Below the pieces are notes generated by a model, which was not told the DNA's origin, searched no databases, and was given only the letters and a program-made list of their open reading frames with translations. From positions 1 through 53,708 of the forward strand of contig QEVC01000004.1 of the NCBI GenBank assembly GCA_003576945.1: a stretch of DNA of 53,708 nucleotides, given 5' to 3'. Source of the DNA: Candidatus Microgenomates bacterium (GTDB lineage: Bacteria; Patescibacteriota; Microgenomatia; UBA1400; UBA12108). How positions within the stretch are numbered: position 1 is the first letter of the stretch; the number at the start of each line of letters is the position of its first letter. Of the stretch, positions 1-53,708 are shown piece by piece. The translations under genes were made by a program, and so were the position numbers.

Positions 1-1143
1 TACAGCCAACACCTCGACACCTTTGGCAGATAGGACAGTTAAAAGAACCACAAAAATCGCGGAGCGAAAAGCAAAGGAAGTATTAGTGTGGAGCACGGTG
101 GCGAGAGGCGAGAGCAAGAACAGGACAAGCAATAGGAGATCACGACTTTTACCAGAAGTAACGAGACTGGCAAAACCAATCACAACAAAAGGCGCGAGAA
201 AAAGGTAGAGGTAACCGGTGCGACCAGTTGAAAAAACCCCGTTCTTCTCCCCTTTAGTAAAGAGCTGATCAGGGGAGAAAACTGAGAGGTATTTGTCGAC
301 AGCGAGACTAACAATCGCTTGGGGCTTATTACTAAAGACTTGAGTGAGTGAGTCGGGGAGGAGACTGAGCCGTCGATCATAATCAACGACTTGGCTAAAA
401 CGAGACTTATCCAAAAAGGCAATCTCGCCGCCACGACTTAAATAACTACTGGGGTTAGCCATAATCCGCAGATATAAACCACCAGTAATGAGCGCGACGA
501 TGAGTAAGGGTAGATAACGTTTTTGGCGGTAACTATGATAAAGACTGAGGATCACGGTCAGGAGGGGAAGCGCAAATTTGTAGCCATGGTAGGTATAGAA
601 GCCAATCGAGTAGAAAGTTAGAAAGGTGAAAGTAGAAAGGAGGATTGATTTTTTGTTTTTGGCTTTAAAGAGAGTAGAGAGTGATAACCACGAAAGCGTA
701 TAGAAAAAAAGACTGGTTGGCTGCTCGAGCGACGTGCGACTAAAGAGGATATGCCAGGGTGACAGGGCGAGGGCGTAGCCCGAAAACCAGCTTAGTCGCC
801 GTGAAAAACCAAGTGATAAGAGGACCAATACTAGGACTAGAGGGTAGAGTGAACTCAGGAGTGCCGAGGTTGCGTGGGCAGCAAAAAGTGAGTTGGGGAG
901 GAGGGAGAGAGTTGGGAGATTAACCGCCGGACCTAGCTCGGCCATCACGGCGTCGTTGGGGAGCAGGGACCAGGGTGACCAAGTCCCACTGAGGTCAGTA
1001 CCCGTTAGGCGCAAGCTATGTGCCTGAATAATCATATCAACCTCGTCATGGGCGAGAGATGTGGGGATAGTCCCGAGCGAGTAGAGGCGTGGGAGGAGGG
1101 AGAGGAAGAGGATCAACAGGTACGGGAAAATTAGTTTGAACAT
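1..1143 (-). CDS. GT39/ArnT-like membrane glycosyltransferase, partial (3' end beyond window)
   Basis: An open frame runs without a stop from an ATG at 1143 leftward off the window edge (381 codons), so the C-terminus is missing. The N-terminus is one hydrophobic helix followed by an Asp-Glu pair (D33-E34) in the first extracytoplasmic loop, the position of the catalytic acidic motif in GT-C enzymes of the PMT/ArnT type. Alternating hydrophobic segments follow, including a typical ALSPWHILFSR stretch (about residues 127-137) seen in this superfamily. It should transfer a sugar from a polyprenyl-phosphate donor on the outer face of the membrane; donor and acceptor cannot be told. It is the last visible gene of the leftward glycan operon, 16 nt after the PIG-V-like gene. 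It contains one of the heptad tracts (610-638). Family confident, substrate unknown. Confidence 0.8.
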   Translation of the reverse strand, partial: MFKLIFPYLLILFLSLLPRLYSLGTIPTSLAHDEVDMIIQAHSLRLTGTDLSGTWSPWSLLPNDAVMAELGPAVNLPTLSLLPNSLFAAHATSALLSSLYPLVLVLVLLSLGFSRRLSWFSGYALALSPWHILFSRTSLEQPTSLFFYTLSWLSLSTLFKAKNKKSILLSTFTFLTFYSIGFYTYHGYKFALPLLTVILSLYHSYRQKRYLPLLIVALITGGLYLRIMANPSSYLSRGGEIAFLDKSRFSQVVDYDRRLSLLPDSLTQVFSNKPQAIVSLAVDKYLSVFSPDQLFTKGEKNGVFSTGRTGYLYLFLAPFVVIGFASLVTSGKSRDLLLLVLFLLSPLATVLHTNTSFAFRSAIFVVLLTVLSAKGVEVLAV

Positions 1144-1159
1144 AGATATAGTCTAGCTT

Positions 1160-2272
1160 TTACGAGACAAAAGTGCCATGAGCAAAGTGGGAGAAGAGAT
1201 AGAGCATTAAGAGAAAATTGAAAGTTAAAAGGAGGAAGAAATGAGTTCTTTTCATATTATGTGGCAAAAGAAAAGGAACCAGCACTAGGATATACCTAGG
1301 GATCGAGGATAAAGTCCCGGTTAAAGTCGGCAGGAGGAGTGAAAAAATAACATAGAGATTTATTTCGATAGTATTAGATTTGAAATTCTTAAACCAGACA
1401 TAGACTGCGAGCGCAAAAAAGACTAGCTCCAACCAAATTCTTTGATACAAAAAAGTAGTTGGGTCAACTGTAAAAATCATTTTTGCGTAGCGATACAGGA
1501 CCTGAGGCAAGAGGATGAGCTCTCCCCCACTCCGACCCGCGCCAAACATCTCCTGAACATGTAAGAACATGAGAGGATCACCAAATTTAGACCAGAGAAA
1601 ATAGGCATACAGCAAGAAGCCGCTCGCACTCAGAATAGACAAGGATAGAACATAAAGTGGCCGTGTATTCTGATGACGTTTAATTAAGTTCCAAACTAAT
1701 ACTAGTCCTAAAAATATCCCGACGAGGCGGGTGGCAGAGGCGAGGCCTGCCAAGAGACTAGCTAATATGTAGCGTTCTTTTTTGAGTGCTAGAAAGAAAG
1801 CAAGGGAGAGGAGGAGAAACAAACTCTCAGTGTAGAAGCTGACGAGAAAAAAACTAGTAGGAAAAAGCAGAAGCGCGCTAGTTTGGATGAACTTGCGTTT
1901 AGGATAGAGTTGCCAAAGCACAAGAAGCGAAGCCGATAACGCGATGAGTGAAATAGTGATCCCAGAAATATAAGCTTTCAAACCAGAGAAACTGGAAAAG
2001 GCGCGAACTAGCATTGGGTAGAGTGGGAAAAAGGCCTGTGTACCAGTATCGACGTAACCATTCTCGACTAAGCGAAGGTAGTGGACGCCGTCAAAGTAGC
2101 CCCAGAGAGCATAGGCGGCATCCTTAACATATGTTAAAAGCGAGTAATAGTAAGGGAACGTAGGACTAACTGATTGGGTGCGAAAGAACCAGACACCAAT
2201 AAGTGTCATGAGAACAGAGAAAGAGGAGACAACTCCGAAAGCACCGAACAATTTAGCGAGCGTATTTTTCAT
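1160..2272 (-). CDS. PIG-V-like (GT-C) mannosyltransferase family membrane protein
   Basis: A 370-residue polytopic membrane protein. After the first membrane helix there is D61 with H64-Y65, followed by FFPLYP at residues 81-86; this D..HY......FFPLYP arrangement is the signature of the PIG-V/GT76-type GT-C family. In eukaryotes PIG-V adds the second mannose of GPI; the bacterial homologues are uncharacterised lipid-linked-sugar transferases, so mannose is only a guess. The ATG at 2272 is chosen because the longer frame begins with a non-ATG codon (2329) deep inside the upstream gene; from 2272 the overlap with the GT4 gene is 20 nt. A heptad purine tract (about 1217-1237) encodes part of a hydrophobic segment near the C-terminus. 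Confidence 0.75.
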   Translation of the reverse strand: MKNTLAKLFGAFGVVSSFSVLMTLIGVWFFRTQSVSPTFPYYYSLLTYVKDAAYALWGYFDGVHYLRLVENGYVDTGTQAFFPLYPMLVRAFSSFSGLKAYISGITISLIALSASLLVLWQLYPKRKFIQTSALLLFPTSFFLVSFYTESLFLLLSLAFFLALKKERYILASLLAGLASATRLVGIFLGLVLVWNLIKRHQNTRPLYVLSLSILSASGFLLYAYFLWSKFGDPLMFLHVQEMFGAGRSGGELILLPQVLYRYAKMIFTVDPTTFLYQRIWLELVFFALAVYVWFKNFKSNTIEINLYVIFSLLLPTLTGTLSSIPRYILVLVPFLLPHNMKRTHFFLLLTFNFLLMLYLFSHFAHGTFVS

Positions 2273-3326
2273 AGACACGCAGAGTTTCCTCAGCAACATT
2301 CTTCCAAGTAAATTTTTTGGACCAAGCAATACCAGCTTCTTGGTACTTAGTGCGAAGTGTGTTGTTGCTGATTAGCTCTTGTAGCTTAGCGGTTAGTTCA
2401 TCTTGATTATTGGGATCAAAGTAGTGTGCATACTCTCCACCCACTTCGGGTAAACTGCCACAATTACTACTGAGCACGGAAGTTCCCTGGCTGAGTGCCT
2501 CGATGACCGGGAAACCAAAGCCTTCATACCAGGATGGTTGGACATATAAGGTCGCACCTTTGTAGATCGCACTGAGATGGTGCGTTGGCAAAAACCCGAG
2601 CCTCTTGATTAATTGCTTTTTGGGACTATTGTCGATTGCTTCATTAATCGCCTGGAGTTCTGGGGTTATCGCACTTCCAGTGAATGCTTTGCCAACTAAA
2701 ACTAGGGCAGTCTTATTATCTTTTATTTGAGAAAAAGCGTTAATCAGCCCGGCCACATTCTTATTCCAGTTAATGTCACCGACGTAGAGGATATATGAAC
2801 TAGGTAGGCTATATTCTTTGGCAATGGTTTTGCCGAGCGCGACAGTTGCTCCAATGCTACCGGCGGCGAGGGGGACAACGTGAATCCGCTCTTTGGGATA
2901 AGCGATATATTTGGCAATGTCCATGCGAGAAGCTTCGGAATCGGTAATGATGGCAGATGCTCTTTTGAGTGCGATTTTTTGAAGTTGGTACTTTAGTTTC
3001 CCGCGAATGCCACTTGGGAAATGCTCGGGAAAGCGAAGTGGGATCAAATCATGTACTGTAACTACGAATGGCGTATTCTTTGGAGCTTTGCCCCAGAGGG
3101 TTAAGAAAAAAGGATCAAAGAAGGTGTAATGAACGAGACTCACGGGGATTGTCCCCTTTTGGTCACGACTCACGATCAAGGATTCATGGGGGAGAGCTTT
3201 GGAGAGGTGTTCGCCTAATTTCCTGGTATAGACGTCGATCCCACGTGGACCTGAGCCGACATAAGGGCTTTTGCCGATTATTTCGACTTTGCCTTGGAAC
3301 TCGCGTTTTTTTTGTTTGTGTACCAT
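2253..3326 (-). CDS. GT4-family glycosyltransferase (GT-B fold)
   Basis: A 357-residue soluble glycosyltransferase. The N-terminal Rossmann half carries a GSGPRGIDVYTRKL glycine-rich acceptor region (24-37) and VHDLIP (91-96). The C-terminal nucleotide-binding half starts near YVGDINWNKN (181-190) and contains the GT4 EX7E motif, E268 to E276 in YEGFGFPVIE, followed by SSNCGSLPEV (286-295). It resembles mannosyl/rhamnosyl transferases that use GDP- or dTDP-sugars on the cytoplasmic face. ATG start at 3326. The upstream membrane-protein gene ends inside it (49-nt overlap, unusually long), and its own end overlaps the PIG-V-like gene, so translation of the three is probably coupled. Exact sugar unknown. 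Confidence 0.85.
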   Translation of the reverse strand: MVHKQKKREFQGKVEIIGKSPYVGSGPRGIDVYTRKLGEHLSKALPHESLIVSRDQKGTIPVSLVHYTFFDPFFLTLWGKAPKNTPFVVTVHDLIPLRFPEHFPSGIRGKLKYQLQKIALKRASAIITDSEASRMDIAKYIAYPKERIHVVPLAAGSIGATVALGKTIAKEYSLPSSYILYVGDINWNKNVAGLINAFSQIKDNKTALVLVGKAFTGSAITPELQAINEAIDNSPKKQLIKRLGFLPTHHLSAIYKGATLYVQPSWYEGFGFPVIEALSQGTSVLSSNCGSLPEVGGEYAHYFDPNNQDELTAKLQELISNNTLRTKYQEAGIAWSKKFTWKNVAEETLRVYEKYAR

Positions 3327-4927
3327 AAATATCCTAGCGTTAAAACCGATAACAGTGAGACTGTATTACTTAGTAATTCAACTGGAGTACTACTCATTTT
3401 AATTTTGTAATTGTGAACGCCTAGCTCCGGCTTGAGCATAATCATACCATCCTCAGTTGGCTGAATCTCGATCTGCTTGGAATTATCTATTGTGACACGC
3501 CAGCCAGGATAATAATTACGAAGAATTGTGACCCTACCCTCACTACTATCAGGCTTATTGTTGATGGTAACATTAATTTTGAGCGGGTCATGGGAGAGTG
3601 CGTCGATCGTCATATTACCAGAATTAACGAGTAACTCGTCATTTTTGTAGCGTTCATGCGGGACACTCCATTTGGGCAATATTTCGGTGCGAAAAGTTGT
3701 ACTAGTTTTGTTGTAGTACAAACGATAGAGGTCTGTATACTCTTTGTTGTCGAGAAATTGTTGTGGGTTACGATAGTTACGAATATTGATGAAGGCTAGA
3801 ACCACAAAAAACAGCATGAGCAGGTAGCGGAATTTTTTTGATTGGAATGAGAGGAGTGCCTGACTCGCAAGTAGTGGAGTCAAGATAAGGGGCATGAAAA
3901 GAAACCGCCAAGGAAACTGGACGGATTGAAGAAGTGGCAAGCTATCCCAGATGAAATAACTCTTGGTGTGCATAAGAAAAATAGTGCCGAGGTAGGCTAG
4001 TATTAAATATAGATTGGAAAGCGTCGGAAATTTCCAAATAATTGCTAAAATTCCTAAGAGCGCCAGAGATAGCTGTGCTAACCCCAGCTGAAAGGACATC
4101 CCATCGTTGTCACCTGGCAAGGAATACCAGTAATCCCATTTACTATATAAAAGTTGCTTGAGGGCTATGAAATGTTGATCAAAGCGAAAAGTTAAATCCT
4201 TATATGCGAAAGAATAGAGTAAATTCTTTTGGGTGATCATCGGGATGATAAAGAACGCACCAATGCCAAATGAGATTAAGAGACTAGCGAGTGCGCGCTT
4301 GAGTGATGTTTTATTGGTTATCATGTATCCAAACATAAAGGCAGCAAAAAGAATACCTAGGAAGTTGTGAGCAAGTAAGACACCAGCGAGCGGGAGGGGG
4401 TGATACCACCTTAGTTTAGTATTATTTTTCTTTAAGTTCTGATAGCTATACAAGACCCATGGCATGAGACCAATGGCGAGAGTCTCACCAAGCGTACCAC
4501 GCACAAAAATGTTTAAAAATTGATAAGGAGTTAAGAGAAAGATGAGCGCGCCAAAAAGACCAAAGCTTCGCCCACGAGATGACAGTAGTAGATACATCCC
4601 GAGCCCTCCAAAAAGATAAGAGGCGATGGTAACTGCCTTGAGGGACCACATAGTGCCTATTACCACTGAAAGAAGGGAGCTTAGATAATAAGGTAGAGGG
4701 TAAACAAAGCTAAAGAGTGGGATACCAAAGCCTTGGTCAAAATTACCGGCCCAGCGGAGCGGGAAATGGCCGAGCTTGAGCATCGAAAGCGCCTCTTCGG
4801 TACGATAGATGTGAAAGATACCATCATGGGAGAGATACCAACCTGGTCTTAACAGGCTGGAGGCTAAAAATAAACCAACAACTAAGACAATAAGCTGGCA
4901 AGAATACTTTCTCAACCAAGTCTTCAT
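3278..4927 (-). CDS. PTPS-related (PF10131-type) GT-C-like membrane protein
   Basis: A 549-residue polytopic membrane protein. An HD pair (H34-D35) lies after the first helix, and RG(143-144)xxxE148 is followed by PWVLYSY, the hallmark of the 6-pyruvoyl-tetrahydropterin-synthase-related membrane family, whose name is misleading because it is a GT-C-like membrane family and not a pterin enzyme. The C-terminal part (about residues 410-520) is an extracytoplasmic beta-rich domain ending in a last helix and a lysine-rich tail. It has a paralogue at 16131-17708 with H34-D35, RG143-144 and E148 at identical positions. The ATG at 4927 is chosen because it sits 1 nt after the stop of the upstream GT2 gene; the longer frame runs through that gene. 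Function is inferred as lipid-linked sugar transfer. Confidence 0.75.
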   Translation of the reverse strand: MKTWLRKYSCQLIVLVVGLFLASSLLRPGWYLSHDGIFHIYRTEEALSMLKLGHFPLRWAGNFDQGFGIPLFSFVYPLPYYLSSLLSVVIGTMWSLKAVTIASYLFGGLGMYLLLSSRGRSFGLFGALIFLLTPYQFLNIFVRGTLGETLAIGLMPWVLYSYQNLKKNNTKLRWYHPLPLAGVLLAHNFLGILFAAFMFGYMITNKTSLKRALASLLISFGIGAFFIIPMITQKNLLYSFAYKDLTFRFDQHFIALKQLLYSKWDYWYSLPGDNDGMSFQLGLAQLSLALLGILAIIWKFPTLSNLYLILAYLGTIFLMHTKSYFIWDSLPLLQSVQFPWRFLFMPLILTPLLASQALLSFQSKKFRYLLMLFFVVLAFINIRNYRNPQQFLDNKEYTDLYRLYYNKTSTTFRTEILPKWSVPHERYKNDELLVNSGNMTIDALSHDPLKINVTINNKPDSSEGRVTILRNYYPGWRVTIDNSKQIEIQPTEDGMIMLKPELGVHNYKIKMSSTPVELLSNTVSLLSVLTLGYLWYTNKKNASSKAKSK

Positions 4928-4928
4928 A

Positions 4929-5738
4929 CTAGTTCCAATCATGTTTGAGCGTGGTTTGTTGATTAGTGGTCTTCTTTTCCCAGTATTTAACATAGGAGCT
5001 GGCGATGTGGAGCGCGGAGTAATAAGCAAAAACAAAGCCAGGGAAACCGTCTTGGAAACCTTTGTGCCTTATATAAATTTCGATAAAACGAATAAATGGC
5101 TTAAGTATCATATATTTAATAATCGTCCACGTATTGGCACCAAGACTGAGTGCTGCATAATCAGTCGCGGCAAGGGTGGTATAGCGATTGCTCCGAAGGA
5201 GGTAGCGCGTAAAAGTGGGGTCGGCGATGTGGAGTAGATCGTTTTGGAGCCAAGCCAGAGTGCCCTCGACCGTCATTAGCTCGTGGACACTGGCCTGAGG
5301 TAATTTTGCCTTCCCCTTTTTGAATAAGCGAATGACAGGATCGGGATACATCCCACCCTTGTTCATATAGCGACCAAGAAAATAGTTGCGGCGTTTGAGG
5401 TAGTAGGCGTCTGCGGCACTCGCATTCGAGATAACTTGTTTAATTTCGTTAGCCAACATCGTACTCACCCGTTCGTCGGCGTCTAGCTGCAGGATCCAGT
5501 CTCCAGTGCAGGCATCTATCGCGATTTGTTTATTGATATGAAAGTTTTGACGATTTTGTTCATGAATAATTTTGGCGCCATATTTACTTGCGACTTCAAC
5601 TGTTTTGTCGGTTGAAGAGCCATCGACAATGACGATTTCATCGGCGATAGATCTGATAGATTCTAGACATTCACTGAGCGTTGATTCTTCGTTATAAACG
5701 GCAAGAGCAATGCTTAGTTTGGGGTGGTTGTTGTCCAT
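4929..5738 (-). CDS. GT2 glycosyltransferase, WaaE/KdtX-like
   Basis: A 269-residue GT-A enzyme. The N-terminus has the GT2 nucleotide-binding strand with YNEE (15-18) and IVDGSSTDKT (37-46), then the metal-binding DxD as LQLDADER (D86, D88). The region after DxD, with KRRNYFLGRYMNKGG and a pair of histidines, follows the pattern of WaaE/LgtF-like beta-glucosyltransferases acting on surface glycan cores. The C-terminal part (about 205-250) is amphipathic and may sit on the membrane. ATG at 5738. It lies 14 nt after the stop of the GT39 gene on the same strand and 1 nt before the PTPS-related gene. Sugar and acceptor not determinable. Confidence 0.85.
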   Translation of the reverse strand: MDNNHPKLSIALAVYNEESTLSECLESIRSIADEIVIVDGSSTDKTVEVASKYGAKIIHEQNRQNFHINKQIAIDACTGDWILQLDADERVSTMLANEIKQVISNASAADAYYLKRRNYFLGRYMNKGGMYPDPVIRLFKKGKAKLPQASVHELMTVEGTLAWLQNDLLHIADPTFTRYLLRSNRYTTLAATDYAALSLGANTWTIIKYMILKPFIRFIEIYIRHKGFQDGFPGFVFAYYSALHIASSYVKYWEKKTTNQQTTLKHDWN

Positions 5739-5752
5739 ATGTTTAGTATATC

Positions 5753-7399
5753 TTACTTCCCTTCTGAAACGTGGAAGGCTGGGGTACCATCGGGAAAGTA
5801 AATACTTAAGGGGTGGGGGGTGCCCTCCCAGAAATCATCGCCCTTGCCGATAAAGACCATTTCGTTTTTGCCGTTATCAACGGACCAGTTGATATCGCGA
5901 AAGGTATACTTGCCGAGTGAATACTCAGGGAGCTGATCGAGCCAAGGATAACCACGAGATTCGTACTCGATCAATTTCTTATTTTCACTTTGGTACCAAG
6001 TGGGATCCCACTTGTTATAGAAAGCCAAGAACAACTGTGGTTCACCATAGGCTTTCGTCATGTAAACTCGTTTATATTTTGATTCGTTATCTTTAATCCA
6101 ACTGGCAATCTCCTTGTGTCCATACTGCCAGTCGCGGGCAAAAGCTCTGGGATACCAGACAAAATAGCTATGTAAGTAGATAATTACTTCGACAGTAAGG
6201 AGGAGATAGATCGGTTTTAGATATTTGTACTTTTTTGAGATCAAATCAACGAGCGCGACTGCGGCAATGACTTGCCACCAAGGCAGAGTAAGAATACTCC
6301 TTAAAACGTGGTAGATATCTTTGGTTAAGGCGGGTGGGATAAATCCAACTAAGACCAAGTAGATGGGGAGGTAACGGAGCGGGTGAGCTGATTTCTGGAG
6401 TAAGAATAATCCATAAACAAAGAGTGTAAATTCTACAAAATATAAAACACCACGAAAAGGGATGCTGTGCTGCGCCCTTATACTACTACTCCCTAGCAAG
6501 AAGTGGGGCGAGAGGTAGGAAGTCCAGTTAGAAAAACCCTTGGTGAGAATAAAAGTATATTTATTAAAGACTAACTTGTTGCCAAGATCACCAAAGGGTG
6601 CAGTATTGCGATACCGGAAAAAACGTTCGGTTAGCTCAGCATCTGTGGTAATACCAACCTGGTTATAACGCGCCTGGGTCTTGCCGGTTACAACATCACT
6701 CGCAATTGGATACGCAAAAAATGAAAGAATTAGCACAGGATAAATTAGCATTTTGGGAGTGAAGACTTTGCGATAAACCCAAGCCAAATAGAGCAAGAGT
6801 AGCGGAACTACGATCTTGGCACTGTGGTAGGTGTGAACGGATAAGCCGAACAATAGTACTGAGTAGAAAGTATAAAGTTGAAAGTTTTTGGACTTTTTAT
6901 CAAGAGCGATCAATAACAGATTAATTGCTGCCAAAATTAAAGCGAGAGCGACGCCTGCCTCGAACGCGGGCCGACTAAGCATGAGATGCCAAGGAGAAAC
7001 AGCAAGGAGGAGAGCGGCAAATAACCCCACCCGACGGCTATATAATCGTGTTCCTAGTGCGTAAGTTAAGTAAACAGTTAAGACCCCAAAGAGTGCGGCA
7101 GGCAAGCGAACACCCCAGGCGTTCAACCCAAAGACATTAATAAATGGAATCAGCAAGTAAATATAGACTGGAGATTTCCATTCACCGTAGGAGCGAAAGA
7201 GAATAGGCCAGGGCTCGCCCCATTCGTCTCGCCCAGTCTCTGAGAGTGAATAGGCGGTGTAACCCATGCTAATTTCGTCCCAATTGAGTTCAGGAGGGTT
7301 AGTGGAAAGGTTAAAGAGCCTAAGACTTGTTGCTAAGATAATCACACTGACGAGTGCGTGTGTTTTGATAAAACTACTTATTTTTGTGATTATTTCCAT
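5753..7399 (-). CDS. GT39/ArnT-like membrane glycosyltransferase
   Basis: A 548-residue polytopic membrane protein with the GT-C acidic motif in NWDE (D41-E42) after the first helix, GEWKSPVYIYLL (about 122-133) in the position of the ArnT KPP motif, and LLLAVSPWHLMLSR further on. The last ~120 residues are a soluble extracytoplasmic domain rich in aromatic and charged residues. It should transfer a sugar from a polyprenyl-phosphate donor outside the membrane. ATG at 7399, overlapping the end of the upstream GT2 gene by 10 nt. A period-7 tract (6862-6882) is embedded in one hydrophobic segment. Substrate unknown. Confidence 0.82.
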   Translation of the reverse strand: MEIITKISSFIKTHALVSVIILATSLRLFNLSTNPPELNWDEISMGYTAYSLSETGRDEWGEPWPILFRSYGEWKSPVYIYLLIPFINVFGLNAWGVRLPAALFGVLTVYLTYALGTRLYSRRVGLFAALLLAVSPWHLMLSRPAFEAGVALALILAAINLLLIALDKKSKNFQLYTFYSVLLFGLSVHTYHSAKIVVPLLLLYLAWVYRKVFTPKMLIYPVLILSFFAYPIASDVVTGKTQARYNQVGITTDAELTERFFRYRNTAPFGDLGNKLVFNKYTFILTKGFSNWTSYLSPHFLLGSSSIRAQHSIPFRGVLYFVEFTLFVYGLFLLQKSAHPLRYLPIYLVLVGFIPPALTKDIYHVLRSILTLPWWQVIAAVALVDLISKKYKYLKPIYLLLTVEVIIYLHSYFVWYPRAFARDWQYGHKEIASWIKDNESKYKRVYMTKAYGEPQLFLAFYNKWDPTWYQSENKKLIEYESRGYPWLDQLPEYSLGKYTFRDINWSVDNGKNEMVFIGKGDDFWEGTPHPLSIYFPDGTPAFHVSEGK

Positions 7400-8262
7400 A
7401 ACCTTAGTATATCCTGATCTCGACGCTTCCAGTAGCGTTTATTTTTATACCGACTACGAAGGGCTATAGGAAGTTGCTGTAGTGCCTGAATGACAACCTT
7501 GGGATATCTGGCTAGATATAGTGGTAAATAGAAGAAATGAGAGATAAGTAGGGAGGGATCGCTAATGTTTTTCCAGATAAAAAGGAATTGGTTTCTCTGG
7601 GCAGTTGTATAAATAAAGTCTTTTGTAAAATTGCCTTTTATGACACTACTTTGGTGATCATGGACGCAGTGGCAATCTTGGCCCCAGACCACTTTCCAAC
7701 CACGTTTCCAGGCGTTATAACCAAGATCAGTATCTTCCCAATAAAAAGGTTTGTACATTGGATCCATACCACCCAACTCGAGATATTTCTTGCGATCAAA
7801 AACAGCTTGGCCACCGGAGGCCCAGAGACTAATCTCAGACCCCTCTCCTCTGAAGTGATGAAATAATCCTTTTTCCCAGTTAACTCGCATACTCCCCTCG
7901 TTACTATTAAAACCAACGGCAAAAACTTTGGGGTCTTCAAAGTAGCGCATGGCGTTTAAAAAACAATCCAGCTCGGGACGAACGTCGGTATTTAAGAGTA
8001 CTACCAGATCGCTATCAGCAGCCGCTACCCCGCGATTAACTGTCTCACCAAAGCCAAGGTTTTGGGGATTTGTGAGTAAAGTAAAATCAGCTTTAAGGCT
8101 CTTTAAATACTCAATGCTGTTGTCACTACTTTGATCATCAATAATAATGATTTTGGCAGACGCAGCTTTGGCTGCTTTTATCACGCTACTTAAATTTTTT
8201 TGCAGTAGCTCGGCGCTGTTCCAACATGGAATGACAATGGTGAGTGAGAGTTTTTTGCTCAT
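7390..8262 (-). CDS. GT2 glycosyltransferase, rhamnosyltransferase-like
   Basis: A 290-residue enzyme with GT2 landmarks: VIPCWNS (10-16), IDDQSSDNS (41-49), NPQNLGFGETVNRG (65-78), the NTDV metal motif (91-94) and the acceptor-side WEDTDLGYNAWKRGW (175-189), an ED-x-D-L pattern shared with WbbL/RfbF-type rhamnosyltransferases. The C-terminal ~60 residues are membrane-proximal and basic. ATG at 8262; 14 nt separate it from the preceding GT39 gene. With dTDP-rhamnose genes present elsewhere in the window, dTDP-rhamnose is a reasonable donor guess, but this is inference. Confidence 0.85.
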   Translation of the reverse strand: MSKKLSLTIVIPCWNSAELLQKNLSSVIKAAKAASAKIIIIDDQSSDNSIEYLKSLKADFTLLTNPQNLGFGETVNRGVAAADSDLVVLLNTDVRPELDCFLNAMRYFEDPKVFAVGFNSNEGSMRVNWEKGLFHHFRGEGSEISLWASGGQAVFDRKKYLELGGMDPMYKPFYWEDTDLGYNAWKRGWKVVWGQDCHCVHDHQSSVIKGNFTKDFIYTTAQRNQFLFIWKNISDPSLLISHFFYLPLYLARYPKVVIQALQQLPIALRSRYKNKRYWKRRDQDILRLWK

Positions 8263-8276
8263 AATTGTAGGTTGCT

Positions 8277-9626
8277 TTATTGTAACTCATGCTTCACGAG
8301 GCGATAGGCGCCAAAGTAACCCAACTCTGTCGCTAGTTCACCTTTGATAAATAAACTTGGATCATTCTTCTCACTGATCATCATAATAATGTTACTGCCC
8401 TCGACGATGTTTACACCTTCTCTTTTTAGCAGAATGGGGAGCCCACTCTCGCGGCCAAATGGTAGATCGTAGATGATACTAATCTCTCTAGATTCTTGGG
8501 CAATTCTACTTACGAGTTTTAGTTTATTTTCGAGACTGTAGGGAGTAGGAGAAAAACTTATTTTTGTTAAGAGATAGATGGCGAGTGCAGCTGCGAAGAA
8601 TATCCCCAATCGATGCTTTGAGAGAAAGTAGGAAAAAATAAGAACTGTTACAAGGGTGGCAACCAGTAAATAGTATTCAGGGAAGCCAACCGACCCTAAG
8701 AGTAGTACTAGCGCTAGGTTGATCAAAATCGTAAGAGAAGCGAGACGGATAAGACTAGGTTTCATAAAAAGCATAGCTATAGAGAGAGATGTGGCTACAA
8801 TCCCGAGTGGAAGATTGAGATCGCTTTTGCCGCCAAAAAACATTGCGAGGTTTTTGCCATAGCGAGAAAGTACCGAATGGGCAACCTCTAGTATGGGTTG
8901 CCTGACGGATTCTTGACCGATTATCAGCTCTTTGATGAGGTTGGACTGGAGACCCATGTGTCTTAGATCAAAGAGGATGAGTGGTGAGAGAGGGAGTAGG
9001 TAACCGATTAAAAGATAGAAAATTCGTGGAGAAAAAAGTGAAAGTGAACGAGTGCGGAAGAGCAGCAGGATCGGAGCAAGTGGGATAAGGGCCGCGTGGA
9101 TATGCCAAGAAAGAGATGCTAGAACACCAACTATAAGTAGCTCAAGATTAGAGTATTTGCGCTTACTTAAATAGTAGACCATGCCAATGTACCAAAGCGG
9201 AACGAAGATCACGTTCCAGGAGATACGTGACGCATCGACCGCGCTGGGGGAGACAGCCCAAAGAAGGGTAAAAATATAACCAAAACTTACATTCTTTAAG
9301 AAAAATCCTAATCCTAGAATTGAGACAATTGTGAGCGAGTCAATCATCACGCTTGTTGCTGGCAGCGAAATGGGATTACCGCCAGATAAAATATAGAACG
9401 GAGTTAAGAGATAATAATAGAGTGGACCCAAGAAGAAACCACCCTCCCCTCTGGCAACTGGGCCAATCAAAGTTGGCTTGCCTGAGACAATTTTCGTCAC
9501 TTCTTGGTAGTCACGATTTTGATCCCAATCAAAAGGAGCGTGGCTAGAGAGAGAATTGGTGCGTAGAAAGATGCCTAGTGCCAAGATTAATGCTGGAATG
9601 AGTGCTTTTTTTAGGAATATGATCAT
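8277..9626 (-). CDS. GT39-like membrane glycosyltransferase
   Basis: A 449-residue polytopic membrane protein. The first loop has DWDQNRD (D33, D35) in place of the usual DE, then LIGP (53-56) and LGPLYYYLL (66-74). The same GxPTLxGP ... LGPxYYY arrangement occurs in the gene at 21074-22576, so the two are paralogues within the GT-C superfamily. The replacement of E by Q in the acidic motif is worth noting, because the second acid may be supplied by D39. The ATG at 9626 overlaps the stop of the upstream GT4 gene as ATGA, indicating translational coupling. Donor and acceptor unknown. Confidence 0.75.
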   Translation of the reverse strand: MIIFLKKALIPALILALGIFLRTNSLSSHAPFDWDQNRDYQEVTKIVSGKPTLIGPVARGEGGFFLGPLYYYLLTPFYILSGGNPISLPATSVMIDSLTIVSILGLGFFLKNVSFGYIFTLLWAVSPSAVDASRISWNVIFVPLWYIGMVYYLSKRKYSNLELLIVGVLASLSWHIHAALIPLAPILLLFRTRSLSLFSPRIFYLLIGYLLPLSPLILFDLRHMGLQSNLIKELIIGQESVRQPILEVAHSVLSRYGKNLAMFFGGKSDLNLPLGIVATSLSIAMLFMKPSLIRLASLTILINLALVLLLGSVGFPEYYLLVATLVTVLIFSYFLSKHRLGIFFAAALAIYLLTKISFSPTPYSLENKLKLVSRIAQESREISIIYDLPFGRESGLPILLKREGVNIVEGSNIIMMISEKNDPSLFIKGELATELGYFGAYRLVKHELQ

Positions 9627-10660
9627 AGTAGCCTACTTAGCGAGTTTAGGAATGCTTGTTCAGTAAAGTCACTTATGTCTAGAAAACCTTCGTAGTCTTT
9701 GAAGTTCTTGGTGGTGAGGTTTTTAGTTTTAGTAATTAGCTCGTCCTCAGATTCCCATAAAAGTTCTTGATTTTTAACTATTTCGGTTTGTCCACCTGCT
9801 TTATAAACCAATGGAATCACGCGAGCGGCAATAGCCTCGACAGTGCTAATGCCAAAATGTTCAACTAGCTCGGGACTTTTGGTCTGATCAACAGCATAGC
9901 CGGCAGCGTGCCAATAAATGCTCGCCCGACCGTAGAGGTCTATTAGTTGCTGATATTCTGCGTTGGGTAAAAGCTCAATGTTATAGCCACTTGCCATGCC
10001 TCTTAATTTTTCGATCCAGGAATCTTCGACGCTCCCACCAACCAGAACAAGTTTCCAGTCTGGAATATCTTGGGATAATTTTTTAAATACATCAATTAAA
10101 ACATCTTGTTTTTTGACATTAAGGGAGGGTTCAAAGCGACCAACGGAGAGAATAATTTTTTCCTTAGCTTGAGTTTTTGCAATTTGAGGAACTGGAGGAT
10201 AAAGGACGTCAGAGTTAATCCCGTATTCATGGTCTACAATCGACTTGGTAAAGTTGGAATTGACGATAACATTTTTAATAGTATTAAGCTTTAGTTTATT
10301 CTTCCAATTTTTGCCGCCAACATTATGAAAAGGCACTTGCATGTGTAAGAGGTTAGTCTTTCCTCCAAGCATGGGGATAGAGCCATCAGAGAGGTAAACC
10401 ACGACATCGTAGGGACGGGTTGCCATAAACATAGCGAGCGGGCTTGCGCTATGGTACAAAGATTTAATTTTTGCATCTAGCACTGGATGCTTTAGATCGA
10501 TTGAGAGGAACTTGGTAATATTGCGAATGGATTCTAAATTATCCCAACCGATGTAGACTTCATAACCCAAAGTTTCTAAGGCTTGGCCACAGGTGAGCAT
10601 GTAGCGCTCTCCCCCACCCAAGTGATCTAAGTAGGGAGAGACAATTAATGCTTTTTTCAT
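9623..10660 (-). CDS. GT4-family glycosyltransferase
   Basis: A 345-residue GT-B enzyme. It has a glycine-rich GGGERY loop (15-20), SVGRFEP (172-178) at the start of the donor domain, VLVGG (205-209), and the EX7E motif E267 to E275 in EHFGISTVE. The motif context (SPELVEHFGISTVEA) resembles the ALG11/mannosyltransferase-like branch of GT4, which uses GDP-mannose, so GDP-mannose is plausible but unproven. ATG at 10660; ATGA overlap with the upstream GT2 gene and with the downstream GT39 gene, so it sits in the middle of a coupled trio. Confidence 0.85.
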   Translation of the reverse strand: MKKALIVSPYLDHLGGGERYMLTCGQALETLGYEVYIGWDNLESIRNITKFLSIDLKHPVLDAKIKSLYHSASPLAMFMATRPYDVVVYLSDGSIPMLGGKTNLLHMQVPFHNVGGKNWKNKLKLNTIKNVIVNSNFTKSIVDHEYGINSDVLYPPVPQIAKTQAKEKIILSVGRFEPSLNVKKQDVLIDVFKKLSQDIPDWKLVLVGGSVEDSWIEKLRGMASGYNIELLPNAEYQQLIDLYGRASIYWHAAGYAVDQTKSPELVEHFGISTVEAIAARVIPLVYKAGGQTEIVKNQELLWESEDELITKTKNLTTKNFKDYEGFLDISDFTEQAFLNSLSRLL

Positions 10661-11427
10661 AAAATCCCTTTGTTTTTTTGGAGTTCGTAGAGCTTGGCGT
10701 ACCTTAAATAGATCGCGTAGCTTTGATAGAGTGCCTGGATCATGCCTATACGACCATCCAAGAAACCTGCTTTGAGAAAGTAGCGACGGATGAATTCCAT
10801 CAGCGTTTTGCGGATAAGGGTTGTTGTAGTTACCGCCTCCACTTTGGCTTGGAAGAATTGCAGTGCTTCAACATCGGTATAGCGATTGGTCTTATCTACC
10901 ATTTGGGCGAGACTCGCGTCTTTGTGATGCTCCATCGGACTTGATGCATAACCAAATTCTCCGCGGATTTTGGGCATACCATGGATCTCTTTTGACCAAC
11001 TAACAAAATTTTGCTTATAAAATAAGCGCGGCACTTGGTCGTCACCAAAACCACCATGGCGAAGTGGATAGCCGAGAGAAAAGTTGCGCCGAGTTAGATA
11101 ATAGGCACCAAATTCAGTAACTACCTCACTAGATATAGATTTAATCTCGCTGGCTAAAGCGTCTGGAATTACCTCATCGTAATCCATAATGAGCACCCAT
11201 TTATATTTACTCTCGACAATCTGTTGACCACGGATATACTCAACCACTTTGGGAGTTTTAATATTTATTACACGAGCCTTACATTTTTTGAATAATTGAA
11301 GAACTTCTTTATCTTCACGTTCCATATTAAAGATGATAATTTCGTCAGCAAAAGAAACACTGTTTAACATTCTAGTGAATGTAGGGAGGTCATCCCCCAC
11401 GGCGATTTGGGTGCTAACGGTTAGCAT
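10657..11427 (-). CDS. GT2 glycosyltransferase
   Basis: A 256-residue GT-A protein from the ATG at 11427; a longer frame starts at a TTG (11463) inside the upstream gene and is less likely. It has an acidic metal motif MDYDEV and the REDKEV segment, and otherwise resembles the WaaE-type GT2 proteins at 4929-5738 and 13758-14660, all three sharing a histidine-rich middle (HGM, MEHHKD here) and a C-terminal amphipathic region. The first GT2 motif is degenerate (VGDDLPTFTRML in place of YNEE), so activity is somewhat uncertain. It overlaps the GT39 gene by 14 nt upstream and the GT4 gene by 4 nt downstream. Confidence 0.78.
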   Translation of the reverse strand: MLTVSTQIAVGDDLPTFTRMLNSVSFADEIIIFNMEREDKEVLQLFKKCKARVINIKTPKVVEYIRGQQIVESKYKWVLIMDYDEVIPDALASEIKSISSEVVTEFGAYYLTRRNFSLGYPLRHGGFGDDQVPRLFYKQNFVSWSKEIHGMPKIRGEFGYASSPMEHHKDASLAQMVDKTNRYTDVEALQFFQAKVEAVTTTTLIRKTLMEFIRRYFLKAGFLDGRIGMIQALYQSYAIYLRYAKLYELQKNKGIL

Positions 11428-12838
11428 AGAGACTATCTTTCTGGTATGCGTAGTAACTACCAACCTTAGCGATTAATAAATAACCAGGAGGAACTTTGTC
11501 TATGTCACCCTCGGTGACAATCGCGAGAGGATGGATATTACTACTTAGATCTCTCGCAAATTCATTGTAGTTGTAGTAGAAAGCAACGTGTTTTTTGCTA
11601 TAAAAAACAACAGAGGGGGCTCCGCCATACCTAAAACTACTACTAAGGCGCTGATCCTGGGGCAAAATTGCTTCGGCGGTTCTTTCACTGGAACTTACTA
11701 AATAAGCAATGCTTGAATCCGGCAACTCTGAGAGTATTGAGGCGATCTTAATGTGATCGGGGTAGGTTGTGATGCTACGACTGAATTCGGTGGTACGACT
11801 TAAATGGAGGAGAGATTGAAGTGCTGCACCAATAACTAGCACAATAACAGCCAAAGAATATTTCTTATTGACTCTACTAGCTAGATATGAAAAGAGATAA
11901 CCAATTCCGAGGGCAATCGCGGGATAAACAGGGAGTATGTACCAAGACAACCTAGTTTTGGCGAGAGTAAAGAGTGCAAGCGGAAAAAGAACCCACCACA
12001 AAGGTAAGTATTTCTTTTGCATTAAGGCTAAGATTAGGCCGATGGACGCTGTCAACAATATACCAACTCCTAGATCACGATAGAGGTGCTCAAAATAAAA
12101 CCACCTTGATTCAAGGTGAAACTCAATTGGGACAGTCGCACGCCTAATAACTTGTTCAAGTAGATATGGAGTATAGAAGTCTGCTCCATTCTCGAAAAAT
12201 TGGTAAGCATGCCAAGGGATGGTAAATAGTAAAAAGTAAAAAATAGAAAGTAGAAAGTATTTTTTTGATTTATTAAGAAAGAGTGGAGCGGCAATAATCA
12301 GTGCTAGCAAGCCTGCTGGACCTTTGGCAAAGATAGCGAGCGCGAGCGCGAGCGCTACCAAATATGGTTTGGCATTGTTGAGGAGCAAGGCTACAGCTGA
12401 CGTGATCCCGGCGAGCAGGAGTATATCTGTATTCACACTCCGACTGCGACCAATAAAGAGATCGAAATAGATGAGTATGATCGTGGCAACTGAAGCGGCA
12501 ACTGTACCGCCATAATGACCACCAATTACATAAACAGAAACCAAAGTAATAATGGTAAAAACCGGGATAAACAACCTTGCCCCTAGTTCGGGATCACTAC
12601 TTATTGAGCTACCAAGGGATGTAATATGAGCGATCAGGGGCGGTTTTTCGAGCCATAGACCACCATTCCAGGTTGGAGTAATAAACGTGCTGATACTTTG
12701 CTCAACCCCAAGCTGTGCATAGATACTCTCATCCCAATCATAGAGGTAATCACGCCCTAAGTTATGATAAAGCAGGATGGATACGACGAAGAGAAATAAT
12801 CCTGTTATGGTCTTAAGTAGGTTTAGTTTGAGCGTCAT
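11414..12838 (-). CDS. GT39/ArnT-like membrane glycosyltransferase
   Basis: A 474-residue polytopic membrane protein closely following the ArnT pattern: DWDE (D36-E37 acidic pair) after the first helix, then LEKPPL (E64, K65, P66, P67), the segment that in ArnT contacts the undecaprenyl-phosphate donor. The C-terminal ~120 residues form a soluble extracytoplasmic domain. ArnT itself moves aminoarabinose to lipid A; there is no lipid A evidence here, so only a polyprenyl-phosphate-sugar transferase can be claimed. ATG at 12838, 2 nt after the previous stop. A heptad purine tract (about 12222-12258) encodes the hydrophobic YFLLSIFYFLLF segment. Confidence 0.85.
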   Translation of the reverse strand: MTLKLNLLKTITGLFLFVVSILLYHNLGRDYLYDWDESIYAQLGVEQSISTFITPTWNGGLWLEKPPLIAHITSLGSSISSDPELGARLFIPVFTIITLVSVYVIGGHYGGTVAASVATIILIYFDLFIGRSRSVNTDILLLAGITSAVALLLNNAKPYLVALALALAIFAKGPAGLLALIIAAPLFLNKSKKYFLLSIFYFLLFTIPWHAYQFFENGADFYTPYLLEQVIRRATVPIEFHLESRWFYFEHLYRDLGVGILLTASIGLILALMQKKYLPLWWVLFPLALFTLAKTRLSWYILPVYPAIALGIGYLFSYLASRVNKKYSLAVIVLVIGAALQSLLHLSRTTEFSRSITTYPDHIKIASILSELPDSSIAYLVSSSERTAEAILPQDQRLSSSFRYGGAPSVVFYSKKHVAFYYNYNEFARDLSSNIHPLAIVTEGDIDKVPPGYLLIAKVGSYYAYQKDSLYANR

Positions 12839-12840
12839 GT

Positions 12841-13761
12841 TTAAAGCTTATTGTTGATAATTTTAATTGCGTCGTTACGATTACCCATCCGACCAAAGAG
12901 ATAATCTAAATAGGCGAGATGCCTCATGGGGTTTGGCAAGTTTCTGAGTATTGCTTCTCGGTGTAAGGCAAGCCTTAGCCGCCAGCTACCGTAGCGCCGG
13001 GCAATCATGAATCGATTACGGGTCATATAGTAATCAACGAGAGTGCTCCCGGCTAATGTACTACCACCATTTAGGTGATATAGCACGAGATTGGGGTTGT
13101 AAATTAACTCGATCCCGGCTTTTTCGGCGCGGAGACAAAAATCGGTGTCTTCTAAGTAAAGGAAAAATGACTCGTCAAACATACCAATTTTCTTAAAAAC
13201 TGTCCTCGGAACTGCCATAAAGCAACCAGTAATAAAATCTACATTTTTTATAGTGTCATGTTGGCCAAGGTCAACTTCGTCGATACCATAGTGACGCGAG
13301 ACTGCCATGCGATAGTCAAAATAGCCGCCTGCGTACCAGAGGATGTTGCCTTGCCCTCTTTGGCTTTCGTGATATTCGTAACCTTTGGCATAATATATTT
13401 TTGCGCCAGCAATACGATTCTTTTTGGCTACGTAGCGATAACTTCGGAAAAACAAGTTTTCGTCGACGAGAGTGTCATTGTTGATAATGTAGACTACTTC
13501 GGCACCCAGACGCAGTGCTTTTTTAATGCCCACGTTATTGCCAGCAGAGAAACCGATGTTGGCGCCTGTTTCGATTAGATCGAGACCGGGACATAGACCC
13601 TTTAACTCATTAAGGCACTCCTCACTACTTCCATTGTCCACCACTATAATATGTGGGGCATCCTTAGATTTTTGGATAGACTTAACACAGGTTGCCGTAG
13701 TCTTGGCATCTCTAAAGTTGATAAGGATGGCAGCGTGTTTGATTTTTTTGGTCTTTTTCAT
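12841..13761 (-). CDS. GT2 glycosyltransferase, rhamnosyltransferase-like
   Basis: A 306-residue GT2 enzyme: VVDNGSSEE (40-48), GANIGFSAGNNVGI (66-79), IINNDT metal motif (92-97) and LYLEDTDFCLRAEKAG (about 201-216), the signature acceptor-side motif of WbbL/RfbF-like rhamnosyltransferases. The LNGGST motif after it (about 229-234) is also typical. The ATG at 13761 overlaps the upstream GT2 stop as ATGA. In contrast to the membrane enzymes around it, it should act in the cytoplasm on a lipid-linked intermediate. Confidence 0.87.
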   Translation of the reverse strand: MKKTKKIKHAAILINFRDAKTTATCVKSIQKSKDAPHIIVVDNGSSEECLNELKGLCPGLDLIETGANIGFSAGNNVGIKKALRLGAEVVYIINNDTLVDENLFFRSYRYVAKKNRIAGAKIYYAKGYEYHESQRGQGNILWYAGGYFDYRMAVSRHYGIDEVDLGQHDTIKNVDFITGCFMAVPRTVFKKIGMFDESFFLYLEDTDFCLRAEKAGIELIYNPNLVLYHLNGGSTLAGSTLVDYYMTRNRFMIARRYGSWRLRLALHREAILRNLPNPMRHLAYLDYLFGRMGNRNDAIKIINNKL

Positions 13762-14660
13762 GCAATTAATTTTCTAGTAAACTTGCCCTTAATTTTTTTG
13801 ATTAAACTATCATCTTTACCATCCCAATAGAGAATCTCAGACAAACCATGGGTAAACCAAGATCTTGGGAATGATTTTAGTTCTGTAGCACTCAGTGAGT
13901 TCTCGTACTTTTTGCCTTCCCAATAGTAAGCGTACACAAAGAAGTAATAGAAAGATTGAAGAATTGATAACATGAATCCATGCATGCCATCAGTGTAGCC
14001 TCCTCCAGCAAAAAAGCGACTCACTAGCTCAGAAATAGAAAGTTTCATCGCATCTTGTAGAGTAAAGCTCTGATTTGAATTTAACCGATCTAATGCATCG
14101 ACTTTTGCATAACGACGATTTTTATCAAACCATTCGTCAAGATTTTGATAGTTTAGATGGGTTATAGCAAGCTTGGGATCGGGATCCAAGGTTACTCCAG
14201 TTCCACGTGTAAGCGCCTCGCTGTGAAGTGTGGTTGGAAATGTAACCATTCCACGCTTAAAGAATCTTACCTGGTAATCTGGCCACCAACGACTAGCTTT
14301 AACCCAGGAATTAAAAATATAGTTAGCCCTCGGGATTTTGACAAAATCAACCCCTTCTTCTGCCAGACTTTTCAGCTTTGTGATTAGATCATCCCCTACT
14401 GATTCGTCTGCATCAAGGTAAAGTAGATAGTCCTCCTTACGACTGTTAAAGACTTGAGACCTAACGGGTTCGACAATACTAGCGTAGGGCAGCTTAGTGT
14501 ACGTTGCTCCCCATTTTTTGCAGACCGCAGCGATATCTTCGGTACTACTCAGATCAGCAACGTGTAGGTTAAAGCCAGATTTTGAGAGCTTCTCTAAGGA
14601 TTCGCTTAAAAGATTGGCTTGGTTGTAAACAATAAAAACAGCGCCAATATTACTGGTCAT
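13758..14660 (-). CDS. GT2 glycosyltransferase, WaaE-like
   Basis: A 300-residue GT2 protein. It has a GT2 Rossmann start (FIVYNQANLLSESL), VADLSSTED in place of the common VDNGSTD, and a clear DxD, LYLDADES (D83, D85). KIPRANYIFNSWVKASRWWPD and the later HLNYQNLDEWFDKNRRYAKVDA correspond to the acceptor region of WaaE/SpsA-like transferases. ATG at 14660, overlapping the flippase stop by 11 nt, and ATGA with the following GT2. Donor unknown. Confidence 0.83.
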   Translation of the reverse strand: MTSNIGAVFIVYNQANLLSESLEKLSKSGFNLHVADLSSTEDIAAVCKKWGATYTKLPYASIVEPVRSQVFNSRKEDYLLYLDADESVGDDLITKLKSLAEEGVDFVKIPRANYIFNSWVKASRWWPDYQVRFFKRGMVTFPTTLHSEALTRGTGVTLDPDPKLAITHLNYQNLDEWFDKNRRYAKVDALDRLNSNQSFTLQDAMKLSISELVSRFFAGGGYTDGMHGFMLSILQSFYYFFVYAYYWEGKKYENSLSATELKSFPRSWFTHGLSEILYWDGKDDSLIKKIKGKFTRKLIA

Positions 14661-16134
14661 ATGACCTAATTGTAGCTGAGTCCTTTAGAGTATGCCAGAC
14701 TTTGCCAAGTTCGGCCTTTAGCATCTTTTGATCAAAGAAGTAGATCAAAACACAGTAGAGAACGATCGCAAGAAGAATCGCTAAGACGAGCGACAGTAGC
14801 CCAGTAACATAAGTGGTCACGCCGAGATAGGTAACTACACCCATAATCAAACTGGCGATGAGCGGACGCTTAATCATTTCCCAGGTTTCCAATTTGACGA
14901 TTTTGTTGATTTCGTGGACTACCAAAGGAATTGTGATATAGGTGATGGCCGCGACCGTGATGGCGATACCGCTATAGCCAACCCACCTAATTAGGGGCAG
15001 GCCGATCGCCCAAGTCAGTGCTGTATAGAGCACCATTAGTCTCAAGACTACTTTAGGCCTACCGAGGGCGTAGAGCGCGTTCGTGTAGGTGGTGGTAATA
15101 AAGACTGGGACGGCGGAGAGTAAGAAGAAGATAAGGGTCGTAAGCGCGGGCAACCATTTATCGCTTTTATCGGCGTAGAGATACATAAGCAGTGGCTGGG
15201 CGGTTACGAGTAAACCGATGATGGCGGGGAAATATAGTACTGCCATTAAGTGAATTGATTTCTCGATCCAACTCTTAAGCCGTGCTGTATCACCCTGTAT
15301 ACGCGAGTACGTGGGAAAAGTAATGCGCGAGATGATGGTTGAGAGCTCTAAAGGACGACTACTAATATTCTGAGCGAGGTTGACGTAGGCGACAGCGGCT
15401 GGGCCATACCAAAGCGCGATCACGGTGGGAGCGAGATTATCTTTGAGGAGGGCCAGCACGGAGTTTAGCTGATAGGGAATGCCAAAGTGGAGGAGATCGT
15501 GGACACTCTTTTTGGCAAGTTTATAACCGATGGGCCAAGGCTTAATAAATGAGAGGGCGATGGCGCCTAGAGTAGTTCTAGCAACTACCGCCACGACCAA
15601 ACTCCAAACACCATAGCCATGTGTTGCCATAATAACAGCGACTGCATTGTAGGTAATAGTTTCGATAACTTCAGGAATGACGAGGAGTTCGAACCTTAGG
15701 TCCCGCTCGAGGAGGATGGAGGGGATGGTTTTGAAGGAAGTAATAAATAGTGAAAGACTGAGCATTCTGATCAACCATACTCCCTCAGTTCCAAGATTAT
15801 AGAAACTGGATAGTGGTCCGGCGGCCAAGAAGGCGAGAACAAGTAGGACAGTAACTAAAATTTGTTGGACGGTGAAGGTAGTTTTTAGATCATCTTCTTC
15901 GATTTTTTCCTTTTGAATTAAGGCTGCGCCGAGACCAACATCTGAAAAGAACGAGAGAAAGGTAAAAACAACAAAACTAATAATTGCAAAAACACCGAAA
16001 GACTCTTGTGGAAGTAGTCTAGCTAAATAAATAATACCGACTGTGTCGATGACCTTAAGGAGAAGTCGGCGAAAAGTAAGGGTAAAGACTCCACGCAGGG
16101 CTTTTTGTTTGATCACGGAGAATGCATCACTCAT
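14650..16134 (-). CDS. Wzx/WzxC-like lipid-linked glycan flippase (MOP superfamily)
   Basis: A 494-residue protein with about 12-14 hydrophobic helices across its length and no soluble domain. The N-terminal block (KALRGVFTLTFRRLLLKVIDTVGIIYLARLL, in parts) and PQESFGVFAIISF (41-53) match the start of WzxC/RfbX-type polysaccharide flippases, as does DVGLGAALIQ (65-74). It should move a polyprenyl-diphosphate-linked oligosaccharide from the cytoplasmic to the outer face, linking the cytoplasmic GT2/GT4 enzymes here to the external GT-C enzymes. ATG at 16134, in ATGA overlap with the upstream PTPS-related gene. No Wzy polymerase is obvious nearby, although one of the many GT-C-like proteins could serve. 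Confidence 0.88.
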   Translation of the reverse strand: MSDAFSVIKQKALRGVFTLTFRRLLLKVIDTVGIIYLARLLPQESFGVFAIISFVVFTFLSFFSDVGLGAALIQKEKIEEDDLKTTFTVQQILVTVLLVLAFLAAGPLSSFYNLGTEGVWLIRMLSLSLFITSFKTIPSILLERDLRFELLVIPEVIETITYNAVAVIMATHGYGVWSLVVAVVARTTLGAIALSFIKPWPIGYKLAKKSVHDLLHFGIPYQLNSVLALLKDNLAPTVIALWYGPAAVAYVNLAQNISSRPLELSTIISRITFPTYSRIQGDTARLKSWIEKSIHLMAVLYFPAIIGLLVTAQPLLMYLYADKSDKWLPALTTLIFFLLSAVPVFITTTYTNALYALGRPKVVLRLMVLYTALTWAIGLPLIRWVGYSGIAITVAAITYITIPLVVHEINKIVKLETWEMIKRPLIASLIMGVVTYLGVTTYVTGLLSLVLAILLAIVLYCVLIYFFDQKMLKAELGKVWHTLKDSATIRSYDQ

Positions 16135-17708
16135 AGCGCTAATCCTAACACAACAATCAGGGTAACTAGACTTAAGACAACTCCCAACTTCTCAACTGGA
16201 GTCTGCTGCCAGGTTAAGTCGACGGCGTAGGTGCCTGGAGGAACTGGGGCATGAGTACGAATAGTGCCATCAGGATTTGGTACGATATCAGTTGGATAAC
16301 CATTTAAGTTTAGTTTCCAGTGTGGCATATACGCGGTTTGAATGGTGAGTGTTTGCACGAGCTTATTTTCGATTTGGCCCGTGACACGGGTACTGCTTCG
16401 AGTTAGACCATCACTAGACTCACTTTCGGGGAATTGAGGCATCCAAGTTGGCAAGTATTCTGGGATCTTATCTTTGGCGACAGTTGCAAGGGTAGGTTTA
16501 GAAAGGAAGGTTCTATCATCATAATTTCTAATTTCCTGTGGCTGAAAGAATGGAGAACTAAAGTAGATTAGCAAGATAGAAAGAATGACGGTTATTGTGC
16601 TACCTTTTAAATCTTCAATTTCTGATGGAAGTAACCATGCGACCATATAGGCAATCCCAAAAGTTGCGTAGAGAAGCAATCTCCAGGGGAATTGAATGAA
16701 CTCGGCGAGAGGGAAAATATTCCAGAGCCACTGACTATTGATGGTGGTTGCATAGGCAAAGCCAAAAGTTATTAAGAAAACTATAAATTTGTAGCGAGAG
16801 AGAGACCTGGTGGCGATAGTTCTGAAAAGTGAGAGTGCCAACAAGACAAGTGGAAACTTGCCAAGCATGAAGGACATTCCATCACTCTCGCCCATCGGGG
16901 CTGAACCACCATAGCCCCAGGCCGAATGCCAGAGCTGAGTAAAGTTTAAGAAGTGGTCGCTGAGTTTAGTCTGGGTTGCAACCCGCGCTACCTGGACGAA
17001 AGATTGTTCAAAGATGATTGGTAATGTAGCAAATGAGGTGAGAAGGAATGAAAGAGCGAGAGCTAGAACAGATCTTGGACGATCGACGCGCTTTTGCAAA
17101 AAGATGATAATCAAAATGAGAATGGGAAGAATAAACCAGACGACAGTATTATGAGAGAGTAAAAAAGCAGCAGTGATTAGTGAGGGAGCAAGAATTTGTT
17201 TGCGAGTGGAAATGGGATTAGTCCAGTAATAGATCACCCAGGGAAGGAGGGTCCAGACCATGACCTCAGCAAAGGCGCCACGAACGTAGATGGTTAGGGC
17301 GTGATATGGCAAAACTGCATAACAAACGGTTGCAAGTAGTGCGTTGTAACGGCCGTACTTTTTCGTCAAGGTGTACATACCCAGCAGTGAAAGGACTACG
17401 CAAGACAATAAAGTTAGTTTAATAGCTAAAATCAGAGTCGGAGTGGCGAGTGAAATGAGTGCAGAAAAATAGGTAAAGAGTGGAGCATAGTAGAGGAATA
17501 AGGGATAGCCAAAACCGTTGTTGAGCATGTTGTTCCAAGCGGCAGGAATTTGCCCCTCCCCTAGTGTACTTTTAAGCATCGAAAGTCTCGCGACAGCCGT
17601 AGGATCATGAACGTCAAACCATCCCTGTTGAGACAGTGGCAAGGTGACGAAGATGGTCGCAACAATTAGCGTTATTATGGGAATAAAACGAGAAAGATAC
17701 TTAATCAT
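16131..17708 (-). CDS. PTPS-related (PF10131-type) GT-C-like membrane protein
   Basis: A 525-residue polytopic membrane protein, paralogue of the one at 3278-4927. The key residues are H34-D35 after the first helix and YVRGAFAEVM (R143, G144, E148) followed by LLPWVIYYW, and the spacing is the same in both paralogues. The last third is a beta-rich extracytoplasmic domain (about 395-500) closed by a final helix. The family is named after a mis-associated pterin domain; its fold and neighbourhood point to lipid-sugar-dependent glycosyl transfer. ATGA overlaps with both neighbours (17705-17708 and 16131-16134). Confidence 0.77.
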   Translation of the reverse strand: MIKYLSRFIPIITLIVATIFVTLPLSQQGWFDVHDPTAVARLSMLKSTLGEGQIPAAWNNMLNNGFGYPLFLYYAPLFTYFSALISLATPTLILAIKLTLLSCVVLSLLGMYTLTKKYGRYNALLATVCYAVLPYHALTIYVRGAFAEVMVWTLLPWVIYYWTNPISTRKQILAPSLITAAFLLSHNTVVWFILPILILIIIFLQKRVDRPRSVLALALSFLLTSFATLPIIFEQSFVQVARVATQTKLSDHFLNFTQLWHSAWGYGGSAPMGESDGMSFMLGKFPLVLLALSLFRTIATRSLSRYKFIVFLITFGFAYATTINSQWLWNIFPLAEFIQFPWRLLLYATFGIAYMVAWLLPSEIEDLKGSTITVILSILLIYFSSPFFQPQEIRNYDDRTFLSKPTLATVAKDKIPEYLPTWMPQFPESESSDGLTRSSTRVTGQIENKLVQTLTIQTAYMPHWKLNLNGYPTDIVPNPDGTIRTHAPVPPGTYAVDLTWQQTPVEKLGVVLSLVTLIVVLGLAL

Positions 17709-19189
17709 GGACTAATCTGGTAGAGTCTAATATAACTCTCGTCGGCTTTTTTAAAAGACATAACCTCGGTGGAGTTTGGGGGGAGGGACGTTACTTGAGT
17801 ATTATTTAAGATGAAGTAGATTTCTTTGTTTTTTTCGGCATTTTGTCGAACAGCAAGTGGCAAGATGTCGCTAATTGGATAGAGACCAGTGATCTTGAGT
17901 TTTTTGGTAAGTCCATCACTATATAGCTCCAACCCATGTGGTAGCAGGCCAAATGTACCTTCGGTATATACTTCGACGTCACTTTTACTACTTCTAGCCC
18001 TAGTTACTAAGTACTCTGAGATCTCTTTAACTCCCCTACCCGCAGCCCAACCTGAGACGTAGTCGGAGTCTGCACGAACGAGTGGCATGTTGTCTGGATT
18101 AGTATAAGCAAGGTAATAAAATCTGATTGACATAATTGAGAGTATTGCGAGTGCAAGTAGCAGGCGACTAAACCTAAGTTTAGAGAGGGCAAAAGCAGCG
18201 TAAAGGAGGGCAAAGGGCGCAGAGAAGACGATGTAGCGTGGGCGGAATAACATGGCGGTAGTGACCGTGGCCATGAGTGGGCCCCAGAACCAAGCAGAGT
18301 AGATGAAAAAGTTCATAAGCTCAGCTTTTAGAAGAAGGTAAAGACCGGCTACCGCAAGGAGATAAATGGGTGGAGTGAGATATGCCCAAAGCCAGGACTG
18401 GGCATCGGTGAAATTTTGAACGATTCGATAAGGATTATCCTTAAGCATTGAAAATGGTGAAACCACGAAGTCATTATTTTTATCAGCAATCATGTGCATC
18501 CATGGAGAGAGGCGCTGAATGTTGTAGATGGCTGCCGTTAGTACAAATGCGATGCCAAGTAGAACTAGAAAGCGTGTGATTTTTTTAGCTTTAAATGGAT
18601 TGCTCGCAAGAAATGGATAGGTTAGAGGGATGAGGAGGAGGTAGACTAGTGCGGGTGATTTGGTGAGCATAGACAGACCACCAGCTAGTCCTAGAATAAG
18701 CGCGACATCGAGCCTTAGGGTTGTGATTAAGAGGATCCCCAAATTTAGTAACCAGATACCACTAGCGGTGAGCATGGATTCCATGGTGGCAAAACGGTCG
18801 TAGAAAAAGAGAAAGGGGGTAAGAAGATAGAGAGCCGATGCGATAAAGCCCAGGCGAATATTCTTTAATAGAAAGCCAGTATAAACTAAGCCGAGCATCC
18901 CGATTAGACCAGAAAGTACCGAGGTTAAGCGCGTGGCAAAAAGTGGGTCAGCGAGTAGTTTTAGAGGTACCATGCTGATCCAGACCCAGAGCGGCTGCTT
19001 GCCGTCGGTAAGGCTGATAAACCGCCAAGAAGCATCGTGGAGGGCAATCTGGCTCCAGCGCGAATAGATGGCTTCATCAACAAAAATGGGGAGACTTGTT
19101 AGGTTGTAGAGGCGAGTGGCAAGGTAGAGGATCACCAGTGCAACTAGATAGAGCTTCTGCCGGAGGGTAAAGGTTGGGAAAAATTGCAT
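17705..19189 (-). CDS. GT39/ArnT-like membrane glycosyltransferase
   Basis: A 494-residue GT-C protein: FVDE (D38-E39) after the first helix, then DGKQPLWVWI (about 61-70) matching the ArnT KPP position (KQP here), LLTPFLFFYDRFATMESML (121-139) and TKSPALVYLL. It should be a polyprenyl-phosphate-sugar-dependent transferase on the outer face of the membrane. The C-terminal 120 residues are a soluble alpha/beta domain typical of this family. ATG at 19189, 14 nt after the stop of the GT87-like gene. Substrate unknown. Confidence 0.85.
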   Translation of the reverse strand: MQFFPTFTLRQKLYLVALVILYLATRLYNLTSLPIFVDEAIYSRWSQIALHDASWRFISLTDGKQPLWVWISMVPLKLLADPLFATRLTSVLSGLIGMLGLVYTGFLLKNIRLGFIASALYLLTPFLFFYDRFATMESMLTASGIWLLNLGILLITTLRLDVALILGLAGGLSMLTKSPALVYLLLIPLTYPFLASNPFKAKKITRFLVLLGIAFVLTAAIYNIQRLSPWMHMIADKNNDFVVSPFSMLKDNPYRIVQNFTDAQSWLWAYLTPPIYLLAVAGLYLLLKAELMNFFIYSAWFWGPLMATVTTAMLFRPRYIVFSAPFALLYAAFALSKLRFSRLLLALAILSIMSIRFYYLAYTNPDNMPLVRADSDYVSGWAAGRGVKEISEYLVTRARSSKSDVEVYTEGTFGLLPHGLELYSDGLTKKLKITGLYPISDILPLAVRQNAEKNKEIYFILNNTQVTSLPPNSTEVMSFKKADESYIRLYQISP

Positions 19190-19203
19190 AAAACCATTAT
19201 AGA

Positions 19204-20316
19204 CTAGATGCGCTTTTTGAGGTAAACAAAATATATGGCTGTGAGGGTAGTTGGCCCGTAAATTATTGACAGTCTATAAATGTCACTGAGATTCCAAAAA
19301 CCTGTAGCGATATACGGATTATAGTAAGCGATACCCACCATGCTTGTTAGGATAATCCATACTCTAGCCCAACCCGCGTTAACCAAAGCAGCGGGGATCA
19401 AGGGCCAGACTAGATACCAGGGTTGAAAACGACCAGGCGAAAATAGAATTGGGGCGAGGAGCGCGAGTGTCATGAGAGTAATTTTGAGATGGTTATTCTT
19501 GAGCAAAAAGAATGGGGTTGTAACTGCGGTTACATACTTTACGCCAATAGAGGAGGTAAGACTTAGAAAACTCAGAATTTTCTTGTTGCCCATTGATGTT
19601 TTTAGTGCGTAGAGTAGAAAAGCGATCATGACCGCATCATTATGAGCATTAACCACAAGTTCTAACCATAAAAATGGATTGAATGCCAATAACAACTGTG
19701 AGAATATCCTTACATTTTTACCTACTTTTAGCTGAGCGCCAATTTGGTCTACTAAGGATACACACCAAATATAAAAAAGAATCATAGTCGCTTTCATTAA
19801 ATATAGAACTGGAACAAATTTACCGAGACCTAGGAGGTAAGCAGGTGACTCGACAATGGTAAAAATTGGACCATAAGCCGAAGGAGTATGTACCCAGCGC
19901 ATAAAACGAAGCCAGAGGTCTCCCTCGAAAACTAGAGGAGCTAGCGTGTGTGGATTGGCCCCATATAACCACAATATTTTGCCGTGGAACATATAGTTAA
20001 AAACGTCATAACTGAGCATGGGGTATGCGAGCCAGAGGATAAACATAATTAAGAGGTAGATTTTCCAGGGGAAATGGGTAGGTCTATATTTTGGCAAAAT
20101 AATCAAGAGAGAGAGTGCAAAGAGAGATAAGAAGATAAACGCGTAAAACTGTACTGAGAGTGGACGATTAAAGTACACAAGGTGCTGAAGGGGAGCGACA
20201 AGTTTAAGAAACAAGGGGTGACTACTAAGGGTTAGGTTAAAGTCGAGATAACCATACGAATAAATGGTGAGTAAAATGGAGAAGATAAAAAATAGTGGAA
20301 AGAGTAGTTTAGACAT
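19204..20316 (-). CDS. MptA/MptB- or GT87-like polyprenyl-phosphate-mannose-dependent mannosyltransferase
   Basis: A 370-residue polytopic membrane protein from the ATG at 20316; another ATG at 20337 is possible, but gives a longer overlap with the DPM-like gene upstream. The first large loop has SYDVFNYMFHG (D104), YGANPH (119-123 region) and SAYGPIF (146-152), the D...Y..(H)G ... G.NP(H/Y) ... YGP pattern of mycobacterial MptA/MptB alpha-1,6-mannosyltransferases and related GT87 enzymes; NPFLWLELVVNAHNDAVM is the following conserved block. The adjacent DPM1/ALG5-like gene (20309-21064) overlaps its start and could supply its polyprenyl-phosphate-sugar donor. Confidence 0.75.
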   Translation of the reverse strand: MSKLLFPLFFIFSILLTIYSYGYLDFNLTLSSHPLFLKLVAPLQHLVYFNRPLSVQFYAFIFLSLFALSLLIILPKYRPTHFPWKIYLLIMFILWLAYPMLSYDVFNYMFHGKILWLYGANPHTLAPLVFEGDLWLRFMRWVHTPSAYGPIFTIVESPAYLLGLGKFVPVLYLMKATMILFYIWCVSLVDQIGAQLKVGKNVRIFSQLLLAFNPFLWLELVVNAHNDAVMIAFLLYALKTSMGNKKILSFLSLTSSIGVKYVTAVTTPFFLLKNNHLKITLMTLALLAPILFSPGRFQPWYLVWPLIPAALVNAGWARVWIILTSMVGIAYYNPYIATGFWNLSDIYRLSIIYGPTTLTAIYFVYLKKRI

Positions 20317-21064
20317 TGTATTTGCCAAGCATGTCATTCACACGAACGCGAAGAATTTCGAAAAGCATCTCCAGACTCTCTTTAACAAAGTTGCGCGATT
20401 TACCGCTACTGGTATCTTCGTTTTTCCAGACGACACGAACTTCTTTAATCTGTGCGCCCATAATTTTGCCTAAATGCAGCATTTCGACGTCGTAGGCGGT
20501 AACTTTCCAACCTACCGCATTATTGGCTCTGCCAAAAATACGCATACGAGAAAATATTTTCTTGGCGAGATCTGTCTTTACCAACTTAAAACCGCATTGG
20601 GTGTCTTTTATTTCGGGTAAAAGGATGAAGCGCCTGACCATTAGAAAGATAATAGAGGCAAGTTGTCTGATAACCGTTGAGTCAGCTCGCCTTGCCCCGC
20701 GACTACCGATGACAATCTGGTATTTGGGGGTATGTGCGATTAGCTTAAGGAGTTCTTGGATCGGCGTACTTTGATCCATGTCGGTGAGTAGTAAGTACTT
20801 TCCCCGTGCGGCGTTAACGGCACTACGGAGGGCATAGGGCTTGCCAGCATGTGCGTTTATTAACAAGCGAACTCGCTCGTCTTTTTTTGTATAGCTTGCG
20901 ATAAGAGAAAGGCTATTATCGGTACTGCCATCATCACTAATTAAGACTTCCCAGGTAAACTTTTGCTTTTTGAGAAAGGATATGACTTCGGTTAAGACGC
21001 CACGAGAGATGTTCTCGTATTCGTTGTAGTTGGGGATGATGATAGAAATGTCTACTTTTTGCAT
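20309..21064 (-). CDS. Polyprenyl-phosphate glycosyltransferase, ALG5/DPM1-like GT2
   Basis: A 251-residue GT2: IIPNYNEYENI (9-19), ISDDGSTDNS (42-51), GKPYALRSAVNAARGKYLLLTDMDQSTP in pieces (75-101) with the metal motif D95-M-D97, then IGSRGARR and DTQCGFKLV. The last two are the hallmark of dolichyl-phosphate beta-glucosyltransferase (ALG5) and DPM-like enzymes. It transfers a sugar from UDP- or GDP-sugar to polyprenyl phosphate on the cytoplasmic side. No C-terminal membrane helices are evident. ATG at 21064, 9 nt after the GT39 gene stop. Confidence 0.87.
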   Translation of the reverse strand: MQKVDISIIIPNYNEYENISRGVLTEVISFLKKQKFTWEVLISDDGSTDNSLSLIASYTKKDERVRLLINAHAGKPYALRSAVNAARGKYLLLTDMDQSTPIQELLKLIAHTPKYQIVIGSRGARRADSTVIRQLASIIFLMVRRFILLPEIKDTQCGFKLVKTDLAKKIFSRMRIFGRANNAVGWKVTAYDVEMLHLGKIMGAQIKEVRVVWKNEDTSSGKSRNFVKESLEMLFEILRVRVNDMLGKYNV

Positions 21065-21073
21065 AAAGGTTGA

Positions 21074-22576
21074 TTACTGCCCTACTATAACACGAGCTAC
21101 CCAGACTCCATAGACTATGTGTGTTGAGCTAACGAGGGTTTTTGTGGTATCTGATGATGGGCGATATGGGTGTGCGAGATATGAAATTAGGCTGGGGTGA
21201 GCAGGTCCGCGATTATAGATGGCAGGACTATTAACATCCTCCTCGGTGCAAGGTCTATCCTCGCAAATAATATAAAGTAAGTCTGAAGCCTCATTGGTGG
21301 GAGGGTTATTTAACTTATGGAGATAGAATAAGTAGGTAGTTTCGCGAGAGTTATCATATGCGGCTACGACGTTATATTTATGATCCTTTGCATCACGCAT
21401 GATATAGCCTGCAACTTCCCTCCCCTTTAATTTTTGGTGGGAATCGCCGGCGGTCATATTGGCGTAGGTTACTGGCACACTGTGAATAAGCCAGACCACA
21501 AAGAAGATTACGCCGAAAATGCGGACAATTTTTGAACCTGAGGCAAAGACGGCTGCTATAGCTAGTGAAATGATCGGAAAGAGATAACCAATATAGTGAG
21601 GATGTATCGCGTCACGCAAAATTGAGGTACCAGCAACTGAGACGAGAATAATTATTAATAAGAAGTTGTAGGTCGACTTTGCAAGGCCTTTTTTGGGTAG
21701 CGTAAACTTTGTTAAAACGAGCAATATCGCGCTTAAGACTACCATAAAATTTGGTGTAGTATTGTTGGTTAGTGTTTTACTAGCAATAAGATCGGTAATT
21801 ATTTTTAATCCGTTTTGAATAAAGCGTGAAAGGTAGCTAGGAGTATTTGGATCTGAGCCTCGCTCGGAGATGATGAAATTGAAGAATGCTTGCAGATTAA
21901 TCCAATCGTGCCTAATTTCAAACACCCAAAATGGAAGTGAACTTATAAAAAATCCACCAATGATTGTAATTAGCCCCTTTACTGAGCGCGACTGGTAGAG
22001 AAGGGACAAAGTAAGTGTAGCGAAAAATAACATCGCGACGTAGTGGAGTTGGAAGAGAATCCCACCTAGTAGGCCTAAGAATAAATATTGTTTTTTGTCG
22101 TAGGTAAACAACATGAGAAGTGCGATAAAAGGAATTAGATTGGGATTCCATGAACTTTTGGTGTAGTGAATAAAAATTGGAGATAGTGACATAACTAAAG
22201 CAGCTGCAACGCCTACCCACGCTGAGAACATACGTCTGCCATAAAAATACAACCCTATACTAGTTAGGATCCCGCTTAGCGCGATCATAATCGCGGGCCC
22301 GACTGGATCTCCCCCGGCAAGGAGTAAGCCGGGAACCATAAAATAGTAATAGATCGGGCCGAGATACATATTGCCGACTGAGGTTTGCGGGCCGAGCAAA
22401 GTGGGTGAACCTGTCTCAATCATGGCGCTGGCAATCATCGCATCGCGACCCTCATCGTTATGAAAGGTATGAAGCTCGTTAATACGATATAGATGAGTAA
22501 TAGAGCTGATAATAAAAATCCCCAAAACTATGAATGATGTGCGTAGATTTAGTTTTGAAATCATAAACTTTGCCAT
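21074..22576 (-). CDS. GT39-like membrane glycosyltransferase
   Basis: A 500-residue polytopic membrane protein with FHNDEGRDA (D41-E42) as the acidic motif, TLLGPQ and LGPIYYYFM. It is a paralogue of the gene at 8277-9626, which has the same GxPTLxGP ... LGPxYYY layout but a DQ in place of DE. Two in-frame ATGs are near: 22576 (used here) and 22564, which gives an exact ATGA overlap with the upstream GT2 stop; neither has a strong ribosome site. The C-terminal ~110 residues are a soluble domain with a four-cysteine cluster (CEDRPC and others absent from the paralogue), possibly disulfide-bonded outside the cell. Confidence 0.8.
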   Translation of the reverse strand: MAKFMISKLNLRTSFIVLGIFIISSITHLYRINELHTFHNDEGRDAMIASAMIETGSPTLLGPQTSVGNMYLGPIYYYFMVPGLLLAGGDPVGPAIMIALSGILTSIGLYFYGRRMFSAWVGVAAALVMSLSPIFIHYTKSSWNPNLIPFIALLMLFTYDKKQYLFLGLLGGILFQLHYVAMLFFATLTLSLLYQSRSVKGLITIIGGFFISSLPFWVFEIRHDWINLQAFFNFIISERGSDPNTPSYLSRFIQNGLKIITDLIASKTLTNNTTPNFMVVLSAILLVLTKFTLPKKGLAKSTYNFLLIIILVSVAGTSILRDAIHPHYIGYLFPIISLAIAAVFASGSKIVRIFGVIFFVVWLIHSVPVTYANMTAGDSHQKLKGREVAGYIMRDAKDHKYNVVAAYDNSRETTYLFYLHKLNNPPTNEASDLLYIICEDRPCTEEDVNSPAIYNRGPAHPSLISYLAHPYRPSSDTTKTLVSSTHIVYGVWVARVIVGQ

Positions 22577-23256
22577 AAAGCGACACTTTCTCTTAGGGCT
22601 TTATACATTACACTTGGGTGGTTGCCAGTTTGATGACCATAGGGTCTTGGATAATGAGTAACTGGCACCTCTTTGTATTTGTATCCCTTCTTTATTAGCT
22701 TGTGGAGGAGTTCGGTTACAGTGATTGCACTTTCGGTGATCAAAGTTAGCTTGCTTAAACATTTTTTGGGAATTAATTTGTAGGCACAATCGACATCTTT
22801 GACTGTTAAGCCAAAGAGTAAGTAGTTCCAGACCCGAAGAAAACCTTGGGCAATGATTAGACGGATCAATGGGTCACGACGTTTCTTGCGATAGCCAATG
22901 ATAAAGTCGGCAGACTCGCGATGCGAGATAAAGGAGGACAGTTCTTCAAAACGAAATTGACGATCGGAGTCAGTAAAGAAAATCCAATCGTAACGAGATG
23001 ATTTGAGCCCAGTCTTGACGGCTGCACCATAGCCCCGATTACGCAAATGATTAATGAGTCTAATCTCCTTGTATCTTTCGGAGTATGTTTTGACAATCCT
23101 CGCAGTTTGGTCTGTTGAACCATCGTTAACCACAATGAGTTCCCATTTTTTTGCCAAGGGTGGGACATATTTTAAAACATCTTCGATAATCAGACTGATA
23201 TTGGCTTCTTCGTTATAGGTGGGAACGAAAATAGAGAGTGAGGAGAGTTTAGTCAT
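22561..23256 (-). CDS. Polyprenyl-phosphate glycosyltransferase, DPM1-like GT2
   Basis: A 231-residue GT2 of the DPM1 type: VPTYNEEANI (11-20), VNDGSTDQT (43-51), HLRNRGYGAAVKTGL (70-84), FFTDSDRQF with D96-S-D98, then IGYRKKRRDP and VKDVDCAYKLIPKK, the block in which DPM1-like enzymes carry D-x-x-x-G/A-[FY]-[KR]. It lacks a GtrA or C-terminal membrane domain, so it should be soluble or peripheral. It probably makes a polyprenyl-phosphate hexose for the surrounding GT-C proteins. ATG at 23256, overlapping the large membrane-protein gene upstream by 8 nt. Confidence 0.86.
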   Translation of the reverse strand: MTKLSSLSIFVPTYNEEANISLIIEDVLKYVPPLAKKWELIVVNDGSTDQTARIVKTYSERYKEIRLINHLRNRGYGAAVKTGLKSSRYDWIFFTDSDRQFRFEELSSFISHRESADFIIGYRKKRRDPLIRLIIAQGFLRVWNYLLFGLTVKDVDCAYKLIPKKCLSKLTLITESAITVTELLHKLIKKGYKYKEVPVTHYPRPYGHQTGNHPSVMYKALRESVALWQSL

Positions 23257-25009
23257 TATTGCTTTCTTGCTCTATTTTTCTATTAATTAACATTATACGA
23301 TCACGTTCGTAGAGAATTATCTCATTGTTTTCATACAAAACTTTAAAGGCGGGGTCAGATTTGATTTTATCATTGATAATAGAGAAGTCCTCGTCACTCT
23401 TACGAAGATACCAATACCTCACATCTATATCTTGTGGAACTAGTAACCATGGTCTGATCACGATCTGCTCACGCTCGGTAGCACTCACCCGCGTCACGTC
23501 GAGTTGGTCAATATCAGTAAAATAGGTGGGTTTGCCACTAAAAGCAGAAATATAGGCATCTTTTTTGTGACTGTGAGTCACAAAAACATTGCCGCTCGGT
23601 AGACTTTCCAGATACTCAAGCGCCTCTAACTCAGCTTGAGTAGTAACCCTCTGTGGTTCAGACAAATATCTGAACTGATCAAAGTGCGTCGGAACTGTAG
23701 CTGCAACAATCAACATGATTAATATGTATGATAAAATCCGATTTTTAAATACGGTCAGCAGCCTAAAGAGCGCATCTGCAGCAAAGTATGAAGAGAGGAA
23801 GATGGCGTAATAAAGAAATTGCATTGTATTGTAAAAGCTACCGCGCTGGACAAAGAGAATTGGGAATAGAGTAAGTACAACGATTGTGATGAGGAGAGCA
23901 GTGTCGAAAAGGTTCCACTGTTTATTCTTTATTTTTGCAATGATGCTGTAAACCGCAATAATTCTAGTACCATAATTAACTAACAAAAATAGAATAATGT
24001 TTAGCGCTTCGATCGCTACTAACCTTGGGGAAACACCATGAGCCGTTAAAAAATAACGAGCATTGGTTAGGTACTGGTTGTAAAACAAATTAATGTCTTC
24101 TGTCATGTGGTGGGTAATCGCAAATGGATCGTAGGCAAAACCGGAATTAGCCAACTCCTTAAAGGGGTTGTAAAACCAAACAATGCTCAGGAGGACGCCT
24201 AGCGCAGTCGGAAGCAAAAGATCCCAAAACCTTTTAAGTGAAGCGGTTTTGAGAACTTGCCAAGTACCATAGACTCCGACGAGTAGAGTTAAAACGAAGA
24301 CAGCATAAAATTTGAGACTTACGGCAATGGCAGACAGAACCAACAGAGCTAATGCCTGTAATGGAGTACGAGATTTAAGCTGCATAAGGTAAATCACTAC
24401 AAGGAGAACAAGGAGGGAATAGGCGTACTGCATATTGAGAAATACAGTAGTTGGCTGAATACTCGTTACCACTGGAAAACCGGCGAGTGTTGAGTAATAT
24501 AGGCCGCGACCTATGTAGAGTGAGATTAAATAGGAGAATGAGGTTCCGAGCAAGGCAAAGAAAAGGAAGGAGTTGAGATAGATGTTACTCTTGTTATAGA
24601 GGCGACTATTTTTGAAAAGAAAGTAAAGATAAGGTGGGAAAAAGATCATGGGAAGGATTTTAAAGAACATATCGATCGGGGAGATGCCAATTTTTGAAAC
24701 AAGATAGACTAGATAGTCTAGTAAATAATTGTACCCATCGAGTACTGCCCCAGAGTAGTTGGGGTGCATTAGTGGAAATGAGTTAAATGACATTTTAATT
24801 AGTGCGAGGTGCCAGATGTAGTCATGCTTATGCCACTGCCCTATCCAGAGGCCACAGATATCTCCTTCACAGCGATAATTACCATTTGTCACAATAAAGG
24901 AAAGCGCGAGAAAAACGCCTGTAAGGACAATTAGCAGAGTAAGTTGGTGGGTCTTGAGCTTTTTGACAATAGATTTGAGCTTAGATGTATATTTCTCCAT
25001 CGGAATCAT
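23249..25009 (-). CDS. Large polytopic membrane protein of an unrecognised GT-C-like family (CxxxxCG/HxHDxxWH)
   Basis: A 586-residue membrane protein with about ten or more hydrophobic helices. Just after the first helix it has C47-x4-C52-G and then H60-x-H62-D63-xx-W66-H67, all predicted to lie in the first extracytoplasmic loop, where GT-C enzymes keep their catalytic acid. The gene at 26173-27849 has the same residues with the same spacing. Both also share a C-terminal soluble block with SGK.TYF.D..QL and TERE. I do not know a named family. ATG at 25009, or 25000. It begins a leftward run and is divergent from the PIG-V-like gene at 25022, with only 12 nt between start codons. Confidence 0.7.
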   Translation of the reverse strand: MIPMEKYTSKLKSIVKKLKTHQLTLLIVLTGVFLALSFIVTNGNYRCEGDICGLWIGQWHKHDYIWHLALIKMSFNSFPLMHPNYSGAVLDGYNYLLDYLVYLVSKIGISPIDMFFKILPMIFFPPYLYFLFKNSRLYNKSNIYLNSFLFFALLGTSFSYLISLYIGRGLYYSTLAGFPVVTSIQPTTVFLNMQYAYSLLVLLVVIYLMQLKSRTPLQALALLVLSAIAVSLKFYAVFVLTLLVGVYGTWQVLKTASLKRFWDLLLPTALGVLLSIVWFYNPFKELANSGFAYDPFAITHHMTEDINLFYNQYLTNARYFLTAHGVSPRLVAIEALNIILFLLVNYGTRIIAVYSIIAKIKNKQWNLFDTALLITIVVLTLFPILFVQRGSFYNTMQFLYYAIFLSSYFAADALFRLLTVFKNRILSYILIMLIVAATVPTHFDQFRYLSEPQRVTTQAELEALEYLESLPSGNVFVTHSHKKDAYISAFSGKPTYFTDIDQLDVTRVSATEREQIVIRPWLLVPQDIDVRYWYLRKSDEDFSIINDKIKSDPAFKVLYENNEIILYERDRIMLINRKIEQESNND

Positions 25010-25015
25010 TATAAT
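25010..25015 (+). promoter_or_regulatory. Candidate -10 box of a leaderless promoter
   Basis: A perfect TATAAT sits 6 nt upstream of the rightward ATG at 25022, a spacing that would give a transcript starting at or next to the start codon. A convincing -35 hexamer at 16-18 nt is not visible. The 12-nt gap between divergent genes leaves no room for a conventional leader. Confidence 0.35.
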
Positions 25016-25021
25016 CTACTT

Positions 25022-26176
25022 ATGAGTGAGATTCGTAAATATCTTTTAGTGGTAATAATCGCATTAGCTAGTGTTTTTGTCATCTGGAGTCCGTTCGCTC
25101 TACGAATAGAGCAGTTTTGGGGTATTAATTTTAAAGACAAATCGATGTTAACTATTGCCCAGAATTATGATGCCATGAACTTCCTCGTAGTTGCTCGAAG
25201 TTGGTATGATCCAACAATAATCGAGCAGAACTATGGGACTTTGGTTGGAGAGCGTGGCACTAGATATTTTGCGGCACACTACCCACTGTATGCAGGAGTG
25301 ATTGCTTTTTTTGATCTCTTCTTGAGTGGACCCTACGCCATCTACGTGAGTATATTGCTAAGTAACATACTCTTTGCAATCAGTTTAATCATATTCTTTA
25401 GGCGGTTTGCCACGGATAAGCGGATGATTATTCCGCTTGCCATACTCGCCATATTCTTGCCACCTAGAATACTCCCCTTACGTGCGATTGGATCTAACGA
25501 GTTTTTATGCCTAACTTTTATACTATTATCAATAGTTTCACACGACCAGAAAAAACATAGTCTGAGTGCAATACTTGGTGCGCTGGCAGTGCTGACTAGA
25601 TCCCCGGCGATCTTATTGTTTGGAGCGTACGTGATAGAAATAGTCTGGAAGAGGGGTGGGAAGATAAAAGAGATTCTTGGGAATTTGTCTCCGTATCTAA
25701 TGATGCCACTAGCCCTGCTTGTCCTGTGGAGTTATTACGGGATTGTGTACGGAGACATGCTCGCCTACTTTAAGGTGGGAGGCAATCTTAACCTATATGT
25801 CCCACCCTTTATGGTGTTTGGATCGGAACTGCCATGGGTATCTGGATTCTGGCGAGAGGACATTATGTATTTGTACATTTTTATCATGATGGGAGTCGGG
25901 CTACTTTGGGAGAGAAGTCGAAGAGAACTTAATTTAAGGTTAATTGCAATATTTTCGAGCATTTATGCATTCTCACTGTTTTTTGTAGCCCACCGCGATG
26001 TTTCGAGATATAGCATCTTAATCGCGCCACTTTTGGTACTCGGTTATGGCCCGTATATTATTAAGTTCCGTTTCCACTGGTTATTATATGTCTTGTTGAT
26101 CCCTCTTGTTTTGTATAGTTGGAATTTTATTTTGGGCAATATCCAACCAATCGCTGATTGGACGCCTTTTCTATGA
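25022..26176 (+). CDS. PIG-V-like GT-C membrane protein
   Basis: A 384-residue polytopic membrane protein, one of only two rightward genes in the glycan locus. NYDAMNFLVVARSWYD (D50 in the first loop) followed by RYFAAHYPLYAG (81-92) follows the PIG-V-like layout (acidic residue, then a FFPLYP-like motif, here AHYPLYA) seen also at 1160-2272. It ends in SWNFILGNIQPIADWTPF. The ATG at 25022 is preferred over an upstream non-ATG extension lying inside the divergent gene. Its stop overlaps the next gene as ATGA. Sugar specificity unknown. Confidence 0.7.
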   Translation: MSEIRKYLLVVIIALASVFVIWSPFALRIEQFWGINFKDKSMLTIAQNYDAMNFLVVARSWYDPTIIEQNYGTLVGERGTRYFAAHYPLYAGVIAFFDLFLSGPYAIYVSILLSNILFAISLIIFFRRFATDKRMIIPLAILAIFLPPRILPLRAIGSNEFLCLTFILLSIVSHDQKKHSLSAILGALAVLTRSPAILLFGAYVIEIVWKRGGKIKEILGNLSPYLMMPLALLVLWSYYGIVYGDMLAYFKVGGNLNLYVPPFMVFGSELPWVSGFWREDIMYLYIFIMMGVGLLWERSRRELNLRLIAIFSSIYAFSLFFVAHRDVSRYSILIAPLLVLGYGPYIIKFRFHWLLYVLLIPLVLYSWNFILGNIQPIADWTPFL

Positions 26177-27849
26177 ACTATCGCAAAATATTGCTAGGCA
26201 TTTTTGCTCTTTTTTGTTTGATCATAAGCTTGATAGTAATAATGCCTAGCGGCATGAGTAGATGTGAAAATAACGCTTGTGGTGATTACTACTACGGCGC
26301 ACATGAGCATGACGGAGTTTGGCATATCGCAGTTTCAGAAATGCTTATTAACAGTGGCAACTGGCAAATGCCAACTTTTGCCGGTGAAAACCTAACAGGC
26401 TACAACTATGGAATTGATTTACTGGTCGCAGGATTGTCGCGCGCAACGACAATCAGTACAAAAGATTGGTACTTTAGAGGGTTGCCGCTCTTATGGGGAC
26501 TTGGAATTATTTATTATCTTTTCCAATTTGCAAAAAGATACAGGCCAACCCCGAGCTTCCCGTGGTTCTTGTTAATATTTAGCTTTTTTGGAAGCTCATT
26601 CTCGTATGCTTTAAATCTATTTCATAACGGAACCATCTGGGGATCGAGTGGACTATTATCGATGCAGGCATTACAGGTAATGACCAATCCTCAACTTGGT
26701 TTGTCATTACTACTCCTACTAGTGTACCTAAATAGATTGATGGGTAGTCATAAGACAAGCTATAAAGAGAGTCTAGTTTTGGGATTGCTAGTCGCTGCAT
26801 CTTTTGCACTCAAATTTTACACCGGGGTTATATTGGCATTTATAGTTTTTGTTAACTTTATTCTAGAGCTTAAATCTAATTCTAAAAATTGGTTTCAGGA
26901 AATTTCTCGGCATTTAGTTATGGCCATACCAGTTCTACTGGTTGCAGTCTGGTTATATCAACCAAGTGGGAAACCCTTCCCTCTCGTATGGAAACCTTTT
27001 GCGACAGTTGCCCCGCTCATCGAAGATTCACAGTTATTTTATATATCAATCTGGGCTCAGCGATTATATACAACAAGTGGAGTTGCATTATTTGGACTTA
27101 ACTTGCTAATTACCTTGATCTTTATTGTGATGAATTATGGAGTCAGATTTGTAGCCCTATTTGCTCCATTAATTAAGAAGAGGGCTGAGAGCAGTCGCAC
27201 ACTTACTTTACTAATTACTGGTTCGGTAGTAGGACTTTTAATTAGTGTGCTTTTTGTGCAAACTGGAATATGGTGGAATACCGTACAGTTTCTACACGTG
27301 TCGTTATTCTTAAGCGGCATTATCGCGGCAGAAGTTTTTGACCAGCTATATGTAGCAACAAAATGGAGATTTGCTAAAGCTTCATTGCTTATCTTACTTG
27401 TTGCCGCGTTACTTCCCAACAATCTGGATGTAATCAGAACCTTTACAAGCTCTAAAGGTACTAGCTATGTTTCAGAACAAGAAATCGAGGCACTAAATCA
27501 TTTAAGGGATCTTCCCGAGGGTATTGTATTTACATCTTTATTTAAACCTGGTGAGCAGACTTCAAACACTACCCCCCTGCTATCACATCGTTTTGATACG
27601 GCTTACGTTACAGCTTACTCTGGCAAGGTAACTTATTTTGCAGACTTAACTCAATTACAACTACTATCTATCCCCTACACGGAGCGCGAAAAAATGGTTG
27701 CGAGCTATGATTGTCAAATACTTAAAGAAGTAGATTATCTATACGAAGAACATCGGAACCGTTACTTACACCTATTTTCTGGTTGTAGTGCGGAACTAAG
27801 AGAGCGATTTAGGAACGAGTTTGTATCGATTCATGAGATTGTACAGTGA
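26173..27849 (+). CDS. Large polytopic membrane protein, paralogue of 23249-25009 (CxxxxCG/HxHDxxWH family)
   Basis: A 558-residue membrane protein. C31-x4-C36-G37 and H44-x-H46-D47-xx-W50-H51 repeat exactly the spacing of the divergent paralogue, and the soluble tail contains VTAYSGKVTYFADLTQL and TEREKMV, again shared. The start is the ATG at 26173 (ATGA overlap with the upstream stop) and not the TTG at 26158. The 3' end overlaps the convergent PMT-like gene by 54 nt. The two paralogues on opposite strands, flanking a PIG-V-like gene, suggest an inverted duplication. Function inferred only as a GT-C-like transferase. Confidence 0.7.
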   Translation: MNYRKILLGIFALFCLIISLIVIMPSGMSRCENNACGDYYYGAHEHDGVWHIAVSEMLINSGNWQMPTFAGENLTGYNYGIDLLVAGLSRATTISTKDWYFRGLPLLWGLGIIYYLFQFAKRYRPTPSFPWFLLIFSFFGSSFSYALNLFHNGTIWGSSGLLSMQALQVMTNPQLGLSLLLLLVYLNRLMGSHKTSYKESLVLGLLVAASFALKFYTGVILAFIVFVNFILELKSNSKNWFQEISRHLVMAIPVLLVAVWLYQPSGKPFPLVWKPFATVAPLIEDSQLFYISIWAQRLYTTSGVALFGLNLLITLIFIVMNYGVRFVALFAPLIKKRAESSRTLTLLITGSVVGLLISVLFVQTGIWWNTVQFLHVSLFLSGIIAAEVFDQLYVATKWRFAKASLLILLVAALLPNNLDVIRTFTSSKGTSYVSEQEIEALNHLRDLPEGIVFTSLFKPGEQTSNTTPLLSHRFDTAYVTAYSGKVTYFADLTQLQLLSIPYTEREKMVASYDCQILKEVDYLYEEHRNRYLHLFSGCSAELRERFRNEFVSIHEIVQ

Positions 27850-28872
27850 TGACACAAGCACGAGATAAACAAAGGGAATAGCGATCATAAAGTATCTCGG
27901 AAAGGGAGCCTGTACCCCTAAATATAAGAGATAAGTAGCAGGAATAACACCCCAGAAGGATCGCTCAATAACTCCTAGAATTAATCCTAAGGGCCAGAGT
28001 GGTGTCCAGAGATTTGTGTGCAGCCAAGATAAATCTCCCCACCAAGTTTTCCACCAACCAGTAGTAAAGAGAATAGCGGAAGCGCCAAAAAAGCTAGCAG
28101 TACTGTGATCGACGAAAAATTTCCCCATTCGCAAAACATGCCAAAAAATGTTAAAGAAACCCCCCCTGAGAGCAAATGCCTGAATATAGGTAAGGGTAAA
28201 AACAACAAAGGCCACCAGGAGATGCTTGAAATATTGCCAGGAGAGTTCTTTGTTTAGCAAGAAGCGTAGCGTGATAATCCCAACAATAAATATCGCGGCG
28301 GCAGGAAACTTAAAAGATGCCAGTAATCCAAGAATAATACCACTTCCTAAACTGCCTGGTCTTTTGGTGAAATAATATAGATAGATTAGAAGAAGCGCGG
28401 ATTGTCCCAGATCTAGCAAAGTGACGCCCAAGACATCTTGGAAAAGCGGGTCGATTAGAAGGCCAAGGGCGGCGAGTAAGCCGAATAGACGGTGATGCGT
28501 TAGATCTGTCCCCAATTTTGCAGTATAGAGTAGGAGGAGAAAGCCCCAAATGAGTTGGATCACAAGTGGGTTGTTTGTTAATAGTGTACTTAAACCGAAA
28601 AAATACTTGCCGAGTGGTGGATGTTCAAAATTTTCGAAAGCAGGATCGCCTCCCCTAAAATATAGAACACCAGTGGCTGCATAGATATCTTGGTCTGAGA
28701 GAAAGAGCCTGTTCCCTGCGACTTCGTAGGGAATGTCCTGTGAGAGATAGAACTGGCGGGTTAAGTCTTCGTTAAAACGATGTGTCAGGATATCTCCACG
28801 AAAGGTGATTACGTATAGTAGATATATCGTTGTTAGAACTAAGAGATGCCAATTTTTGCTTATTGCCAACAT
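27796..28872 (-). CDS. PMT/GT39-like membrane glycosyltransferase
   Basis: A 358-residue polytopic membrane protein with NFEHPPLGKYFFGLS (E83, H84, PP, G87 region), the E-HPPLGK motif that protein O-mannosyltransferases and their bacterial relatives use in the first loop, and an earlier acidic DQDIYA. It is short for the family and lacks the long C-terminal soluble domain. ATG at 28872, 5 nt after the DPM1-GtrA stop; the two are likely a donor-synthesis/transfer pair. The 3' end converges with and overlaps the gene at 26173-27849. Confidence 0.78.
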   Translation of the reverse strand: MLAISKNWHLLVLTTIYLLYVITFRGDILTHRFNEDLTRQFYLSQDIPYEVAGNRLFLSDQDIYAATGVLYFRGGDPAFENFEHPPLGKYFFGLSTLLTNNPLVIQLIWGFLLLLYTAKLGTDLTHHRLFGLLAALGLLIDPLFQDVLGVTLLDLGQSALLLIYLYYFTKRPGSLGSGIILGLLASFKFPAAAIFIVGIITLRFLLNKELSWQYFKHLLVAFVVFTLTYIQAFALRGGFFNIFWHVLRMGKFFVDHSTASFFGASAILFTTGWWKTWWGDLSWLHTNLWTPLWPLGLILGVIERSFWGVIPATYLLYLGVQAPFPRYFMIAIPFVYLVLVSSLYNLMNRYKLVPKSLS

Positions 28873-28877
28873 TTACC

Positions 28878-30050
28878 TTACTTCTTCTTCCAAACAATAT
28901 GGGAGTAGGCAAAAAAGTTCCAGAACATTCCTACGAGAATACCGGTTACGGCAAACATAGCCCCAGTATCTAAGGAAAAGTTGAAAGTAGAAAGTTGAAA
29001 GGTAAAAAGAGTATAAAGACCAATAAATTTTTCACCTAAGAAGGCAATGGTTTGTTGAATTAGGATGGAGCCGCCCGAAGCTAAGTTAAATTGAAAAAAC
29101 TTGCCAGGAATTTGAGTAGGTTTTAATTTGCGATCCTTGAAAGTCCAGGCATTGTTCCAAATAAAGTTGCTAAGAACCGCTGTTTCAATTGCGAGAAAAA
29201 AGGCTAGTTGAAATGAAGGTAGAGCCCTACGATAAAAGTGAAGCGCAATAAACTGAATGGCTGCGCCACTTCCGCCAACGATGACAAATTTTAAGAGTCG
29301 TGAATGGAGCAACTGGCTAAGCCTAACTTTCATAATATACCTCATGGTGTTAATAATGTATTCTGGACCCAACTTGGATGCCCCTTGCTCCCGATCACGG
29401 AAGTAAAATGGTACCTCGGTAACAGTATAGCCGCTTTGAAGAGTTTTAACCAGAAAGCCTATTTGCCAAGTGTATCCTTGGAAGGCGTGATGTGATAGCT
29501 CGGGAACGATCTTTTCGACCACGTCGCGAGTGATCGCGCGATAGCCTGTGGTCCAATCTCTGATTTTAAAGTTACCCATGAGAACCCTTATAAAAATATT
29601 ACCGATGACTGACAAAAACTTGCGATACCAGGGCCAGTTATTCGGTATTCCCCCACCCGTCATATAACGTGAGCCAAGCACCAGTTGACTACCTGATTCG
29701 ATTGCACTAAGCATGAGTGGGATCTTACTGGGATCGTGGGAGAGGTCGGCATCGAACTCAAAAACAATATCTGCTTTTAATTTATCTAATGCGTAGATCA
29801 TACCCTTTTTATAGGCATGGCCAAGTCCACCTTTGCGCTTGTTTTCGAGTAATTTAACATAACTATATTTTTTGATTAAGTTTTTGATGATTTTACTAGT
29901 TCCATCTGGACTTTGATCGTCAACAAAAAGAATGAGTGGATCGTACTGGGACTTTAGTGTGGCAAAGATCTTACCTAGGGCATGAGAGACTGGTGCGACG
30001 TTACCAGACTCGTTGTAGGTTGGGATAATAACAACAACTCGTTTAATCAT
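28878..30050 (-). CDS. DPM1-like polyprenyl-phosphate glycosyltransferase fused to a GtrA domain
   Basis: A 390-residue two-domain protein. Residues 1-245 are a DPM1-type GT2: IPTYNESGN (9-17), VDDQSPDGT (43-51), GGLGHAYKKG (74-83), FEFDADLSHDP with D100/D102, GSRYMTGGG and RDWTTGYRA. Residues about 252-388 are a GtrA domain of four membrane helices with the usual GGSGAAIQF start and FIWNNAWTF motif. GtrA is thought to move or position polyprenyl-phosphate sugars, so this protein can both make and deliver the donor. A period-7 tract (28980-29007) encodes FTFQLSTFNF between the third and fourth GtrA helices. The ATG at 30050 forms ATGA with the upstream SDR. Confidence 0.9.
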   Translation of the reverse strand: MIKRVVVIIPTYNESGNVAPVSHALGKIFATLKSQYDPLILFVDDQSPDGTSKIIKNLIKKYSYVKLLENKRKGGLGHAYKKGMIYALDKLKADIVFEFDADLSHDPSKIPLMLSAIESGSQLVLGSRYMTGGGIPNNWPWYRKFLSVIGNIFIRVLMGNFKIRDWTTGYRAITRDVVEKIVPELSHHAFQGYTWQIGFLVKTLQSGYTVTEVPFYFRDREQGASKLGPEYIINTMRYIMKVRLSQLLHSRLLKFVIVGGSGAAIQFIALHFYRRALPSFQLAFFLAIETAVLSNFIWNNAWTFKDRKLKPTQIPGKFFQFNLASGGSILIQQTIAFLGEKFIGLYTLFTFQLSTFNFSLDTGAMFAVTGILVGMFWNFFAYSHIVWKKK

Positions 30051-31006
30051 AAGGATAGGTAGTAATCTAGGGTATTTTTTATGCCTGTTTTAAAATCTAC
30101 TACTGGCTCCCAGTTTAAGATTTCTTTGGCTCGTGCAATGTCTGGTTTGCGTTTTTTAGGGTCATCACTTTGGACATCAACCTGTACAGTCGCGAGCTGA
30201 GCCCCGATTACAGATTCAAAAATACGAAGTGCCTCGGAGAGAGTGTGTTCGGTTGGGTTACCAAGATTGATAACATTGCCAATCATTGCATCTGATTCAT
30301 AAACTTTGGCGATGCCACCAACTAAATCGTCAATATAACAGAAAGAGCGAGTAATAAGGGCCATATCGCCGTGCAAGCGAAATGGAGTTTTATTGAGATA
30401 AGAGGCAACGAGATTAATGGTGAAGCGCCCATCATCGAGACGCATCCGGGGCCCATAAGTATTAAAGATGCGAATAATCTTGGTTTTAACACCATACTCG
30501 CGATGATAAACCATGGAGAGGGCTTCCATAAATCTTTTGCCTTCGTCATAGCAAGCGCGCACCCCCGTACAGCTCACATTGCCGCGGTAATCTTCGGTTT
30601 GAGGATGCACAAGTGGATCACCATAAACTTCGCTAGTACTCGCCAGGATGATCTGGCAATTATTGGCTCGGGCCAAATCAAGCAGGTGCTTGGTGCCCTG
30701 GGAAGTGACCATCATGGTTTCGACCGGGTGAGACATATAGGAGACAGGACTAAATGGATTGGGAGAAGCAGGGGTCGCGAAATGAAAGATAGCGTCGAGG
30801 TTAGAAATCTTATGTGGGAGAGGTAGGCTGCAGTCGTGCTCGATTAGCTGAAAATTAGAGTTTTCGAGGTAGGGTTTTATATTATCCCGGCTACCTGATA
30901 AGAAATTGTCGAGACAGATGACACTGTGCCCTGCGTTTAAAAAGTGTGCAACGAGGTGACTACCGATAAAACCAGCACCGCCGGTGATCAAGATTTTTTT
31001 AGTCAT
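30047..31006 (-). CDS. SDR-family UDP-glucuronate decarboxylase-like (UDP-xylose synthase-like)
   Basis: A 319-residue extended SDR: GGAGFIGS (9-16) for NAD binding, STSE (123-126) with Y153-x3-K157 as the catalytic pair, in RACYDEGKR, which is the exact context found in UDP-xylose synthase. DDGRF, RSFCYIDD and a C-terminal RKPDIARAKEILNWEP follow the UXS pattern as well. UXS converts UDP-glucuronate to UDP-xylose; ugd, 2 kb upstream in the same operon, would supply UDP-glucuronate. The ATG at 31006 is chosen 13 nt after gmd; a longer frame would begin with TTG inside gmd. A dTDP-glucose 4,6-dehydratase-like role is the main alternative. Confidence 0.78.
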   Translation of the reverse strand: MTKKILITGGAGFIGSHLVAHFLNAGHSVICLDNFLSGSRDNIKPYLENSNFQLIEHDCSLPLPHKISNLDAIFHFATPASPNPFSPVSYMSHPVETMMVTSQGTKHLLDLARANNCQIILASTSEVYGDPLVHPQTEDYRGNVSCTGVRACYDEGKRFMEALSMVYHREYGVKTKIIRIFNTYGPRMRLDDGRFTINLVASYLNKTPFRLHGDMALITRSFCYIDDLVGGIAKVYESDAMIGNVINLGNPTEHTLSEALRIFESVIGAQLATVQVDVQSDDPKKRKPDIARAKEILNWEPVVDFKTGIKNTLDYYLSL

Positions 31007-31019
31007 AAGTACCGAGTAC

Positions 31020-31988
31020 CTAGTTTTTTTCAAGTTCTAGGTCAGATTCGACCATGAGTCTAACTAGTTCGTCAAAACTGGTTTTGGGGACCCAGCCTAG
31101 TTTGGCTTTGGCTTTGCTAGGGTCTCCAATCAAATGATCTACCTCAGCCGGACGATTGAACCTTGGATCATTCCAGACGACCCTACTTTCCCAGTCTTTA
31201 ATACCGGCAACAGCAAAGGCCTTCTCGACAAACTCTCTCACTTCATGAGTTTCACCGGTTGCGATAACATAGTCGTCAGGGGTGTCCTGCTGAAGCATTA
31301 GGTGCATCATTTCAACATAATCTTTGGCGTATCCCCAGTCACGTTTGGCATCGGGGTTTCCGAGATATAATTTGTCGACTTTGCCGTACTTAATTTTGGC
31401 GACAGTATTACTAATCTTGCGGGTTACAAACTCGAGTCCACGGCGAGGAGACTCATGGTTAAAGAGGATGCCTGAGACAGCGAAAAGATCATAACTCTCG
31501 CGGTAGTTAACCGTAATCCAGTGTCCATAAACCTTAGCTACCCCATAAGGTGAGCGAGGATAAAAGGGTGTACTTTCTTTTTGGGGGATTTCGACAACTT
31601 TGCCAAACATCTCACTGCTACTGGCCTGATAAAACTTGGCTGTCGGCTTACTCATGCGCATCGCATCAAGCATCCGAGTCACACCGAGGGCGGTAGACTC
31701 ACCCGTAAACATGGGTTGCTCCCAACTCGCTTTGACAAAACTCTGGGCCGCAAGGTTATAAATCTCGTCGGGATCTGACTCCTGAATGGCTTTAAACAGG
31801 GAGTATTGATCAAGTAGATCACCGGAGATCATATGAAGAGAGTCAACGATGTGGCTGATGCGCGAGTGATTGGGGGTACTGGTCCTTCTGGTTAGACCAT
31901 AAACCTCATAACCTTTTTCGAGGAGGAGCTCGGCTAAGTAAGAACCGTCTTGCCCGGTAATACCGGTAATAAGTGCGCGCTTTGTCAT
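31020..31988 (-). CDS. gmd: GDP-mannose 4,6-dehydratase
   Basis: A 322-residue SDR with [17 protein letters not shown] (7-23), LTRRTS (32-37), NLAAQSFV (78-85), SSSEMFG (123-129) and Y148-x3-K152 in [21 protein letters not shown] and the [13 protein letters not shown] block are diagnostic of Gmd. It makes GDP-4-keto-6-deoxy-D-mannose from GDP-mannose in the cytoplasm. The next enzyme, encoded immediately upstream (31985-32938), is a reductase that can give GDP-D-rhamnose; the two overlap as ATGA. Length is usual for short Gmd proteins. Confidence 0.95.
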
Positions 31989-32938
31989 GATTTATTCCTT
32001 TCGTACTCTAGTATATCTGAAATAGTCCTCTCAAGCGAGATTAAGGGGAAGTAACCTGTTAATTCTTTAAATTTAGTGATATCAGCAACCAGCACAGGAA
32101 CGTCAGAAGAGCGAGAAAGCTCAGGTTTCTCGACAATCTTGAAGGGTTTTTTTGAGAAGGTGGAAAAAATTTCGGCAACTGCTCTTATGCTCGTACCAAC
32201 GCCAGATCCGATATTGTATATTTCACCACTCTGACCCATGGCCGCGGCTAGAACGTAGGCTTTGACCATGTCACGAACGTCGGTAAAGTCCCTAATCGCC
32301 TCACCGCTACCTAGTTCAAGTACAGGGAGTTTGGATTCTTTTTCGATGGCAACTACAGACTGTGCAAGTTTGGGTAGAACAAAATCGGCGGTCTGTCCTG
32401 GTCCACTGTGATTAAAGGGGCGAACAATCACTACATCTAGACCGTAAGAAAGGCCAGCCTGCAAAGCGATCATTTCTTGGGTAATTTTACTAACGGCATA
32501 AGGATTAAGTGGTCTAAGGGGAGCTGATTCATCGATTGGGATGTTGCTTGCTAGTACTGAACCGTAGACATTGGCAGAACAAACTGCGAGAGTACGTGCG
32601 CGAGGACAGTGGTTGCGAATCGCCTCAAAAAGGTTATAGGAAATGGCAGTATTCCCCTGTAGCGTAGCTAGAGCATTTACCGTGCTATTGTGGACCACGG
32701 ATAAGGCTGCAAGGTGGTAGATTACATCAGGATTGGCAGTTTTGACATGGTTATTAGCAATATCCTGCTTTGTTAGATCGCCAGTTAGAATGTGATCTTT
32801 GGGTAGGAGGGGTTTAATATCACTAGTTGATTTGTAGACTGAACCATAAATCTCATTATTCTCGTCTTTCTTTAATTCTTTGATTAAGTAGCTACCAACA
32901 AATCCACCAGCACCGGTAATTAAAATTCGTTTTGTCAT
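31985..32938 (-). CDS. rmd: GDP-6-deoxy-D-lyxo-4-hexulose reductase-like SDR (Rmd)
   Basis: A 317-residue [11 protein letters not shown] (9-16), Y147-x3-K151 in NPYAVSK, and [10 protein letters not shown] (173-182), the motif typical of Rmd, which reduces GDP-4-keto-6-deoxymannose to GDP-D-rhamnose. The genomic pairing with gmd (ATGA overlap) supports this. A related activity (GDP-fucose- or talose-type reductase) cannot be excluded from sequence alone. The ATG at 32938 is chosen over a GTG at 32944 that would overlap the ugd stop. Confidence 0.82.
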
Positions 32939-32943
32939 AGGCA

Positions 32944-34233
32944 CTACCTACCTACACCAATGTATTTAAAACCTGCATTTATAACTGTCTTTGGCTCATA
33001 TTGATTGCGAGTGTCAATAAACACTGGATTTGCTTTCATGAGTTTTGCGAGTCTTGAAAGGTCGAGATTGGTATAGTCGTCCCATTCAACTAGCAAGATA
33101 ATAATATCTGAGTTGGTAGCGGCCGCATAAGCATCTTTAGCATAGACAACTTCTTTGGGTAAAAGTGCTTTTGCCTCATCCACCGCCTGAGGATCAGTGG
33201 CACGAACTGTTGCCCCCTGACTTATTAGCCATGGGATTACAGCCAGGGATGGAGCGACGCGAGTGTCATTGGTATTCTTTTTGAAAGATAGTCCTAACAC
33301 AGCCACTGTTTTATTACTAAATGTTCCGGTCTCTTTTTTAAATTGTTCTAGTTTGCGGCTCACGCGTGCTTCATTGAGTGCATTAATCTTAATAAAGAGA
33401 CTATCTGGTTCGCCGACTTTTTTGGCATACGCCGCGATTTCTTTGACATCTTTAGGAAAACATGAACCACCATAACCGAGACCTGGATACCAATACCCTG
33501 GTCCAATACGACGATCCGCGCCAATTCCCTTAATCACCTCTTCGATGTCGGCACCATTATATTCACAGAGATCGGCGATCTGGTTAATGAAGGTAATACG
33601 GGTTGCTAAATAGTTGTTGGCAGCGTATTTGGTCATCTGAGCACTCTCGGGATTCATGACCAGGATGTTACTAGTTAGTGGCTCGTGCAACTTGGTTAAG
33701 ACTTCTTTAGAAAATTCGTCCTCTACTCCGATTACGACGCGGTCAGGATGGAGGGTATCCTCGACTGCTGTCCCCTCTTTAAGAAATTCGGGAACAGAGG
33801 CCAGATGGAAGACTTTTGTTGTTTTACTGCCAATCAAATCACGAATGTGCTTGTTGGTTCCAGGTGGGACGGTACTCTTAATTACGACAACCGCATTTTC
33901 TTTTAAGTGAGGGGCAATGCTCTCGGCAACACTCTCGACAAAGCGAAGATCAGCAGAGCCATCGGGAGCGCTAGGGGTGCCCACCATGATCATGACAACG
34001 TCAGAGTCGGGCACTGCGAGGTGGTAGTCGGTTGTAAAAGTAAGATTGCCACTCTTTTGAGTATTGATGAGGAGCTCAGATAGACCAGGTTCAAAAAAGG
34101 GTACGACTCCCTCTTTTAATTTGGCGATTTTGTCTTCGTCTATATCTAGGCCGATAACCTTGTTCCCTAGTTTGGCTAAGACTGCGGTCGTTACTACACC
34201 GACAAAACCAGTTCCAATACAGGTAATTTTCAT
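32944..34233 (-). CDS. ugd: UDP-glucose 6-dehydrogenase family
   Basis: A 429-residue UDP-glucose/GDP-mannose dehydrogenase: N-terminal GTGFVG (7-12), middle domain with K202 in TKYAANNYLA, and catalytic C258 in GYGGSCFPKD. The C-terminal UDP-binding domain has GLSFKKNTNDTR. It oxidises UDP-glucose to UDP-glucuronate with two NAD. Together with the UXS-like gene it gives UDP-xylose. The start is the ATG at 34233; a longer frame lies in non-coding sequence. It is the first gene of the large leftward operon and the left neighbour of the cassette island, which ends about 75 nt upstream of it. Confidence 0.92.
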   Translation of the reverse strand: MKITCIGTGFVGVVTTAVLAKLGNKVIGLDIDEDKIAKLKEGVVPFFEPGLSELLINTQKSGNLTFTTDYHLAVPDSDVVMIMVGTPSAPDGSADLRFVESVAESIAPHLKENAVVVIKSTVPPGTNKHIRDLIGSKTTKVFHLASVPEFLKEGTAVEDTLHPDRVVIGVEDEFSKEVLTKLHEPLTSNILVMNPESAQMTKYAANNYLATRITFINQIADLCEYNGADIEEVIKGIGADRRIGPGYWYPGLGYGGSCFPKDVKEIAAYAKKVGEPDSLFIKINALNEARVSRKLEQFKKETGTFSNKTVAVLGLSFKKNTNDTRVAPSLAVIPWLISQGATVRATDPQAVDEAKALLPKEVVYAKDAYAAATNSDIIILLVEWDDYTNLDLSRLAKLMKANPVFIDTRNQYEPKTVINAGFKYIGVGR

Positions 34234-34242
34234 ACTCCGATT

Positions 34243-34251
34243 ATGATAGCA
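34243..34251 (-). promoter_or_regulatory. Candidate extended -10 promoter for the ugd-led operon
   Basis: On the minus strand TGCTATCAT, an extended -10 element, lies 9 nt upstream of the ugd ATG; a good -35 is not visible. This is the only gap upstream of the 33-kb leftward run outside the island, so a promoter is expected here or within the cassettes. Confidence 0.3.
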
Positions 34252-34308
34252 CCCGAGGCTGTTATTGGCTACGCTTGCCGAAAGCAAATTTCTGTTGATC
34301 CCTATATC

Positions 34309-34335
34309 GCCTAACGTATGGTGTGTATGCGAGGT
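34309..34335. repeat. attC-like left half-site, leftmost boundary of the cassette island
   Basis: GCCTAAC (34309-34315, fits RYYYAAC) followed by GTGTGTATGCGAGG (34321-34334). The complementary half, CCGCATACACGC then GTTAGGT, is found at 34922-34942, on the other side of hicBA, so the toxin-antitoxin pair sits inside the palindrome. Beyond this point towards ugd the repeat vocabulary stops. Confidence 0.7.
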
Positions 34336-34341
34336 TTTGCT

Positions 34342-34560
34342 TTAAATTTTGAGAAATTCCTCGACTGTCATCTCACATTGTCTGAGAATTGCGCGTAAGG
34401 CACCTTTCGGGATATCTCGGCTATGCAAAGCTACCGTAGACGCACGACCATCCGGATGAATAAGTCTAGCGTGACTACCAGTTTGCCGTGAAATCTTAAA
34501 TCCAGCTTTTTCTAACTTCTTGACTACTGCCAGTGGTTTGAGAACTGGGAGTTTGGGCAT
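34342..34560 (-). CDS. hicA: HicA-like mRNA interferase toxin
   Basis: A 72-residue protein of the HicA/YcfA double-stranded-RNA-binding fold: KKLEKAGFKISRQTGSHARLIHPDG in parts, with the catalytic histidine in GSH (about residue 29) and the DIPKGALRAILRQ tail typical of HicA. HicA cleaves mRNA when freed from HicB. The ATG at 34560 lies 1 nt after the hicB stop, so the antitoxin is translated first, the reverse of the common E. coli order but frequent in this family. Stable maintenance of cassette arrays by toxin-antitoxin pairs is well known from chromosomal integrons. Confidence 0.87.
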   Translation of the reverse strand: MPKLPVLKPLAVVKKLEKAGFKISRQTGSHARLIHPDGRASTVALHSRDIPKGALRAILRQCEMTVEEFLKI

Positions 34561-34561
34561 A

Positions 34562-34849
34562 CTAAACGGCAAATCTGGTATAGGGAGTAACCTGGAAAGG
34601 TACCTGGGTATTAGTCACCAATTCTTCGTTAGGCTTATCAACGGGAATTTCTTTATGTTCTTTTTGCAAACACTCGACATGAAAGGCGATAGTGCTCTGG
34701 ATATTATCGAGTGCTTCTTGAGGGGTAGGCCCATCGTCGACCACACCTAGAGTGGGACAATATGCAACATAGCACGCTTTTTTGCTACCCAGGCTTTTAT
34801 CAAGGCGTAATATTACACGATAGTCGAGAACGGTCTTTTGTTGTTTCAT
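34562..34849 (-). CDS. hicB: HicB-like antitoxin
   Basis: A 95-residue protein with the partial RNase-H fold of HicB: YRVILRLD, then YVAYCPTLGVVDDGPTPQEALDNI in parts, and a helix AFHVECLQKEHKEIP. The C-terminus lacks a clear ribbon-helix-helix or HTH domain, so autoregulation may depend on other elements. The ATG at 34849 is used; upstream in-frame sequence falls in the repeat. A TATACT hexamer ends 9 nt upstream of the ATG and may be the -10 of a cassette-borne promoter. hicA follows after 1 nt. Confidence 0.85.
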   Translation of the reverse strand: MKQQKTVLDYRVILRLDKSLGSKKACYVAYCPTLGVVDDGPTPQEALDNIQSTIAFHVECLQKEHKEIPVDKPNEELVTNTQVPFQVTPYTRFAV

Positions 34850-34896
34850 AGTACTTGGAGTATAGCAAAAATCGGGAAAATATAAAGGCAAATTGT

Positions 34897-34942
34897 GGGC
34901 GAACGACTGCAAGGAGTGGAGCCGCATACACGCTAGTTAGGT
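34897..34942. repeat. attC-like right half-site
   Basis: The segment containing GAACGACTGCAAGGAGTG, then CCGCATACACGC and GTTAGGT (34936-34942, fits GTTRRRY). It pairs with 34309-34335 across hicBA. The same 45-nt segment recurs at 36364-36409 with almost no change. Confidence 0.7.
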
Positions 34943-35019
34943 GACCCGAGCGGAATGTGGCAAAATGCTCCCCTGCCACACGAAGTGAGAGTGCAACGGG
35001 GTGCGAGTGAAACGAGCAA
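34943..35019. repeat. Second hairpin of the cassette boundary (H2, copy 1)
   Basis: Begins with GACCCGA and ends with GAGAGTGCAACG plus GTGAAACGAGCAAG. Between them is a perfect 7-bp stem, TGTGGCA (34956-34962) with TGCCACA (34974-34980). The other copies keep the flanks but have different, still complementary, stems, so the structure and not the stem sequence is conserved. Confidence 0.65.
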
Positions 35020-35029
35020 GTTACAAACT

Positions 35030-35488
35030 TTACGATCTATTTATTAGCTCGGACAATGGCGGAACGCCATAGTCCTTTCGTTCTTGGTCTGATGTTTTGG
35101 GATCGTAGTCGCAGATTATTCCTGTGGCATTATTAAATTGGGTTCCGAATTTCTGTTTTTTACCTTGAGATACGAGCCACCTATCCAGACTGGCGGCATA
35201 CAACCACTTCGTTACGTTGGAACCCAATTTAATTGCCTTTTGAGCGTACTCATGCGCCAGTTTGTATGTGGCGGGAACATCAGACCATGAATGCATGAGC
35301 AATAAACAGGCATAATGACAATTCCATATTTCATTTTCATCTAGTGTTGGAAGAATTGTATTTAACACCTCTTGCCGATGAATATCGTTTTGTTTGAGTT
35401 GATCCTCGGATAATTTGCCTTCGTCAAATAGCTGACGATCACTTTTATCACTTAAATACAATTCTTCCAACTGTAAATGGATTGTCAT
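35030..35488 (-). CDS. DUF6624-like cassette protein
   Basis: A 152-residue, mostly helical soluble protein. The pattern of N-terminal LQLEELYLSDKSDRQ, a middle with paired histidines/tyrosines and HEYAQKAIKLG, then a C-terminal WLYAASLDRWLVSQGKKQKFGTQF in parts and the ending ERKDYGVPPLSELI matches proteins annotated as DUF6624, whose function is not known. The GTQF and D-x-x-x-x-x-x-G-x-x-Q features are the strongest part of the match. ATG at 35488. It is flanked by complementary arms: TTACAAACTTT after its stop (from 35021) and AAATTTTGTAA before its start (from 35496), with one mismatch. Confidence 0.7.
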   Translation of the reverse strand: MTIHLQLEELYLSDKSDRQLFDEGKLSEDQLKQNDIHRQEVLNTILPTLDENEIWNCHYACLLLMHSWSDVPATYKLAHEYAQKAIKLGSNVTKWLYAASLDRWLVSQGKKQKFGTQFNNATGIICDYDPKTSDQERKDYGVPPLSELINRS

Positions 35489-35510
35489 TATGAGTAAATT
35501 TTGTAATTAC

Positions 35511-35627
35511 GTCTAACGTATGGTGTGTATCTGATGTTTGGCGGACTTATAATGGATTATACTCACAAATCCGCCTGATATGGGAGAACGAGTGCAACGA
35601 AGTGAACCAGATACACGCTAGTTCTAC
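35511..35627. repeat. attC-like site, complete (117 bp)
   Basis: GTCTAAC (35511-35517) and GTTCTAC (35621-35627) close an imperfect palindrome. The outer stem is GTGTGTATCTG with CAGATACACGC; an inner stem is GGCGGA (35540-35545) with TCCGCC (35570-35575), with a further TATAAT/ATTATA stem inside. The right arm contains GAGTGCAACGAAGTGAACC. Length and end boxes fit the attC range of known integrons (about 57-141 bp). Confidence 0.7.
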
Positions 35628-35722
35628 GACCCGAATGGAGCGAAGTATAATCTGAAAGCTCTTAATACTCCGCGGAATGAGAGTGCAACGCGATCGAGGA
35701 GCGTAGCGACGAAGACGTAATG
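35628..35722. repeat. H2 hairpin, copy 2
   Basis: Starts with GACCCGAA and carries GAGAGTGCAACG near its end. Stem AGTAT (35644-35648) with ATACT (35665-35669). It joins the complete attC-like site to the 70-residue gene; the last bases (from 35718) form one arm of the gene-flanking inverted repeat. Confidence 0.6.
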
Positions 35723-35935
35723 CTACTCTGAGGAAGAACCTTCTTCATGCTCTAGCCAAGGGCCATCTACAATTATCTTGCGAAGGATCCTCATTTTATC
35801 TACGGAGAGTCTTTCTAACTGTTTCAGTTGAGATTTAAACTCCTCGTTAGTCGCTTCACCTTGGTATCTAACATAATCCTGAGCAAGTCTTCCCTCCTTG
35901 GCTAGAGACTCAGCTATGTCCATTAAGTTTGCCAT
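35723..35935 (-). CDS. Small hypothetical cassette protein
   Basis: A 70-residue helical, charged protein with a glutamate/serine-rich end (EHEEGSSSE). It has no domain I recognise. The gene is supported by a strong ribosome site, AAAGGAG 8 nt before the ATG at 35935, and by its position between matching arms: GAGTAGCATTA (35953-35963) before and TAATGCTACTC (35718-35728) after, the second overlapping the stop codon. It could be an antitoxin-like or regulatory partner, but nothing shows this directly. Confidence 0.6.
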   Translation of the reverse strand: MANLMDIAESLAKEGRLAQDYVRYQGEATNEEFKSQLKQLERLSVDKMRILRKIIVDGPWLEHEEGSSSE

Positions 35936-35967
35936 ATTTCTTACTCCTTTCTGAGTAGCATTATGTC

Positions 35968-35995
35968 GCCTAACGTACAGCGTGTATGCGAGGTT
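35968..35995. repeat. attC-like left half-site
   Basis: GCCTAAC (35968-35974), GTAC, then AGCGTGTATGCGAGG. The partner half is at 36364-36409 on the far side of the 111-residue gene. The arm ends 1 nt before that gene's stop codon. Confidence 0.68.
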
Positions 35996-35996
35996 A

Positions 35997-36332
35997 TTAA
36001 GTTTTTGATACCTCCTCTAATATTTGCCTAAGTTTTCTAGATTCTTTCATGGCCTCCTCCACTTTTTCTTGAGTTATGGATTTGCTAAGCAGGATTGGAA
36101 TAATGCGAGACTGGTGAGCGATGAAACTATCGAGAGGCATAAGGGCACCGCCATGTTTTGACCAAGCCTCCTTTGCACCCTCCCAATTTTTGATTGAGGC
36201 ATCGATCACCAAAGTCTCTCGCAACTTCTTAAATTCATAATGCTTAGAAATCCATACCGTGATAATTGAGGCCATGAAACCTATGAGCGAACCTCCCAAT
36301 CCTGCGATTAATGTAGTAAGCTCTGGTGTCAT
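35997..36332 (-). CDS. Small single-helix membrane protein, hypothetical
   Basis: A 111-residue protein from the ATG at 36332; further upstream in-frame sequence belongs to the repeat and is not expected to be coding. One membrane helix, LIAGLGGSLIGFMASIITVWI in parts (about residues 8-28), is followed by a charged, helical cytoplasmic region ending in ESRKLRQILEEVSKT. It is similar in layout to small holin-like or uncharacterised cassette membrane proteins, but no family is recognised. Here the gene lies between the two halves of an attC-like palindrome, as hicBA does. Confidence 0.6.
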   Translation of the reverse strand: MTPELTTLIAGLGGSLIGFMASIITVWISKHYEFKKLRETLVIDASIKNWEGAKEAWSKHGGALMPLDSFIAHQSRIIPILLSKSITQEKVEEAMKESRKLRQILEEVSKT

Positions 36333-36363
36333 GATGATAATTGTATCAAAAACTAAATAATCT

Positions 36364-36409
36364 GGGCGAACGACTGCAAGGAGTGGAGCCGCATACACGC
36401 TAGTTAGAT
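36364..36409. repeat. attC-like right half-site
   Basis: Nearly identical to 34897-34942, including GAACGACTGCAAGGAGTG and CCGCATACACGCTA, ending in GTTAGAT (36403-36409, fits GTTRRRY). The only change in the end box is A for G. Confidence 0.68.
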
Positions 36410-36487
36410 GACCTGAGCGCGAGGTGATATGATCCCCCGATCACCTCGAGCGAGAGTGCAACGCGGTGCGGAGTGAAACGGAGCAAG
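36410..36487. repeat. H2 hairpin, copy 3
   Basis: GACCTGA start, GAGAGTGCAACG and GTGAAACGGAGCAAG end. Perfect 9-bp stem CGAGGTGAT (36420-36428) with ATCACCTCG (36440-36448), different in sequence from the other copies. Confidence 0.65.
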
Positions 36488-36507
36488 TTAGCAACTCTCA
36501 CTAAAAA

Positions 36508-36852
36508 TTAGTTAATCTTTTCGAAGCCGTTGAAGTGAGGCTTATCGTCGTTGAATACTTCTATAACTTTATATCTTCCTTTTGTCCAGACCTCGCCAGC
36601 TTCTAGATAGTGAGTAGCGTCGAGGATGATAATACTAGCTTTGGGACGGGATAAAACTTGATTGCCTTGTGTCTCTAGGAGCGGAAGTTCGCCGTGCAAC
36701 CAATACAACCTCTGATCTTTTTTGAGAAAGGAATAGGTTTGGCCAACCTCTAACTTTTCGGGGATACATTCCTCTATTTTTCGGTTGCCGGCATGAAATT
36801 CCGCGACATTGCGTAAAGCGAGGTCTGGATTGTATTCAACGACGATACCCAT
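36508..36852 (-). CDS. Hypothetical cassette protein, 114 residues
   Basis: A soluble, beta-rich 114-residue protein (VVEYNP, LEVGQTYSFLKKDQRLYWL, ASIIILDATHYLEAG, YKVIEVFND). No domain is recognised; the alternation of short strands and the YWLHG/EV motifs would fit a small barrel or a nucleic-acid-binding fold, but that is a guess. ATG at 36852. A perfect 14-bp inverted repeat flanks it: TTAGCAACTCTCAC (36488-36501) and GTGAGAGTTGCTAA (36881-36894). Confidence 0.6.
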   Translation of the reverse strand: MGIVVEYNPDLALRNVAEFHAGNRKIEECIPEKLEVGQTYSFLKKDQRLYWLHGELPLLETQGNQVLSRPKASIIILDATHYLEAGEVWTKGRYKVIEVFNDDKPHFNGFEKIN

Positions 36853-36898
36853 ATATGTTGATTATAACCCTTCCTTGATTGTGAGAGTTGCTAATTTC

Positions 36899-37018
36899 AT
36901 CTAACGGGCACTGTATATCTGACGTTGGACGGGTTGATAATTGAGTTTATTGTACCCTAACCCGTCCAATGTGGGTCGAAGGAGTGCAACGACTGAGCCA
37001 GATATACAGTAGTTGTAC
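36899..37018. repeat. attC-like site, complete (120 bp)
   Basis: ATCTAAC (36899-36905) and GTTGTAC (37012-37018) at the ends; outer stem CTGTATATCTG with CCAGATATACAG; inner perfect 11-bp stem TTGGACGGGTT (36925-36935) with AACCCGTCCAA (36959-36969). The outer and inner stem sequences differ from those at 35511-35627, yet pairing is kept. The right arm has GAGTGCAACGACTGAGCC. Confidence 0.7.
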
Positions 37019-37103
37019 GACCCGAAGCCCACACGCTAAAATCACTCAACTTAAAGCGGGTGGGCTGAGAGTGCAACGAGGTCGAACGACTGCAAGGAGT
37101 GAG
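37019..37103. repeat. H2 hairpin, copy 4
   Basis: CGACCCGA start; 12-bp stem with one mismatch, AGCCCACACGCT (37026-37037) and AGCGGGTGGGCT (37055-37066); GAGAGTGCAACG and then GAACGACTGCAAGGAGTG. It separates the leftward cassettes from the inverted-repeat-bounded unit. Confidence 0.62.
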
Positions 37104-37126
37104 ATGTCTATTTGTTCCTTAATTCA

Positions 37127-37146
37127 GTTCGCGCGCGCTTTTACAT
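37127..37146. repeat. Left terminal inverted repeat (20 bp)
   Basis: GTTCGCGCGCGCTTTTACAT; exact inverted partner at 39125-39144. Confidence 0.85.
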
Positions 37147-37380
37147 GTACCCTGTATTCATTTTCAGCTCAGTGTAGAGGGGTTAGGGGTGAATACACTG
37201 AGCTGAATGCTCCCCTAGTCTCCAACTCTGGTGGATATGTCCTATAACTTGACAAAAAGCTATATATCTGGTATGCTACCAAATGTTGTAGTAGTCTGCC
37301 ATGCTGCAAATAGATTGCTATTTCCCAGCGTGAATGAACCAACTATAACTGCACCTTAAAATGCGGAAGTTATCTCCTTT
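37140..37380 (+). promoter_or_regulatory. Conserved promoter/leader block, copy 1
   Basis: 241 bp that recur without insertions or deletions at 38244-38484 with about 22 mismatches counted by eye (about 91% identity). In order: TTTACATGTA; a 14-bp palindrome pair (37163-37176 and 37194-37207); a sigma70-type promoter, TTGACA (37249-37254), 17 nt, TATGCT (37272-37277); a leader hairpin (37303-37329; GCTG, AAATAG / CTATTT, CAGC); a second hairpin (37346-37372); and TATCTCCTTT (37371-37380). Most changes between copies fall between the palindrome and promoter, in the promoter spacer, and in loops, while boxes and stems are kept. This fills the gene-free stretch before the 194-residue gene. Confidence 0.75.
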
Positions 37381-37474
37381 GCCAAGTGGGTAATTTTGTG
37401 GATATTGTCGTGTCTACAAAAATACCCATTTGGGTAGAAAAACGTTTTTCTATTCTGTTCTACAAAAGGAGATA
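37371..37474 (+). promoter_or_regulatory. Anti-Shine-Dalgarno/Shine-Dalgarno pair upstream of the 194-residue gene
   Basis: TATCTCCTTT (37371-37380) is a perfect 10-nt complement of AAAGGAGATA (37465-37474), the ribosome site 4 nt before the ATG at 37479. Between them are self-complementary stretches such as TACCCATTTGGGTA and GAAAAACGTTTTTC. Pairing would close the ribosome site; the alternative is pairing of the same segment with the upstream hairpin. Inference: translational control by the leader. Confidence 0.55.
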
Positions 37475-37478
37475 TACC

Positions 37479-38063
37479 ATGTTCAAGAAAGCCCCCCGTA
37501 AGGAAGATGGATTGGATCTGTTTGCTCGCGCACTCGGAGCCAAATCCGGATCGGACGCCATTCTCAGACAAGAAGCTGACGGTCAACGCTCGTTCGTAGG
37601 TAGCGACACGCTCCCAACCGAAATGAGTGCTGATGATCGCACTGCTCTCGAAGCCGCAGGCGTTGTGTTCGGCGAAGTTGTGCCAGGCGATGACTTGTTC
37701 CAGTATGTTCAGCTCCCCGCTGGATGGACCAAGCGTAGCACGAGCCACTCGATGCACAATGACCTTCTCGATGAGAAAGGTCGCAAGCGTGCAGGCATTT
37801 TCTACAAAGCCGCGTTCTACGACCGCAACGCTCACCTCTACTGTGTGCGCCGCTTCGGCATCAACCTGGACTATGACCAGCTCGAGAATGGGATTGTGCT
37901 TGTGCAGGTGACTGACTGCGATGAAGTGGTTTACTCCACTAATCCTGTTCCGTTCGAAAAGAGCGAAGAGCGCCTTGCACGTGAACAGGCATTCGAAGTC
38001 GCCAAGTCCTGGCTGAACAGCAACTATCCCGAATGGGAAAACGCCGCCGCCTACTGGGACTAA
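37479..38063 (+). CDS. Orphan cargo protein of module 1, 194 residues
   Basis: A soluble, acidic 194-residue protein; no domain I can name. Notable segments are a charged N-terminus (MFKKAPRKEDGLDLF), DDLFQYVQLPAGWTKRST, and KRAGIFYKAAFYDRNAHLYCVRRFG, then a C-terminal helix EERLAREQAFEVAKSWL and WENAAAYWD. The ATG at 37479 has a very strong AAGGAG ribosome site and a near-consensus promoter, so high expression is expected. Codon choice is visibly richer in C- and G-ending codons than in neighbouring genes, pointing to a foreign origin or selection for strong expression. A long antisense frame (37356-38087) is a shadow. Nothing in the sequence suggests an enzyme motif. Confidence 0.75.
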   Translation: MFKKAPRKEDGLDLFARALGAKSGSDAILRQEADGQRSFVGSDTLPTEMSADDRTALEAAGVVFGEVVPGDDLFQYVQLPAGWTKRSTSHSMHNDLLDEKGRKRAGIFYKAAFYDRNAHLYCVRRFGINLDYDQLENGIVLVQVTDCDEVVYSTNPVPFEKSEERLAREQAFEVAKSWLNSNYPEWENAAAYWD

Positions 38064-38068
38064 TTCCT

Positions 38069-38150
38069 CACCTTCCGCAAGGTGCAAAACGCTCGACCCC
38101 TCCGGTCACGTCCACGTAAGTGGAAAGATTGGAGGGGTGTTTTGTATCTA
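38069..38150 (+). terminator. Structured 3' end and intrinsic terminator of module 1
   Basis: CACCTT/AAGGTG hairpin (38069-38084) directly after the stop; then ACCCCTCC (38096-38103) pairs with GGAGGGGT (38131-38138), followed by GTTTTGT. Inside that stem is TCCACGTAAGTGGA (38111-38124), a short stem capped by a GTAA (GNRA) tetraloop. The GGAGGGGTGTTTTGTATC end is identical in module 2. Confidence 0.7.
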
Positions 38151-38184
38151 TTAACTTTCGCTATACAAAGTGGCAATTTTAGCG

Positions 38185-38253
38185 CTTTAATTAACAAAAG
38201 TCGCCGTAGGCGACACCTCATCCCCCTCTAAAAATAATATACCTTTACATGTA
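38185..38253. repeat. 69-bp direct repeat, copy 1
   Basis: Matches 39056-39124 with three mismatches in the first 16 nt and none in the remaining 53. It contains the perfect hairpin GTCGCCGTAGGCGAC and ends in TTTACATGTA, which is the start of the next leader. This direct repeat plus the leader mark the module borders. Confidence 0.8.
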
Positions 38254-38484
38254 CTCTGTATTCCATTTCAGCTCAGTGTAGAGGGGTTAGGGGTGAATAC
38301 ACTGAGCTGAATGCTACCCATACCATCACCTCTGGTGGATATGTCCTATAACTTGACAAATGACTACATATCTGGTATGCTACGAGATGTTGTAGTAGTC
38401 TGCCATGCTGCAAATAGTTTGCTATTTCCCAGCGTGAAAGAACCCACTATAACTGCACATTAAAATGCGGAAGTTATCTCCTTC
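38244..38484 (+). promoter_or_regulatory. Conserved promoter/leader block, copy 2
   Basis: Second copy of 37140-37380. Palindrome arms at 38267-38280 and 38298-38311; TTGACA (38353-38358), 17 nt, TATGCT (38376-38381); leader hairpin 38407-38433 in which only a loop base differs from copy 1; second hairpin; CTCCTT at 38478-38483, which can pair with the AAGGAG ribosome site at 38563-38568. Downstream of it, a perfect CACTTTTG/CAAAAGTG hairpin and a wider TAGCAC/GTGTGCTA pairing replace the corresponding structures of module 1. This block fills the gene-free stretch 38151-38577. Confidence 0.75.
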
Positions 38485-38577
38485 TATTGTGGGTAGCACT
38501 TTTGGTATCAAAAGTGGTACTAAGTGTGCTACTCACAAGTAGTGAAACCCCAACCCACCCAAAAGGAGTACTGAAAA

Positions 38578-38886
38578 ATGAACGATAAAGTTATTACCCT
38601 CCCGAGCGCTGATGAAATGATTGCTCGCCTGATGAAAGTTCAGGATGATGAACTCGCCCAGTCACTGTACAGGAACGTTGCGCAGCGTGCTGGCGAGGAG
38701 AAGGTTGCGGCTGGCATCATTATGATGTTCAGTCTTGGCATCTACGATGTCTGCCAGGGATACCCTCCCATGATGCAGAACCTTCTCTCCTACAACATCC
38801 CCGCGTGGGTCGACGCCCTTGTTGATGACAAGGAAGTTGCCGATGCGGCTAAGGCTTTCTGGAAGGAAGCTACGAGCAAGAAATAA
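38578..38886 (+). CDS. Orphan cargo protein of module 2, 102 residues
   Basis: A 102-residue, helix-rich soluble protein (ADEMIARLMKVQDDELAQSLY, AGIIMMFSLGIYDVCQGYPP in parts, VADAAKAFWKEATSKK). It is unrelated in sequence to the 194-residue protein of module 1, although promoter, leader and terminator are shared. No domain recognised. ATG at 38578 with AAAGGAG at 38562-38568. Many C- and G-ending codons, again unlike the neighbouring operons. Confidence 0.72.
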   Translation: MNDKVITLPSADEMIARLMKVQDDELAQSLYRNVAQRAGEEKVAAGIIMMFSLGIYDVCQGYPPMMQNLLSYNIPAWVDALVDDKEVADAAKAFWKEATSKK

Positions 38887-38923
38887 GTCTTCGCGAGGTC
38901 AAATATTGAAACCACTAGCTGGG

Positions 38924-39054
38924 CGACGTAAGTCGACGGGTTACTCCGTTATCAGTTATACTTCCGCAAAAGAAGTGCAGACATCCCCTCCGAATAGTCG
39001 GAAATTGTTGCGTAAGTTGCAACGTTTTTGATTATAGGAGGGGTGTTTTGTATC
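38924..39054 (+). terminator. Structured 3' end and intrinsic terminator of module 2
   Basis: CGACGTAAGTCG (38924-38935), a stem with a GTAA tetraloop; then CCCCTCC (38985-38991) pairing with GGAGGGG (39037-39043), enclosing GTTGCGTAAGTTGCAAC (39007-39023), another GTAA-containing hairpin; followed by TGTTTTG. This mirrors the 3' end of module 1, with different stems but the same loop and outer clamp. Confidence 0.68.
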
Positions 39055-39055
39055 A

Positions 39056-39124
39056 CTTTAGTTAATGAAAGTCGCCGTAGGCGACACCTCATCCCCCTCT
39101 AAAAATAATATACCTTTACATGTA
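39056..39124. repeat. 69-bp direct repeat, copy 2
   Basis: Second copy of 38185-38253; its TTTACATGTA end runs straight into the right terminal inverted repeat, as if a third module could be or once was attached here. Confidence 0.8.
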
Positions 39125-39144
39125 ATGTAAAAGCGCGCGCGAAC
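39125..39144. repeat. Right terminal inverted repeat (20 bp)
   Basis: ATGTAAAAGCGCGCGCGAAC; exact inverted partner of 37127-37146. Confidence 0.85.
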
Positions 39145-39168
39145 ATATAAATAGTACAAATAGATATC

Positions 39169-39210
39169 GTACAACTAGTGTGTATGCGAATAATGTTCGC
39201 ATACACAGAC
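39169..39210. repeat. attI-like hairpin site upstream of the recombinase gene
   Basis: GTACAACTAG followed by a perfect 12-bp stem, TGTGTATGCGAA (39179-39190) and TTCGCATACACA (39196-39207), with a 5-nt loop. The AACTAG-GTGTATGCG core is the same as that in the cassette sites at 34922-34937 and 36389-36404 (reverse complement), and CTAGTTGTACGA in reverse is shared with 37008-37020. It is the only such site without a gene or long inner stem, and it lies 19 nt before the recombinase start, where an integron carries attI. Confidence 0.6.
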
Positions 39211-39213
39211 ATT

Positions 39214-39222
39214 TGGTAGAAT
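39214..39222 (+). promoter_or_regulatory. Candidate extended -10 for the recombinase gene
   Basis: TGGTAGAAT, an extended -10, ends 6 nt before the ATG at 39229. This would give a leaderless mRNA and would place the attI-like hairpin over the -35 region, so that recombinase binding could repress its own gene. No clear -35 or ribosome site is visible. Confidence 0.35.
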
Positions 39223-39228
39223 ATTAGC

Positions 39229-40035
39229 ATGTGGAAAGAACGATTACAACTATATATGCAGGCTCGTGCATACAGCAGACGAACCATATCTGCGTATATT
39301 GATTCTGTCGATCGGATAGTCAAGAAAACGAGAAAAGATCCAGCTAATATAGATGAGCAAACGCTAGAAAAATACCTGAGCCAACTATACAGCTCTGGCA
39401 TGTCGCCCTATACCCTCAACCAGCACCACATGGCGTTAAAATTACTTAAGACTGCGGTACTTGGTCAGTCGTGGGACCCTAAGTTTGGCTATGCCAAAAG
39501 ACCAAAGAAAATCCCCGTTACACTAACTAAGAATGAGATCTCAAAATTAATAGATTCGACTGCTAATCCAAAACATCAGTTAATACTGGCTCTCGCATAT
39601 GGCGCAGGCCTACGGGTCAGCGAAATAATCGCCCTTAAAGTAATGGATATCGATTTTGAGAACATGCGGGTTGTAGTACGGAGTGGCAAAGGACAAAAAG
39701 ATCGAACGACAGTCCTCCCTGATAAGTTAGTCACCACTCTCAATTCGTATCTCGCAGGACGCAAAAAAGACGACCATGTCTTTTTGAGTGAGCGAGGTGG
39801 GACACTAACTACCAGGACGCTACAAGCGATATTTGCTAAATCGCTAAATCGTGCCGCGATTAATAAGGCCGCCACCTTTCACAGTCTCAGACACAGTTTT
39901 GCCACTCACCTCCTTGAGCAGGGTGTAGATATTAGGTATATCCAGACACTGCTCGGCCATGCTAGTATTACGACAACTCAGATTTATACTCATGTTGCGA
40001 GTACTGCACTACATAATATCAGGAGCCCATTATGA
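39229..40035 (+). CDS. Xer-like tyrosine recombinase (candidate cassette integrase)
   Basis: A 268-residue tyrosine recombinase with an N-terminal SAM-like core-binding domain (about 1-85, including YSRRTISAYIDSVDR) and a complete catalytic domain: R129 (GAGLRVSE), K154 (SGKGQKDR), H218-xx-R221 (HSLRH), H244 (LLGHASITTT) and the nucleophile Y253 (IYTHV). Length and sequence resemble XerA/XerC/D-type enzymes; the extra segment that integron IntI proteins carry before the HxxR box is not seen. ATG at 39229. Its stop overlaps trmD as ATGA, so it is coupled to a core gene, unusual for a mobile integrase. The repeat-sharing hairpin upstream links it to the cassette island; a chromosome-dimer-resolution Xer role is the main alternative. 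Confidence 0.88.
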   Translation: MWKERLQLYMQARAYSRRTISAYIDSVDRIVKKTRKDPANIDEQTLEKYLSQLYSSGMSPYTLNQHHMALKLLKTAVLGQSWDPKFGYAKRPKKIPVTLTKNEISKLIDSTANPKHQLILALAYGAGLRVSEIIALKVMDIDFENMRVVVRSGKGQKDRTTVLPDKLVTTLNSYLAGRKKDDHVFLSERGGTLTTRTLQAIFAKSLNRAAINKAATFHSLRHSFATHLLEQGVDIRYIQTLLGHASITTTQIYTHVASTALHNIRSPL

Positions 40036-40715
40036 GGATCGACATTATTACCCTTTTTCCAGAATTTTTTGATGGCCTAAAAAAACACAGCATTGTGGGT
40101 CGCGCGATTGATAATGAGAAAGTTGAGCTACACACACACAACTTACGTGAGTGGGCGGTAGATAGCTATGGAACAGTAGATGATCACCCCTATGGTGGTG
40201 GGCCAGGAATGGTTTTGAAAGTAGATGTCATGCATGCGGCAATAAAAGCAGTAAAAGAGAAAGTTAAAGATTTTGATGGGAAAGTCATCCTGCTTACACC
40301 ACAAGGCAAAGTCTATAAACAAAAAAAGGCACTAGAGCTGGCGAAAGAAAAAAATATAATCTTGATTTGTGGACACTACGAAGGATTTGACGAGCGGATC
40401 AGAGAGTACGTGGACTTAGAAATATCGGTTGGAGATTATGTACTGACAGGTGGGGAAATCCCTGCGATGATCCTAGTTGATTCAGTATCGAGATTATTAC
40501 CAGGAGTACTTGGAGATGATGCTAGTAGCCATGATGAATCACATAGTGAAGGACTATTAGAATACCCACAATATACGAGGCCAGCCAAATATGATAATAA
40601 GGGAGTGCCAGAAATACTATTATCTGGCGATCATCCAAAAATTGATGCCTGGAGAAAAGAGCAAGCGATAATTAAAACTCAAAAAAGAAGGCCAGACTTA
40701 CTTAAAACGAAGTGA
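40032..40715 (+). CDS. trmD: tRNA (guanine-N1-)-methyltransferase
   Basis: A 227-residue SPOUT methyltransferase. It starts MRIDIITLFPEFFDGL, with HPYGGGPGMV (52-61), LLTPQGKVY, CGHYEGFDERI and SVGDYVLTGGE, which form the trefoil knot that binds S-adenosylmethionine, and the linker DESHSEGLLEYPQYTRP with the catalytic aspartate. It methylates G37 of tRNAs to stop frameshifting and is essential in bacteria. It usually sits with rpsP/rimM/rplS; here it follows the recombinase with an ATGA overlap and has no ribosomal neighbours. Its 3' end overlaps a convergent gene by 18 nt. Confidence 0.97.
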   Translation: MRIDIITLFPEFFDGLKKHSIVGRAIDNEKVELHTHNLREWAVDSYGTVDDHPYGGGPGMVLKVDVMHAAIKAVKEKVKDFDGKVILLTPQGKVYKQKKALELAKEKNIILICGHYEGFDERIREYVDLEISVGDYVLTGGEIPAMILVDSVSRLLPGVLGDDASSHDESHSEGLLEYPQYTRPAKYDNKGVPEILLSGDHPKIDAWRKEQAIIKTQKRRPDLLKTK

Positions 40716-41312
40716 GTTTAACATCGAATTTACAACTACCTGATACTCTAACTTTGCTTGATCACTACCGAAAGCCATGATAATTAGGCGATATAGGGTA
40801 TCGGCCAGCATAAGGTAGTGATAGTCACCTTCGCCTAAGCAACCGCCGTAAAACGTAATAGTTTCATAGTCGCCAACTTTACCTGATTTGATAGGTGTTG
40901 CATTTTCTTCACTACAGGCATCGATAATCCCCTTGCGATCTACCTCCGCTTGCAACTTGTCCGGATCATCACCCACCGTCTCGAAACGAGTTATTGCAAG
41001 AACGTATCCATCCCAGAGTTCTGTTTGAGTACGCCCAGACTTCTTTTGTTCTTCGCCCATGTAGCTAATTACCCATTCTCGCGAATCGGGAGCACGTGAG
41101 GCACTAGTGGTCGCGCTAGAGCTATGTGATATGGTGAAATATTCATTATTAATGGTTTCAGACAATGAAACCTTGGGGCTTGGACTTGGTGTACTAACCA
41201 TACTGGTTGGGGATACTACTGGAGCAACTGTAGTTGAGCCACCATAACTAAAACGCAGATAGATTAAAATAATTGCAACTAAAGACAAGACTATGTAGAG
41301 CGCGGTCTTCAT
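40698..41312 (-). CDS. Membrane-anchored extracytoplasmic protein, hypothetical
   Basis: A 204-residue protein with an N-terminal membrane helix (about residues 4-21) and no lipobox cysteine, then a serine/proline/threonine-rich linker (26-52) and a globular domain (55-204) with four cysteine-free strands, a CSEENATP and a GGCLGEGDYH segment; the two cysteines could form a disulfide. The layout (anchor, Ser/Pro linker, small domain) is common for uncharacterised secreted proteins of these bacteria. ATG at 41312, overlapping the rmlD stop as ATGA; it ends convergently with trmD (18-nt overlap). Function unknown. Confidence 0.72.
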   Translation of the reverse strand: MKTALYIVLSLVAIILIYLRFSYGGSTTVAPVVSPTSMVSTPSPSPKVSLSETINNEYFTISHSSSATTSASRAPDSREWVISYMGEEQKKSGRTQTELWDGYVLAITRFETVGDDPDKLQAEVDRKGIIDACSEENATPIKSGKVGDYETITFYGGCLGEGDYHYLMLADTLYRLIIMAFGSDQAKLEYQVVVNSMLNSLRFK

Positions 41313-42193
41313 GATATTTGCTGCTTTTTAATTTCGAATAAACCCGCCTCTAAGGATGCAAAGCTTAGTCCAAGCTCACTGGTTGCCTTAACGTTACTCA
41401 TCGCCACATATCTTGCAAATGGTCTAGTTGCAGTCTTTAGATACTCAGTGAGTGAGCCTTCTTTAACGACCGAAGGATCAAAGCCATAGATTGTTGCCAC
41501 TTTTTTAGCTAAATCGTAAGGCGAAAGACTAGTGGAACCCACGACATGATAAATGCCCGTTAGCTGACGGTCTACTAATACTGCAAATGCTCGTGCGATA
41601 TCATCTATGAGAGTGGGTGTAATTATGGTGTCGGTAAACTGCGGATATAGTTTGCCAGACTCAAGGCCAGCACGAATTTTGCCGATAATATCTGGTTTTA
41701 AGTTGTAGTTGGCACGGTATGGATAACTTATTCTTACTATTGAGTAATTTAGTTTTGAGTTAGTAACCACATCTTCAGCCATCGCTTTAGTTTCACCATA
41801 CCACTCTATTGGACTCTTTAAGTCTTCTTCGGTATAGGGGTTTGATTTGTTGCCATCAAAGACGAAATCGGTGGAGACATGAATTAAATAGAGCGAGTGC
41901 TTTTGACAAGCCTCTACAATGTTTTTAGTACCTAAAACATTGACCCGGTAACAGATCCCCTCTTTATCCCCTGCTTCACTCTCGGCACGTGCTGTATCGG
42001 TAAAGGCGGCCAAGTGGATGAGTGCAGTTGCGGAGTGAGCGCTAATAAATGCCTCGACTTGCTCGGCATTAGTTATATCGACACCGGTTGCGAGGTCAAG
42101 GTTATATATCTCAAACTGGTCACGATAGAGCTCGACAAAACGAGAGCCAACGAGTCCGGTTGCTCCCGTTAGAATGAGACTTAGTTTTTGCAT
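41309..42193 (-). CDS. rmlD: dTDP-4-dehydrorhamnose reductase-like SDR
   Basis: A 294-residue SDR with GATGLVGS (10-17), HLAAFTDTARAE (around 60-71), STDFVFDG (106-113) and the YGETK pair (Y132, K136). AFTDT with a downstream A-E-S replaces the more common AYTxVDxAE, so the substrate could be a related dTDP-keto sugar. In the pathway it reduces dTDP-4-keto-L-rhamnose to dTDP-L-rhamnose. It sits with rmlB and the WxcM/FdtA-like gene; the start overlaps that gene by 13 nt. Confidence 0.85.
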   Translation of the reverse strand: MQKLSLILTGATGLVGSRFVELYRDQFEIYNLDLATGVDITNAEQVEAFISAHSATALIHLAAFTDTARAESEAGDKEGICYRVNVLGTKNIVEACQKHSLYLIHVSTDFVFDGNKSNPYTEEDLKSPIEWYGETKAMAEDVVTNSKLNYSIVRISYPYRANYNLKPDIIGKIRAGLESGKLYPQFTDTIITPTLIDDIARAFAVLVDRQLTGIYHVVGSTSLSPYDLAKKVATIYGFDPSVVKEGSLTEYLKTATRPFARYVAMSNVKATSELGLSFASLEAGLFEIKKQQIS

Positions 42194-42582
42194 AGCTGTT
42201 TAAACTCCAGGTAGTCTTCGACGTAGTCGGCGCGGGTGGGATCATAGTTGGTGCTAGTTAGCGCGAGGATAATACAGTCGCTACTTAAATCTTTAAACCC
42301 ATGCCAAACCATATGTGGAACATAGATCGCATTTTTGGGACCACTTAAGAGGATCTCCTGCATACCACTACCATCATCGACACAGATCGTGCTAGATCCC
42401 TGGATCTGGACAAAGAGTTCATCTTCTTCGGCTCTATGGGCATGGTTGCCGGTGTCACCTGTGGGGTTAGAGATAAAGTAAACTCGCTTGACCTCAAAAT
42501 CTAAGTAATCTTTGAGCTCCAAGGGGGTCATGAGAAAGTTGGCCGCCTGGATGTTGTTGAGGGTAAAGAGTTTGTAGCTCAT
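42181..42582 (-). CDS. WxcM/FdtA-like cupin (dTDP-keto-sugar isomerase/epimerase family)
   Basis: A 133-residue single-domain cupin of the WxcM-like C-terminal/FdtA family: VKRVYFISNP, then the metal- or substrate-binding GNHAHRAEEDELFV (H47, H49, E52 region), SSTICVDDG and a C-terminal YVPHMVWHGFKDL. FdtA/QdtA isomerise dTDP-4-keto-6-deoxyglucose to the 3-keto sugar. The position between rmlB and rmlD is where the unrelated RmlC epimerase usually lies, and no RmlC is found in this window. The ATG at 42582 lies 1 nt after the rmlB stop; a longer frame runs inside rmlB. Either it replaces RmlC or the final sugar is not rhamnose. Confidence 0.82.
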   Translation of the reverse strand: MSYKLFTLNNIQAANFLMTPLELKDYLDFEVKRVYFISNPTGDTGNHAHRAEEDELFVQIQGSSTICVDDGSGMQEILLSGPKNAIYVPHMVWHGFKDLSSDCIILALTSTNYDPTRADYVEDYLEFKQLCKN

Positions 42583-42583
42583 C

Positions 42584-43597
42584 TTATTTAATATGTTGAT
42601 TAATTTCACTCATCCTAGCACGAATCTTTTCGACCCACTCGGTGTTATCTAGGTACCACTGAACTGTTTCTTTGAGTCCAGTCTCAAACATATCTCTCGT
42701 ATATTTAGGCTTCCAGCCGAGCTTCATGATTTTACTCGCGTCGATAGCATAGCGGCGGTCATGACCAGGGCGGTCCGCGACATAAGTCATGAGAGACTCG
42801 GGTTTGCCGAGGATGCCGAGCACCATTTTGGTGATCTCTAGATTATTTCGCTCGTTGTCGACCCCAATGTTGTAGACCTCACCATCGACTCCCTGGTGTA
42901 GTAGCAGGTCGAGAGCACTACTATGGTCTAGTGCATGGATCCAGTCGCGGACATTTAAACCGTCACCATACACAGGTACTGGCTCGTCTTTCATCGCTTT
43001 AAAAATAAAGAAGGGGATCAATTTTTCGGGGAACTGGTAGGGGCCGTAGTTATTACTACAGTGAGTAACTATTACTGGAGTTTTGTGGGTAACATAATAA
43101 GCATGACACATGAGGTCTCCCCCGGCCTTCGCTGCGGCATAGGGCATGTTGGGCATAATGGGAGTATCTTCGGTAAAGAAAGTGTTCTCCCCGAGCTTGA
43201 GGGCGCCATAAACTTCGTCGGTGCTGACGTTGATCATCCGTTCTATCTTGTTGGCACGTACAGCGTCGAGGAGCATCTGCACACCGAGACTATTAGTTAA
43301 GACAAAGTCTTTAATACCACCGTGGATTGAGCGGTCGACGTGGGTTTCCGCAGCAAAATTGATTAAGTGTGTGACCTGATGTTTCTGCATCACCTCATTG
43401 ATACGTACTAGATCAGTAATATCCCCTTGTTCAAAATGATAGTGTGGATTGTTTTCAATATCCTTTAAGTTATCGAGGTTGCCTGCGTAGGTTAGCTTGT
43501 CGTAGTTGATGATCTCGTAGTCCGGATGAGACTCCAACATGTAATGGATAAAATTGCTCCCGATAAAACCTGCACCACCTGCGACCATGAGCTTCAT
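42584..43597 (-). CDS. rmlB: dTDP-glucose 4,6-dehydratase
   Basis: A 337-residue SDR: GGAGFIGSNF (7-16), FAAETHVDRSI (80-90), STDEVYG (125-131), MPYAAAKAGGD (Y152, K156) and NNYGPYQFPEKLIP, all diagnostic of RmlB. It forms dTDP-4-keto-6-deoxyglucose from dTDP-glucose made by RmlA (47537-48268). Ribosome site AAGGAG upstream of the ATG at 43597. The gene lies between the membrane protease and the WxcM/FdtA-like gene. Confidence 0.95.
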   Translation of the reverse strand: MKLMVAGGAGFIGSNFIHYMLESHPDYEIINYDKLTYAGNLDNLKDIENNPHYHFEQGDITDLVRINEVMQKHQVTHLINFAAETHVDRSIHGGIKDFVLTNSLGVQMLLDAVRANKIERMINVSTDEVYGALKLGENTFFTEDTPIMPNMPYAAAKAGGDLMCHAYYVTHKTPVIVTHCSNNYGPYQFPEKLIPFFIFKAMKDEPVPVYGDGLNVRDWIHALDHSSALDLLLHQGVDGEVYNIGVDNERNNLEITKMVLGILGKPESLMTYVADRPGHDRRYAIDASKIMKLGWKPKYTRDMFETGLKETVQWYLDNTEWVEKIRARMSEINQHIK

Positions 43598-43601
43598 AAA
43601 A

Positions 43602-44303
43602 CTATCTCCTTATTACTTTTTTACCGAGTATTTTCTCTATTATACGACGAAGGCCGTATGAGATACCGATAATAACAAGAATTGCCCCTACTGTCACGAA
43701 CAGAACCTGGTTTAGAGCCATGAGCAAATCGGTGGCACCAAATATAAACGAAGTAGGAATGGTAAATGGCAAAACGTAGTAAAAGACAGTTAGGATAACC
43801 ATGAGGATCGCGACAAAGGGCCAGGCCCGTCGATCTTCTTTGGAGAGTAGCATGCTACTACCAACAACAATGATCCCATAGAGAATTAGAGCATACTGCC
43901 ACAATAACCAGCCGCCGCTCAGCAGTAAATTACCGAGAATCCAGAGGATGAATAGGCCAGTAAAAAAGGGCGCGGCACCGATCAGGAAGCTCCGGATTGG
44001 ACCAGTTTTTGCGGTCTGGACACTACCTAGGCGCTCTCGATTATCCTCCGGATCAACCTCAAAATCTGGGAGGATGCTAATCTCGCCTGTTCTTACCCCT
44101 AAGAGTTCGGCCACGATCCAGTGAGAGAGCTCATGCAATATTGTGCCTGGCAAAAAGATGAGGGTGTATAGCCACTTACCGATCAGATTAGTCCGAAAGA
44201 CTAAGAGTGAGAGAGCGACAAACTCAAAGTGTAGTCTAGCGCGCAGGACGCTAAGCGTGATGATCGCGAGTATTATGAGGAGAGTCGCTCCCAAGAGGCC
44301 CAT
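43602..44303 (-). CDS. Membrane HEXXH metalloprotease-like protein (M50-type)
   Basis: A 233-residue protein with about six hydrophobic helices. LPGTILHELSHWIVAELLGV carries the HEXXH zinc motif (H57, E58, H61) inside a membrane segment, as in site-2 proteases and related M50 families; a third ligand (often in NxxPxxxxDG) is not clear, since GAAPFFTGLF is the only similar segment. The loop RTGEISILPDFEVDPEDNRERLG follows. Likely an intramembrane or membrane-surface protease, substrate unknown. ATG at 44303, 6 nt after the SurA-N-like gene stop. Confidence 0.72.
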   Translation of the reverse strand: MGLLGATLLIILAIITLSVLRARLHFEFVALSLLVFRTNLIGKWLYTLIFLPGTILHELSHWIVAELLGVRTGEISILPDFEVDPEDNRERLGSVQTAKTGPIRSFLIGAAPFFTGLFILWILGNLLLSGGWLLWQYALILYGIIVVGSSMLLSKEDRRAWPFVAILMVILTVFYYVLPFTIPTSFIFGATDLLMALNQVLFVTVGAILVIIGISYGLRRIIEKILGKKVIRR

Positions 44304-44309
44304 TGGCTC

Positions 44310-45023
44310 TTAAAGTCCAAAGTTTTTAAGTTTGGCCTCGGCTTTAACCATCTCAAACCAGTCGCGGAAGGCTTCGACCAATTTGGCTTGGACTAGCTCG
44401 TCCCTGACCTGGTCTTTGACGTCATCAAATTTTTTGTCTTTGTATGTTGTTGCAGATGCCTCGTCGAAAGCTTTTTTGACTTCTTCGTCGGTTGGATTAA
44501 CTTTATCTTTGAGGATTTCCTCAACAGAGAGTTGAGTCTTAACCTGCTTGACTAGCTCGTCTCTGGTCATCCCACGCTGTTCAAGCGCAGCGTCGAGCCC
44601 CCCGAGTGACTCAAACTGAGACTCTAGACTCTTGATCTGATCATCAACCTTAGATTGATCGACCTTGACACCAGACTTTGCGATCGCACTATCTAAGATC
44701 TTCTCGTTAACCACGTCATCTAGTGTCTGGGCGCCATAACCCTTTTCCATTCTGTTCCAAATCTCAAAGCGAGTGATTGGAGTAGTGTCAACGATCGCTG
44801 GAACAAAGTAAGGACCAGCCTTATAAATTAATAGGGCGATACCAATTACAATTAGCGAGAGTGGGAGAATGCGAGAAGAAAGCTTTGATGTTTTTGGGGG
44901 TTGAACCATGACAGGAGTATCCATGGCTGGTGCACTATTGACCATAACTAGCTCTGGTTTTACAGTTTTGACTGCCTTCTTAACTGTTTTCTTGGTTGTT
45001 TTTGCTGCTACTTTTTTAGCCAT
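44310..45023 (-). CDS. SurA-N/PrsA-like membrane-anchored chaperone domain protein
   Basis: A 237-residue protein from the ATG at 45023, which has a strong AAGGAG ribosome site. Residues 1-22 are lysine-rich (KKVAAKTTKKTVKKAVK), then one membrane helix (about 52-70) and a helical domain, DDVVNEKILDSAIAKSGVKVDQSKVDDQIKSLE in parts, typical of the SurA_N/SurA_N_3 fold, closing with a long helix. The PPIase (parvulin) domain of SurA/PrsA is missing, so it would be a holdase-type chaperone for secreted proteins. Its promoter is visible immediately upstream (45063-45090). Confidence 0.78.
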   Translation of the reverse strand: MAKKVAAKTTKKTVKKAVKTVKPELVMVNSAPAMDTPVMVQPPKTSKLSSRILPLSLIVIGIALLIYKAGPYFVPAIVDTTPITRFEIWNRMEKGYGAQTLDDVVNEKILDSAIAKSGVKVDQSKVDDQIKSLESQFESLGGLDAALEQRGMTRDELVKQVKTQLSVEEILKDKVNPTDEEVKKAFDEASATTYKDKKFDDVKDQVRDELVQAKLVEAFRDWFEMVKAEAKLKNFGL

Positions 45024-45062
45024 AAAAGATCTCCTTAAATATATGTAACTTACGTACGAATC

Positions 45063-45090
45063 AGTATACCATCCTGGAGTACTGTGTCTA
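45063..45090 (-). promoter_or_regulatory. Promoter upstream of the SurA-N-like gene
   Basis: On the minus strand TAGACA (45085-45090), 16 nt, then TATACT (45063-45068) preceded by TGG, an extended -10. It lies in the 91-nt gap after the alkA-like stop and would start an mRNA about 35 nt before the ATG at 45023, leaving room for the AAGGAG site. Confidence 0.5.
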
Positions 45091-45114
45091 GTGTTCTTAA
45101 AATTAACAGATCCA

Positions 45115-45732
45115 CTATTTTGTGTCGAGCGAATGCCACAGCGCAATCGAACCATAGGACTCGTATGGCGACCAACGAGAGACTACCATTTTAATTTTAT
45201 CTGGACTAGGTGAGCTAATGCCGTAGAGTTTTGCAAAGCCATTTTTGAGACCGAGATCGCCATAACTAAAGATGTTCTCTCTGTGGAGCGTAAAGAGTAA
45301 AAACATCTCGGCAGTCCAGCGGCCGATCCCTTTGACTTTGACTAGTTCGGTGATTACTGCCTCGTTATCCAGAGATTCTAGGTGAGACAAACTAACTTCT
45401 TGACTCTCAACTTTGGTTGCCAAATCTTTGACATAACTTACTTTGGCCCACGAAAGTCCCGCATCTCTTAGTTTTTGGTCGTCGACTGCTAAAACATTGA
45501 CTGGAGTTACGTTAGTCACAAGTTTTTCAAAGCGACCAAAGATGGTGCTTGCCACCTTGCCTGCGAGCTGTTGGTAGATAATGTTACGTGTGAGGTTGTA
45601 AAAGTGGTCACTGCTAGGGCGATCCTCAAACCAATCTACCCAGTTAATCTGGGGTAAGACCTGAGCGATCTTTGGGTCCACTCGCTCGTAGTGGCTAATG
45701 ACTGTACTGAAACTAGTGAGGTCAGCAATCAT
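45115..45732 (-). CDS. DNA-3-methyladenine glycosylase, AlkA-like (HhH-GPD)
   Basis: A 205-residue HhH-GPD base-excision glycosylase: IIYQQLAGKVASTIFGRFEKL (51-71) is the typical start, VKGIGRWTAEMFLLF (133-147) is the helix-hairpin-helix, and D159 in YGDLGLKNG is the catalytic aspartate. It removes alkylated purines from DNA. Shorter than E. coli AlkA because the N-terminal domain is missing, as in Mag1-type and archaeal enzymes. The ATG at 45732 overlaps the stop of the histidine phosphatase as ATGA. Confidence 0.9.
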   Translation of the reverse strand: MIADLTSFSTVISHYERVDPKIAQVLPQINWVDWFEDRPSSDHFYNLTRNIIYQQLAGKVASTIFGRFEKLVTNVTPVNVLAVDDQKLRDAGLSWAKVSYVKDLATKVESQEVSLSHLESLDNEAVITELVKVKGIGRWTAEMFLLFTLHRENIFSYGDLGLKNGFAKLYGISSPSPDKIKMVVSRWSPYESYGSIALWHSLDTK

Positions 45733-46328
45733 AGCGTGTCGAGTGAATAAGTATTACCATCTTTAGTGAGGACAAAAATGGAACCGTTACCGACCATCCG
45801 AAAACCCTCCATACTCTCTTTGAGCCCATAAAATTCGAGGATCCGGTTAATAGTGCCGCAGTGAGTGACGATGCCAACGGATTGATCAGGGTGAATATTT
45901 GGCAAATTAGATAAAAAGCCATTTACTCTCTTTAACATCTCCCCTATCGACTCACCCTGGTGGGCGCTCCAGTCTAAAATATGGTTATCACGAGCGTACT
46001 CAAACTCTATCCAGAGTTTGTCTTTTTCTTCATCACGCTCTTTCTCCCATGCCCAACCGGCAAAGATGCCCATATCAGTCTCACGGAGAGCTGGAGCATG
46101 CCTAATCTCGATATTCAATGTTTCGGAGACATACGTCGCTGTCTCTTTTGCGCGCACGAGGTCTGAGCTGTAGAGTGCATGGAGCTCGTGACCTACGAGT
46201 TTTTTGGCAGCTTCTTTGGCTTGTTTGTGACCAGTCTCGTTTAGCGGGATGTCGAGCCATCCCTGCATACGACGTTTTAGGTTATAGTCCGTCTCGCCGT
46301 GTCTAATTAGGTATATTTTTTTCGGCAT
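45729..46328 (-). CDS. Histidine phosphatase (phosphoglycerate-mutase-like)
   Basis: A 199-residue branch-1 histidine phosphatase: LIRHGETDYN (7-16) with nucleophile H10, SSDLVRAKETA (54-64), ETDMGIFAGW and the second histidine in IVTHCGTINRIL. QGWLDIPLNETG is the usual substrate loop. It could act on phosphoglycerate, alpha-ribazole phosphate or other small phosphates; the sequence does not decide. ATG at 46328, 1 nt after the rarA stop on the same strand. Confidence 0.9.
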   Translation of the reverse strand: MPKKIYLIRHGETDYNLKRRMQGWLDIPLNETGHKQAKEAAKKLVGHELHALYSSDLVRAKETATYVSETLNIEIRHAPALRETDMGIFAGWAWEKERDEEKDKLWIEFEYARDNHILDWSAHQGESIGEMLKRVNGFLSNLPNIHPDQSVGIVTHCGTINRILEFYGLKESMEGFRMVGNGSIFVLTKDGNTYSLDTL

Positions 46329-46329
46329 A

Positions 46330-47496
46330 TCAGCCTTCCATAAAATATTTTTTATTTTTTATTTTATCTGGGAGAAATGATTCTTGATCGCGCATATCAT
46401 AGCCCTTTCCGTAACCTAGATTTTTCATAAGTTTGGTTGGCGCATTCCTTACCTTGAGTGGAATTGGGAGATTGCCGTATTTTTTGACATCATCTAGTGC
46501 AGCGAAAAAGCCATCATTAACTGCTCGACTCTTCTTGCAACTTGCGAGATAGACGACTCCTTCGGCGAGGTTTAGTTGACACTCGGGATAGCCTATTGTT
46601 TCACAAGCTCTAAAAACAGCATTGGCCACAACCAGCGCGGTCGGAACAGCAATCCCAATATCCTCGGAGGCAAAGATGACCATACGCCGAGCAATAAAGA
46701 GCGGATCCTCCCCAGCTGCGACCATCCGGGCGAGGTAGTAGAGGGCGCTGTCGACCTGACTCGCGCGCATACTCTTAATAAAGGCGCTGATTGTGTCGTA
46801 GTGTTCTTCGCCAGCCTGGTCATAGCGCAGGTAAGGTGATTGTAGTGTGCTCAGGATATGATCCTTGGTTAGCTTACTCCCATATAGACTATGGGCAGAT
46901 TCTAGTACGTTAATCGCTTTACGGCCGTCGCCACTGGCATAGGTCGATAAGAATTCGAGGGCAGCTTTGTCGAGCTTTACTTTCAGTTCTTTGGCAGCTT
47001 GGGTTAGGAGATAAGAGAGCTCAGACACATCTAATGGTTTTAGCACGTAGACATGACAACGAGAGAGGAGTGGGCCAATGACCTCGAAACTAGGATTTTC
47101 GGTGGTGGCACCGATTAGGATCAAGGTACCATCCTCGACATAAGGGAGGAGAAAATCTTGCTGGGATTTGTTAAAACGATGAATTTCGTCGAGGAATAAG
47201 ACGGTTTTAGCGTTATTCCGTGAATCCGTAGATCCGTGAACCCGTTCTACGATGGCTCTAATATCTTCTTTTTTGGCAGAGACGGCTGAGAGGATATGAA
47301 AGTCGGCGCCCACGCTTCTAGCGAGGATCTTGGCTAGCGTAGTCTTGCCACAGCCGGGTGGACCCCAGAAGATTAAAGAGTGAAGGTCGCCTGTTTCGAT
47401 GACTTTTTTAAGTGGAGCGTTGTCCCCGACTAAATGAGCTTGACCAATATACGAATCGAGAGTGGTTGGTCGGATGAGATCAGCAAGCGGTTGCAT
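46330..47496 (-). CDS. rarA: Replication-associated recombination protein A (AAA ATPase)
   Basis: A 388-residue AAA+ ATPase of the RarA/MgsA/WRNIP1 family: starts ADLIRPTTLDSYIGQAHL, Walker A GPPGCGKT (45-52), Walker B FLDEIHRF (101-108), sensor TTENPSFEV, then the C-terminal tetramerisation part with SALYYLARMVAAGEDPLFIARR and the final NLGYGKGYDMRDQESFLP. It acts at stalled replication forks. There is a small insertion (STDSRNNAK) before Walker B. The ATG at 47496 lies just after a strong hairpin that begins in the end of rmlA. Confidence 0.95.
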   Translation of the reverse strand: MQPLADLIRPTTLDSYIGQAHLVGDNAPLKKVIETGDLHSLIFWGPPGCGKTTLAKILARSVGADFHILSAVSAKKEDIRAIVERVHGSTDSRNNAKTVLFLDEIHRFNKSQQDFLLPYVEDGTLILIGATTENPSFEVIGPLLSRCHVYVLKPLDVSELSYLLTQAAKELKVKLDKAALEFLSTYASGDGRKAINVLESAHSLYGSKLTKDHILSTLQSPYLRYDQAGEEHYDTISAFIKSMRASQVDSALYYLARMVAAGEDPLFIARRMVIFASEDIGIAVPTALVVANAVFRACETIGYPECQLNLAEGVVYLASCKKSRAVNDGFFAALDDVKKYGNLPIPLKVRNAPTKLMKNLGYGKGYDMRDQESFLPDKIKNKKYFMEG

Positions 47497-47499
47497 GAA

Positions 47500-47540
47500 C
47501 TAATCTTCGCCCTTTTTTCGGAAAAAATCAAGAAGATTAG
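47500..47540. promoter_or_regulatory. Hairpin between rmlA and rarA
   Basis: CTAATCTTC (47500-47508) pairs with GAAGATTAG (47532-47540); inside, TTTTTT/AAAAAA forms a second stem. It covers the rmlA stop codon and ends 3 nt before the rarA ATG, so it could control rarA translation or act as a weak attenuator. No T-run follows on either strand, so it is not a standard terminator. Confidence 0.45.
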
Positions 47541-48268
47541 ATTTCGCCGAGTGATTTTTTGGCCCAATAGGCGTTGGTCCTAAAGAGTGATTCAAAGGTC
47601 CCAGCATCCGACCAAAAACCATCAAGGATTGCCCAGGTTAGTTTGCCCTCTTTGATATAGGCATTATTAAGATCGGTCACCTCAAGCTCTCCTCTACCAC
47701 TTGGTTTGAGTGTCCTAATTTTGTCAAAAACCGTGTTGTCATAGAGATAGAGACCGGTAACTGCCTTATTGCTAGGGGGTTCTTTTGGTTTTTCGAGGAT
47801 TTCTTCGATGACGCTCGGGTCACTCTCACTAAAGCGTGGAATACCAAACCTTTGTGGATCAGTTACTTCTTTGAGAAAAACCATCGCACCGCTATTAAAA
47901 TTTTTAATTGCACCACTAATATCAGCGTCGGTAGTGTTATCACCCAAAATTACAGCAATATTGTCCCCATCGGCAAAATCCTCGGCATATTTTAAGGCAT
48001 CAGAAATTCCGGCACTGCCCCCTTCTTGATAGGCGTATTCGACGTGAGTTAGACCTAGCTCATGACCGTTTTTTATAACATTGATAAAGTCGCCAGCGTG
48101 GACGTCACCAGTCACTATTAAGACTTCGGTGATCCCGGCATTCATTAGAGTCTGGATGGGATAGTAGACCATGGGACGATCATAAACAGGCAAGAGATGT
48201 TTGTTGGTGGCATGTGTCAGGGGATAGAGCCTAGTACCTTTACCGCCGGCTAAAATGACACCTTTCAT
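47537..48268 (-). CDS. rmlA: Glucose-1-phosphate thymidylyltransferase
   Basis: A 243-residue nucleotidyltransferase: LAGGKGTRLYPLT (6-18), NKHLLPVYDRPMVYYP (22-37), GDNTTDADI and EKPKEPPSN. It makes dTDP-glucose, the substrate of RmlB. It is of the short class (about 240 residues rather than 290), common in archaea and other bacteria with no allosteric extension. A ribosome site, AAGGAG, precedes the ATG at 48268. It is separated from rmlB/rmlD by five unrelated genes on the same strand. Confidence 0.93.
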   Translation of the reverse strand: MKGVILAGGKGTRLYPLTHATNKHLLPVYDRPMVYYPIQTLMNAGITEVLIVTGDVHAGDFINVIKNGHELGLTHVEYAYQEGGSAGISDALKYAEDFADGDNIAVILGDNTTDADISGAIKNFNSGAMVFLKEVTDPQRFGIPRFSESDPSVIEEILEKPKEPPSNKAVTGLYLYDNTVFDKIRTLKPSGRGELEVTDLNNAYIKEGKLTWAILDGFWSDAGTFESLFRTNAYWAKKSLGEI

Positions 48269-48283
48269 AGAATACTCCTTCTT

Positions 48284-48541
48284 TTAGAGTACGAGCGTAC
48301 TCATAACTGCTATACCTAGGGCAGTGACCAGAAAATATTCTAACATGATTCGGCTCGTTAGGTTTTTCTCATAAAGATGATGGATTATGCCCCAGAAAAA
48401 ATAGAGTACCCCAAACGAAATAGTAGCAATTAATAATACCTGAGGAATGTTGCGCAGTAAAAAAACTAAGCCGAGATAGACGATCGCAAATGCTGCGAGG
48501 AGACTATAGGCGATTTTGTGTTTGGCGACGTCTTGCATCAT
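48284..48541 (-). CDS. Small membrane protein, hypothetical
   Basis: An 85-residue protein with three hydrophobic helices (about 13-30, 36-55 and 67-84) and little else. ATG at 48541 (a second ATG follows at once), with AAAGGA upstream. It lies between the CAP-domain gene (9 nt before) and rmlA (15 nt after), so probably part of that operon. No family recognised. Confidence 0.62.
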   Translation of the reverse strand: MMQDVAKHKIAYSLLAAFAIVYLGLVFLLRNIPQVLLIATISFGVLYFFWGIIHHLYEKNLTSRIMLEYFLVTALGIAVMSTLVL

Positions 48542-48550
48542 AGATATCCT

Positions 48551-49501
48551 TTATAAAATAGATCCGGCGTTAACGATAGTGGTGGCGAGGAGAATGACGT
48601 TAATAAAGATAATGTGTGCCCAGTTCTTGCCAACCCGACGGGAGAGAACACGAGACTCGGCGAGAGCTAGATCAACTACCAATACCAACATAAATAGGAG
48701 AGTCGTTGCGAGACTCATGGTCTTTTTGAGAGTAAATTCGTTTAACTTAGGTTGAGGTTGAATCTCTGCAACGAGGGCTTCGACGCTCTCGGGAGTGGCC
48801 GACTGCACCTCGGGCTCCGGCTCATCAACTATGGAGACCGTCGGAACGACAGTGGGCGCAGGAGTCTTAGCTGGGACCACTGCTTTTTCGGCGACTGTAC
48901 TGTTGCCACCGCCTGTTGTAGCTACAGTGCCATTTGCTGGTGCACCAAAGAGCTGGACCACGAGCATAGTATCTTTGCCCTGGAGAGTGCCCGGAACTAC
49001 TGCGACACCTATCTCCGTATACTTGGCGTTTACGATGTTGTCGCGATGGGTGGGTGAAGCCATCCAGGCTGCAACCATACGATCGGTACTACCAAAGTCT
49101 TTGGCTAGATTCTCACCTGCATAGAGATAACTGTAGCCAGCGGCTTTAAACCATACCCAGGGAGTTTTGCCTGAGGGAGAGTTGTGGGCCCAGTAATCTT
49201 CTTCGAGCATGTTGGCGGCTTTGCGACGGGCGGCATCGGCTAGTTTTTCAGAGTAGGTAAGGGTGGGCAGACCGGCGCGGGTACGCTCGCTATTGGTGTT
49301 AGTTACTACCTCGTTGATGGTGATACTACTAGTAAAACCGAGGATGTGATAGGGAGTCGCGTCGAGGAGGCGGACAAAGAGGTTCCCAGTTAATAGTACT
49401 CCAATAAAGAAAAAGATTCCCGAATTGTGTAAGAGTTTGGCACGGAAATTATTGGTGTGGTGTGGAGTAAAATAATGCCTAATTTTGGCGCTAAAAGACA
49501 T
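48551..49501 (-). CDS. CAP-domain (SCP/PR-1-like) extracytoplasmic protein
   Basis: A 316-residue protein: N-terminal membrane helix (about 27-47), then a CAP domain (about 65-190) with NSERTRAGLPTLTYSEKLADAA, AHNSPSGKTPWVWF, YAGENLAKDF and WMASPTHRDNIV, the conserved CAP signatures that surround its cavity residues. A threonine/proline linker (about 195-255) leads to two C-terminal helices. This anchored CAP protein, with helices at both ends, is a form often seen in Patescibacteria; CAP proteins have roles in adhesion, lipid binding or peptidoglycan contact. ATG at 49501. Confidence 0.87.
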   Translation of the reverse strand: MSFSAKIRHYFTPHHTNNFRAKLLHNSGIFFFIGVLLTGNLFVRLLDATPYHILGFTSSITINEVVTNTNSERTRAGLPTLTYSEKLADAARRKAANMLEEDYWAHNSPSGKTPWVWFKAAGYSYLYAGENLAKDFGSTDRMVAAWMASPTHRDNIVNAKYTEIGVAVVPGTLQGKDTMLVVQLFGAPANGTVATTGGGNSTVAEKAVVPAKTPAPTVVPTVSIVDEPEPEVQSATPESVEALVAEIQPQPKLNEFTLKKTMSLATTLLFMLVLVVDLALAESRVLSRRVGKNWAHIIFINVILLATTIVNAGSIL

Positions 49502-49562
49502 GCCTTTATTATGGTCACAAAAGAGTCGTTACGGCAAGTGTCTATTTGAGCAAAATTACGTC

Positions 49563-49611
49563 GGGGTATAAACCCCAGATGAGAGCGATAGTTGAAGCGA
49601 GAAAGCTCAAC
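49563..49611 (-). terminator. Hairpins after the surface-protein gene
   Basis: Two short hairpins: GGGGTATAAACCCC (49563-49576) and GTTGAAGCGAGAAAGCTCAAC (49591-49611), the second beginning at the stop codon. On the minus strand they follow the surface-protein gene, but the T-run is poor, so termination is only suggested. The rest of the 109-nt gap has a weak promoter-like arrangement for the CAP gene. Confidence 0.3.
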
Positions 49612-52600
49612 TACTTATTGTGTGAACGCAAGTATCGATAAATAGCATAGAGGATAATCAAAAGAAATAGTAATAACCACCAGTAGTTAAAGTAACTCTC
49701 ACTCTCACCTAAAACTGATCCTTCGATCTGTTCGGGAGTAATCTGTGTTGATTCGTTCTGAGCGGCAGTCTCATCGCCGAGAACGGCTGGTGCAAACCCC
49801 TCGGCTGGAGTCTCGGGAGCGACACCGGGTGCACCAGTGATGTTACCCGTATTTACCTCGTTAGAAAAAGGACTTCCGTTTGAGACTGCGTCTGTTGCCT
49901 GAACTACAAAATAGTAACTGCCTGCACCTAGACCTTGGACAGTATAGCTATTAATATTGCCAACATTTGCGGCGAACGGATAGATTCCTGTGCTAGTACC
50001 ATACCAGATTAGGTAGCTGGTAGCGCCAGCAACTGAGCTCCAGCTCAGGCTCGCTGTGCCAACACCAGTCGAAGTTAGGGTTAGGGTGGGTGAGCTAGGT
50101 GGTGTGCGATCTACAGTCAGCGTGGTGGATGCCGATTTATTGTGTCCGGCAGAATCATAGGCTCGCACAATAATATCCCATTCGCCTTCGGTTAGTTGAT
50201 CGATCTCCAACTCAGTTTCATTTGAACCCAGATTTTTAGTATAGGTAGTACCACCTAGTTTCCATTGGATTTCGTAGTAGTCGATACCAATGTTATCGAG
50301 TGCTGGGTCCCACGAAACGGTTGACACAGTACCACTAGTAGGATTAGGGTTGACTGCAACATTTTGTGGACCTTCCTCAAGCTCTGTCTGGTCGTAACGA
50401 ATGGTTTTTACCCCAACATCACTAGTATTGCCTGCAGTGTCATGAGCGCGGTAATACAGGGTGTGAGAACCCTCACCAACTATATCAAAGGGAGCGCTAT
50501 AGCTCGTCCATAACCCAGTCTGGCTATCCCACTGGTATTCTATGGAGTCAATGTGGGAATCCGTTGCAGTTAGAGTAACCACTGGTTTGGTGAGGTACCA
50601 ACTATTGCTCCCATCGGGGGTGGTGGGACTAAGTGATATTCCGACTTCGGGGATAGTCTTATCGAGAATGATAGTGAGTTGGTAAGAATCCTCCGTGTTA
50701 GTTGCGAGATCTGTAGCGTGCGAAGTGAGGGTGTAGGTGTCTTCTGTGGGAACAAAGCCTAAGTCGTAGCTCCAGGAGTTGGTTCCTGCAGCGAGTACTC
50801 TAGTTGCTAGCTCAGTCCCAACTACCCAGTCTGTCCCATTCCAATACAGATTGTCGGATTCACGCTTAATAGAGAGACTTACTGAGGCGACATCACTAAT
50901 ACTGTCGCTTGCAGTACCCTCAATGATCCCATCCCAAGCATTAGTGATCAGGACAGTATTGTCTCCTAGGTTAACAGGACTAGTTATGGTACTATCTGGG
51001 TCACTCCAGTCCAGGTTAGCCGGGTGCGAGGTAACAAGAGTGGTATTAGTGTTACCTGCATTGTCTACTACATTTGGGGTCACACTACAGGTCTGAGATG
51101 TTCCTTCGGTTGCGATAGTACAGCTAGCGGGGTTACCAGAAGCAATTCCATATGCATCCGTGTAGGTAAACTCTGAAAGCTGAGGAGTGTTATACCAGCC
51201 AGAATACTCGGTTTGGTCTACTAAAGTGGGGGCGGTATTGTCGATAATCAGTTCCCTAGACTCACTCCATGAACTAATATTCCCTGCAGCGTCCCGGGCG
51301 CGGACTCTCCACCAAAAATGACTATTGGGCTGGCCAGCGGTGACCAACTTGGTGGGTGAGGAATACGAACTAGTAAATTTTGGTGAAGAACAGACTGTAC
51401 TAATATCTCCTGGATCGACGTTACAGCTCTCGTAGTCGTAGGATATAGCACCTGGCACTAAACCCCATGACTGGGAAAAGGCTACACCCTTGGTAATAAA
51501 TCCATCAATTGGACTAATGATACTAGGAGTGCTAGGGGCAATGGTATCTATTGTGACTTGCTCAGCCTCGCTCCAGTCGCTTTGGTTACCCGCATTATCT
51601 TGAGACCTGACTTGCCACAGATATGTTCCATCTGAGGTAGTACCTGCCTGAAGTTCGGAGGTAGTTCGCCAGAGCCCAGTAGTGTTGGGGTAGATCGAGA
51701 GACATGTAGCTAGAGAGGATGGGTCGCTACAGTTGTAATAAACTCTGTAGAGATACCCTGCGACTCCATAGGTATCTATTGAATCTTCCCACTGCATGAA
51801 TGGAGTGTTGTCATTAGTAAATAAATTGTTGATAGGCCAAGTCAAAACAGGTACTGATGGTGGGGTAGCATCGTAATAATAATGTCGCCACCCACTCCAA
51901 TCCCCATAATTGCCAGCGTTATCTATTGCCTGTACACGAAAACGGACTCCTCCTTGCTCGGTGATCCCGGGTGCGTGGCTGCGTGAGTTAGTCGTTGTGT
52001 AACGATATGGAGCATCATAGAAAGAATGACCATCGTCGTAAACATACTCTATGCGGTATTGTTCAATACCAGAGATATCAGAGATTGTAGTCCACTCGTT
52101 GGAGATTGGGGTAGTTTTAAAGTACTGTGCCTCAGCTGGATAACTGATCGTCGGGGCTATGGGGCGTGACTTATCTAGTTTAATAGTGACACTCATGGAT
52201 GAAGGTCCTCCTGCACTAGTGGCGGAACAGGTTAAAGTAGTAGCATCCTCCGCAGTGACTATTGTGGGATCGCAACCATCAGTCGTGTAAGGTGATTCTG
52301 GTTCGTTTACAATCCAGGTAACTGTGACGTCTGTATTATGCCAACCATGAGCATTTGCCGGGTGACTAAGTGAATAGTGGATTACAGGAGGAGTAGAGTC
52401 TCCGAGGTTAGTATAACCAGGTGTGGGTGTATCATAACTAGTCCAATCGCTACCACCATCAGGCGAGCGTCCTATTGATTTATCCTGCATGATGTTGTCA
52501 CTAGAGACTAAATCACCGCCTAGTAAGATCCCCAATAATAGGGATCTAGTATAAGTCAGTCTGTCGACAATATTTAGGATTGGGTAAGATAAGGTGATCG

Positions 52601-53624
52601 TCTCTGTCGAAGAACTACTGCCAGTGTTATTGAGAAAATTAACATTTACTAGTTTGTACCCCATTGCAGGGATCGTGCCAGACAATACTACGTAATTGAG
52701 GCTAGTATCTGACAAGCGCCAGTTAGTTAGATCGACTTCAGTGGTTTCGGTGTTATATAGCTCGATCCATTCACTACCAGAGCTCGGGTTGTAAACAAAT
52801 TCATTAATCCTAACTCCTGGACTATTTTGAATACCTGTAATAACAAAAATGGTAAAGTGATCCAGCTCTGAGACTGTAACCTCACTGTTGGTTGCCGCAA
52901 CTTCTGTTATGGGATAAAAATTGGCACCATCCTCAGAATATTGAATCGCAACGGATTGAGTATCAGTTGGGTTGGGGAGAGTGAGCGAATAAGAAAATGT
53001 ACCGTCTGTCATTGATGAGGTAACCTCGTAAGCAACCTCGTCTAGTGCCCCGCTCTGGGCTATCTGTTCTTTTGTTAACGTTATCTGGTTAAATGTAATG
53101 CTGCCGGGATTAGATGGGAGAGTGTCAAAAGTTAGTGAAAAATCTGGGTTAAAAGGTGCAGAATAGATAACTCCTGTACGGAGGTCTGCGTAAGTATTAG
53201 GGTTTAGTAGCCATCCTTGCTCAGCGGCGGTAATCTCTTTGCTGAGAGTGGGTAGTGCTAAAACAATCTCAATATCTTGATTATCGACTACAAAGTAATA
53301 GGTATCAGAATTAATTTTGAGAATTCCTCTTAGGAGATTGTCTGGACTGATGCCGTCTGTTGAGGCGCTACCAACAAAAATAGTACTACCAGTACCAAAT
53401 ACTGCTTCGGTAGAACTTTCTGTCTGGTAATAAAGTGAGTAAGTGTGAGTAGAACCTAGAGAGAGGATGTGGTTGTTCTGATTATAATTCAACTCGAGAG
53501 TGCCAGATTCTTGAGCATGGATCGGTTGGGGGTGAACTAAGAGATAGGCTATGACTACAGGTTGAATGATCGTGGATAAAATCGAGAAAAATGATAAAAA
53601 GCTAAAGAGTGTCAAGTCCCCCAT
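49611..53624 (-). CDS. Large cell-surface protein with lamin-tail and Ig/fibronectin-like repeats
   Basis: A 1337-residue surface protein. A signal peptide or N-terminal helix (about 8-37, ending PIHAQES) is followed by a beta-rich domain (40-265), a lamin-tail domain (about 268-407: VRINEFVYNP, EWIELYN, LTNWRLSD, TPGYTN), and then a long run of Ig- and fibronectin-type repeats with recurring DNAGN, DAAGN, DTAGN and TPPSxP linkers (412-1250). Near the end are two VLG[DE] motifs, in PAVLGDE and GSVLGES, and a C-terminal membrane helix (about 1310-1329) with a basic tail RYLRSHNK, so the protein is anchored with most of it outside. Probably adhesive or coat-forming and a possible glycosylation target. 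The ATG at 53624 lies 5 nt after an IS transposase stop, so the true start and promoter may have been altered by the insertion. Confidence 0.85.
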   Translation of the reverse strand: MGDLTLFSFLSFFSILSTIIQPVVIAYLLVHPQPIHAQESGTLELNYNQNNHILSLGSTHTYSLYYQTESSTEAVFGTGSTIFVGSASTDGISPDNLLRGILKINSDTYYFVVDNQDIEIVLALPTLSKEITAAEQGWLLNPNTYADLRTGVIYSAPFNPDFSLTFDTLPSNPGSITFNQITLTKEQIAQSGALDEVAYEVTSSMTDGTFSYSLTLPNPTDTQSVAIQYSEDGANFYPITEVAATNSEVTVSELDHFTIFVITGIQNSPGVRINEFVYNPSSGSEWIELYNTETTEVDLTNWRLSDTSLNYVVLSGTIPAMGYKLVNVNFLNNTGSSSSTETITLSYPILNIVDRLTYTRSLLLGILLGGDLVSSDNIMQDKSIGRSPDGGSDWTSYDTPTPGYTNLGDSTPPVIHYSLSHPANAHGWHNTDVTVTWIVNEPESPYTTDGCDPTIVTAEDATTLTCSATSAGGPSSMSVTIKLDKSRPIAPTISYPAEAQYFKTTPISNEWTTISDISGIEQYRIEYVYDDGHSFYDAPYRYTTTNSRSHAPGITEQGGVRFRVQAIDNAGNYGDWSGWRHYYYDATPPSVPVLTWPINNLFTNDNTPFMQWEDSIDTYGVAGYLYRVYYNCSDPSSLATCLSIYPNTTGLWRTTSELQAGTTSDGTYLWQVRSQDNAGNQSDWSEAEQVTIDTIAPSTPSIISPIDGFITKGVAFSQSWGLVPGAISYDYESCNVDPGDISTVCSSPKFTSSYSSPTKLVTAGQPNSHFWWRVRARDAAGNISSWSESRELIIDNTAPTLVDQTEYSGWYNTPQLSEFTYTDAYGIASGNPASCTIATEGTSQTCSVTPNVVDNAGNTNTTLVTSHPANLDWSDPDSTITSPVNLGDNTVLITNAWDGIIEGTASDSISDVASVSLSIKRESDNLYWNGTDWVVGTELATRVLAAGTNSWSYDLGFVPTEDTYTLTSHATDLATNTEDSYQLTIILDKTIPEVGISLSPTTPDGSNSWYLTKPVVTLTATDSHIDSIEYQWDSQTGLWTSYSAPFDIVGEGSHTLYYRAHDTAGNTSDVGVKTIRYDQTELEEGPQNVAVNPNPTSGTVSTVSWDPALDNIGIDYYEIQWKLGGTTYTKNLGSNETELEIDQLTEGEWDIIVRAYDSAGHNKSASTTLTVDRTPPSSPTLTLTSTGVGTASLSWSSVAGATSYLIWYGTSTGIYPFAANVGNINSYTVQGLGAGSYYFVVQATDAVSNGSPFSNEVNTGNITGAPGVAPETPAEGFAPAVLGDETAAQNESTQITPEQIEGSVLGESESYFNYWWLLLFLLIILYAIYRYLRSHNK

Positions 53625-53629
53625 TTTTG

Positions 53630-53708
53630 CTACACGCTCCGAAGTAGTTGTTGGGCATAGGTAACAGGCGACATGTTAAGGCTTGTATGGATGCGGTCGT
53701 AGTTGTAG
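53630..53708 (-). mobile_element. C-terminal end of a DDE transposase (IS3/IS481-type), partial
   Basis: The last 25 codons of a leftward frame entering from the right edge encode YNYDRIHTSLNMSPVTYAQQ and a short tail, then TAG at 53630-53632. The pattern YN..RIH..L...P..Y is the C-terminal integrase-core signature of IS3/IS481-like transposases. Only the tail is in the window. The IS end is likely at or just left of here, so the beginning of the surface-protein gene may include IS bases. Confidence 0.7.

Follow-up and report, generated by a model that had tools for sequence, protein, structure and literature searches.

Integrons with an IntI integrase, both class 1 and sedentary chromosomal (VchIntIA/VCR, 2A3V), combine a divergent integrase with an adjacent attI site and a one-way array. 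Their inverted-repeat sites share one polarity, crossover lies at G|TT of the R box, the two ends of a cassette are identical and the cargo is mixed, including restriction-modification, toxin-antitoxin and unknown genes. The Patescibacteria system described here is alike in all these respects. Recombination in integrons has been described (PMC9668308, PMC8138268) as requiring an insert that lies in the catalytic domain of the integrase and serves as a criterion for the IntI family. Archaeal integrons, like the present system, come from uncultured lineages and are known from metagenome-assembled genomes, but their IntI has the IntI-specific domain, which the Patescibacteria enzymes lack (PMC9668308). 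Xer/XerA recombinases and the 'Cand' subgroup of simple tyrosine recombinases (PMC8138268) have the same domain make-up as these enzymes. In open-licence PMC papers we found no published description of an integron in Patescibacteria/CPR.

Anatomy of the locus and its cargo

The window, meaning the whole analysed stretch of 53,708 nucleotides, comes from the 825-kb genome of a very small and probably symbiotic bacterium. It holds a real gene-collecting platform that is built and arranged like an integron, in the order ugd, leftward cassettes, attI-like site, recombinase and trmD, and in a direct comparison this layout was the same as that of a class 1 integron. A cassette array between ugd (distal flank, 32944–34287, − strand) and trmD (proximal flank, 40032–40715, + strand), with a tyrosine recombinase at its end transcribed away from it, had been claimed in the preliminary description, and we found both. 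The recombinase (268 aa, 39229–40035, + strand) has SAM-like and catalytic domains (Pfam Phage_integrase, E 4.5e-45), and its 3' end overlaps the start of trmD at 40032.

The attI-like site (39169–39218, − strand) adjoins the recombinase gene, scored 17.3 bits with the covariance model R1 and carries the R box GTACAAC (39169–39175 on the + strand). It contains a perfect 12-bp hairpin (39179–39190/39196–39207; z −4.6/−5.6), and the preliminary description was silent on this box. The box is conserved upstream of the recombinase gene in 39 loci and, as its position beside that gene and the matching R boxes of the first cassette indicate, the criterion for attI was met.

Cassette 1 (37012–39175, − strand), the attI-proximal one, is bounded by the perfectly matching R boxes GTTGTAC and GTACAAC. 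Its two + strand genes (194 aa, 37479–38063; 102 aa, 38578–38886) have no family match, and a 240-nt leader with a promoter-like site (37140–37379, + strand) recurs at 38244–38483 (91%). This larger cassette, with both genes pointing to the recombinase, had also not been mentioned before. The other cassettes read leftward, in agreement with the earlier claim that most cargo does so; the two genes of cassette 1 read the opposite way. Cassette 2 (36403–36905, − strand; GTTAGAT and ATCTAAC, perfect match) has its own inverted repeat, I9, and an unknown gene of 114 aa (36508–36852, − strand). In cassette 3 (35621–35974, − strand), whose R boxes differ by three mismatches, an inverted repeat (I8) surrounds an unknown gene of 70 aa (35723–35935, − strand). 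Cassette 4 (34936–35517, − strand; GTTAGGT and GTCTAAC, one mismatch) encodes a protein of 152 aa (35030–35488, − strand) with a weak DUF6624 match (E 1e-3, below the cut-off). The toxin-antitoxin pair that had been noticed among the cargo was confirmed for the HicA toxin (34342–34560, − strand; PF07927, E 3e-18) and only weakly for the adjoining HicB-like antitoxin (34562–34849, − strand; HicB_lk, E 0.02); the two genes form hicAB.

Comparison with relatives showed turnover of cassettes between fixed flanks, which is a further integron criterion that was met. In a relative of the same genus (G001) the order ugd, array, recombinase, trmD was kept with wholly different cargo; collinearity stopped at 34273 within ugd, and 9 kb of one flank remained collinear despite the complete replacement. 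A relative of the same family (G004) had an empty locus, ugd-nudix-trmD, without an integron, and in another genome (G283) a 615-bp cassette with its site was duplicated at 92% identity. A fixed gene order with decaying repeats, which had been named beforehand as a refutation, was thus not what the relatives showed; their cargo was replaced, and the sites of the system are conserved in structure, with compensatory changes.

Folded sites and matching cassette ends

Two complete sites of 117 and 120 bp had been proposed, and both are present: site A (35511–35627, − strand; GTCTAAC..GTTCTAC; R1 73.4 bits, E 7e-16) and site B (36899–37018, − strand; ATCTAAC..GTTGTAC; 66.0 bits, E 5e-14). Both were among the training sequences of R1, and they were its only matches in their own genome. 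As DNA, site B folded well (z −5.6/−5.0), and site A was barely better than its shuffles (z −1.2). We considered whether the boxes at 34309 and 35968 are decayed, unpaired half-sites and rejected this, as each is completed by a partner, at 34936 and 36403 respectively, giving one site per pair with genes in the loop. The distal site (34309–34942, − strand; GCCTAAC 34309–34315, GTTAGGT 34936–34942) has hicBA in its loop. The other (35968–36409, − strand; GCCTAAC 35968–35974, GTTAGAT 36403–36409), with the arms GTGTATGCG/CGCATACAC and the repeats D2–D5 and I4, encloses an unknown gene of 111 aa (35997–36332, − strand). Repeat families D2–D5 and D7 were restricted to the locus in a genome-wide search.

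Across the Patescibacteria loci the sites have an unbulged L stem of 11 bp without an extrahelical base, a conserved bulge after it, a 4/1-nt spacer and two hairpins behind. The pairs of the L stem were 95–100% Watson-Crick with up to four pair types per position, and double, compensatory changes occurred in 9 of 16 pairs. The sites therefore met the attC-type criterion of imperfect inverted repeats (R''-L''..L'-R') that fold and conserve structure over sequence. The outer stems are cassette-specific and often begin at a distance of 4 nt from either R box; some cassettes have a second gene in the loop of their site. The R-box consensus was NNMYAAC/GTTRKVY; the canonical one was not met, strict RYYYAAC being present in 18 and GTTRRRY in 15 of 81 sites. 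The bare pattern GTTRRRY-N60-90-RYYYAAC was uninformative, with 15 forward matches genome-wide versus 24 in the reversed control. A lack of attC-model matches had also been named beforehand as part of the refutation, and here a caveat applies: a small model that we built from 11 class 1 attC sites did not match the window sites significantly (E 2.3–5.3), and it gave E ≤ 3e-4 at eight class 1 control sites, of which six had been used to train it. Canonical attC models may therefore fail to find such sites. No Rfam family reached threshold in the window, and two arrays gave no match up to E 0.1.

All 55 model-defined sites of eight loci had the same orientation, and 104 of 122 cargo ORFs shared one direction. 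The R-box letters at the two ends of a cassette matched perfectly in 47 of 80 cases versus 5.6 by permutation (max 15). With model-defined sites, 33 of 52 cassettes were perfect and 17 had one mismatch (7.9 perfect expected within genomes, max 18), and when the letters were compared within sites rather than cassettes only 1 of 52 was perfect. In one genome (G148) eight cassettes had a mismatch at nucleotide 7 only, which locates the crossover at G|TT, the position also used by integrons. Of the window's four cassettes only two matched perfectly, and part of this array may therefore be decayed. A shufflon or phase-variation cassette, in which segments bounded by inverted repeats would be flipped by the recombinase to switch expression, could explain why most genes are flanked by inverted repeats and why the genes of cassette 1 read the opposite way. 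However, such a cassette should show alternating orientations rather than the single one observed, the R-box letters track cassettes, and between relatives the cargo is replaced and not inverted, which makes this explanation highly improbable.

The recombinase and its distribution

The earlier characterization of the recombinase as Xer-like and not a clear IntI held: it scored 225.7 bits with NCBIfam recomb_XerA_Arch (cut-off 220, reached) and 215.3 bits with the IntI model TIGR02249 (cut-off 265, not reached). Its residues R129, K154, H218, R221, H244 and Y253 did not vary when it was aligned with 19 relatives, and its best fold match in the PDB was 2A3V, an integron integrase-VCR complex. 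All 50 recombinases lacked the IntI-specific insert, a stretch of about 43 aa that both IntI1 and VchIntIA possess, and thus did not meet the criterion for an IntI-family integrase. We found no relative of the recombinase in the viral contigs searched.

Fifty Patescibacteria loci had a common anatomy of recombinase, attI box and same-orientation arrays of up to 13 sites. R1 matched in 41 of 240 sampled genomes; 23 of these had the recombinase, and in the other 18 it was not found at the threshold used. The recombinase was present in 44 of 380 Patescibacteria, and the system occurs in roughly one eighth to one sixth of the sampled genomes. Resolution of dimers by Xer/dif, with a near-universal gene and a single dif, does not fit this frequency or the many sites per array; moreover, the array enzyme is patchy, array-linked and distinct from the two XerC/D-like proteins of its own genome. 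Upstream of the recombinase we counted 116 sites, versus 36 in the reversed control, and downstream only 8. This confinement, the absence of sites elsewhere in the window's genome and the keeping of pairing among sites that differ in sequence oppose independent insertion of MITE-like hairpins beside genes near which an ordinary Xer recombinase merely happens to lie. Such insertions, suggested by the near-identical repeats among some site and leader sequences, are already contradicted by the matching cassette ends and we consider them hardly credible.

The sites might also be canonical attC sites whose cassettes a conventional IntI mobilises in trans, that is, a CALIN beside an unrelated recombinase. 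Their polarity and layout fit class 1 attC (AACG..TGTT), and other bacteria commonly carry CALINs (PMC9024848, PMC9668308). Nevertheless, none of 287 Patescibacteria genomes reached the IntI cut-off (TIGR02249), the class 1 attC model did not match the sites, and in the tree the attI-like box and arrays associate with one clade of short recombinases; movement in trans is very unlikely. Bacteroidota also have short recombinases with arrays of inverted sites (L014, L020), and four consecutive cassettes of L020 match perfectly. These arrays differ in lying downstream of the recombinase, in their site consensus and in belonging to a separate part of the tree.

Proposed recombination and implications

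We are confident that the locus is an integron-type system for capturing cassettes, sedentary and located in the chromosome. The earlier reading, that of a divergent integron or else of an independent cassette system, is supported by the cargo turnover and the conserved folding of the sites. It is an integron by organisation, cassette signature and inferred crossover, and fails the defining test of the IntI insert. In the proposed mechanism the short tyrosine recombinase would recombine circular cassettes between a folded attC-like site and the adjacent attI-like box, and in the R box the strands would be exchanged at NNNNAA|C and G|TTNNNN. Exchange at this position would leave integrated cassettes with matching R-box letters at their ends and the body of the site trailing the gene. 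The leftward array may grow by repeated insertion at attI, and recombination between sites could excise, duplicate or reorder cassettes. The data show the anatomy, the single orientation, the identical cassette ends, the position of the crossover, the compensatory folding of sites, the replacement of cargo between fixed flanks and the link with one recombinase clade. Action of the local recombinase, a single-stranded substrate and the existence of circles are inferred, without an assay or circle reads.

In IntI integrons the insert grips extrahelical bases. As the enzyme here lacks the insert and the L stem lacks such bases, we infer that other asymmetries select the strand, namely the 4/1-nt spacer, the conserved bulge that follows the L stem and the two hairpins that lie behind it. 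It is possible, and we suggest it only tentatively, that this is a second, separate integron lineage that is common in Patescibacteria, with an integrase that either lost the insert or never possessed it and with no extrahelical base in the L stem of its sites. In the same suggestion the cassette-specific outer stems, often 4 nt from the R boxes, and the genes in loops, both of which set these sites apart from those of IntI integrons, are possible marks of cassette birth, a site module having been inserted either within a gene's own hairpin or around it. These outer stems are relevant to the old open question of how cassettes are born.

A widespread system without the insert and with integron cassette signatures would demonstrate that cassette capture is in its logic independent of the IntI insert, and it would offer a natural point of comparison for strand choice by a recombinase in a folded site. 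Searches with IntI profiles or class 1 attC models would overlook it. Patescibacteria are small and usually considered gene-poor, and they would have a dedicated platform for gene capture.

Cassettes and their turnover at the window locus

Between ugd and a short tyrosine recombinase gene (39229-40035, forward strand) the window, contig 26 of an 825-kb genome that is 98% complete, carries two complete inverted sites at 35511-35627 and 36899-37018, as the preliminary description had claimed. That description also took the host for a Patescibacterium, a reading with which the size of the genome and its relatives are consistent. Two further sites have both halves present and split by a gene, one by hicBA (34309-34942) and the other by an unknown 111-aa ORF (35968-36409); a second genome with a gene inside a site loop is G219 (1195-1905, 710 bp; ORF 1232-1832). 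A toxin-antitoxin pair had been proposed as cargo, and in family profile searches the HicA assignment was clear, with hicBA lying inside the site loop; the remaining cargo gave no clear family in these searches. Next to the recombinase gene (39169-39218) stands a lone R box (the seven-letter site end), GTACAAC, with a perfect 12-bp hairpin behind it. Repeat and covariance-model searches found the site repeats confined to this one locus in the genome. The two genes of cassette 1, counted from the recombinase side, share one 240-nt leader (37140-37379 and 38244-38483), containing TTGACA-17-TATGCT, and one 77-nt trailer (38177-38253 and 39048-39124). At the distal array edge 34300-34314 is a 15-nt exact inverted match to 40784-40798 in a gene beyond trmD, which may be chance.

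Cassette turnover was borne out in relatives. In G001, a genome of the same genus, 9.1 kb of distal flank aligns collinearly with the window (72% identity), the alignment ends 36 bp short of the distal R box, and trmD follows the recombinase in both, with no homologues of the window cargo genes found in G001; its array holds one site-bounded cassette with a different gene. In the same attI-proximal place G001 has part of the cassette 1 leader and trailer, with another gene between them. The recombinase 3' end and trmD occur on two G001 contigs (C3 and C14, about 91% identity), probably a strain mixture in the assembly. G004, of the same family and without the recombinase, has the order ugd-nudix-trmD. 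A 615-bp cassette-plus-site is present twice in G283 (92% identity). Cargo of other arrays matched 60 Pfam families (E <= 1e-4), including restriction-modification, HNH, GmrSD, GNAT, NUDIX and Macro proteins, and by sequence a 5.3-kb cassette in G426 holds a type III restriction-modification pair.

Cassette ends and site structure

In integrons the first and last R-box letters of a cassette come from one circular site and therefore match, whereas the two R boxes of one array site stem from adjacent cassettes and are free to differ. This is the pattern observed here. When sites were taken from the finder, 47 of 80 cassettes matched perfectly, against 5.6 expected (maximum 15; 2000 permutations). 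With model-defined sites 33 of 52 were perfect and 17 had one mismatch (chance level 7.9 perfect, maximum 18; 5000 within-genome permutations), and the two R boxes within one site matched in 1/52. Window cassettes 1 (GTTGTAC..GTACAAC) and 2 (GTTAGAT..ATCTAAC) are perfect; there is one mismatch in cassette 4 and there are three in cassette 3. In the long array of G148, R boxes on the site side end in NNNNAAT and those of their mates start with GTTNNNN; as eight cassettes agree at six R-box letters and differ at the seventh only, the exchange lies between NNNNAA|C and G|TTNNNN. This is the integron crossover point, inferred without a recombination assay. The very long array at G148:C1:275000-292000 has many near-identical sites, and many of its R'' boxes end AAT, not AAC.

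The sites conserve pairing rather than sequence. Among 60 sites whose spacer is 4/1 nt, the 11-bp L stem is 95-100% Watson-Crick and single positions show as many as four pair types; RNAalifold (42 sites) gave both-side changes in 9 of 16 pairs. The L stem is followed by a conserved unpaired step and two hairpins, the latter judged by eye. Site 36899-37018 folded much better than its shuffles (z -5.6 and -5.0), and 35511-35627 only a little better (z -1.2). Cassette-specific inverted repeats often start 4 nt from each R box, and 54 of 61 exceed the 95% point of mismatched pairs; in a circular cassette they would prolong the site stem past the R boxes. Because of the compensatory pairing, folded-strand recombination is inferred. 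The recombinase would join circular cassettes, each with a site body behind its gene, at attI, and the array would grow next to the recombinase.

Recombinase and its distribution

The recombinase had been described as not a clear IntI, and this is supported: it scored 215 bits against the IntI model (cut-off 265), a cut-off reached by none of 287 Patescibacteria genomes, and about 43 residues between the two catalytic blocks, present in the references IntI1 and VchIntIA, are missing from 50/50 recombinases. The same gap was seen against 2A3V. This integron integrase-VCR complex is also the closest PDB entry to the predicted structure (pLDDT 88). In a quick-method tree the 47 Patescibacteria proteins with 250 residues or more made up one side of a branch (SH-aLRT 94), separate from canonical IntI (SH-aLRT 100) and XerC/D. 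In a sister of this clade (G271:C5) the insert at the IntI position is shorter and a site lies at 57-183; an intermediate form is possible. Viewed in the same orientation, class 1 sites have an extrahelical base in the L stem; here an enzyme without the IntI insert accompanies an L stem without extrahelical bases, a correlation and not a test. Similar cassette arrays, lying downstream of the gene, occur in Bacteroidota whose recombinases are short (L020:11281-13152, L014:17088-18293, L162:9515-9582), and in L020 the R boxes of four consecutive cassettes match perfectly.

The recombinase is patchy, occurring in 10 of 138 close relatives, own genome counted (E <= 1e-40), 21 of 374 genomes of the class and 44 of 380 across the phylum (both E <= 1e-58). 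In 50 fetched loci, all turned so that the recombinase reads forward, the site finder gave 116 upstream candidates (reversed control: 36) and 8 downstream ones. A covariance model trained on 42 sites found 55 in eight loci, all in a single orientation relative to the recombinase, and matched 41 of 240 genomes (E <= 1e-4), 23 of which also have the recombinase at the phylum-search threshold (E <= 1e-58). Three genomes (G157, G185, G244) have several model-defined sites without a recombinase at that threshold; their arrays may lack a recombinase, or the enzyme may be more divergent. In 39 loci the box ATTTC-RYMTAAC-TMGTTTTTATRCGAA directly precedes the recombinase gene; this box is attI. Since the recombinase stands directly before trmD in many families (39229-40715 in the window; L049, L051, L061, L068, L142, L143, L144, L150), it may be that the platform is passed on at a single locus, with repeated losses.

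An integron-type system

A literature search confined to open-licence PMC papers found no published description of this system, and the claim of novelty rests on that search only. The locus had been read as either a divergent integron or an independent cassette system. The system shares with integrons its organisation, its attI, the cassette signature, the inferred crossover and the turnover, but the IntI insert and the canonical R-box consensus, both tested, are lacking, and the class 1 attC model gave no significant match to the window sites. For these reasons the Patescibacteria system is integron-type, run by a non-IntI integrase, and falls outside the IntI integrons.
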